A DNA stretch of 41,896 nucleotides from Pseudomonadota bacterium (GTDB lineage Bacteria > Pseudomonadota > Gammaproteobacteria > Pseudomonadales > Pseudohongiellaceae). Shown in pieces: positions 1 to 41,896 of this stretch. A program made the position numbers and the translations under genes. Under the pieces are notes generated by a model. The model searched no databases and had not been told where the DNA came from. It worked only from the letters and a program-made list of their open reading frames with translations. The stretch spans positions 1 through 41,896 of the forward strand of contig JADFIJ010000003.1 of the NCBI GenBank assembly GCA_022566775.1, in the 5' to 3' direction. Position 1 is the first letter of the stretch. The number at the start of each line of letters is the position of its first letter.

Positions 1-1
1 C

Positions 2-244
2 ATCATCAACTTCAGCTTCGGCAACATCGAGGCCAGCGTGGGCGAGATCATCCGCTTCGGCAACGCCGACAGCGTGCCACATACTGTCACCGCAGGTTCG
101 TCCATCGATCCCCACCCCGAGGAGTTCGACAGCGGTGTGCTGGATACCGGTGGTACTTTCGACATCTCCTTCGACCAGCCGGGCAACTACCAGATCTTCT
201 GTGCCCTGCACCCGGAGATGCAAGCGACGGTGGTGATCCACTAA
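2..244 (+). CDS. Cupredoxin/plastocyanin-like domain protein, 5' truncated by window edge
   Basis: Frame 2 is open from the window edge: INFSFGNIEASVGEIIRFGNADSVPHTV...FCALHPEMQATVVIH*. Type-1 copper ligand pattern H...C-x2-H-x2-M. Confidence 0.8.
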   Translation: MINFSFGNIEASVGEIIRFGNADSVPHTVTAGSSIDPHPEEFDSGVLDTGGTFDISFDQPGNYQIFCALHPEMQATVVIH

Positions 245-451
245 GGCACCGGTACACAGCCAGACTATGCTGAATGCGGTGGCGCATGGGTTAAATGAAC
301 CGCCGCGTAAGGCCTTGGCTGGCTAAATGCCAGCGCAGGAATTGCGATGAATTGCCGATAGCTAGCGCCGATAGATTAGGCCGATAGACACCGACCGGCG
401 CAGCTATTATTCTTCCTGTTCCTTCCCCACTGTTACCTCACCACTACGAGG

Positions 452-1522
452 ATGCATGCAATGAGAATTCGAATTCTAACCTTTACCTCGCTGTTGGTCC
501 TGGCTGTCGCGGGCATTGCCTGCGCACCTGTGACTGATGACGGCGCGGCTGCCGCGCCAGCGGCCACAGCCTACATGCCACCCACCGTCACCCCGGAATC
601 CCGCGACCTCACCCAGGCCGACATCGAGCGGATGATGGAGGAACTGTCGAACTGGGGTCGTTGGGGGGCCGATGACCAGCTTGGCGCAGCCAATCTCATC
701 ACCGCCGCGAAACGGCTGGAGGCGATCGCCACGGTGACCGAGGGCATCACCGTGTCCCTTGAGCATCTGCTGCTGACCGAGACGGCGCCCGATGTCCCGC
801 AGCCGTTCCAGCGTCGGATATTGGCCGTCCCCGAAGCAACCGCTGAGCCGGACTTCTTCGGCGCCGTCAGCGACAATTACAGCATCAGCTACCACGGCTA
901 TTCACACAGCCATGTGGATTCGCTGTGCCACATCTTCTACAAGGGGAAGATGTATAACGGCAAGGATCAGAGCACGGTTACCGAGGCTGGCTGCGCCACC
1001 AACTCGATTGCGAATCTGCAGGGGGGCATCGTCACCCGCGGTGTGCTCATCGACATCCCCCTTCTCAAGGGGGTCGATTACCTGGAGCCGGGTACGCCCA
1101 TCTACCAGGAAGATCTGGAGGCATTCGAGGAGATGACCGGTGTGGTTGTGCGCCCCGGTGATGCGGTCTTCGTGCGCACCGGCCGCTGGGCTCGCCGCGC
1201 CGCGCTCGGTCCCTGGGTTGTGGCGCGGGGGGCGGCGGGCTTGCACGCCTCGGCGATGCCCTGGATCAAGGCCCGTGATGTCGCCTTTCTCGGCAGTGAC
1301 GTAGCCAGCGATGTGGTCCCATCCCAGATCGAAGGCGTGCAGCTCCCGGTGCACCAGCTGACCATCGTGGCGATGGGTGTGGACCTGTTCGACAACCAGG
1401 ATCTCGAAGCCCTCGCCGAGACTGCCGCGCGACTGAATCGCTGGGAGTTTTTGGTGGTGGCCGCACCGCTGGCGGTAGAGGGCGGCACCGGCTCCCCGGT
1501 TAATGTGTTGGCAATATTCTGA
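452..1522 (+). CDS. Cyclase family protein (kynurenine formamidase-like), probable lipoprotein
   Basis: Signal peptide with lipobox-like LAVAGIAC; internal YHGYSHSHVDSLCHIFY metal-binding His/Asp motif typical of the cyclase family. Confidence 0.8.
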   Translation: MHAMRIRILTFTSLLVLAVAGIACAPVTDDGAAAAPAATAYMPPTVTPESRDLTQADIERMMEELSNWGRWGADDQLGAANLITAAKRLEAIATVTEGITVSLEHLLLTETAPDVPQPFQRRILAVPEATAEPDFFGAVSDNYSISYHGYSHSHVDSLCHIFYKGKMYNGKDQSTVTEAGCATNSIANLQGGIVTRGVLIDIPLLKGVDYLEPGTPIYQEDLEAFEEMTGVVVRPGDAVFVRTGRWARRAALGPWVVARGAAGLHASAMPWIKARDVAFLGSDVASDVVPSQIEGVQLPVHQLTIVAMGVDLFDNQDLEALAETAARLNRWEFLVVAAPLAVEGGTGSPVNVLAIF

Positions 1523-1553
1523 GCCAGGAGACCCGCACCCAGGAAGAAGTTTG

Positions 1554-1958
1554 ATGAACGCCAGCGGTGAAACTGATCTAAGGCGTCTGCTCGTTTCCTT
1601 GGCACCGGTATTGTTAAAGCCGGACTACGTTTTCTGCACCGTCGCCCACGCAACGCATGTCGATATTCGCGGATTAAAGCCCCTGGCAAGTTTTCAGGAG
1701 GATGAGGGTCTAAGCCTGATTCTGGAACAAACAGCGGCTGACAAAGCCGGGCTCATCTATGAATCCGTGTTCAAGGGGATTACCTTGACGGTGCACTCCA
1801 GCCTGGACGCCATCGGCCTGACCGCTGCAGTGGCCGGCAAACTTGCAGAGCACGGCATAAGTGCCAATGTAGTCGCCGCCAGTTATCACGATCACATTTT
1901 CGTGCCCAGAGATAAAGCCGAGCAAGCCCTGAAATTGCTCGCTGCTATGTCCGCGTAA
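1554..1958 (+). CDS. ACT domain-containing protein
   Basis: LTVHSSLDAIGLTAAVAGKLAEHGISANVVAASYHDHIFVP resembles ACT-domain proteins; ATG at 1554 chosen inside the longer ORF. Confidence 0.7.
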   Translation: MNASGETDLRRLLVSLAPVLLKPDYVFCTVAHATHVDIRGLKPLASFQEDEGLSLILEQTAADKAGLIYESVFKGITLTVHSSLDAIGLTAAVAGKLAEHGISANVVAASYHDHIFVPRDKAEQALKLLAAMSA

Positions 1959-2051
1959 GCCCGCAGCCCCCCTCAGGACTAATTTCCCGAATTCTGGGGT
2001 ATAGTTGGACCCATCTCCCCGATCTCCAGCACCGAACCAAGAGGTAATCCC

Positions 2052-4496
2052 ATGACAGTTGATCGACTCTCCAGACTCTCCGGCGCCGCCGCTGCGATGG
2101 CCCTGTTCAGTGTGCTTGCCGCGCCCGTGGTGGGACAAGGCACGACCACAGTCCGCCTCGAGGGCCTGGATCAAACTGTTGAAATACTGAAAGACAAGTG
2201 GGGCATATCCCACATCTATGCCAAAACCGAGCACGATCTGTTTTTTGCCCAGGGTTATAGTGCGGCGCGAGATCGTTTGTTTCAGTTTGAAATCTGGCGG
2301 GCCCAGGCCACCGGCACCACCGCCGAGATTTTCGGCCCGCGGATGATAGACCGGGATCATGGCACCCGCCTGTTTAAGTTTCGGGGCTATATGGCCCAGG
2401 AAATGAATCACTATCATCCCCGCGGCGTCGATATCATCACCGCCTTCGTCCACGGTGTTAACGCCTACATAGATGAGGCCCTGCAAAAACCGGATGATCT
2501 GCCACTGCCATTCAAGCTACTGGGCATTCAACCCAGGCACTGGACTGAGGAGGTAGTCATCTCACGGCACCAGGGATTGCTGGGCAATATCGGCAGGGAA
2601 CTCAATATTGGCAGGGCGGTGTGCACCATCGGTGAGGCGATGGTTAAAGAATTACAATATTTCCATCCTCATGAACCTGATCTGACACTGGATCCGATGA
2701 TCGACTGCGACTCGCTGCTCAATAACGACATTTTGCATCTTTACAACGCCTACCGGCGTGGTCTGCGAATCGAACCTGCTGATATTGTGGTGGCGGAGTT
2801 GCGCAATTCAGACGCCAATTTTCAGCAGATTGCCAATACCTTGAACCAGGAGGAAATGGATTTACAGCAACGTTCCATAGACGATATTGGCAGTAACAAC
2901 TGGGTCATCAGTGGAGATCTGACCCAGGATGGTTGGCCGATGATGATCAATGATCCTCACCGCGCGCAGTCCGTGCCCTCGCTGCGCTACTGGGCGCATC
3001 TGGTAGGCCCCGGCTGGGATGTCCTCGGGGGTGGCGAACCGGAGATTCCAGGTATTTCCATCGGTCATAATCAATATGGCGCCTGGGGCCTGACCGTGTT
3101 TTCCACCGACGGTGAAGACCTCTACGTGTATGAAATCAATCCGGACAATCCCAACCAGTATCGCTATCAGGGTCAGTGGGAGGAGATGCGCATTATCGAG
3201 GAGACGATTAATGTGAAAGGCAGTGCCCCGGTAACGGTGGCACTGAAATACACGCGCCATGGTCCGGTGACCTTCGAAGACCGCGACAAGAACCTGGCCT
3301 ATGCGGTGCGACCGGCCTGGATGGAAATAGGCGGGGCACCTTATCTTGCGTCTCTGCGCATGGACCAGGCCACGAACTGGGAAGAATTCAGGGCGGCGAC
3401 GAACTACAGCAATATCCCCGGTGAAAATATGATCTGGGCCGACCGCGATGGCAACATCGGTTGGCAGGCAGTGGGTATCGCGCCGCTAAGAAGAAATTTC
3501 AGCGGCATGGTGCCGGTGCCCGGCGATGGTCGCTTCGAGTGGGACGGTTATTTGCCGATAACGGCGAAGCCCAACGAATTCAATCCGGACCGTGGTTATA
3601 TTGAAACCTCCAACAGCAACTACACCACGCCGGATTATCCCTATCTCGATGCCATCGGTTATACCTGGACCGATCCCTACCGCTGGGCCCGCGCCAGTGA
3701 AGTATTGGCCTCCGGTCGTAAATTCAACATGATGGATATGGTGCAGTTGCAGCACGATTATCTGTCCATTCCCGCGCGCACGCTGATGCCCTTTTTCAAA
3801 GACTTGAAGGCATCGGATCCCCAGGTGGAAACGGCGAGACAGATGTTGATGAACTGGGATTTTGTGCTGGACAAAGACTCCATCGAAGCCGGCATCTATG
3901 TTGCCTTCGAGCGCCAGTTACTGGATAACATGCAAGCCTTGAAGGTACCGGAAATCGCCTCCAGTTATCTGAACCTGGGCATGAAGACCAGCATCGATAT
4001 GTTGCTGGCGCCGGATGGAGATTTCGGTGACGATCCCATCAGGGGCCGGGATGAATTCCTGCTCGCGACCCTGGCCCAGGGCATAGCCAACTTGCGCGAG
4101 AAACTCGGGCCTGACATTCAAAACTGGGTCTATGGCCAGGCAGATTACAAGCACGCCGAGATTCGTCATCTGCTGGGGGCGGCAGTCAATGATGAAGTAC
4201 GGTCTCGACTCAATGTGGGGCCGGCTCCACGTGGAGGCAACGGGTTTACCGTGGGTGCTAACGGCAGCGGCGATAACCAAACCTCCGGCGCCTCCTTCAG
4301 AATCTTTGTGGATACCCGGGATTGGGATAATACCCTGGGCATGAACACACCGGGGCAGGTGGGAGATCCCGATAGCCCGCTTTACGATAACCTGTTCGAG
4401 CTGTGGGCAAATGACAAGGTATTTCCGGTATTTTATTCCCGGGAGAAAATTGAGACCGTTTTGTTCGAGAGACTCGATCTGGTCCCGGCCAACTAG
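2052..4496 (+). CDS. Penicillin acylase family protein (Ntn hydrolase)
   Basis: Signal peptide; GSNNWVISG with predicted N-terminal nucleophile Ser after the spacer; NDPH and overall length fit the family. Confidence 0.88.
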   Translation: MTVDRLSRLSGAAAAMALFSVLAAPVVGQGTTTVRLEGLDQTVEILKDKWGISHIYAKTEHDLFFAQGYSAARDRLFQFEIWRAQATGTTAEIFGPRMIDRDHGTRLFKFRGYMAQEMNHYHPRGVDIITAFVHGVNAYIDEALQKPDDLPLPFKLLGIQPRHWTEEVVISRHQGLLGNIGRELNIGRAVCTIGEAMVKELQYFHPHEPDLTLDPMIDCDSLLNNDILHLYNAYRRGLRIEPADIVVAELRNSDANFQQIANTLNQEEMDLQQRSIDDIGSNNWVISGDLTQDGWPMMINDPHRAQSVPSLRYWAHLVGPGWDVLGGGEPEIPGISIGHNQYGAWGLTVFSTDGEDLYVYEINPDNPNQYRYQGQWEEMRIIEETINVKGSAPVTVALKYTRHGPVTFEDRDKNLAYAVRPAWMEIGGAPYLASLRMDQATNWEEFRAATNYSNIPGENMIWADRDGNIGWQAVGIAPLRRNFSGMVPVPGDGRFEWDGYLPITAKPNEFNPDRGYIETSNSNYTTPDYPYLDAIGYTWTDPYRWARASEVLASGRKFNMMDMVQLQHDYLSIPARTLMPFFKDLKASDPQVETARQMLMNWDFVLDKDSIEAGIYVAFERQLLDNMQALKVPEIASSYLNLGMKTSIDMLLAPDGDFGDDPIRGRDEFLLATLAQGIANLREKLGPDIQNWVYGQADYKHAEIRHLLGAAVNDEVRSRLNVGPAPRGGNGFTVGANGSGDNQTSGASFRIFVDTRDWDNTLGMNTPGQVGDPDSPLYDNLFELWANDKVFPVFYSREKIETVLFERLDLVPAN

Positions 4497-4549
4497 GCAA
4501 CAGACATTTCAGACTTCATAACAGTAAGAATATAATCAGAGGCAAGGCA

Positions 4550-6016
4550 ATGGATCAAATAGACAAAGAAGGTAACCGTCTCCCCATAAAAATTGACAGC
4601 ACTTCCAATGGCGAATATGAGCCGATTCCCATTTCACCAGTTAACGAACGCGCGAACAAGCTCGCCTTGCAACTAGCCGGCGAGAACGCCAGACGCAGTG
4701 GCCAATCCCGGCGTAAGTTTCTTATATCCAGTTGCGGCGCCGCCAGTACCTTGCTGGCTTTTAACCAGGCCAATGCCTATCACCAGAAGCGTGGCGGATT
4801 TTTTGATGTCAGGGCGGAGAGCGCGCTGGATTCTGCCTCAGCCCTGGCAGAAGTCGAAGGCGAGGAGTTTATCTTCGATGTACAGGGTCATTACGTCAAT
4901 CCTGAGGGAGACTGGCTCAGCAGAATTCCACCCGCTGCCCGACCCTACGCCGGCATGGAAAAAGCCGCCTGCGAAGCGGGAGAAGCCGGCGGTGATCGAA
5001 GTTATCTGAATTGCTTGAGCGGCAATGAGTTCATAAAAGACATCTTCCTCGACAGCGATACCGACATCATGGTCTTGTCATTCGTGCCTTCTACCCGTGA
5101 AAACGAGCCGGTAACGATTGAGGATGCCACCGAGACCCGAAATATTGTCGCCCAGCTGGAGGGCAGCAAACGACTGCTGGTGCACGGCCGTGTCAATCCA
5201 AACCAGGACGGTGACCTCGAAGGCATGGACGAACTGGCAGAAAACTGGGACATCGCAGCCTTCAAGACCTATACCCAGTACGGACCCGGGGGCATCGGCT
5301 TCTATCTGCACGATGATCCGGGCCTGGCGATGATCGAGCGTGCACGTCGCCTGGGTGTGCGAAATATCTGCGTGCACAAGGGGCTACCATTCGGGCCCCG
5401 GTCCTATGAGCACAGCCAATGCCAGGATATTGGCATCGTTGCCAAGCTATATCCGGATATGAATTTTCTGGTTTACCATTCTGGCTTCGTTGCCAGCGTG
5501 CAGGAACAGGAATTTGTCGAGGGGGCAGGGCGTGACGGTATCGACACCCTGATTCAATCGGTGCTGGACAATGAGGTGGCGCCTAATTCCAACGTCTACG
5601 CGGAATTGGGATCCACCTGGCGCTTTTTGATGCGAGACCCGGACAATGCCGCCCACGCCCTCGGCAAGTTGTTCAAGTACATCGGCGAGGACAATGTGCT
5701 GTGGGGTACGGACTCTATCTGGTACGGATCACCCCAGGATCAGATCCAGGCCTTCAGAACCTTTCAGATTTCACAGGAGTTTCAGGATCGATATAACTAC
5801 AGCGCAATTTCCCCGCTAATGCGACGTAAGGTGTTTGGACTGAACGCCGCTATTCCCTACCAGATCGATCAGGCTGAAATTCGCGCGCTGACTGCGAATG
5901 ACTTTGTCGCCTCGGAAAAACTGGCGTACCAGCAAGATCCACAGCCATCTTTTTTAACCCATGGCCCGAAGACGCGGCGGGAGTTTATGAACTTCCTGAA
6001 GTGGGGGTCGGTTTAG
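4550..6016 (+). CDS. Amidohydrolase family protein with internal Tat-like motif
   Basis: SRRKFLISS twin-arginine motif; VQGHYVNPEG near the mature start and LWGTDSIWYGSPQDQIQAF near the C-terminus are typical of amidohydrolase-2 TIM barrels. Confidence 0.75.
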   Translation: MDQIDKEGNRLPIKIDSTSNGEYEPIPISPVNERANKLALQLAGENARRSGQSRRKFLISSCGAASTLLAFNQANAYHQKRGGFFDVRAESALDSASALAEVEGEEFIFDVQGHYVNPEGDWLSRIPPAARPYAGMEKAACEAGEAGGDRSYLNCLSGNEFIKDIFLDSDTDIMVLSFVPSTRENEPVTIEDATETRNIVAQLEGSKRLLVHGRVNPNQDGDLEGMDELAENWDIAAFKTYTQYGPGGIGFYLHDDPGLAMIERARRLGVRNICVHKGLPFGPRSYEHSQCQDIGIVAKLYPDMNFLVYHSGFVASVQEQEFVEGAGRDGIDTLIQSVLDNEVAPNSNVYAELGSTWRFLMRDPDNAAHALGKLFKYIGEDNVLWGTDSIWYGSPQDQIQAFRTFQISQEFQDRYNYSAISPLMRRKVFGLNAAIPYQIDQAEIRALTANDFVASEKLAYQQDPQPSFLTHGPKTRREFMNFLKWGSV

Positions 6017-6080
6017 GGAGCTTCCGAGCAAGGTTTAAGAAAATCCGCCAATGGGAAAGTTACCGTCGTGGTTTTCTCTT

Positions 6081-6467
6081 TTAATTTCTCGACAGCAGGC
6101 TAAATACGGCGGCAATCGACATCGCCGCAACCAGCAGGCCGATGTTGGATGATTGCAAGACTGTGTAATCTATTGATTGCATGCTGGTATAGTCAATCGA
6201 GCGAATCTGCGTACTCAGGAGATTGAGCTGTTCTGAAAAATCCACCATCGCGGCCAGACTGTACAGGTCTTCATAGACTGCCTGCGGTGAGACCACGGCA
6301 ACGATCAGAGTCAGCCAGAAAACTCCCGCCCCTGCAAAGAGTTTGTTGCGCAGTGAAATGCCGGTTCCCAATTTGCTGCCAACGCGTTCGCTGAAGCCTT
6401 TATCCGCAATCAGGGCCGGTTGTGCAAGCATGCGGTCCAGGGGATCAAAACCTGAGTTGTTGTTCAC
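6081..6467 (-). CDS. Small membrane protein, downstream partner of the ECF sigma factor (possible anti-sigma)
   Basis: Stop/start overlap of 4 nt with the sigma gene; two hydrophobic segments; 8-residue tandem repeat SIDYTSMQ/SIDYTVLQ. Confidence 0.6.
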   Translation of the reverse strand: MNNNSGFDPLDRMLAQPALIADKGFSERVGSKLGTGISLRNKLFAGAGVFWLTLIVAVVSPQAVYEDLYSLAAMVDFSEQLNLLSTQIRSIDYTSMQSIDYTVLQSSNIGLLVAAMSIAAVFSLLSRN

Positions 6468-7027
6468 GAAGCCTTCTCCAATCTTTGTTCCTGGGTGCTT
6501 TCCCTGGTCAGTATTTTGCGCAATTTGGTCTTACCACGGCTGATATTTGACTTCACGCTTCCCAGGGGCATCTTCAGAATGTCCGATACTTCCTGGTGTG
6601 AGAAACCATAGCTGTGGCACAGGGTGATCGTCGCGGTTTCATCTGTATTGAGTTGGGCCAGGGCCTGTTCCATATCCATCTGCTCGGTAGAAATTGAATC
6701 ATACCTGTCGCTTAGTACTTCGAGTTGTCCGCTATAGTCATCGGTAACTTCCAGACGCCGGTTGACACTGCGTCGATGTTGCAGAAAGCAATGATAGGCG
6801 ATGCGATACAACCATCCCGAAAAACACCCGCTGCCTTTGTAGCTACTCAGCTTGCGAAAGGCATTGATGAATGTTTCCTGTGCCAGATCATCTGCAACAT
6901 CGTATTGCTTACAGAGTCTTACCAGGAATGCCCGCACTCTGCCCTGGTGCATTTTCACCAGGGTAGAAAATGCATCATTGTCACGCAGCGCCAGGGTGCG
7001 CCGGATTAATGAGCTCTCGTCATTCAA
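6464..7027 (-). CDS. ECF-type RNA polymerase sigma factor
   Basis: Region 2 (DVADDLAQETFINAFRKLSSYKG...FSGWLYRIAYH) and region 4 (GFSHQEVSDILKMPLGSVKSNISRGKTKLRK). Confidence 0.9.
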   Translation of the reverse strand: MNDESSLIRRTLALRDNDAFSTLVKMHQGRVRAFLVRLCKQYDVADDLAQETFINAFRKLSSYKGSGCFSGWLYRIAYHCFLQHRRSVNRRLEVTDDYSGQLEVLSDRYDSISTEQMDMEQALAQLNTDETATITLCHSYGFSHQEVSDILKMPLGSVKSNISRGKTKLRKILTRESTQEQRLEKAS

Positions 7028-7049
7028 ACTGACTAAAATCCAGTCTCTC

Positions 7050-7403
7050 TCAAGAAGATTCCCGCAAGCGGTATTTCCCGGATATCAGAAACGCGATGCC
7101 GATGAAGATAGCAATTGTACCGAAAACGGCTTCCTCGTACCCGCTTTCAAGCCAGATGCCCAGAGATACAGGCACGCCGAGCGCCAACCAGATCATGCCG
7201 ATTTTGTAGTCGGTCTTGTAATTACCGCCGCCTTCGCTCAACATTTTCATCATATCGGGATCGACATTCCCACCCAGTTCCACGAGTTTCAGCAATGTAT
7301 CCATCTTCGCGGTTTTTATTTTATGTAGATAAAACAACAGACTAAGCGGTAATACACCCAAAGTTAGTATAACCGACGCAAATCCGATAGCTATTCCGTC
7401 CAT
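7050..7403 (-). CDS. Small inner-membrane protein (DUF6249-like)
   Basis: Three predicted TM segments; sits directly upstream of the ECF sigma gene; ATG at 7403 preferred over the longer ORF. Confidence 0.6.
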   Translation of the reverse strand: MDGIAIGFASVILTLGVLPLSLLFYLHKIKTAKMDTLLKLVELGGNVDPDMMKMLSEGGGNYKTDYKIGMIWLALGVPVSLGIWLESGYEEAVFGTIAIFIGIAFLISGKYRLRESS

Positions 7404-7580
7404 ATTTAGTGCCTCATTTCGTTGTTTGTTGCTCTTATGATGCGTGGTAGAAGCGATTTGGATGCATGAAACCAATAAATAATCTTGAATCAATTCCGTC
7501 TAATCCCATCCCATGTGACCCAGCCTCCCAGCCAAATTCCATAGGGTGATCGCGGTTTCGTCTGCTATAGTCAGCTGGCT

Positions 7581-7615
7581 CCATTAGCCATTAGCCATCA
7601 GCCATCAGCCATCAG
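7581..7615. repeat. Heptanucleotide tandem repeat, five units CCATYAG
   Basis: ccattag ccattag ccatcag ccatcag ccatcag, read directly. Confidence 0.95.
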
Positions 7616-7628
7616 ATTGAGGTTCGAA

Positions 7629-8213
7629 ATGATCATGAGAAAAATTCTAGCGCCCCTGATCGGCGCCGCGTTACTGTCTTCGGCCGTTTACGCCGTGCAA
7701 GAAGTAGATCCTGCTCTGGCCGAGATCACCAATTTTCGACAATACAGCGACACCTTCGCCAGCGCCGGCCAACCCACCCGGGAGCAATTCCAGCTGTTGG
7801 CCGACCAGGGCTTCGAACGTATTGTCTACATCGCCTTCACCAATAACAACAACGCGCCCGCCGATGCGGATCAACTGGTCAAAGGGCTGGGCATGGAATA
7901 CATGCATGTACCCGTCGCCTTCGACAATCCCCTGCCGGACGACTTCTACGCCTTCGCCGATTCCATGCGACGCAACACCGGCAAGAAGACTCTGCTCCAT
8001 TGCCAGGTAAACGCCCGTGCCACAGCCTTCAGTTTTCTTTACCGCGTATTATATGACGACATTTCCATCGCCGACGCCAAGGCCGATATGAACACCGTCT
8101 GGCAACCCAACGCAGTCTGGCGCGATTTCATCTTCGAAGTCCTCGATCAGAACGATGTCTCCGCCGAATGCGCAGGCTGTGACTGGACTCCGCCACCGCC
8201 CCGTGGGCAGTGA
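7629..8213 (+). CDS. Exported phosphatase, beta-lactamase-hydrolase-like/DUF442 tyrosine phosphatase fold
   Basis: Signal peptide; FRQYSDTFASAGQPTREQFQLLADQGFERIVYIA; P-loop-like HCQVNARATAF. ATG at 7629 or 7635 preferred over the TTG at 7617. Confidence 0.75.
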   Translation: MIMRKILAPLIGAALLSSAVYAVQEVDPALAEITNFRQYSDTFASAGQPTREQFQLLADQGFERIVYIAFTNNNNAPADADQLVKGLGMEYMHVPVAFDNPLPDDFYAFADSMRRNTGKKTLLHCQVNARATAFSFLYRVLYDDISIADAKADMNTVWQPNAVWRDFIFEVLDQNDVSAECAGCDWTPPPPRGQ

Positions 8214-8432
8214 GTCTTAGGCAATCTCCGATCAATTTAATGACCATTGAAAGTTGCCGCCAATTCCGCTATCGAGGCGCACTTTCCCAGGCATGTGTCG
8301 AGCTGTCAACGAAGTGAAACGATGAGAGCGGGATCGGCCCCGTATCCCCTCGGGCAGGGCCTGGCGCGCAGTGCGGCGTCGTCGATGTACTTGACGAACT
8401 CACCCTTTCTGTTTTTTCATAGCTAGCGGGTC

Positions 8433-8548
8433 TTAATTAGGATCGCGCTGATCCACATTTTCCCATGAGTGGAAGCCTATCAACATTTCTTCCCAGCTCT
8501 GGTCGTCCCAATTTACTTCCAATTTTGGACCGGGCAGACTAAATCCTT
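8433..8548 (-). pseudogene. C-terminal remnant of a paralogue of the 615-aa redoxin/copper monooxygenase-like protein at 16913-18760
   Basis: Minus-strand translation LEVNWDDQSWEEMLIGFHSWENVDQRDPN* aligns with SEVNWGEQSWEEMFMGFYSWKNVDQSGSD*; homology also runs into the 3' flank (gaactcacccttt...tagcgggtcttaat). Confidence 0.85.
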
Positions 8549-8703
8549 AGATTGATCAATATCGTGGAGTTTTAGGGAACCACCGAGCTTTCGAGTGTTT
8601 CCGGAACGATCAGAATGATAACCACTGTAGTAAGCAAGCCTTACATTATTCGCTTTTTTGGCGGTCTTCTTAAATCGAAGCTGCAATTACTCGGCTGTGA
8701 ATA

Positions 8704-8832
8704 ACAGGACAGATCGAGGCAGTGGGCAGCAACATAAAAAAATTTGAAGCAGGTGATGAGGTGTTTCGGGATCTATGCGAGTGTGATTTTAGTGATTTTG
8801 GCGAGTATATCTGCGCTCCAGAAGCTGCATAA
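8704..8832 (+). pseudogene. Fragment of a medium-chain (zinc-type) alcohol dehydrogenase/quinone oxidoreductase
   Basis: In-frame TGQIEAVGSNIKKFEAGDEVFRDLCECDFSDFGEYICAPEAA* matches the GxVxAVGxxVxxFxxGDEVFG(D)...FAEY motif of the family; no start or C-terminal domain. Confidence 0.75.
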
Positions 8833-9633
8833 ATAGTCATCGGGCCCGGCGGCATGCGGAAGATGGGCTTTTCCAGAGATATCGTTGGCATGGGAGGAAC
8901 TCTGACGGTCCATGGAAATCTTGCCAGAAATCCACAAAAAAATGACATCTTCCCCGCAGCCGTCGTATATGCGAGAATAGTGTCTTTCTATAATGAGAAA
9001 GGCCTTTCTGACCCTATAAATGGTCAGAAACCGGAGCCTTCTACCGACACTCTGGCAGGGAAGTGGACCTCCAATCTGAATCTGGAACTACTCTCAGTAT
9101 TAGATGGAACTGCCGGGCAAGATCTTACTGCATTTGGTACCACAGCGAAAGCAAGTTGGGAGGAGTTAAAAAAAACCAGCTGTTGACTGCGCTCGGCTTA
9201 CATCTCCAGTGCCAATGGTAATACCCTATTGCAAACGCATTACACCGAGCAACGACGTAGTTATAGTTGAGGGTGTTTATGATGGTCTAGTGTGGACAGT
9301 CCATATGGACATTGATGCCCATGCAAACGCTACCCCATCAGAGCAAGGTCGTTCCATTGGTCAGTGAGAAGGTGCAAGCCTAGTTATCGACACCAACGTC
9401 TTTGCCGATCACCCAATGGGGGGGGTTGGGAGATGCCTTCAGGCTCCCTAAAATACTTGAAGGAGCGTTTGACGCGCAGCGAAGACGGGAAAAGCCTCAG
9501 TTACCATTTCGAACTTACAGGTCCACAATACGTGACCTTACCGATAGTCGGTGATTCAACCTAGATCTATGAACCTGACGTGGAATTCATAGTGGATGAC
9601 TGTAATCCAGTGAATTCGAGGGTGTGTTTTTGA
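8833..9633 (+). pseudogene. Decayed DUF6152-like secreted protein gene
   Basis: Pieces in two frames with several stops: GGMRKMGFSRDIVGMGGTLTVHGNLARNPQ; DLTAFG; then frame 2 VPMVIPYCKRITPSNDVVIVEGVYDGLVWTVHMD...SIGQ*EGASLVIDT; then frame 1 LKERLTRSEDGKSLSYHFELTGPQYVTLPIVG..*IYEPDVEFIVDDCNP. Confidence 0.65.
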
Positions 9634-9697
9634 CTGGGTAGCTTGGAAATCAGCCGAATCAAGCATAGCCAGCAGAGAGTCTTGGACAGGTTGGATA

Positions 9698-9724
9698 GGG
9701 CGGCCTGAAAGAGGCCCCTTTTGT
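9698..9724 (+). terminator. Possible rho-independent terminator
   Basis: gggcggcctgaaagaggccccttttg: short GC stem followed by T run. Confidence 0.35.
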
Positions 9725-9912
9725 CTTCCTCATCAGCTTAGATCGGTATGGGATAAACCGTTGAATGAAAAACCAAAGGTCGAAGGCAATTTCTCAATGA
9801 TGTTATTAACTGTAAAGTATCATTACGTTCGATCACGGCGCCTTCAAAGGAGTCAACGAAAAATTTTATTAGAAAAATCATTTATTGAATAAACAAAGGA
9901 GAAAGGAGGTAT

Positions 9913-10812
9913 ATGAGTAGGATTACACAAAATGGCTCCATACAGGTTGCCAATGCAACTAACCCAATTATAACTAATATAACCAAGACCAATCTAACCC
10001 AAAGAATAACAACGGCACTTCTGCTAGCTGCAGGCACAGGATCTCGCTTGCGCCCCTTGACTCTAGATGCTCCGAAGTGTCTTACCGAGGTTGGTGGGAA
10101 ACCAATTTTGGGTCGACTGGTCGATAATCTCCGCTCCCAGGGTATTACCCGATTGGTGGTAGTAACAGGATATCTGGAACATTGTGTCCGTGAATATCTG
10201 CAAGAAAATGCGGCCGATATGCAAGTAGACTACGTATTCAATCCCGTGTATCAGACAACCAATAATATCTACTCTCTATGGTTGGCGCGGCAAGAAGTCC
10301 AGGAGCCATTTGTGCTGATAGAGAGTGATCTGGTATTTGAAGAATCAATGCTGGCGGACATGTTGATACCAGATAAAATTGCGATTTCTAATATACTTCC
10401 CTGGATGAACGGAACCACGGTTGAACTGAATTCTCAGCAAGTAGTTGCGGCGTTCCATGCCAAACGTAGCGAAAACGGAAACGAACGATATAAAACCGTT
10501 AATATTTATAGCCTTTCATTACAGAGTTGGCATAGGATGATAGCGCGGTTAGATCGCTATATCACTGATGGCAGGGTTGGCGAGTACTATGAGGCCGTAT
10601 TCGCCGATATGGTGTTGGACAATGCGATTGCATTTGAACCTGTTTTCTTCGACGAAGATCGATGGTATGAGGTTGATACAATACAAGATTTAAGCAGTGC
10701 AGAACTGATATTTCCCTCGGCGCTACGGCTTACACCTGTTAAGGACTGTCAACACGCTTTGTCTACGGGTCTTGCTGATATCAATGCTACTGGAGAAGCA
10801 CTCGCAGGATAA
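9913..10812 (+). CDS. LicC-like nucleotidyltransferase (NTP transferase domain)
   Basis: ALLLAAGTGSRLRPLTLDAPKCLTEVGGKPILGRL signature; strong RBS aaggaggt just upstream. Confidence 0.88.
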   Translation: MSRITQNGSIQVANATNPIITNITKTNLTQRITTALLLAAGTGSRLRPLTLDAPKCLTEVGGKPILGRLVDNLRSQGITRLVVVTGYLEHCVREYLQENAADMQVDYVFNPVYQTTNNIYSLWLARQEVQEPFVLIESDLVFEESMLADMLIPDKIAISNILPWMNGTTVELNSQQVVAAFHAKRSENGNERYKTVNIYSLSLQSWHRMIARLDRYITDGRVGEYYEAVFADMVLDNAIAFEPVFFDEDRWYEVDTIQDLSSAELIFPSALRLTPVKDCQHALSTGLADINATGEALAG

Positions 10813-10908
10813 AGTAGTTGCTTTTTATCTGCTCTCCATTTCCCAAATAGATTGTTTGATTGCAATGCGTCAGTGTTTACTAATCCTGAGAGGTCAAGAA
10901 TTAACTTA

Positions 10909-12012
10909 ATGCAAAACCAAAAAGCCAGAGAAAGGCAATATGAGGCATTGGCCGATGCCCATGGTGGCTATTGGCGTTATGGCTTTATTGACCATGCCTA
11001 TCTCTATAATCTCCACTTCCCACCAGAGCGATTCTTTGAGCTCATCAAGAGTCAAATTCATGAGCTGGTTTTAAACTATCCTGTTGCTCAAGCCACATTA
11101 GCCGGCTGGGTTGGTGATTTGATTGATCAGCCAGCCGAACGCATCGTAGTGGGGAATGGAGCGGCTGAGCTCATAAAAATTGTTTCTGGAAGTGTCGCAA
11201 AAAAACTGATTGTTCCCGTACCTTCTTTTAATGAATATGCCAATGCTGCTCCAGAAGGCACAGTTGTTGAATTTGCTTTGGAAATACCTTCTTTCCAGCT
11301 CGATGTAGATAAGTTTGCTGCCGAAGCGATACGTTGCGAGGCTGATGTAGCGGTGGTGGTAACGCCTAACAACCCAACTTCACTGTCGGTGCCAAAAGCA
11401 GATCTGGTTCGGTTGCTGAAAAAACTGGACGATCATAATTGTATGCTCATTGTTGATGAGTCTTTTATTGATTTTGTTAGTGATCGTGAGCGAGTAACAC
11501 TTGAAAAAGATATTGCGCAATATCCAAATCTGGCGATTTTCAAAAGCATGAGTAAGGCCTACGGTATCTGTGGCTTGCGTATTGGATATATGCTCACGGC
11601 GAACGAGGATTTTGCGGGGAAAGTACGGGCGGGAATTCATATTTGGAACCTGAACGGCTTCGCTGAAACATTTTTGAAAATGGCTCCTGAGTACCGCGAA
11701 GAATTCGAATCAAGCTGTGTCCAGGTGCGCAAAGATCGGGATTTGTTTTATCATAGCCTATGTTCTATTGATGGTTTGCTCGTCTTTAAACCCGATGCCA
11801 ACTTTGTTTTCTGTCGACTTCCCGATCATGCGCCATCGGGCCCGGAAGTCGCTCGAAGCTTGTTCGTTGAACACAATATCTATATTAAGCATTGCCAGGG
11901 TAAAAGCATGCCAGATTCGGATCGCTATGTTCGTATTGCCAGTCGAACGCCCGATGAAAACAAACATTTGGTGAACCTGTTAGGTGAAGTTATTGCCACC
12001 GGGCACGCCTAG
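10909..12012 (+). CDS. PLP-dependent class I/II aminotransferase-fold enzyme (HisC/CobD-like)
   Basis: HGGYWRYG, VVVTPNNPTSL, MLIVDESFIDF, FKSMSKAYGICGLRIGYML (PLP lysine). ATG at 10909 chosen; the ORF extends up to 10852. Confidence 0.88.
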   Translation: MQNQKARERQYEALADAHGGYWRYGFIDHAYLYNLHFPPERFFELIKSQIHELVLNYPVAQATLAGWVGDLIDQPAERIVVGNGAAELIKIVSGSVAKKLIVPVPSFNEYANAAPEGTVVEFALEIPSFQLDVDKFAAEAIRCEADVAVVVTPNNPTSLSVPKADLVRLLKKLDDHNCMLIVDESFIDFVSDRERVTLEKDIAQYPNLAIFKSMSKAYGICGLRIGYMLTANEDFAGKVRAGIHIWNLNGFAETFLKMAPEYREEFESSCVQVRKDRDLFYHSLCSIDGLLVFKPDANFVFCRLPDHAPSGPEVARSLFVEHNIYIKHCQGKSMPDSDRYVRIASRTPDENKHLVNLLGEVIATGHA

Positions 12013-12050
12013 TAAATGTCAGGCAGTATAATTAGGGCAATGAAAAATTG

Positions 12051-12716
12051 ATGAATATCAGCAACCATAATGATGAACTTCATTTGTTCAAGAAAACAGG
12101 GTTCTTTGATGAACGGGAACTTGCTTTACAGCATTTGAGGGATGCCGATGAAATACTATTTTCGGCAGACGTGGATTACTGTGTCATGTTTGGCACGCTA
12201 CTTGGTTTGTTACGCCATGATGGTTTGATCCCATGGGATGATGATATGGACATTATCATTTTCGATAGCGATAATTTCGAGAAAAAATGCCGACATCAGT
12301 TTGAAGACAGAGGATATGTTGTCTATGACGATGTACGTAGCATAGACGGAATAGAAAAGCGATGCGGATACCGTATTCACTCTGAAAAGGGACTTCCTAT
12401 ACCTGGACAATCCTGGAAATTCCCGTGGCTAGGGGTTTGGGAGGCAGATGTCTGTAATAGTAAAATGACACTTCCGCCGGAGGTATTTTCCTATGCCGTA
12501 GATGATTTCTTCCCATTGGAAAGGAAATGTTTTCTGGATTTTACAGTGAGCGTGCCAAGGCTTTCGGAAGAAATTGTAAAACAGTATTACGGGAATGATT
12601 GCATGACAATTTGTATGCTTCATAATCTGGACCATCGTCAATACAAAGCTACCGGATTTCCAGAAACGAAATTCCCCCTGGCAGATGTGTTGGCCTATTT
12701 GGATAAGAATCCTTGA
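12051..12716 (+). CDS. LicD-like phosphotransferase family protein
   Basis: VDYCVMFGTLLGLLRHDGLIPWDDDMDIIIFDSD is the LicD/fukutin-type nucleotidyltransferase signature. Confidence 0.85.
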   Translation: MNISNHNDELHLFKKTGFFDERELALQHLRDADEILFSADVDYCVMFGTLLGLLRHDGLIPWDDDMDIIIFDSDNFEKKCRHQFEDRGYVVYDDVRSIDGIEKRCGYRIHSEKGLPIPGQSWKFPWLGVWEADVCNSKMTLPPEVFSYAVDDFFPLERKCFLDFTVSVPRLSEEIVKQYYGNDCMTICMLHNLDHRQYKATGFPETKFPLADVLAYLDKNP

Positions 12717-12784
12717 GTGCTGCAGGCCCCTGATAGATAGTAAGGGTATCGCTAGTAGCACGATGTATCGCGATTACCCGGAGA

Positions 12785-13525
12785 GTGCAAATAATATTGA
12801 ATCACCAAGATAGTAGCCCTGAAACAACCACCGTAGCCGATACCCTGAAGCAGGAGGCTAGCTATCCGAAGCTTGCTAAGAAAGCTAGCGATGGTATGTA
12901 CTGTTATCTTGTTCAACGTAGGATATCGCTCTATATCTCGATTTTTTGCGTACGCAAAGGGATTAGCGCCAATGTTGCTACCGGCATTGATATGGTCTTT
13001 GCAGTTCTCGCTGCATGGAGTTTATCCCAAGGCTACTATCTCTTGGGAGTGATCTTGATTCAAGTGTTTGGCCTATGGTCTTGTGTCGACGGGGAGGTAT
13101 CACGGCTGTCAAAAATGCCCAGTAAGCTTGGCGACTTTTATGACACGATGACAGATCGCTCGGCTGAATTTCTAATTTTTGCCGGAGTGTTGTATTCATT
13201 ACCGTTAGCCGCTAGCGATTATTCCTGGGGAACTCTCTTCTTTTGTTATATAGGGATGGTGTTTCTGATCACAGCATCCTCTGAGAAGTTTCGTTCTGTC
13301 TATCATGAAAATTATCCAAAGAGTGAACACGAAGCCGTCTTCAGCTGGCTTTGTGCGGGGAGTGATACTCGGTTTTTGTATCTCTGTATAGCAATTCTTG
13401 GATATTCGATTACCGGCGAAACTGCGATTATTAAGTGGTTGATTATGGCACTGTCCTTCTTGCTTGGACTGAACTTCCTATTCCGAATATGGAAGATATC
13501 TATACTTCCGCTGGAAAATAAATAG
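12785..13525 (+). CDS. CDP-alcohol phosphatidyltransferase family protein
   Basis: DGEVSRLSKMPSKLGDFYDTMTD matches DGx2(A)Rx8Gx3Dx3D with Ala replaced by Ser; several TM segments. Confidence 0.88.
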   Translation: MQIILNHQDSSPETTTVADTLKQEASYPKLAKKASDGMYCYLVQRRISLYISIFCVRKGISANVATGIDMVFAVLAAWSLSQGYYLLGVILIQVFGLWSCVDGEVSRLSKMPSKLGDFYDTMTDRSAEFLIFAGVLYSLPLAASDYSWGTLFFCYIGMVFLITASSEKFRSVYHENYPKSEHEAVFSWLCAGSDTRFLYLCIAILGYSITGETAIIKWLIMALSFLLGLNFLFRIWKISILPLENK

Positions 13526-13562
13526 TGATAAGGATGACATCAGCTTAACCGTCGCGGATTAA

Positions 13563-14261
13563 ATGGGAAAACGATTCTACCCTTCTTTACAGGATTTCTT
13601 GACTGAACTGAACGAGAACTGTCTTCTTCTGGCTCGGCATGGTGAGACGGACTGGAATGCGATGAAAATCATACAGGGTCAGCAGGATCGACCCTTGAAT
13701 TTGACTGGTTTCGAGCAACGGAAAAACCTGTTCTTCCTCTTAGACACAGTCTGTCTAAACCGAGTAATCTGTAGTGAACTGCAGAGAACCATACAGACGG
13801 CATTGCCCATCGGTGTCGAGAAAAATTTGCGACTCGAAAAATTCTCTGAACTCAATGAAGTTAAATTGGGTATTTTCGAAGGGCAACACAAAGAAGAGTT
13901 TTCGGACGAACCCACTAGGAAGTGCTATCAGAAATTTCTGGATGACGAGGTAAATGTAGTTCTTCCTGGCGGTGGAGAAAGCCTCGTTATGGTGGACAAC
14001 CGCGTGCAAGCCCTGGTGAAAAACACCGTTGACAGCGTCGTAAGGTCCGGTCATGTATTAGTGGTCGGGCATCGCAATGTTAACAAGATGATTATTAAAA
14101 ACCTTCTGGGACTCACTGTGGCAGAAGGATACCAGGTAGAACATAAAAACTCGTGGCTTTACGTCTTTGCGCCTGGAAAGGTTGAAATATTCTTGATTGA
14201 AATTTCCGAACCTCAAGAAGCGATTCATGTGCAGACCGGTGTTAAGAGAATTAGAGAGTAG
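13563..14261 (+). CDS. Histidine phosphatase family protein (phosphoglycerate mutase/CobC-like)
   Basis: LLLARHGETDWNAMKIIQGQQDRPLNLTG and VLVVGHRNVNK motifs. Confidence 0.9.
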   Translation: MGKRFYPSLQDFLTELNENCLLLARHGETDWNAMKIIQGQQDRPLNLTGFEQRKNLFFLLDTVCLNRVICSELQRTIQTALPIGVEKNLRLEKFSELNEVKLGIFEGQHKEEFSDEPTRKCYQKFLDDEVNVVLPGGGESLVMVDNRVQALVKNTVDSVVRSGHVLVVGHRNVNKMIIKNLLGLTVAEGYQVEHKNSWLYVFAPGKVEIFLIEISEPQEAIHVQTGVKRIRE

Positions 14262-14611
14262 TTAAGTCCAGGGCAAGTTGCGAGCCGACAGCGATCATCT
14301 TTTTAGTGGAATTTGTAGTACCCAGTTCTGTGCTGGCTTGCAATTGCGACAGGTCGCGCTACAGACTCAATTTTTGAATTTGAAAAAACCCCAGCCCTGT
14401 AACCGAACCAGTTCAGGCAATGCTTAAGACATAAATGCTCGCTGAGGGCTAGAGGGGGACACTAATAGAATAACAGCTTGAGATTTTTGGTTGACATATT
14501 CCTGGTCAACTATGAGCGTTAAGAGCTACAGCAATTTTTCTGCATAACTGGCGTAATCAGCCGATTGTATTTACGCCTGTCTACTGCATTTGAGTTACGG
14601 TACACCTTTTA

Positions 14612-16465
14612 TTATACGGATGGACAGCAAGGGCATTGAGCCGCACCACTTGCCATCACAGATTCTGCAGCTCTGGCATTCTGCTCTGCAGTTCGTTTCG
14701 TGACAGCGACAGTAGCCGCATTAGCAACAGCCGTGGAATCGGGCCTGGTTACTGCCAGCTCCTGCCCAAAATACCCGGTATAAATCTGGTATTGATGCTG
14801 ACCAATATCAGTTGGAATCCGAATCGTATTGCCATCAACGATTTCGACGTCGCTTATCGTCGCGCCATCACAGATGACAACAGCCTCATTGGCGTTGGGT
14901 AAATTGGTAATTCTCCAGCTGGTCTGTTGACCAGCCAGATTGCGATCGCCCACGTAAGTTCCAATGTTAAGAACGCCATTGTCCTTATCATTCCATGCGG
15001 TATCGACACCCAAGTTTGGATAATCTACACCTTCGAGAGTCGGCGCAGTGTACTTGTCTAGATGCTTTACCTTGAATGCGTCTATCCAATTACCCTCGGC
15101 GATTTCACTGATCATCAATTGGCCTGAGCCCTGACCCCGTGGCCACGGTTCACCATAGTTGAACCACCAGCCGAACTTATCCATCTCATCGCCAAACCAG
15201 CGCGGCTCCGAGTAGCGTTCGGCTGCGGCACTGAGGCGGCTAACTGCCGTGTGATCCCCCAACGCTTTAGCCATAACCAGACCAAGCGCATTCGGCTGGA
15301 TTTCCCTTCTAGGATCGCGCCACCCTTGCGCATTGGCAGTTGCTTCATAGATCTGGGTGGCTATTTCAGTGGACTGTGGCATCAAGTAAAAAGCCACACC
15401 ACCACCTGGACCGAGTGTTCCTGGTAAGTTAATTTTGAAATCAGCGAGAGGGTCGTAATACATGGTCATCCATTCGATCTGTTGCTGATCGTTGATACCC
15501 ATATAATTATCGCGCATAAACTCAACCCAGTTTTCAAATACACCGTATGAGTTCGTCACTCCTAGTTGGTCGGATAAATACATACCCAAACCCGCGGCTG
15601 CATTGCAGTACGGCCATATCTTCGTGTTCTCACAATGAGGACCTTCAGGATGGTCGGTATATTGCTGGCGCAGGTGCTCTACAATCTTGGGTTGAGTCCA
15701 TTCAAATTGTTGGTTTTCGTAGCCCGCAATCTGCCAGGGTTGTTCCCACTTATTATCGCCAGAAACATATTTGTAAATTGAGAGAATCAGGTTCAACCAT
15801 CCACGGAAAAATAAATTTCCATCGGCGCCAATCGGATCCGGCTGTAGCCCCCATGGCTCAACTCCGTTAGCAGTCCAACCGGGAGCATCATAGTTTCCAC
15901 GTACCCGCTCAGGCCATGATCCCATGGTAGCCGCTGGATAATTTTTTCGGTCCGGGCTTTCGCCAATGAACGTATTCCAATCTATAGCAGCCCAATAAGC
16001 TGTGTGTCTGGTTGCCAGCTCATCCATAATTCGAGCATAAACTTCGCGCCACGCCGGCGTCTGATCAGCCATGAGCATCACACCATAGCTAGAATCGGCA
16101 AGATCAAAACGTGGATAACTTAACATGGGTGCGGCGGTATATTGGTCCCACCATGGATGGGGACCATTGCCATCATATTCCCAATCAATGTTACCACGCG
16201 GTAAATTTATGCCCCAGGGGCGCTCCTCTGAACCGCTAAACCCCCAATCATCTTGATAAGTTGCCTTCTGCCAAATAAATCGCAACCAGCCTTTGGTTCG
16301 CTCATTGTGTTTTGGATAAAAACTCGGGGTGTACTTGTGTGTCGCGGTAGTCGGTGTTGCTGCATTCTGTGTTGAATTCACGCAGGCATTCAGGGATACA
16401 GCGCCCCCTGCTAGAGCGGCGCTCTTTAAGAAATTACGTCTTGTTCCCGTCTTGGTCTGCGACAT
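14612..16465 (-). CDS. Tat-exported linalool dehydratase/isomerase-like domain protein
   Basis: TRRNFLKSAALAGGAVSLNAC (Tat plus lipobox-like); DPIGADGNLFFRGWLNLILSIYKYVSGDNKWE and HCENTKIWPYCNAAAGLGMYLSDQLG resemble LinD, including Cys-x8-Cys. Confidence 0.75.
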   Translation of the reverse strand: MSQTKTGTRRNFLKSAALAGGAVSLNACVNSTQNAATPTTATHKYTPSFYPKHNERTKGWLRFIWQKATYQDDWGFSGSEERPWGINLPRGNIDWEYDGNGPHPWWDQYTAAPMLSYPRFDLADSSYGVMLMADQTPAWREVYARIMDELATRHTAYWAAIDWNTFIGESPDRKNYPAATMGSWPERVRGNYDAPGWTANGVEPWGLQPDPIGADGNLFFRGWLNLILSIYKYVSGDNKWEQPWQIAGYENQQFEWTQPKIVEHLRQQYTDHPEGPHCENTKIWPYCNAAAGLGMYLSDQLGVTNSYGVFENWVEFMRDNYMGINDQQQIEWMTMYYDPLADFKINLPGTLGPGGGVAFYLMPQSTEIATQIYEATANAQGWRDPRREIQPNALGLVMAKALGDHTAVSRLSAAAERYSEPRWFGDEMDKFGWWFNYGEPWPRGQGSGQLMISEIAEGNWIDAFKVKHLDKYTAPTLEGVDYPNLGVDTAWNDKDNGVLNIGTYVGDRNLAGQQTSWRITNLPNANEAVVICDGATISDVEIVDGNTIRIPTDIGQHQYQIYTGYFGQELAVTRPDSTAVANAATVAVTKRTAEQNARAAESVMASGAAQCPCCPSV

Positions 16466-16859
16466 TCGTACTCCCCCTCTGAAACTCGATTATTGGCTAT
16501 TCGAGTGTATCACTTATTTCCAAATTGCGACCATGCGCCTTTGTCCCAAGTATGGAATGGTCTTAGCAGGCAGTATTAAAGATAAAAAACTTTCTAATGA
16601 GCACCTCAAATCAAGCCGAGCCATGATTGAACGAGTAGTGAAAATTGATTTAGGAAAATTAGAAGAGTGAGACTTTAATCACCTGCAAGCGCAGCTTGTC
16701 AGCGAGATGACATCGCCGGGGCCATCATGTATTCAAAATACATCCACAAGGCTTTAAGAAAGTATATCGGCATTGCGGATGATCCAATAGTTAAGATATT
16801 TCCTTTTAACAATACGGAGGACTTCGATTTGCAGGCAGGGAATATCGAGACAACAAAAT

Positions 16860-16885
16860 GGGTGAACTCATTGCTGAGTTCACCC
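16860..16885 (-). terminator. Rho-independent terminator of the 615-aa gene
   Basis: 11-bp perfect stem gggtgaactca-ttgc-tgagttcaccc; on the minus strand followed by attttgttg. Confidence 0.75.
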
Positions 16886-16912
16886 TTGCTGTTTCTTCAG
16901 ATCTAGCGGGTC

Positions 16913-18760
16913 TTAATCAGAACCGCTCTGATCTACGTTTTTCCATGAGTAGAAGCCCATGAACATTTCTTCCCAGCTCTGCTCGCCCCAATTTACTTCC
17001 GAGTTTGGATCGGGGTTGAAGGCATTCTGTGAAGAGTTATCGAAGGCGCCAACGGCGATGATCTTGGTGCCGGCTGGGACTAGCAGAGGTTCTTCGAACT
17101 CATGGGAGAGCTGCCAGTTGAAGGAATAGGCTGGAACTGACAGCAGTAATTCCTCGGAGCCATCGGGGTACACTGCGGTGAACTTCATACGCTTGCCACG
17201 GAAGTGCATGTGCGGCATCAGGCTGTAGATTTCGGCTTCCTCGCGTACCAGGGTGACAAGCTCCATCTCATGATCTTTGGCCTGGGCTGGAATGGCGATG
17301 GTGAAGGCGTTGCCAACACCGCCAGACATGCGCTCCTTGGGAACCACGCCTTTGTCGTAGAAGTAGATACCGATTTCTGTGGCGTCCGTAGTTTCCTTGC
17401 CTGAAGTGGTGTAGTGCATTTGCAGACTCAGGGTAGAACCGGCTTTCAGCAAGCCACCCACACCCTCGGGGTTAAGGTTGATATTGTTGCCGGGCGCGTA
17501 GCCTGCAATCGAAGCCGAGTCGCCATTGCCGCCTCCCAGGAATACGCCCACATCAATATCAGGAATTTCCCTGAAGATCGCGCCGATGTCAGGCTGTTCG
17601 CCGGAAGCGATTGACTTGAATAGTTGGGTGCGGATAGCGAGTGACTTTTCTTCGGGGAGACCATCGAGAATTTCCATCAGGATTGCCTGGAAATCGGGTC
17701 GGCCTTCGGGTGGGATCACGGTGGTGATGATGTGATGGAGCACGGCCGGGGCGCCAGGGACGACTTCGCTGCCTCGGACCCATCGATCTTCAGTGAGATG
17801 CAGATCTATCGGAATTTCCATGTAATCGACTACGCCCGTAGCTGGAATTGTTTGCGATGGAATCTTCACGATGAGATCAGGCTCACCCAGAGACCACTTG
17901 TTGTCCGGCCATACCAACTGAGTCAGAGGATCGTTTTCGCTGTCCACGATGGAGCCAGCGTCGATCCAGCGAACCAGTTTCTGCATCTCCAGATCGCTGA
18001 GGTTCATTTCGTTCTTCATCTTGTAGCCGACTTTATTGTCGACCTGACCCGGGGGCATGCGTTTGGTCATAACCACTTCACGAATCATCGGTGACCAGCC
18101 CTGCACCGCCAGGTTGCTGTCCATGGCGAAAGGCGCGATACCCCCCTCACGGTGACAATTGGCGCAGTTTTCCGCGATGATTGGCGCGATATCATTCTCG
18201 TAAGAGAGATTGGCATGGGCGGCAGCGGTGGCAAACTCGATTGCGGTGCCTGAGGCAGCAACGCTTACCAGCTCAACTCGGTCGCCATTGAGAACCTGTT
18301 GCAGCACCTGCTCCATCTGCTCCTGGACCGGACCACGATAGAGGACTTCGAAGGAAGCGGGATCGTAGACGACGGCTTCGTCCATTTTCGTGATACCCAA
18401 CATTTCCGTGACCAACTGGGCATCATCCATCAGGATGGGCAGCTCAATCCCTGCAGCGGTGGCTTCTTGTTGAACTGCTTTACGATCATCCTGCAGGCCG
18501 GGGTTCATCAGGAAGAAGACGACACCTTGTTCCTCGTATTTTGCTTGCAGGGAAATAAGGCCCTCGAGGGCGGCTTGATCGGTGGCTCCGTTAGCCTGTG
18601 GCAGGATCACAATGGCTTCATGGTCGTCGTACCAGGTCATGCTGTGGAAGGCGCCCAGATGATCGATCAGTGCGAAGTCACCGACGCGCTCGCCGGCGTT
18701 AATAGCGGTGGCGAAGGTGGCGATCAGAGCACAAAAAGCCAATCGAATAGTGTTTTTCAC
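16913..18760 (-). CDS. Redoxin-like / cytochrome c / copper type II ascorbate-dependent monooxygenase-like fusion protein
   Basis: Signal peptide; N-terminal thioredoxin-fold-like region; CANCH haem motif; LHHIITTVIPPEG, LQMHYTTSGKET and PHMHFRGKRMKF copper-site-like motifs. Confidence 0.8.
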   Translation of the reverse strand: MKNTIRLAFCALIATFATAINAGERVGDFALIDHLGAFHSMTWYDDHEAIVILPQANGATDQAALEGLISLQAKYEEQGVVFFLMNPGLQDDRKAVQQEATAAGIELPILMDDAQLVTEMLGITKMDEAVVYDPASFEVLYRGPVQEQMEQVLQQVLNGDRVELVSVAASGTAIEFATAAAHANLSYENDIAPIIAENCANCHREGGIAPFAMDSNLAVQGWSPMIREVVMTKRMPPGQVDNKVGYKMKNEMNLSDLEMQKLVRWIDAGSIVDSENDPLTQLVWPDNKWSLGEPDLIVKIPSQTIPATGVVDYMEIPIDLHLTEDRWVRGSEVVPGAPAVLHHIITTVIPPEGRPDFQAILMEILDGLPEEKSLAIRTQLFKSIASGEQPDIGAIFREIPDIDVGVFLGGGNGDSASIAGYAPGNNINLNPEGVGGLLKAGSTLSLQMHYTTSGKETTDATEIGIYFYDKGVVPKERMSGGVGNAFTIAIPAQAKDHEMELVTLVREEAEIYSLMPHMHFRGKRMKFTAVYPDGSEELLLSVPAYSFNWQLSHEFEEPLLVPAGTKIIAVGAFDNSSQNAFNPDPNSEVNWGEQSWEEMFMGFYSWKNVDQSGSD

Positions 18761-19133
18761 GAAACAGTACCCCTCATTTACAAATTTTTAGGTGGAAAAG
18801 ATAAACGGCTGAAGACCACAGTTTACGCAGTTTCCGGGTGAATGCAGCACATTTCTGTTGTTTTTGTTACGAACCTACTCAAATCCTCTGCAGGCCACTG
18901 TTTATCAGGGGTCTGAGGAATCGCCAGATTTTTTGTGGGTGATTATTCTAGAGGGATCATTTTGAAGTTAGTTACTGAATATTGAAATCCGCGGCGCTGC
19001 TATGCAATGACTCAAGTTTGCCTTATAGAAGCAAGCAATCGGGGAGCTTGGCGGTGCTTGCGTTCATGAACAATGTCTGGCCCTGTGCTAGTTTACCGGC
19101 CATCACTATCGGTTCTCTACTACGTGGAAATTT

Positions 19134-20921
19134 GTGGATTTTATGTACTCTGATAACTTGCTCGTTCATCTACTTTATTATTTAACCGCCGCGGTCATCG
19201 CCGTACCTGTTTTCAAGCGACTGGGCCTGGGTTCCATTCTTGGCTATCTCTTTGCCGGTGTGGTACTCGGTCCCCATCTGCTCGGCATTATTGATGATCC
19301 GGAAGAAGTACTGCATTTCGCGGAGTACGGGGTCATCTTGCTGCTCTTCATCATCGGTCTGGAACTGGCACCGGACCGGTTGTGGAGCATGCGCGGACAG
19401 ATAGCTGTTTTCGGCGGCAGTCAATTATTAATTTCGGCCGTGCTGCTGACAGGCCTGTTTACCTTACTGGATTTGACTCTGGAACAATCCCTGATTCTGG
19501 GGCTGACATTCGCTCTTTCTTCGACGGCATTTGCCATGCAGCTAATGAGTGAGGAACGCATTTTGGCTTCACCGCTGGGGCGCACTGGGTTTTCTATCCT
19601 GTTACTACAGGACCTGGCGGTGATACCGATCCTCATTTTTGTGGACTTGGCAGCACAGACTGGTGATGCCGGCGCAGGTGCTGGTTCCTGGTATCTGGAA
19701 TTGCTGGCGGTGCTACTGGCTCTGGCTTTTGGACGCTATGGCCTGAATTCAGTATTGGGCTTGGTGGCGCAAAGCAATAACCGCGAAATCATGACGGCGG
19801 CAAGCCTGTTGATCGTGGTTAGCGTTGCGGTGTTGATGGAAGCCGTCGGTCTCACCATGGGTCTGGGTGCATTCATCGCCGGCATCATGCTGGCTAATTC
19901 CAATTACCGGCATCAGATCGAATCTGACATTGAGCCCTTCAAGGGAATTTTGCTGGGCCTGTTCTTCATCGCCGTCGGCATGACACTCAATATTCCACTA
20001 TTACTGCAGAACCCCCTGTTTATGATCGCCTGTGGCCTCGCCCTGGTTGCGCTTAAGGTAACAGTGATAGTCGGGATTCTCAGATGGCGCCACGTCCCGG
20101 TCAAGGAAAGTTTCAAGTTGGGGCTTATCTTGTCCCAGGGTGGAGAGTTCGCTTTCGTGATTTTGGCACAAGCCACACAGTTACAGCTATTTACTACGGA
20201 ACTCACCGACCAGCTAACACTCGTTGTCGGTATTTCGATGGCGCTGACTTCGCCTCTGGTGATGCTGCATCGCAAGCTTTGGAAGAGTCGGAGTCAATCC
20301 CAACCCGATCGAGACCAGCATTGGGATAACTATGAACCGGAAGTGATTATCGCTGGCTTCGGTCGCTTCGGACAAATCATCGGCCGTATTCTGGCTGCGC
20401 GGTCCATTCCATTTACGGCGATGGACAAGGATCCGGTCCATGTTGAGTTCGTGCAGAAATTTGGCAATCGGTTGTTCTTCGGCAATCCGAAGAGGCTGGA
20501 TCTGTTGCGAGCAGCAGGCATAAGGCATGCAAAAACTTTGGTAGTTGCAGTGGATAACCCGAAGGAGTCACTGGAGATCATCGATATCGCCCGCGAGCAA
20601 AATTCGCGGATTGGAATTGTAGCCAGAGCCATCGATCGGAGTCATGCCTATGAACTACACCAACGCAATGTGGACAGTGTTATTCGGGATACCTTCGCCA
20701 GTAGCCTGGAAGCCGCCACCGATACACTAAAACAATTGGGTTACTCGGAAGGCCAGGCCTTGCAGATTGGGGAGATGTTTCGCCAGCATGACGAGGCTAT
20801 GCTCTTGAAAGCCGTCGAGCATAAAGACAATATGGATGAATTACTCAAGCTGTCCCGGCAAGGGCGCAAAGAGTTGGAATTACTGTTTGACGAAGATAGC
20901 AAGAGCCCACATCCCAGCTAA
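19134..20921 (+). CDS. CPA2 family monovalent cation:proton antiporter (KefB/KefC-like) with TrkA-N domain
   Basis: GSILGYLFAGVVLGPHLLGII, LLFIIGLELAPDRLW, VIIAGFGRFGQIIGRIL. Confidence 0.9.
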   Translation: MDFMYSDNLLVHLLYYLTAAVIAVPVFKRLGLGSILGYLFAGVVLGPHLLGIIDDPEEVLHFAEYGVILLLFIIGLELAPDRLWSMRGQIAVFGGSQLLISAVLLTGLFTLLDLTLEQSLILGLTFALSSTAFAMQLMSEERILASPLGRTGFSILLLQDLAVIPILIFVDLAAQTGDAGAGAGSWYLELLAVLLALAFGRYGLNSVLGLVAQSNNREIMTAASLLIVVSVAVLMEAVGLTMGLGAFIAGIMLANSNYRHQIESDIEPFKGILLGLFFIAVGMTLNIPLLLQNPLFMIACGLALVALKVTVIVGILRWRHVPVKESFKLGLILSQGGEFAFVILAQATQLQLFTTELTDQLTLVVGISMALTSPLVMLHRKLWKSRSQSQPDRDQHWDNYEPEVIIAGFGRFGQIIGRILAARSIPFTAMDKDPVHVEFVQKFGNRLFFGNPKRLDLLRAAGIRHAKTLVVAVDNPKESLEIIDIAREQNSRIGIVARAIDRSHAYELHQRNVDSVIRDTFASSLEAATDTLKQLGYSEGQALQIGEMFRQHDEAMLLKAVEHKDNMDELLKLSRQGRKELELLFDEDSKSPHPS

Positions 20922-20961
20922 GCCAGCTCACAGCCACAATATGGAGATTAAGGATGGCAAT

Positions 20962-22065
20962 ATGCCCGCAACCAACGTTCATAAAGTATTAATTATTCTG
21001 GCTGCTCTATTGCCAGCCTATCAATTACAGGCGCAAGTTATCGAACCGCCCCAACTGAACATCTCTGTATACGGCGAGTTGGTTTCCATCACCTGGAACC
21101 AGGTTGCAGACGCCGAGGCATATCGACTCTATTATGCTCCCTATCCGGATGCAGAAGTTATCGAGAGCCTGGTTCTGGGTTTAAAGCCCAGCCTGTTTGG
21201 AATTCTGCCTGTTCAATCTGCATTTTATGTTGCCGTTGCCACACTGGTGGGCGGCGGCGAAAGCGCCATTTCCAACATTGAAACTTTTTTCATAGAACAG
21301 ACTGAATTCGATCCGGAAATTGACGCGATTGTCGAAGGTGACTGGTACCGTCCTTCACTTGAGGATAGCTGGCAATGGCAGTTATTGGGAGCGGTGAATA
21401 CCTCCTATGATGTCGCGCTGTACGATATCGATTTGTTCGATGTGCCGATTACAACCATCCAGGAACTGCAATCCCAGGGCAAGAAAGTCATCTGCTACTT
21501 CTCCGCTGGTTCTTATGAGGACTTCCGGGACGATGCGGGGCAATTCTCGGCAGCAATTCTCGGCGAGCCCCTGGATGGTTTCCCCAACGAACGCTGGCTG
21601 GACATCGATTCCAATAACGCCTGGGAGAGGGTGCTTTCCCGGCTGGACGTCGCCAAAAACAAAGGCTGCGACGGCGTCGAGCCAGATAATGTCGACGGCT
21701 ATGTCAACGCGTCCGGATTCGATCTGGATGCAGACGCGCAGCTGGCGTTTAATCGCTTCATCGCCAATGAAGCACATGCCAGGGGATTGTCGGTAGGACT
21801 AAAAAATGATCTCGACCAGATACCCGAGTTAGTGGATTACTTCGACTTCATGGTAAATGAACAGTGTCACGAATTTGATGAATGTGAGTCCTTGCAGCCA
21901 TTTATCGATGCAGGAAAACCGGTATTCAACGCGGAATATGCAGACATTTTTGTAAGCGATATCAATCGACGCGATAGCATGTGCGAAGAATCCAATGGCA
22001 GGGGTTTCCATACCCTGGTTCTGCCACTGGAACTGGATGATTCGTTTAGATTTAGCTGCCGCTAG
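20962..22065 (+). CDS. FN3-like domain plus GH114/endo-alpha-1,4-polygalactosaminidase-like protein, exported
   Basis: SWQWQLLGAVNTSYDVALYDIDLFDVP, GKKVICYFSAGSYEDFRDD, GCDGVEPDNVDGY, ARGLSVGLKND; ATG at 20962 precedes a signal peptide. Confidence 0.82.
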   Translation: MPATNVHKVLIILAALLPAYQLQAQVIEPPQLNISVYGELVSITWNQVADAEAYRLYYAPYPDAEVIESLVLGLKPSLFGILPVQSAFYVAVATLVGGGESAISNIETFFIEQTEFDPEIDAIVEGDWYRPSLEDSWQWQLLGAVNTSYDVALYDIDLFDVPITTIQELQSQGKKVICYFSAGSYEDFRDDAGQFSAAILGEPLDGFPNERWLDIDSNNAWERVLSRLDVAKNKGCDGVEPDNVDGYVNASGFDLDADAQLAFNRFIANEAHARGLSVGLKNDLDQIPELVDYFDFMVNEQCHEFDECESLQPFIDAGKPVFNAEYADIFVSDINRRDSMCEESNGRGFHTLVLPLELDDSFRFSCR

Positions 22066-22478
22066 GATGCCCCCATCGCCGTGTTAGCCGCCCACATCGA
22101 ATATCGGATTTGCCCTTCAACCTAAGCCCAAAGACGTCACGAGAGAACGCTTCAGCCTCTGCAAGGCGTGACGTCCAGATAATTGATTGTAATTTAGATT
22201 GTGAAAGCATAGATTGGCTCCTTTACAAATTGTGGTGTGAAAGACTCACAAAAAGACCAATAGCAACGCTTTTGGGCGCTGCGAAGCACCTGAAACGCAA
22301 AAGCCGCGACCAGCGCGGCTTCAAATATGACCGAATCGTATTCGATGTCTACAATGTTGGTTAAGAGAAACATCAGCTTCTGGTACAACGCAGCCCTTAA
22401 CAGAGGGCAAAATTGAAACGAAGACCAACACATAACAGCCTTCTTCTTACAAGGCACTCTCGTTAAAAGCAGTAATCG

Positions 22479-23513
22479 ATGGCCAAAGCAGTCCTCTTAC
22501 TGAACCTCGGCACTCCGGCGCAGCCCACGGCGAAGGGCTTGCGCGAGTTCTACCGGTATTTCTTTGCGGATCCCTTTGTGTTCGATATGAACCCGCTGGG
22601 GCGATGGCTGCTGCGCAATCTGATCATCATGCCGTTCAGAGCACCGAAGACAGCAAAAAAATATGCCTCGATCTGGACCGATGGCGGCTCTCCCCTGAAA
22701 GTCTACGCCGACAAATTGCAGGCGAGCCTGCAGCTGGCCTTTAACACAGCCAACGAAGAGGTGTTGGTAGTTAACGGCATGGCCTACAGTGAGCCATTCA
22801 TTGCTCAGGCCATGGCTGAGTTGGAGCGTCGTGGGGTCACAGATATTCAGGTGTTGCCCATGTTTCCCCAATATTCCACTGTCACCACAGCATCTGTGTT
22901 TCACGGTGTCAAGACCGCTGCCAGGCACTGGCAGCAACCGCCAACATTGCACTTCATTGACGACTTATTCTCGGAGCCGGCATTCATACGCGCTTGGTCG
23001 ATTTTGATCAGACGTCATCTTGCCGAGGTGCAGGTCGACCACGTGGTATTTAGCTATCATGGATTACCGCAACGAAACATTCTTAAAGCAGACCAGGGAG
23101 ATTACTGCAGTTTTGGAGATTGCTGCCAACAGATAACGCAGGAGAATCGTTACTGTTACCGGGCCCAGTGTATTGCCACCACCAAATCCCTGGTCAAGGC
23201 ATTGGGCTGGGAAGAAGATCGCTACTCTATTGCTTTCCAGTCTCGCTTCGGGCGTCAGGCCTGGATTCAACCCTATCTCGATGAACACATTGTGAAACTG
23301 GCAAAAAAAGGCATCAAGAAGCTGGCGATTGCGACACCTTCGTTTGTTTCCGATTGTCTGGAAACGATCCATGAAATTGGTATCGAATACCGAGAAGAAT
23401 TTCTGTCAGCCGGCGGCGATGAATTTCAATTAATTCCCAATTTGAATGATGATCCGGCCTGGTTCGATGCGGTTTATGAGATAAGCTCCCGTCACCTGGA
23501 TCAAATCGAGTGA
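22479..23513 (+). CDS. hemH: Ferrochelatase
   Basis: VLLLNLGTPAQPT, GSPLKVY, FSYHGLPQR, FQSRFGRQAWIQPYL. Confidence 0.93.
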   Translation: MAKAVLLLNLGTPAQPTAKGLREFYRYFFADPFVFDMNPLGRWLLRNLIIMPFRAPKTAKKYASIWTDGGSPLKVYADKLQASLQLAFNTANEEVLVVNGMAYSEPFIAQAMAELERRGVTDIQVLPMFPQYSTVTTASVFHGVKTAARHWQQPPTLHFIDDLFSEPAFIRAWSILIRRHLAEVQVDHVVFSYHGLPQRNILKADQGDYCSFGDCCQQITQENRYCYRAQCIATTKSLVKALGWEEDRYSIAFQSRFGRQAWIQPYLDEHIVKLAKKGIKKLAIATPSFVSDCLETIHEIGIEYREEFLSAGGDEFQLIPNLNDDPAWFDAVYEISSRHLDQIE

Positions 23514-23620
23514 TAGTGCGGCTAACATCCCCATAGAGGGCCATTGAATTGATCAGATGTTTTTAGTAGTTGAAACAGCTAGTACAAACAAGACTCGAGC
23601 CGTAGCAAGCAGGCATGAAG

Positions 23621-23660
23621 AAGGGGATGGTGAATTATTAACTTCATCATCCCCTTTTTG
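23621..23660 (+). terminator. Rho-independent terminator downstream of hemH
   Basis: 14-bp stem aaggggatggtgaa/ttcatcatcccctt with one G-U pair, followed by a T run. Confidence 0.8.
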
Positions 23661-23748
23661 TAGGACTTAACGGTTTCTGCGCCGGAGGCTAATTAACGCG
23701 CTGACAGCCCTTTATGCTGCTGCAGGCTTTTCATGCGCTGAAGGCTCT

Positions 23749-24738
23749 TTACGCGTTGACGGCTCTCCTCACCAGATTTTGCATCAACGGAATCTTAAAG
23801 CCGTTGTGTGCCAACGCGCGTGCGCCGTCGGTCGCTACCGCCGCAGCGGAATCAGCGGTGGCGGCATTCCTGGCCTGACCCCTGATTGCATTTTCCGCGC
23901 TGATGACGCGTCGAGGTGTGGTTTGAACCGCACCGCAGACTATTCGAGAATCTTCTATGGTGCCGCCGCTGACTTTGAAGGCAGCCGCGATACTCACCAG
24001 CGAAAAATCCCAGACATTGCGATCGGCTACTTTCTCAAAATAGAAAGAGGCGTTGGCCCAGCTCGATGGAATTCTTACAGCCGTGAGAATCTCACCGGGG
24101 CGCAGCACCGTGGTGTGCAGGATGTCGATTGCTGGCCCGACAAAGTAGTCCTCGGCCGCCACAACTCTCTCACCATTAAGGCTGCGGATAACCATGGAGG
24201 CGTCCAGTGCCACCAGTGCCGGTGCGGTATCCGATGCACCCGCTGCGACGCAGCGGCTGGATTCGAATAAAGCATGTTCACGATTCATGCCCTGGGGCGT
24301 GTCGGCATAACACAGGTTGCCGCCGGCACGGTAGCAGGATAGTCCGCGCCGGTAATACCAGCAGCGCACATCCTGGGTTACATTGCCGCCTAAGGTGCCA
24401 ATGTTACGAATTTGCGGGCTGGCGACAACTCCGGCGGCATCGGCTAACAGGGAATAGCTCTGCAGGATCAGCGGATTGGTAGCCACTTCCGTTATCGTCG
24501 TCAGGGCACCGATTTCGATGCCGTCATCGATTTCACGAACGCCGCGCAGGGACTCGATGGCACTCAGATCGATCAAGGCATCGGCAGTTTTCGCCCGGTC
24601 CTTGAGCCACCCGTAAGTGTCCTGTCCGCCGCCGACCAACCAGCCTCTTTCTGCGAGTCGGTCAGCAATCGCAAGCGCGTCTTCAACCTGTACCGGTTGG
24701 TACAGTTCCATATTTGGCATTACGTCATGTGATGGCAT
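23749..24738 (-). CDS. Xanthine dehydrogenase family FAD-binding subunit
   Basis: LVGGGQDTYGWLKD; ASPQIRNIGTLGGNVTQDVRCWYYR; YagS-like. Confidence 0.9.
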   Translation of the reverse strand: MPSHDVMPNMELYQPVQVEDALAIADRLAERGWLVGGGQDTYGWLKDRAKTADALIDLSAIESLRGVREIDDGIEIGALTTITEVATNPLILQSYSLLADAAGVVASPQIRNIGTLGGNVTQDVRCWYYRRGLSCYRAGGNLCYADTPQGMNREHALFESSRCVAAGASDTAPALVALDASMVIRSLNGERVVAAEDYFVGPAIDILHTTVLRPGEILTAVRIPSSWANASFYFEKVADRNVWDFSLVSIAAAFKVSGGTIEDSRIVCGAVQTTPRRVISAENAIRGQARNAATADSAAAVATDGARALAHNGFKIPLMQNLVRRAVNA

Positions 24739-24745
24739 AGTAACC

Positions 24746-27181
24746 TCAGAAAGTATTGGTTTTAAGGGACTTGGTGCTGTATTCGTTGCCGGCCAAGTGA
24801 TCGATGATCATATCCGTGGTGGTGGGCGCCGTGTTAAACAGGTGACCATCCAATGCATCGGATATGGCGCTGGCCAGGGCTGCCGCTGAAGCGCCTTGGG
24901 TGGGCTCGCCGATGCCTCTTCCTCCCGTAGGATTCTGCGGATCGGGGATATTTGTCGCCGCCATCTTGGTATTAACATTGACATCCATATTCGTCGGCGG
25001 TTTGCTTTGATACAGGCCGGTATTGGCCGGCAATCCATTTTGCGGATCGTACACATGTCTTTCCAGAGTGGCTAATCCCACACCCCAGACTGCTCCGCCA
25101 CGCATGGCGTTGTCGAAGTTTTTCGGGTGCACCACGGTGCCACAGTCAGCTACCATCGTATAGTCCAGTATCTCGTACTTACCGGTGTCCGTATCCAATT
25201 CGATTTCACAGAAGCCGACTTGAATACCAGGCGGTTGACCCTGTCCTGGAATCGTGTCTTTAGCGACACCGATCAGACCAGTGCCGGCCAGGCCTTGCAC
25301 CGCGCGCTGGGTAATTGGATTGATGTCATCGGGATACTCCAGACCACTGTACTTGCCACCCAATTCGATGGCACGGCTCGCGGCTTGTGCGTAGCTCAGG
25401 CCCTGGCTCGAATCGGTGCTGAGGAAAACCCTCTCGTCGCCGATTTCGTAATCATCCGCGTCGCCGCCGAGATCATTCGCCGCGATTTCCTTGAGCTTGG
25501 TGATGGCGTCCTGTGCCGCCACCCAGTTCGTTCGCGTGTGGGTAAAGATGGTATTGGAACCACCCTGGCCGGAGCTGTGGGGCAGGTGACGGTCGGTTCT
25601 GCCGTGCAGAATCTCGCATCTGTCCCAGGGTATCTGTAATGCTTCTGCCGCCGCCCGGCAGGTGCCGGCATAGGAATAGGTACCCAGGTTGCCCACACCA
25701 CTATGGATGTAGAGCTTGCCGTCGGTGCCGATTCTCACCAGGCCGTCATAGCCGCGACCACCGGCGCCGTGATAGCCAATGCCAACGCCAATACCCCGTA
25801 CTTTACTGCCATTTTTCTTCGGTTGGCTGATCTTGTCGTCCCAGCCAAACAGACGTCGACCCTGATCCAGTGCTTCGCGTACGAAGGCGCTGGTAACCGG
25901 ACCCTGACCGCCACCCTGGCGACCATCACTGTCGATAACATTGACGCGGCGGAATGCAATGCGGTCCATGTTAACCGCTCTAGCTGCCTTGTCGGTGATC
26001 GGGGCCAACACGGTAGCCATTTCATTCTGGCCTGGCCCGCGCTGGGCGCCCCGTGGTGTGGTATTGGTATAAACCGAAATACCGCGGTAACGCATGGCGC
26101 CAGGCTGATAGGCCACGGTGACATGTTGCGCCGAGGAGTTTCCGCTGCCGCCGCCGGTGGCGCCGCCATCGTTGACGATAACCAGGTCAACTGCACAGAC
26201 CTTGCCGTCCGCCTTGACGCCGATTTTGATCCAGCCTTGTATGCCGGAGCGGGCGGAACCGATATAAAACTCCTGCTCACGGGTAATGCGAAGCTGAACC
26301 GGGCGATTCAGTACCCGGGAGAAATTGCCGGATATTGCCATCACCGGATAGGGTCCAATCTTGGAGCCGAAACCGCCGCCAGTTGCCTCGTTGATGAATA
26401 CCAGGTCTGCCGGGTCAATATTCAGCATCCGCGCCAGGCCATTGTTGTTGGCACTCTGGCTCTGGGAGGAACCGTGGAAATAGCATTTGCCGTTTTCCCA
26501 GTAGGCCATGGATGTTCTGGCTTCCAGCGAGTGGTGCGGGTAGCCGATGGTAACGAAGGGCTCTTCGATGATAGCCACGGCTTCGGCAAAGCCTGCTTCG
26601 AGATCGCCGAAATTCCATTCGGTGGTGAATTCGCCGTCGACGGGTTCCTTGCCAGCGCGTATCGCATCAATCGCCGACTGTGGCCATTTGATGTCCTTGA
26701 TCTCGGCGCCAATGATGGGCGTGCCTTCCGGACCTTCCTCTCGGGTTCGAACCAGCACGTTGCCTTCGGGGTAGGCGTTGCTGCCACCGGGAGTCAGGCT
26801 CTCCAGCGGATCGACCACAAAATCCCTACGTTCGAAGTCGATCTTGATTCTGTCGATCGCCGATTCGGCGATTTCCTCGGTAACCGCAGCAACCGCCAAA
26901 ATTGGCTGGCCCACATAGGTTACGTAATTGGATGCCAGTGAAGGATTACCTGGAGGCGCGGTTGGGGGCAGATCGTCGGCGGTGAAGACACCCACCACGC
27001 CATCCATTCGCAGCGCTTCTGTAGCATCGATGTCGATAACCCGGCCACTAGGCAAGGGGCTGGTCAGCAAGCGGGCGAAAACCATACCTTCTCGTTTATA
27101 GTCTTCGGCATACTTGATTTCACCAGTGACCTTTCCAGGCACATCTGGTGGGATGAAGTCGACACCTATATGAGTAGTCAT
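24746..27181 (-). CDS. Xanthine dehydrogenase family molybdopterin-binding subunit
   Basis: DVPGKVTGEIKYAEDYKREGMVFAR, GGGFGSKIGPYPVMA, RGAQRGPGQNE, GGRGIGEP. Confidence 0.93.
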   Translation of the reverse strand: MTTHIGVDFIPPDVPGKVTGEIKYAEDYKREGMVFARLLTSPLPSGRVIDIDATEALRMDGVVGVFTADDLPPTAPPGNPSLASNYVTYVGQPILAVAAVTEEIAESAIDRIKIDFERRDFVVDPLESLTPGGSNAYPEGNVLVRTREEGPEGTPIIGAEIKDIKWPQSAIDAIRAGKEPVDGEFTTEWNFGDLEAGFAEAVAIIEEPFVTIGYPHHSLEARTSMAYWENGKCYFHGSSQSQSANNNGLARMLNIDPADLVFINEATGGGFGSKIGPYPVMAISGNFSRVLNRPVQLRITREQEFYIGSARSGIQGWIKIGVKADGKVCAVDLVIVNDGGATGGGSGNSSAQHVTVAYQPGAMRYRGISVYTNTTPRGAQRGPGQNEMATVLAPITDKAARAVNMDRIAFRRVNVIDSDGRQGGGQGPVTSAFVREALDQGRRLFGWDDKISQPKKNGSKVRGIGVGIGYHGAGGRGYDGLVRIGTDGKLYIHSGVGNLGTYSYAGTCRAAAEALQIPWDRCEILHGRTDRHLPHSSGQGGSNTIFTHTRTNWVAAQDAITKLKEIAANDLGGDADDYEIGDERVFLSTDSSQGLSYAQAASRAIELGGKYSGLEYPDDINPITQRAVQGLAGTGLIGVAKDTIPGQGQPPGIQVGFCEIELDTDTGKYEILDYTMVADCGTVVHPKNFDNAMRGGAVWGVGLATLERHVYDPQNGLPANTGLYQSKPPTNMDVNVNTKMAATNIPDPQNPTGGRGIGEPTQGASAAALASAISDALDGHLFNTAPTTTDMIIDHLAGNEYSTKSLKTNTF

Positions 27182-27834
27182 GCTAATTGCCCCGAGGCGC
27201 GCATCACGCCGTTGATATAATGTTCATAAGCGCCGCAGCGACAAAGATTGCCAGACAGGGCCTTGCGTGCTTCATCCCGGCTCGGTCTGGGGTTGTTGTT
27301 CAGCAGTGCCACTGCCGACATTACCTGACCAGGCGTACAAAAACCGCACTGGGGTGCATTCTCGGCTACAAAAGCTTGTTGTACCGCATGCAATGTGCCG
27401 TCCGCGGCCTTCACTCCTTCGATGGAGATAACAGCCTTGTCTTTGACATTGTGGGTGAGCACCGAGCAGGAATAATTAGGCACACCATCGATCAACACGG
27501 TGCAAGCGCCGCATTCGCCGCGATTACAACCGATCTTGGTTCCGGTTAAATCGAGCTTGTAGCGGAGGGTGTAGGCGAGGGTCTCCTGCGGGAGTACATC
27601 GACGGGTCTGCTGCGACCGTTGATGTTAAGAGTTATCAAGCGTTCGGCGGCAGATTGTCCAGATTGGGCATTTGCAGCCAGGTAAATTCCAGTGCCGGTG
27701 GTAGCGGCGGCGCCGGAGAAAATTACCCCCTTGATAAAACGTCTGCGGGTAGTTTTGGGGTTCACTGACGTAGCTCCGTTTTTTGTTTTGGGGATGCACA
27801 CAGATCGTTTCGATTGCATGCGGTTTTCACACAT
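27178..27834 (-). CDS. (2Fe-2S)-binding subunit with Tat signal
   Basis: TRRRFIKG Tat motif; CNRGECGACTVLIDG and CGFCTPGQVMS...CRCGAY clusters. N-terminus uncertain. Confidence 0.92.
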   Translation of the reverse strand: MCENRMQSKRSVCIPKTKNGATSVNPKTTRRRFIKGVIFSGAAATTGTGIYLAANAQSGQSAAERLITLNINGRSRPVDVLPQETLAYTLRYKLDLTGTKIGCNRGECGACTVLIDGVPNYSCSVLTHNVKDKAVISIEGVKAADGTLHAVQQAFVAENAPQCGFCTPGQVMSAVALLNNNPRPSRDEARKALSGNLCRCGAYEHYINGVMRASGQLA

Positions 27835-28121
27835 AGTTGACTACGACCGAGGCTATATTTATTTGACCTGAAAAGCAACCGGTCTGGGATAGAAGCTGTG
27901 GTCCATAGCCACGTAGGGCAAGCCTTCGGAACATCTTCCCGCGAAAAGTCACACACTGTTACAATATTTCGGAAGCGCGGTGGAGCAGGCTCATATTTTG
28001 CAGTAATTCTGTTACTGGCAGCAGGCTGACGTCGATTTGTTATCCTTAGCCCCAGCGCTTACTTTGCCGGCAGCCGACGAGTCCGATTTTGCCGGTTAAG
28101 GGTCACCTGTCGTGGATACAA

Positions 28122-29777
28122 ATGATGAAAGAAGTGTCAGTAATTTTTCTCGTTCTTGCATTGCTATCGCCCTCATACGGGGCGGACGAGACGGTGTCTT
28201 TTCCGGCGGCAATGATGACCATTCCGGAACTCACGAATTACCAACGCACCTCGACCTTCGCCGAAGTCGTGGCGGTTGTGGATGCCCTGCGGCAGAGTTC
28301 TGATTTAATCCACAGGGAGACCTTACTGCTTACCGAAGATGGCAAGGATGTCCCACTGCTGGTGCTGGCCAGGCCGCCGATCGCCACGCCGGCACAGGCG
28401 AGGGCATCCGGCAAGCCGGTGATTTACATTCAGGGCAATATTCATGGTGGCGAGGTGGAGGGGAAGGAAGCCTCGCTCATCGTCATGAGAGACATCCTTT
28501 TCGGCGACAAACAACATCTGTTGGACGACCAGATTTTGGTGTTCGTGCCTATTTATAACGCCGATGGCAACGACAATATGTCATCCGATGCGAGGCCGTC
28601 CCAGGAAATGAGTCCCCTTATGGCCGGTGAGCGCCAGGCCCACGGCTATGATCTTAATCGAGACGGCATGGCGGTGGAAACAGCGGAGACTCGGGCCCTG
28701 TACCTGAATGTCATCCAGCGCTGGGACCCGGCATTGCTGGTGGATCTACACACCACCAATGGCACCTGGCATGGCTATTCTCTGACCTACGCGCCGTCCT
28801 ATCACACTGCCGGTGACAGGGCGACGTCGGCGTATACCGCGGATGTCATGTTGCCCGCTATCGCGCAGTCGGTTAAAGAAAAGTTTAACCTGGATTTTGG
28901 CTGGTACGGCGGCTTCGATTATCGCGATTGGCCGCCGAAGGAACTGCGCACTTATCATCATGCGCCTCGTTACCTGACCAATAATATGGGCCTGCGTAAT
29001 CGCATGGCGATTCTGGCCGAGACTTTTGCCCACGATCGGTTCTATAAACGTGTACACGCGGCCAACGTTTTTGTCGAAGAAATACTGGAGTACACCAATA
29101 TCCATGGGCGCGAGATGCAACGCGTTAATGCGCAAGCAGATGCACGCACCGCAAGCCGATTGCAACAGCAAACCGGAGTCATAGAAAATGGTATACAGTT
29201 CGAGATGGTGCCGTTAGAGGAGCCGCTGGACCTGTTAAGTTACAAGTACATTCCCTATACCACCGCCACTGGTGACACCGAGTTTGTCAGGAGTTCGGAA
29301 ATTGTGACCATAGCCGGGGTGCTTAACTACAATCGCTTTGAGGCCACGAAGCGGGCCACAGTACCCACTGCCTACGTGTTTCCCGCCGAGCTAAGCCAGG
29401 TGGCAGAGACACTGATCAAACATGGCATCGACGTCGCCGTCCTGGAGCAGGATACCCGCTTCGAAGGAGAGGTCTTTGGCGTCACCGGGATCGAAACCCA
29501 ATCCGTCGTGCAAAACCAGCATCGTAACACCCTGTTGCAGGGTCAATATCGACCGGCTAGCGAGCAATTCAGCGCCGGGGATTACTATGTCGCACTGGAC
29601 AATCGCCTGGCCAATCTGATCTTCTATCTACTCGAAGCCCAGTCCGACGATGGCCTCGCCTACTGGAATTTCTTCGATTCCTACCTGCAAAGCGCCCTGG
29701 CACAGAACCCAGGCGACGCCGCGGCTGTGGACTTCCCCGTCTTCAAGGTGTTGCCGTTTGCTGCCTCACAGAACTAG
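28122..29777 (+). CDS. M14 family zinc carboxypeptidase-like protein, exported
   Basis: NIHGGEVEGKEA and LVDLHTTNG motifs; signal peptide from the ATG at 28122 or 28125. Confidence 0.85.
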   Translation: MMKEVSVIFLVLALLSPSYGADETVSFPAAMMTIPELTNYQRTSTFAEVVAVVDALRQSSDLIHRETLLLTEDGKDVPLLVLARPPIATPAQARASGKPVIYIQGNIHGGEVEGKEASLIVMRDILFGDKQHLLDDQILVFVPIYNADGNDNMSSDARPSQEMSPLMAGERQAHGYDLNRDGMAVETAETRALYLNVIQRWDPALLVDLHTTNGTWHGYSLTYAPSYHTAGDRATSAYTADVMLPAIAQSVKEKFNLDFGWYGGFDYRDWPPKELRTYHHAPRYLTNNMGLRNRMAILAETFAHDRFYKRVHAANVFVEEILEYTNIHGREMQRVNAQADARTASRLQQQTGVIENGIQFEMVPLEEPLDLLSYKYIPYTTATGDTEFVRSSEIVTIAGVLNYNRFEATKRATVPTAYVFPAELSQVAETLIKHGIDVAVLEQDTRFEGEVFGVTGIETQSVVQNQHRNTLLQGQYRPASEQFSAGDYYVALDNRLANLIFYLLEAQSDDGLAYWNFFDSYLQSALAQNPGDAAAVDFPVFKVLPFAASQN

Positions 29778-29847
29778 TAAATTTGCTCTGGTCGTTCTGC
29801 TTATCAAGCACGGCTGTCGCTTATAAATCTCGCACGGGACAGGAATT

Positions 29848-30041
29848 CGGTGTGGTCTAACTAGACACACCGTGAACCCATCCCTGGGGGCTCGGCGCCA
29901 AGCCCATGCTGGCGACGGAATCAAGGGGTCAGAGTTCTTGATTAATGAGTAGATTGGTCTAACCTTTAATGAGAATCAAGTAACCTGCCCCATTGATACG
30001 GAATAGATTTAAAGAATCAAGTAACCTCACCCCTTGATTGT
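29848..30041. repeat. Degenerate palindromic/REP-like repeat cluster
   Basis: Hairpin cggtgtggtct-aact-agacacaccg; outer aatcaaggggt ... accccttgatt; two related 25-mers gaatcaagtaacct[gccccattgat/caccccttgat] at 29973 and 30014. Confidence 0.7.
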
Positions 30042-30057
30042 TGATTGGACGACATGC

Positions 30058-30522
30058 TCATATGGATTTGCCTTTTTTTGCTACCTTCAGTAAGGCATTC
30101 CAATCATCTGGCGGATTGCCATTATCGAGCATTTTTGTGAATATTTTATAAGCATCTGTTTTGCTGTCGTATGCGCGTAGTGTCTTGTCATCATTTACCC
30201 AAGCATAAACAATAATCTTTGAGGCTGAATCAAACCGAAAAAAAAGGCGATATTGCTGAAAAAATTTCGCTCTAAACCAATGCTTATATTCTTCGCCTAA
30301 GGTTTTACCTTGCCGATATTGTTCATGTGTAGGGTCTTGTGGGATAAGTTTAAAGACTAGTTTATTAATAGCCGCTAATAGTTTACTCGCATTCCTTTTC
30401 TTATAATTCTTTGAATATTTGGCTTTAAGCTTTTCAACTTTTGTTACCAAGGTTTTAACTTGATCTGTAAAAAGCGGATGGGAAAAAAGAGTCCACCCGT
30501 TGATAATCAGTAATTCAGGCAA
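30058..30522 (-). CDS. yhaV: YhaV family type II toxin
   Basis: INGWTLFSHPLF, LGEEYKHWFRAKFFQQYRLFFRFDS, IIVYAWVNDDKTLRAYDSKTDAYKIFTKML. Confidence 0.88.
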   Translation of the reverse strand: MPELLIINGWTLFSHPLFTDQVKTLVTKVEKLKAKYSKNYKKRNASKLLAAINKLVFKLIPQDPTHEQYRQGKTLGEEYKHWFRAKFFQQYRLFFRFDSASKIIVYAWVNDDKTLRAYDSKTDAYKIFTKMLDNGNPPDDWNALLKVAKKGKSI

Positions 30523-30524
30523 GC

Positions 30525-30854
30525 CTATTCATCTTCTTCTAAAAGAGGGGAATCAAGATCTACATTAAGGTCTCCCACTAATGTGTGGATGCGCTTACCC
30601 AGTGATGGAGTCAAATATTGTAATTGATCTGGGTTATTAGCCATGTCGTCTGCCAGAAAATGGAGGAACTTTTCTAACACTGGATCACCCTGTGTTGTCT
30701 CTGCGCGAGTAAAACTGACGCGCCCATTATTTTCAATAGTATAGAGCACTTTATCACCCTTTTTTAAATGCAGGGCTTTACGAATAGCGGCAGGCACTGT
30801 GTTCTGATAACGCTCAGTCAGCGTTGCTTCAGCAGTTAAAACAATATTTGGCAT
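30525..30854 (-). CDS. prlF: PrlF/SohA family antitoxin (AbrB-type N-terminus)
   Basis: ATLTERYQNTVPAAIRKALHLKKGDKVLYTI; RBS aaggagg before ATG at 30854; directly upstream of yhaV. Confidence 0.87.
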   Translation of the reverse strand: MPNIVLTAEATLTERYQNTVPAAIRKALHLKKGDKVLYTIENNGRVSFTRAETTQGDPVLEKFLHFLADDMANNPDQLQYLTPSLGKRIHTLVGDLNVDLDSPLLEEDE

Positions 30855-30890
30855 CTTGCCCTCCTTGATGAATCTTGTTAACACATGCAG

Positions 30891-30914
30891 ATGGTAATGT
30901 ATATGCATTACCAT
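30891..30914. promoter_or_regulatory. Candidate PrlF/YhaV operator palindrome
   Basis: ATGGTAATGTATATGCATTACCAT: 9-bp perfect arms around a near-symmetric centre, about 36 nt upstream of the prlF start. Confidence 0.55.
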
Positions 30915-31168
30915 GTCAATTCATTCGATAATGAATCAAGAGCCTAAATTAACTGATTCTTATTTCATAGGGTGGGCATAGCGTGAGTGATGAGATGGAC
31001 GCTCCCAACCGGCGTCGCAATGCGCCAAACTGAAAGTGCACAAACACATTTCAGTAGGGATTTACTGGACACCCACAAACTGGCATCAATAAAATCAATA
31101 AGTTAGAAGGTCATTTTTGTGGGTGTCCTGTTCTTTCTTGCTTTCCGCCTGAACGCATAGGGTAATAT

Positions 31169-31373
31169 CTAGGGAGCCTCTGATTAACTATTCAATGTCT
31201 CTGGCCTGCAGTGATGCGGCTGCTCTGAAGGCCCCGCGGGCGCGGCCTGAAGCGTGCTTCTGCGGTGTTGTAATCCTTGTTAAGGACTTGGGCCATTAAC
31301 TGCGAATCGCGCCTAACAGAAGCACGCTTCAGACCACGCAGAGATATTGAATAGTTAATCAGAGGCTCCCTAG
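31169..31373. mobile_element. MITE-like element with 35-nt terminal inverted repeats and nested inner inverted repeat
   Basis: ctagggagcctctgattaactattcaatgtctctg (31169-31203) vs reverse complement of 31339-31373, one mismatch; inner tgaagcgtgcttctg (31248-31262) / cagaagcacgcttca (31317-31331); CTAG at both ends. Confidence 0.8.
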
Positions 31374-31407
31374 AGGCCTATCCTCTTTACAAGATGAGCG
31401 AACAATA

Positions 31408-32550
31408 ATGAACAGAGTTCTCGGTTTGATTCTAGTTGCTGGGGTTTCTTTTTCTTTGTTGACATGCGTGAGTGATAAGGGAATTGATCGCATTAGTGTA
31501 AAGCCATTTGGCACCCTGGAAGACGGGCGTGAAGTGCAGATTTTCGCCCTGATAAATGCCCAGGGTAGCTCGGTCGAAATTCTGGATCTGGGGGGGATAA
31601 TCGTTACTCTCAACACCGTGGATAGGAACGGGGATTTCGATGACATTACCCTGGGATTCGATAACGTCCAGCAATACCTGTCAGCCAATCCTTTCTTCGG
31701 TACACTGGTCGGGCGTTATGCGAACCGCATTGCCCGCGGCAAATTCACGCTCGATGGCGAGGAATATTCCTTAGCCATTAATAGCGGTGAAAACGCCATC
31801 CACGGCGGGCTTGTGGGCTTTGACAAGAGAATTTGGCAGAGCACGAGTAGCTCTAGCGCGCATCAGTCCCGGTTGAGTTTGACCCTGATCAGCGCGGACG
31901 GCGACCAGGGCTACCCTGGCACGCTAACAGTCAATGTCACCTATACACTGGACGACGACAATCGGCTGACCATTGACTACCGGGCGACCACCGACAAGGC
32001 CACCGTGATTAACTTGACCAATCATGCCTATTTCAACCTGAATGGTCATGCTGCTGGCTCCATTCTCGACCACGAAATGATGATCAATGCCGATCATTAC
32101 ACCCCCGCCAACAACGTATCGATCCCCACCGGCGAGGTCGCCTCGGTGGAGGGCACTCCGCTGGATTTTCGAACCCCTAAAACCATCGGCCGTGATATAG
32201 GCAGTGACCACGAACAAATTCGATTCGGCTCGGGCTACGATCATAACTTCGTCTTGAATAAGTCAGAGCCTGGCGCTTTGGAATTGGCCGCGACGGTTTA
32301 TTCTCCGGCAACCGGCCGTAGCTTGCGCGTCTTCACCGACCAACCAGGTATGCAGCTGTATACGGGGAACTTCTTGAACGGCAGCGCGATCGGGAAGGGC
32401 GGCGCCCAATACAATCACAGGAATGGGTTTTGCCTGGAGACCCAACACTACCCGGACAGCCCCAATAAGCCGAATTTTCCCTCTACGGTGCTACGTCCAG
32501 GTGAGCAGTTTGCAAGCCGAACAATCTTCGAATTTGGGCTTAGCAGATAA
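31408..32550 (+). CDS. Aldose 1-epimerase family protein, probable lipoprotein
   Basis: FGTLVGRYANRIARGKFTLDG, NLTNHAYFNLNGH, GYDHNFVLN; lipobox-like FSLLTC. Confidence 0.9.
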   Translation: MNRVLGLILVAGVSFSLLTCVSDKGIDRISVKPFGTLEDGREVQIFALINAQGSSVEILDLGGIIVTLNTVDRNGDFDDITLGFDNVQQYLSANPFFGTLVGRYANRIARGKFTLDGEEYSLAINSGENAIHGGLVGFDKRIWQSTSSSSAHQSRLSLTLISADGDQGYPGTLTVNVTYTLDDDNRLTIDYRATTDKATVINLTNHAYFNLNGHAAGSILDHEMMINADHYTPANNVSIPTGEVASVEGTPLDFRTPKTIGRDIGSDHEQIRFGSGYDHNFVLNKSEPGALELAATVYSPATGRSLRVFTDQPGMQLYTGNFLNGSAIGKGGAQYNHRNGFCLETQHYPDSPNKPNFPSTVLRPGEQFASRTIFEFGLSR

Positions 32551-32584
32551 CTCAAATACTAAGACTGAAATGGATCATTCGATT

Positions 32585-32661
32585 GAATCAAGGGGTCAGG
32601 TCTTTCTTGTTAGCATTTCCCTGTTTCAAACGCTAACAGGAAAGACCTGACCCCTTGATTC
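32585..32661. repeat. Long hairpin repeat (30-nt arms, 17-nt loop)
   Basis: gaatcaaggggtcaggtctttcttgttagc / gctaacaggaaagacctgaccccttgattc, one mismatch. Confidence 0.9.
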
Positions 32662-32692
32662 TGACCAGAGGTCTAATTACAGAGCTGTGACA

Positions 32693-35317
32693 CTAATTCT
32701 GCGTAAACAAAACGCTGTAGGGACCGATGCCGCCGCGATCCACGACCAGATGCTGGTAGGTTGACTGTACCCCGGAAGTCCTGACGTAGTCTGATTGCCC
32801 GAAAGACTTTACGTCGGCGCGGTAGCGATCGTGGAGATACTGACTCAGTTCGATGGCAGTGAGTTCGCCGTTATTATCGCGATCGGCGTAACCACCCCGA
32901 ATTGCCTCATCGAAAAACACCGACAGGTAGCCACCGGCCTGAAACTTGAAGGCGACCTGGGAGGTCACATCTTCTTCCGATGAGAACAGACCCATGCGTC
33001 CCGGCTTGGAGATGATGTCCTTTGAGAAGCCGCCGCTGAAGCAGGAATCCATCACCAGTAAAATCGTGCCGGCATCGATATGGTCCAGCATGTCGGCGAG
33101 TTCATCATCCAGCAGCGCCCCGTCATAGAGTTCCATGGTTTCATCCATGCCGTCGGGATCGGCGGCGTCCGGGCCGTCGGCACGGGGTACACGATTGCCG
33201 TGGCCGGAAAAGAAAATGACCAGGGTGTCATCCCCATCGATAGTCCTGCCAATATCATTCAGAGCCTGCTGGAAGTTTTGCCGGGTGGCATCGCTATCGA
33301 TCAGGGTATAGGCATTATCCGGATTCATGCCGGCGCCTTCGATCAGTGCGTCGCGGACTCGCCGGGCATCCTGGTCGGTAAAGGGAAGGTCATTGTCCTC
33401 GCCTGGATAGTCGGCAATGCCGGCGAAAATGCCATAGATCTGGTTGCTGGCTGTGGAGACGGATGCGCTGGCAATACTTCCACTGACGCCGCCCCGGATC
33501 GACAGCCGGTAGGCGCCGGTTTCACCTTCGGCATAGGAAGAGGCGATCACCCGGTAGCGGCCACTTTCCTGCAGCGTGAGCTGGACCAGGGATTGATCGG
33601 TGCTGCCCTGATGATCATCATTCTCTATGGATTCCCCGCTGGGAGTGATAAGCGTCAGATAAGTATCCACCGCCGTCGATGTCATCTCGACAGTAATGGA
33701 CTGGCCTGCCTCGGCACTGAACACGTAGCTGTCTTCATATTTACGGTCATCGGAACGACTGTCGCTGACGCTGAGACTGGCTTCTATGTTGTCACCGATG
33801 TCGAGGTTGATCACATCGCGATTCGCCACAGTTTGACTCGTTGCAGCACCGCCATCGCGAATGTTCAACACATAGCCGCCGGTCTCGGCGGCAGCGAAGG
33901 AAGTGACAATTACCTCGTAACTACCCAACTCCGTGAGTTCGGTTTCAATCAAGCTGTGGGACGTACTTTCTGCATCATCATTGGCCTGGGATTCGCCATT
34001 GGGGCTGCGCAATATCAGGTAGGTGTCGAACTCGTCAGAGCGCAGGTCGAGGGTGACCCGTTGCCCGGGCCGGCCTTCGAAACTGTAACTATCATTAAAC
34101 TCACCGCTGTCGAAGGTGGCATCTCCGCCCGCCAGTTCTCCCTGTATCTGGGTGTTTATATCCGCTGGCGTGCCAGCATCGGTTGCTATCTGCACCGTAT
34201 AACCACCGGTCTCGCCAGGGTTGTAACTGGAAACCACGACTTCATAGATGCCGGTCTCGGCGAGTGTTAGCGACAGCAGGGAGCGATCGAAACTGGATTC
34301 ATAGTCATCGTTGATGAATTCCTCGCCGCCTGGTGCCCGCACAATGAGATAGGTGTCGAACTCGCCGGAACGCAGATCGATTACCGCAGAATCGCCGCGG
34401 TCGGCAATAAAGGTATAGGTATCGCTATAGCTGTCATTGGTACGGGTCGCATCGCCACTGCGAAGGCTGCCGCGTTCGATGCGGCTACCGACAACCAGGT
34501 TGGCGCCGCTAATGAGGCGAATAGAGCCGGCTTCGAACAGGCTGCGGCAATCGCTGGCATCGTGGAACATGTCCGCATCGGAAAAAGAGGCAGCCATACC
34601 TCGACCCTGGAAGCGCTGATCATCACACTCGTCATCATTGGCCCAGGTGCTGGCATCGTCACCAAAATCGACCTCGCCACCTGGCGCAGCTGAACCCGAC
34701 ACAGCTGCCAGTGCGGCGGCATTGCCATCGAGATTCAAACTCGACCAGCTGTCTTCATCCCACTCGGTAATGACGAGTTTAGCGCTATTACCAACCCCAT
34801 CATTCGAATAACTTCCTACCCAGATATTGTAGTTACCCGAAAGTGGTGAGCTGAACAGGATGCCAGGATTGGTTGCGCTTAATGCCGAGGCGTCGTCATT
34901 GCAGTGCCAATTGCCGGCGGGGTCATTAATGACCAGGGTGGTATCCACTTCGGCCTCTACGAAGAAGCCCAACTGGGCGGAGTCGGCCTCATAGTTCAGA
35001 TCATAATCAGGCTGCCCGGATGCGATGAAGCCGACACAGTCATCACCGAGATGATCAACACTGTCGGCTCCACCCGCGGCGACTTCGACGACATGGGGAT
35101 CGGGCAGAAATCCGGCGGCAAGATTTGCCGTGCCGTAGAGAGGCTCGGCACCGATGTTCTGGGCGGAAGTTGTGGTTGCAAGGCAGAGTAGGCCAGCTGC
35201 GGCAGTAATCAGTTTAAAATTGCTGCGCAATGCGCTGGAGTTTAACCATCTCGATAAACGCGTCAAAATTGAATCCCCCGATATGCGTCCCGGTAGAGTG
35301 TCGAAGCCAGACAGCAA
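32693..35317 (-). CDS. Caspase-family (metacaspase-like) exported protein with several pre-peptidase C-terminal (PPC)-like domains
   Basis: DDTLVIFFSGHGNRV and ILLVMDSCFSGGFSKD catalytic His/Cys; repeated DSYxFxxxxGQxxxxDLRSxxxDTYLxxxxPxGEsxxNDD units; signal peptide. Start uncertain. Confidence 0.85.
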   Translation of the reverse strand: MLSGFDTLPGRISGDSILTRLSRWLNSSALRSNFKLITAAAGLLCLATTTSAQNIGAEPLYGTANLAAGFLPDPHVVEVAAGGADSVDHLGDDCVGFIASGQPDYDLNYEADSAQLGFFVEAEVDTTLVINDPAGNWHCNDDASALSATNPGILFSSPLSGNYNIWVGSYSNDGVGNSAKLVITEWDEDSWSSLNLDGNAAALAAVSGSAAPGGEVDFGDDASTWANDDECDDQRFQGRGMAASFSDADMFHDASDCRSLFEAGSIRLISGANLVVGSRIERGSLRSGDATRTNDSYSDTYTFIADRGDSAVIDLRSGEFDTYLIVRAPGGEEFINDDYESSFDRSLLSLTLAETGIYEVVVSSYNPGETGGYTVQIATDAGTPADINTQIQGELAGGDATFDSGEFNDSYSFEGRPGQRVTLDLRSDEFDTYLILRSPNGESQANDDAESTSHSLIETELTELGSYEVIVTSFAAAETGGYVLNIRDGGAATSQTVANRDVINLDIGDNIEASLSVSDSRSDDRKYEDSYVFSAEAGQSITVEMTSTAVDTYLTLITPSGESIENDDHQGSTDQSLVQLTLQESGRYRVIASSYAEGETGAYRLSIRGGVSGSIASASVSTASNQIYGIFAGIADYPGEDNDLPFTDQDARRVRDALIEGAGMNPDNAYTLIDSDATRQNFQQALNDIGRTIDGDDTLVIFFSGHGNRVPRADGPDAADPDGMDETMELYDGALLDDELADMLDHIDAGTILLVMDSCFSGGFSKDIISKPGRMGLFSSEEDVTSQVAFKFQAGGYLSVFFDEAIRGGYADRDNNGELTAIELSQYLHDRYRADVKSFGQSDYVRTSGVQSTYQHLVVDRGGIGPYSVLFTQN

Positions 35318-35420
35318 CCCCGCACCGGGAGCCTATCCTATACACCAACGCGAATACAGTGCAGTTGTCTTAAACAAATTTCCAGACGCGGCATCGCGGA
35401 CCCCGGGTGCCGAATCGCGA

Positions 35421-38249
35421 TCAGCTCAATTTCCCTTTAATGTACCTGCCGGTATGGGAAGATTTTATCTTCGCAACTTGTTCCGGGGTGCCCTCGGCAA
35501 TAATCTTGCCGCCACCATCGCCTCCCTCCGGTCCAAGGTCCACGATCCAGTCGGCGGTCTTGATCACGTCCAGGTTGTGCTCGATGACGACGATAGTATT
35601 GCCATGGTCACGCAGGTGGTGCAGCACCGCGAGCAGTTGTTTGATGTCATGAAAGTGCAGGCCGGTGGTGGGTTCATCGAGAATATACAGGGTCTTGCCG
35701 GTGTCGCGCTTGGACAATTCCCGGGACAGTTTTACCCGCTGTGCCTCGCCACCGGACAGCGTGGTCGCAGCCTGACCCAGGCGCACATAGGACAGCCCCA
35801 CGTCCATCAAGGTCTGCAGCTTACGAGTGATCACCGGCACCGCATCGAAAAATTCGCGGGCATCCTCGATGGTCATATTCAGTACTTCGTAAATGTTTTT
35901 GCCCTTGTATTTAACTTCCAGGGTTTCCCGGTTATAACGTTTGCTGCGGCAGACATCACAGGTCACGTAGACATCAGGCAGAAAATGCATTTCCACCTTG
36001 ACCACGCCATCGCCCTGGCAGGCTTCGCAGCGGCCCCCCTTGACGTTAAAACTGAATCGTCCCGGTTTGTAGCCCCGGGTGCGGGCTTCCACGGTGCCGG
36101 CGAAGAGCTCGCGCACAGGCGTAAAAATGCCCGTATAGGTCGCTGGATTTGAGCGCGGAGTGCGCCCGATTGGGCTCTGGTCGATATCGACGACCTTGTC
36201 CAGTAACTCCATTCCTTCGAAACTATCGAAGGCAGCGGGCGTCAGGGTGGTGGCACCGTTGAGCCGGGTCGCGGTAATCGGGTAGAGAGTCTGGTTGATG
36301 AGAGTCGATTTGCCGGACCCGGAAACACCGGTTATGCAAGTGAACAGGCCGACCGGGATGCTGAGGTCAATGTTCTGCAAGTTGTTGCCCCTGGCACCTT
36401 TTAATTTTATGACCTTGCTGTCATCGTAGCGAACACGAGAGAGAGGGATCGCAATACTCTCCGTGCCCGCCAGGTATTTCCCGGTGAGCGAGGCCTTGGC
36501 GCCGATAATGTCATCGATCGAACCCTGGGCGACAATTTCACCGCCATGCACGCCTGCGCCGGGGCCAATATCGATAATATGATCGGCGCTGCGAATTGCT
36601 TCTTCATCGTGTTCCACCACGATAACGGTGTTGCCGAGATCCCGCAGATGGAAGAGGGTGGTGAGCAGGCGCTTATTGTCCCTCTGGTGCAGCCCGATTG
36701 AAGGCTCGTCGAGAATATACATCACCCCAACCAGACCAGCGCCAATCTGGCTGGCGAGCCGAATGCGCTGAGCCTCGCCGCCGGACAGCGTATCGGCACT
36801 ACGATTGAGCGTCAGATAATTCAGCCCCACATCCACCAGAAACTTCAGTCTGCTGCGCAGTTCTTGCAATATCTTTTCGGCGATCTTGGCGCGCCTGCCA
36901 CTGAGTTTGAGCTTGCCGAAATAGTCTGCAGATTCGGCAACAGTCATCGCCGTGATGCTCGGCAGGTTCAGGCCCTTGATGAGCACATGACGGGCATCGC
37001 GCCGGAGACGGGCGCCGCCACAGTCCGGGCAGGGTTGCGTACTGAGATACTTGGAGAGGTCTTCACGCACATGACTGGATTCAGTTTCCCGAAAGCGTCG
37101 CTCCATGTTCGGCAAGATGCCTTCGAATGGATAACTGCGAGTGATGGTGTCGCCACGGTCATTGATATAATGGAAATCGATCACTTCCTTGCCGCTGCCC
37201 CGTAACACCAGGTTCTGGTATTTCCGGGGTAGCTTGTTAAACGCCGTATCCACCTTGAAGCCGTAGTGGGCAGCCAGCGAAGTCAACATCTGAAAATAGT
37301 AGATATTACGCCGATCCCAGCCCCGAATGGCACCCTCGGACAAGGCCAGGGATTCGTCCACAATGATGCGCTGCTCATCGAAAAATTGTTTTACGCCCAG
37401 ACCGTCACAACCGGAACAGGCACCCGCGGGGTTATTGAATGAAAACAGCCGGGGTTCCAGTTCGGAGATGCTGTGTCCGCATTTGGGACAGGCGAACAGC
37501 GACGAAAACACGATGTCTTTGCTTTTCTTCCGTTCTTGCACAACGCTGACCACCGCCAATCCGTTCGCCAACTGAATCGCAGTCTCAAAACTCTCCGCCA
37601 GACGCTGCTCCAGACCAGGTTTGATCTTCAAACGGTCTATTACCACATCGATAGAATGCTTCTTGTTTTTTTCCAGATCCGGCGGATAGTCGAGTTCACA
37701 AACCAGGCCATCGACCCGGGCCCGGATAAAACCACCGCCACGCAATTCATTAAACACATGCAAGTGCTCGCCCTTGCGCGCCCGAATAATCGGCGCCAGC
37801 ACCATAATGCGCGTGTCCGCCGGCAGCGACATCACCTTGTCCACCATCTGGCTCACGCTCTGCGCTTCGAGCTTGATATTGTGGTCCGGGCAATGGGGTT
37901 CGCCCACCCGCGCAAACATCAGCCGCAAATAATCATAGATCTCCGTAATGGTGCCCACGGTGGAGCGAGGATTATGAGAAGTGGATTTCTGCTCGATAGA
38001 AATCGCCGGCGACAGACCCTCGATATGATCGATGTCCGGTTTCTCCATAATAGACAGAAACTGCCGCGCATAGGTGGACAGAGATTCCACATAACGACGC
38101 TGGCCTTCGGCATAAAGCGTATCAAACGCCAACGAAGATTTGCCAGAACCAGAAAGCCCGGTAATAACTACCAGTTTGTCGCGGGGGATCGAAATATTAA
38201 TATTCTTAAGATTATGAGTGCGCGCACCCCGTACAACAATATGATCCAT
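35421..38249 (-). CDS. uvrA: Excinuclease ABC subunit A
   Basis: [58 protein letters not shown]; two ABC signatures and zinc-finger cysteines. The ORF's N-terminal extension to 38555 is rejected. Confidence 0.96.
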
Positions 38250-38363
38250 GACAAACCCAAAGCAGAAGGCGAAACCACCCATTATCTTAAATTCCAAGCA
38301 CCCGAGTAAAGCCCAGCCAACGAATATTTCAAAAACAGCAAAGAATGGCACACCGATATTGAC

Positions 38364-38419
38364 AGAAGGGTCTTTGAAATGAGCACCATATAGAAAGAAG
38401 GGTCTTTGAAATGAGCACC
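38364..38419. repeat. Two perfect 24-nt direct repeats
   Basis: agaagggtctttgaaatgagcacc at 38364-38387 and 38396-38419. Confidence 0.95.
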
Positions 38420-38487
38420 GAATACGACAGGGGATTGGGAAGGGGTGTTGTTTTTTCGTGACTAGCGTCCAGGGATGGGAACGCGGG

Positions 38488-38533
38488 GCAGGTTTTTGCT
38501 CCTGCAAAACCTGCATACCGCACATCCATGTGC
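38488..38533. repeat. Two adjacent hairpins in the uvrA-ssb intergenic region
   Basis: gcaggtttttgc-tcct-gcaaaacctgc (38488-38514) and gcacat-cc-atgtgc (38520-38533). Confidence 0.75.
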
Positions 38534-38674
38534 AAAACGTCCAGGGATGGCCCACTGGAACGAAAAAATAATACCCCTTCCCAAGCCCCGCTCAACGCAT
38601 CCATTAGCTACGTTCCTCTACTTCAAAAACACCTTAATCGATTTCTCAGAATCTTTCTTTCAGTTTGGGTGACA

Positions 38675-38783
38675 GGGCAGGTCGGGTGTAGTTATTCGCT
38701 CCTTCCGGTGGGCCATCCCTGGCCCGTCCCGCGCTCCGTCCCTGGGCGCTAGTCAGTCGCGAACAACTACACCCGACCTGCCC
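38675..38783. repeat. Large nested inverted repeat in the uvrA-ssb intergenic region
   Basis: gggcaggtcgggtgtagttattcgc / gcgaacaactacacccgacctgccc, 25-nt arms with one mismatch; inner gggcca-tccc-tggccc. Confidence 0.9.
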
Positions 38784-38938
38784 CCATAAAATGGTGATGA
38801 CCTGTTAGATTCGGGCTCTGTTCTTAAAGCGCCATTTTCGAGGTATTTTAGGGGCTAATTTGGTGTAAAATTTTTAATGTTTGCGTCCATGGTATAGACT
38901 TAGGGAAATGACAAATTGGTTTTAGCGGGAGAAAAAAC

Positions 38939-39406
38939 GTGGCAAGTCGAGGTGTGAATAAGGTAATTCTTGTAGGGAATGTGGGTAATGATCCGGAGTT
39001 CAGGGTGATGCCCAATGGCAATGGTGTTGCCAATGTTTCCATTGCCACGAGTGAGTCCTGGAAGGACAAAACCACCGGTGAACAGAAAGAGAAAACCGAG
39101 TGGCATCGGGTGGTGTTTTTCAACCGCTTGGCCGAGATCGTCGAGCAGTATGTGAAAAAGGGGTCCAAGCTGTATATCGAAGGTCGATTACAGACGCGTT
39201 CCTGGGAACAGGATGGGGTGAAACGCTATACCACCGAGATCGTGGCCAGCGAGATGCAGATGCTGGATTCCCGCAGTAGCGCCGGCGCTAGCCCAAGTGA
39301 TAATCCATTTGAGCAGGATCAGGCCAGTGCCAAGCCGGCGCCAACCGCTCAGGCACAGGCCGCACCAGCCAATTTCGATAATTTCGACGACGATATCCCT
39401 TTTTGA
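38939..39406 (+). CDS. ssb: Single-stranded DNA-binding protein
   Basis: [34 protein letters not shown]-terminal DDDIPF; GTG start. Confidence 0.96.
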
Positions 39407-39548
39407 GCGTCTTGCGCTGCTGCACTAAGCTCTTATTATCTCAGGCTTTATTTTTCAAGTCGGCTACAGCCCAGCTTCTGCTTGACTTCGTGTCGGCTTT
39501 GTTCGAAATTCAGGGCAAATTCGACAGATTTCCGGGTTAACACCATTC

Positions 39549-40520
39549 TTGAAACTATTCTTGGTAGGAGCCAACAGCCCCACAGGTAAGGGTTTGATTG
39601 ATATTTTGCGGCAACGCAAGATACGGTTTCAGGCGCCAGCAGACAAACATTTTCTGCCGGAAAATGCCGTCGAAATTGCCAAGATGGTGACAGACTATTC
39701 CCCCAGCCAATTGATTAATATGGCGGATTTCATCTCCGGCAATCACAGTGCCCTGAAACGGGCGGAATCTTCCGAGCAACGTTGTCAGCAAATTAACGCC
39801 AGGCTGCCGGCAACACTCGCCGAAATCTGCAATCACCTCAATATTCCCATGGTGCATTTGTCCAACAGCTATGTATTTGATGGCGAGAAGAAGTTGGGAT
39901 ACAACGAGAATGATGGGACTAATCCACAGGGGGTTTATGGTCGCTATTCACTGGAAGGCGAGAAGGCGGTGGAGGAGCATCACGCTCACATCATTATTCG
40001 TTCTGGCTGGCTGTTCGGAAATCATAAGAAAGGCCTGATTAAATCCTGGATTAGCAGTGTGAAAAAGAATGAGGGACGGCTGGAGCTTGCCCGCAGGCGC
40101 TTTAGCCCGACCTATACCGGCGATCTCGCCGCCGCTATTCTCGCTGTTTCTCAGCAGGTGGATTGCGAGGCGAATGTCTGGGGTACTTATCACTACAGCG
40201 GTCTCGAAACCAAGAAAGAAGCGGAGTTTGCGGAGCAGACTATCAAGTATGCAGCGAACCACGACGAAGATATTTATCAATTGCTGGATCGTCTGGTGAT
40301 TACCGACAGGGAGGCGAGATTGCCAGAAATTCCAAACTCCACGTTGTCCAGTAAGAAAATATTTGACACTTTCGGCATTAAACCGAAATCCTGGCATGGC
40401 AATCTGCAGGCTACGATAAAGTCGCTCTACGGGAGTAGGAAAATCTCTTTACCGGCGAAAGCCGACACCGCTTCACCGGCAGGAACCGATGGTTCTGCAG
40501 CGAAGTCGAGCACCGCTTGA
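39549..40520 (+). CDS. SDR family/dTDP-4-dehydrorhamnose reductase-like protein
   Basis: VHLSNSYVFDGEKKLGYNENDGTNPQGVYGRYSLEGEKAV and IIRSGWLFG are RfbD-like. Confidence 0.8.
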   Translation: MKLFLVGANSPTGKGLIDILRQRKIRFQAPADKHFLPENAVEIAKMVTDYSPSQLINMADFISGNHSALKRAESSEQRCQQINARLPATLAEICNHLNIPMVHLSNSYVFDGEKKLGYNENDGTNPQGVYGRYSLEGEKAVEEHHAHIIIRSGWLFGNHKKGLIKSWISSVKKNEGRLELARRRFSPTYTGDLAAAILAVSQQVDCEANVWGTYHYSGLETKKEAEFAEQTIKYAANHDEDIYQLLDRLVITDREARLPEIPNSTLSSKKIFDTFGIKPKSWHGNLQATIKSLYGSRKISLPAKADTASPAGTDGSAAKSSTA

Positions 40521-40534
40521 CCACGGATCCCACT

Positions 40535-41764
40535 ATGACGCAGCAGCCTAAAAGTGGACTCACGCCTATCGATCAGGCTCTCGATAGATTGCTGGCAAGC
40601 CTGAAACCTATCGAAGAGCGAGAGACAGTTCCCATACTGGGGGCACGGGGTCGAATCCTTGCCGCTGCGATCGAGGCAGCGATGGATGTACCTCCCCACG
40701 ACAATAGTGCGATGGATGGCTACGCGGTGAGAGCGCTCGATACCGCCGGCGCAGAAGTTACGCTACCCGTAGGCCAGCGCATTGCGGCGGGCCAGATCGG
40801 CGATCCTCTGCGCGCAGGAGAGGCGGCGCGCATCTTCACCGGGGCACCCATGCCCGATGGTGCAGACGCCGTGGTTATGCAAGAGAATTGCAGTGTGAGT
40901 GGAGACCGGGTCACAATTTTACAGGCAGTTGAACCCGGGGAAAATCTTCGCAGAGCGGGTGAAGATATAAAGACAGGAGCGACCCTGTTTGAGGCGGGGC
41001 ACAGACTTCGATCCCAGGATATCGGCCTGATTGCTTCGCTGGGAATCGCGGAGGTCACACTCACCCGCAGATTGCGAATCGCATTGATGACCACTGGCGA
41101 TGAATTGGTGCAACCCGGCACCGAGCTAAAACCTGGGCAAATTTATAATTCCAACTTCTACGGCCTGTCATCCCTGCTGCAGGCGTTCGGCGCCGAGGTA
41201 GTCGATCTCGGTGTGGTTGGCGATGATTTTGAAAGCACGCGGCAGGCACTGGCCGCCGCGGCCAAATCGGTAGATTGCATAATCAGTACCGGCGGCGTCT
41301 CTGTCGGCGAGGAAGATCATGTCCGGGCGGCGGTAGAAGCCGAGGGGTCACTGGACCTGTGGAAGCTCGCCATCAAACCGGGCAAACCCCTGGCCGGTGG
41401 CAAGGTGCGAGGCACCCAGTTCTTTGGTTTGCCAGGCAATCCGGTGTCTGCGTTTATCACATTTGTGCTGATAGTGCGGCCTTGTCTGCTGCGAATGTCG
41501 GGATGCGACAGACTGGTGCCAGCCAGTTTTTACCTGCCGGCAGCCTTTGCCCGTCCCGAATCGAGACAGAGGCAGGAGTATCTCCGGGTCACGGTTCAGG
41601 CCGGTGAAGACAGCAAGCAATCTTTGCTGCCGTTTAACAACCAAAGCTCCGGTGTCGGTTCTTCCCTCAGTGGTGCCGATGGCCTTGCCATCATTCCTGC
41701 CTATACTTCTGTCGCCGTGGGGGATAGTCTGGAATACATTCCATTTTCCGAGTTACTGAACTGA
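40535..41764 (+). CDS. moeA: Molybdopterin molybdotransferase MoeA
   Basis: VPPHDNSAMDGYAVRA, IFTGAPMPDGADAVVMQE, STGGVSVGEEDHV, FGLPGNPVSAFITF. Confidence 0.94.
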   Translation: MTQQPKSGLTPIDQALDRLLASLKPIEERETVPILGARGRILAAAIEAAMDVPPHDNSAMDGYAVRALDTAGAEVTLPVGQRIAAGQIGDPLRAGEAARIFTGAPMPDGADAVVMQENCSVSGDRVTILQAVEPGENLRRAGEDIKTGATLFEAGHRLRSQDIGLIASLGIAEVTLTRRLRIALMTTGDELVQPGTELKPGQIYNSNFYGLSSLLQAFGAEVVDLGVVGDDFESTRQALAAAAKSVDCIISTGGVSVGEEDHVRAAVEAEGSLDLWKLAIKPGKPLAGGKVRGTQFFGLPGNPVSAFITFVLIVRPCLLRMSGCDRLVPASFYLPAAFARPESRQRQEYLRVTVQAGEDSKQSLLPFNNQSSGVGSSLSGADGLAIIPAYTSVAVGDSLEYIPFSELLN

Positions 41765-41776
41765 ATCAATTCTTCG

Positions 41777-41896
41777 ATGCCCCGCGCTTTACTCACAGTT
41801 ACCATCATCACCATACTGCTACAGGCCTGCCAGAGCGTGGACCAACCGCCGCAGCCTGATGGCGGCGAAGCAGATCGCGACCGGCCCCTGACGATA
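41777..41896 (+). CDS. Hypothetical lipoprotein, truncated by window end
   Basis: MPRALLTVTIITILLQACQSVDQPPQPDGGEADRDRPLTI, open to the window end; lipobox-like LLQAC. Confidence 0.5.
   Translation, partial: MPRALLTVTIITILLQACQSVDQPPQPDGGEADRDRPLTI

Follow-up and report, generated by a model that had tools for sequence, protein, structure and literature searches.

Closest described systems

The closest known chemistry to that of the gene cassette described here is the chemistry of phosphonate antibiotics. In the FrbH pathway, CMP is removed at a later step. Within FrbH itself, an amino-acid phosphonate is cytidylylated first and decarboxylated second (PMC8976061). Among phosphate esters, known enzyme reactions include the conversion of phosphoserine to ethanolamine phosphate by Cj1436, while the product of Cj1437 is serinol phosphate (PMC12409886). 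The CDP-alcohol phosphotransferases share the canonical signature D1xxD2GxxAR...GxxxD3xxxD4, and those with lipid acceptors have three to four extra C-terminal transmembrane helices (PMC4634129). The cassette is, in our best reading, a phosphate-ester counterpart of FrbH and rhizobial phosphonate chemistry that would feed swappable transferases. No description of it was found in the literature searched, which comprised open-access rather than subscription papers.

Organization of the locus

The window, i.e., the whole analyzed stretch of 41,896 nucleotides, carries five consecutive genes on the forward strand, all of them open, intact, and in the order given by the initial annotation. They encode a LicC/PntC-like CTP nucleotidyltransferase (299 aa, 9913..10812; PF00483, 49 bits), a CobD/phosphoserine-decarboxylase-like PLP enzyme (386 aa, 10852..12012), a LicD-family phosphotransferase (222 aa, 12048..12716), a CDP-alcohol phosphotransferase homologue, here CDPOH (246 aa, 12785..13525; PF01066, 34.8 bits), and a CobC-like histidine phosphatase (232 aa, 13563..14261; PF00300, 127 bits) in which RHGET and GHR are present. 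The Pfam families NTP_transferase, Aminotran_1_2, LicD, CDP-OH_P_transf, and His_Phos_1 are all matched above the curated cut-off.

Base composition agrees with the initial description of the cassette as AT-richer than its neighbors: its GC content is 0.44, compared with 0.52 for the window and 0.53–0.55 for the flanks, and GC3 is 0.41–0.49 in its genes compared with 0.59–0.77 in five other ORFs of the window. Upstream lies a decayed forward-strand stretch (8701..9186) of stop-to-stop frames without a long ORF. The pseudogene patch proposed for this region is backed by a single piece, a stop-bounded alcohol-dehydrogenase fragment (ADH_N, 8701–8829; E 4e-4, below the Pfam cut-off). Horizontal gain, also proposed initially, is well supported, and the cassette is best described as a horizontally spreading biosynthetic module.

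The cytidylyltransferase and the PLP enzyme

The best solved relatives of the nucleotidyltransferase are LicC (1JYK, E 9e-20) and then PntC (6PD1), with the identical order in a profile search. Both are CTP enzymes acting on phospho- or phosphono-amines, in keeping with the initial assignment of a LicC-like CTP enzyme. The motif GxG(S/T)R...PK reads GTGSRLRPLTLDAPK in the window and is matched strictly in 66 of 76 relatives.

The best NCBIfam model for the PLP enzyme is TIGR01140 (CobD), at 172.2 bits against a cut-off of 290.55; TIGR01141 (HisC) gives 137.6 bits against 276.55, so that neither cut-off is reached. Because the TIGR01140 score falls so far short, the protein is not a plain CobD. 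By sequence as well as by fold, it matches SMUL_1544 (6OUX, a decarboxylase and the best PDB match) and CobD best, with nearly all HisC structures ranking lower. The WNxN motif, the predicted PLP lysine (Lys235), and the arginine pair Arg361 and Arg365 are invariant in all 80 PLP-enzyme sequences compared, and the N-terminal HGG is kept in 79 of them. Grouping with true HisC, which would have undermined the initial annotation, is ruled out by score, fold ranking, and motif; on these features the enzyme appears to be of the CobD/phosphoserine-decarboxylase type, and decarboxylase activity is predicted. A cobamide role was also rejected: no cob genes lie beside the cassette, and both TIGR01140 and, for the phosphatase, TIGR03162 (CobC alpha-ribazole phosphatase; 105.1 bits, cut-off 162.9) remain below cut-off.

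Taken together, the two enzymes may make a CDP-amino-alcohol from a phosphorylated amino acid for use by a variable transfer half, the likeliest case being CDP-ethanolamine from O-phospho-L-serine; we regard this as about an even proposition. A point against it is that lysine (Lys346) stands at the position of CobD Arg323 in every one of the 80 members and may signal another substrate. Decarboxylation could come first, turning phosphoserine into phosphoethanolamine for activation by CTP, or cytidylylation could precede decarboxylation, as in FrbH. The same core chemistry could instead yield another amino-alcohol, (R)-1-amino-2-propanol phosphate from O-phosphothreonine or serinol phosphate from DHAP, which would then receive CDP. 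Threonine phosphate is the substrate of CobD, whose model fits the PLP enzyme best, and serinol phosphate is made by Cj1437 (PMC12409886). This alternative is nevertheless unlikely, given that a close relative of the best match, SMUL_1544, carries the annotation of serine-O-phosphate decarboxylase in norcobamide synthesis, and that a DHAP transaminase would be expected nearer the HisC-type enzymes in a comparison of which Cj1437 itself was not part.

Relation to phosphonate and choline metabolism

The nearest outside relatives of the PLP enzyme are of two kinds: some are encoded next to PEP mutase in phosphonate clusters of rhizobia, and others form one protein with a cytidylyltransferase, arranged nucleotidyltransferase-PLP like the domains of FrbH. 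In the rhizobial clusters, genes for PEP mutase, for a PntC-like enzyme, and for a CDP-alcohol phosphotransferase accompany the homologue; no phosphonopyruvate decarboxylase above cut-off was found on the plasmid that carries such a cluster. With PntC as the second PDB match as well, it might be supposed that the core makes CMP-aminoethylphosphonate and that PEP mutase is encoded elsewhere. However, a PEP mutase above cut-off is absent from 30 cassette genomes, namely that of the window and 29 others, many of which are incomplete MAGs. A phosphonate substrate is improbable because these genomes lack PEP mutase, and we give CMP-aminoethylphosphonate synthesis very little credence; a phosphonate pathway in the host was rejected on the same absence.

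Choline kinase (PF01633) likewise has no match in the window's genome, which is 86% complete, so that the initial observation that choline kinase and PEP mutase are missing extends from the locus to this whole genome. Choline salvage was rejected on that absence. The presence of LicC- and LicD-type proteins would fit ordinary phosphocholine decoration from salvaged choline with an incidental PLP enzyme, but the PLP enzyme accompanies the nucleotidyltransferase at every locus, whereas LicD does so at few; together with the missing kinase, this largely refutes the phosphocholine explanation, which is barely tenable.

Distribution and versions of the cassette

The core pair of cytidylyltransferase and PLP enzyme was found at 79 loci, spanning many phyla and the Methanosarcinales, with PLP enzymes 61–83% identical to that of the window. 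All 76 adjacent pairs called are co-oriented, with a median gap of 48.5 bp; it should be noted that several loci are short metagenomic contigs. The spread is sporadic, mostly among marine bacteria and methane-producing archaea, and includes 21 of 200 sampled genomes of the Methanococcoides class, about a tenth. Plasmids searched with CDPOH and phages searched with the PLP enzyme gave no informative match.

The five-gene set is a rare version. Besides the window, complete copies occur in another species of the same genus and in two Planctomycetota genomes, and one short contig holds part of the set. A search in the phylum of one locus (L038) recovered a second full copy there, while the CDPOH protein as query against 369 genomes of the window's class returned the window only. 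Thus, the five genes do co-occur elsewhere in the same order, as the initial annotation implied; they are not, however, the unit that it took them for. The constant unit is the first two genes, and the last three represent one of two interchangeable transfer modules. In about 74 of the 79 loci, a single PssA-like CDP-alcohol phosphotransferase takes third place instead, and the gene after it is often that of an ATP-grasp ligase or a methyltransferase. Five-gene and three-gene cores intermingle in trees, which indicates exchange of the transfer modules on a common core.

The transfer modules

The initial annotation credited CDPOH with the full CDP-alcohol phosphotransferase motif. In fact, D1 is replaced by Ser99 in the window and by serine in every row examined of its close relatives, and the alanine of the signature is Ser106 in the window. 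Since D1 binds metal and its mutation impaired MjPSS, CDPOH may be weak or altered. It is nearest to Af2299 and IPCT-DIPPS (4O6M, E 1e-10; 4MND, E 1e-9), and its invariant R170 and R196 align with a lysine and an arginine of DIPPS; as to counterparts of RsPIPS R153/R191, the direct PIPS alignment ended short of the R170/R196 region. The PssA-like third gene has the complete signature, with serine following D3, in 71 of 72 sequences; its AR-to-G spacing is 12 rather than 8 residues. Its score against TIGR00473 is 69–70 bits (cut-off 107, not reached). By reference to the MjPSS serine site (PMC8633023), the serine-site arginine and phenylalanine are invariant in a 20-sequence alignment; because these serine-binding residues are kept, the enzyme may join the activated group to serine.

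Another line of evidence concerns the acceptor. CDPOH (246 aa) has six hydrophobic segments and the PssA-like protein (217 aa) has seven; from the AlphaFold model of CDPOH, built on four sequences with a pLDDT of 51, the helix count alone was used. By segment count, both lack the extra C-terminal transmembrane helices of the Kennedy CEPT/EPT enzymes. Transfer onto a lipid, as initially suggested, is therefore disfavored, since enzymes with lipid acceptors carry an additional three or four helices (PMC4634129), and the counts appear to fit soluble acceptors better. Membrane-lipid head groups must still be weighed. The phosphotransferases might make phosphatidyl-amino-alcohols, either in a Kennedy-like manner by transfer from CDP-amino-alcohol onto diacylglycerol or archaeol or from CDP-DAG and an amino-alcohol phosphate; the phosphatase would then take off a terminal phosphate, as happens in PGP or PIP synthesis. 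Both are PssA- and PIPS-type membrane proteins whose known relatives use CDP-DAG or CDP-archaeol, and the cassette occurs in both bacteria and archaea. However, a PssA-family match is already present in 12 of 12 cassette genomes examined, seven of which have a separate canonical PssA above cut-off, and the cytidylyltransferase would be superfluous for the CDP-DAG route; the lipid alternative is doubtful.

LicD scores 44.5 bits against PF04991 (cut-off 22.6) with its DxD-type motif (GTLLG...GLIPWDDDMD) intact; the Mf1 model NF045866 gives 58.5 bits, below cut-off, and FKRP (6KAJ) is a weak match.

Proposed mechanism and significance

If the core supplies a CDP-amino-alcohol, the PssA-like phosphotransferase of most relatives would use it as the CDP donor. 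In the window, the DIPP/PIP-synthase-like phosphotransferase would link the group with a small alcohol that bears a phosphate, the CobC-like phosphatase would strip the spare phosphate, and LicD would put the same group onto a sugar. We see no explanation for LicD and a second phosphotransferase drawing on one donor, and this counts against the mechanism. Substrate, step order, acceptors, and product are all inferred here, unlike the gene set and order, its conservation and patchy distribution, the family placements, the motif residues, and the lack of choline kinase and PEP mutase. A phosphonate-free, transferable counterpart of FrbH and Pnt, making CDP-ethanolamine de novo from phosphoserine for undescribed soluble phosphodiesters in bacteria and archaea, is a tentative suggestion, with the chances rather against it. 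One example would be serine-phospho-ethanolamine, N-acylated by the amino-acid ligase or N-methylated; such compounds are possibly osmolytes of marine anaerobes.

If true, the scheme would constitute a one-operon prokaryotic route to a CDP-amino-alcohol, independent of choline and ethanolamine, and would extend the cytidylylation-plus-decarboxylation chemistry of phosphonate antibiotics to ordinary phosphate esters. It would also point to a new metabolite of widespread marine sediment bacteria and of the cassette-bearing share of Methanococcoides-class genomes. Because the cassette occurs in cultured organisms (Methanococcoides seepicolus, Labilibacter marinus, Carboxylicivirga marina, Pontiella sulfatireligans, and Flavivirga rizhaonensis), its product can be sought in them directly, with 31P NMR and mass spectrometry.

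Comparison with known systems

The initial interpretation stands in part; it missed the FrbH and rhizobial PEP-mutase logic, the dominant three-gene form, and the absent D1 aspartate. Like FrbH of FR-900098 biosynthesis, here compared by description, the cassette combines a LicC-like nucleotidyltransferase with a PLP decarboxylase-type enzyme, and some relatives of the window pair are fused. In the window the two are separate adjacent genes, without PEP mutase and followed by a transferase, whereas the substrate of FrbH is a C-P amino acid. Phosphonyl tailoring (Pnt) systems resemble the cassette in that a PntC-like cytidylyltransferase adjoins a PLP enzyme, with LicD-like or CDP-alcohol transferases downstream; they differ in having PEP mutase and, in the case of 6PD1, a class V AEP transaminase rather than a CobD-type enzyme.

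With cobamide CobD and SMUL_1544, the cassette shares the PLP fold, the W-N/S-x-N motif, probable phospho-amino-acid decarboxylation, the N-terminal HGG (as in CobD), and, in the window, a following CobC-like phosphatase. Unlike them, it lies outside a cob cluster, scores below the TIGR01140 cut-off, and has lysine at the Arg323 position; its product would be activated by CTP rather than built into a corrin. The logic of a CTP transferase, a CDP-alcohol phosphotransferase, and a phosphatase recalls IPCT/DIPPS with its phosphatase (di-myo-inositol phosphate) and PIP synthase, but the cassette has an amino-acid decarboxylase and LicD and is without the D1 aspartate. Finally, the Lic pathway and the Treponema CDP-choline pathway have LicC- and LicD-type enzymes in common with the cassette, which differs from both in having no kinase and in a predicted de novo supply of the amino-alcohol.

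Cassette genes, composition and distribution

Five intact genes lie at 9913-14261 on the + strand of the window, encoding a nucleotidyltransferase, a fold-type I PLP enzyme, a LicD protein, a CDP-alcohol phosphotransferase homologue (CDPOH) and a histidine phosphatase, each above its Pfam cut-off. The initial annotation described these genes correctly, yet it took the five-gene set as the unit and missed that this set is one variant of a far more widespread core, the nucleotidyltransferase and the PLP enzyme. Searches of an open-access literature collection returned no description of the cassette.

The GC content of the cassette is 0.44, compared with 0.53-0.55 in the flanks, and its GC3 is 0.41-0.49, compared with 0.59-0.77 in five other ORFs of the window. 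The region 5' of the cassette lacks long ORFs and contains one weakly scoring alcohol-dehydrogenase fragment. A second AT-rich island, at 30001-31000, has a GC content (0.385) below that of the cassette, and 14612-16465 on the - strand encodes a linalool dehydratase/isomerase-domain protein (PF18566, 45 bits) that bears a TAT signal.

The cassette is mobile. Among 98 genomes from the window's organism and related ones (about 60 from its genus), the PLP gene was found in just one besides the window's own (78% identical), and no similarity was detected between the flanks of that carrier (contig L008) and those of the window. PLP proteins 61-83% identical to the window's are encoded at 79 loci, spanning Gamma- and Alphaproteobacteria, several delta lineages, Bacteroidota, Kiritimatiellota, Planctomycetota, Chloroflexi, Actinomycetota and Methanosarcinales; taxa were assigned by record title, and short contigs, such as L009 and L011 of one 'Verrucomicrobia' MAG, may carry a wrong phylum label. 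The gene is present in 21 of 200 sampled genomes from the class of Methanococcoides, in 12 of 277 from the class of locus L014, and in 1 of 345 from that of locus L049, this one being the reference genome itself. Judged by titles only, many carriers are of marine, seep or vent origin. A Methanosarcina MAG has a tandem double three-gene cassette (L035, about 9022-15344; G378:C18:116496-121189), whose copies show the same identity to the window and reflect either recent duplication or an assembly artefact.

Identity of the PLP enzyme

In NCBIfam, the window PLP enzyme scores higher with CobD (172 bits) than with HisC (138 bits), both under cut-off. By sequence and by fold (AlphaFold model, mean pLDDT 74), its best solved relative is the protein SMUL_1544 (6OUX), which has been described as a decarboxylase, followed by Salmonella CobD, with most HisC structures ranking lower; a Sulfurospirillum homologue is annotated as a norcobamide serine-O-phosphate decarboxylase. 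All 80 aligned sequences share the PLP lysine K235, WNxN (265-268), R361 and R365, and 79 of them share HGG (37-39). Of the CobD positions with putative functional roles (His8, Arg323 and Arg337), Arg323 is replaced by Lys346 throughout the PLP family.

A constant core with variable transfer modules

The nucleotidyltransferase gene lies directly 5' of the PLP gene in essentially all loci long enough to reveal it, and all 76 adjacent pairs are co-oriented. In about 74 of 79 loci the third gene, mostly overlapping or abutting the PLP gene, encodes a single PssA/archaetidylserine-synthase-like enzyme of ~214 aa. Among 62 loci with enough downstream sequence, the locus goes on with a gene for an ATP-grasp protein resembling the amino-acid ligases LdmS and BesA in 19 and for a SAM methyltransferase (PF05891) in 11; the two never occur together (hypergeometric P 0.011, assuming independent loci, which they are not).

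In the window, the LicD-CDPOH-phosphatase trio takes the place of the PssA-like gene. The full five-gene order recurs in L008/L132 (from the window's genus) and in L038 and L129, two genomes of a Planctomycetota-labelled phylum, and in L009 as far as the contig end. Core-protein trees split these loci, placing the window, L008 and L009 with the three-gene locus L006 (support 98) and L038 with the three-gene loci L028 and L032 (support 100). The simplest reading of these sequence relationships is that transfer modules were swapped on one shared core; if so, a single CDP-linked product probably serves both modules. The CDP-activated amino-alcohol donor proposed initially stands in outline; the proposed range of acceptors, a lipid or small molecule and a glycan, was too broad.

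The complete CDP-alcohol motif is present in 71 of 72 PssA-like proteins, and the serine-binding residues of MjPSS (Asp62, Ser63, Asp66, Phe105 and Arg101) are invariant in a 20-sequence alignment. That this protein is the housekeeping PssA is ruled out by a separate genomic PssA-family match, additional to any cassette copy, in all 12 cassette genomes examined, seven of which have a canonical PssA over cut-off.

The window CDPOH is nearer to Af2299, DIPP synthase and PIP synthase. Its invariant basic residues R170 and R196 align with those of DIPP synthase and probably lie near the PIP-synthase site holding the acceptor phosphate. CDPOH may transfer its group to a phosphorylated alcohol, the product then being dephosphorylated by the adjoining phosphatase, a scheme that fits both the basic residues and the neighboring gene. 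However, the first signature aspartate is Ser99 in CDPOH and in every relative examined; in MjPSS, mutating motif aspartates lowered or abolished activity (PMC8633023). The metal motif of the window LicD is intact. The hydrophobic segments, six in CDPOH and seven in the third-gene protein, fit soluble acceptors, since enzymes acting on lipid acceptors carry another three or four helices (PMC4634129). An IPCT-DIPPS-like fusion in a genome of the L038 phylum (L130:2557-3912), directly 3' of an inositol-1-phosphate-synthase-like gene, points to a pathway of the di-myo-inositol phosphate type beyond the hyperthermophiles in which it usually occurs.

Comparison with phosphonate biosynthesis

Plasmid homologues of the PLP enzyme share 34-45% identity with it. 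In rhizobial clusters (M. loti, Rhizobium sp. 007, Bradyrhizobium sp. 187 and Mesorhizobium 131-3-5) they occur together with a PEP mutase and a PntC-like cytidylyltransferase; most of these clusters also include a class I/II aminotransferase, and a CDP-alcohol phosphotransferase is often present. These plasmids gave no match over cut-off to phosphonopyruvate decarboxylase, so phosphonoalanine could arise by transamination and then be decarboxylated by the CobD-like enzyme. In the Rhizobium sp. 007 cluster (L101), which combines the PEP mutase, CobD-like enzyme and CDP-alcohol phosphotransferase with an octopine/nopaline-type dehydrogenase, a phosphonate opine is a possible product.

In the tree, the rhizobial phosphonate group is the neighbor of the window's PLP family; their joint clade has a support of 99, and the window family by itself 74. 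Unlike the rhizobial clusters, the window family lacks PEP mutase, with no match over cut-off in 30 cassette genomes. The oxygen analogue of phosphonoalanine, O-phosphoserine, is a common intermediate in serine synthesis and would therefore require no extra supply genes.

Other plasmid homologues are nucleotidyltransferase-PLP fusions. One, on Priestia megaterium pBM700 (L086), adjoins two ATP-grasp genes, an AAC(3)-like acetyltransferase and a DXR paralogue, and its cluster looks like an FR-900098/fosmidomycin-type one with its own resistant target. Another, NGR_RS30660 of NGR234 (pNGR234a, L088:5269-7125), has Ala at the PLP-lysine position and transposases around it, and has probably decayed or been repurposed. 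The fusions share their domain order with FrbH, the cytidylyltransferase-decarboxylase of FR-900098 biosynthesis, in which 2-amino-4-phosphonobutyrate is cytidylylated first and the CMP conjugate is then decarboxylated (PMC8976061). FrbH-type phosphonate biosynthesis is the closest known chemistry to that proposed for the core.
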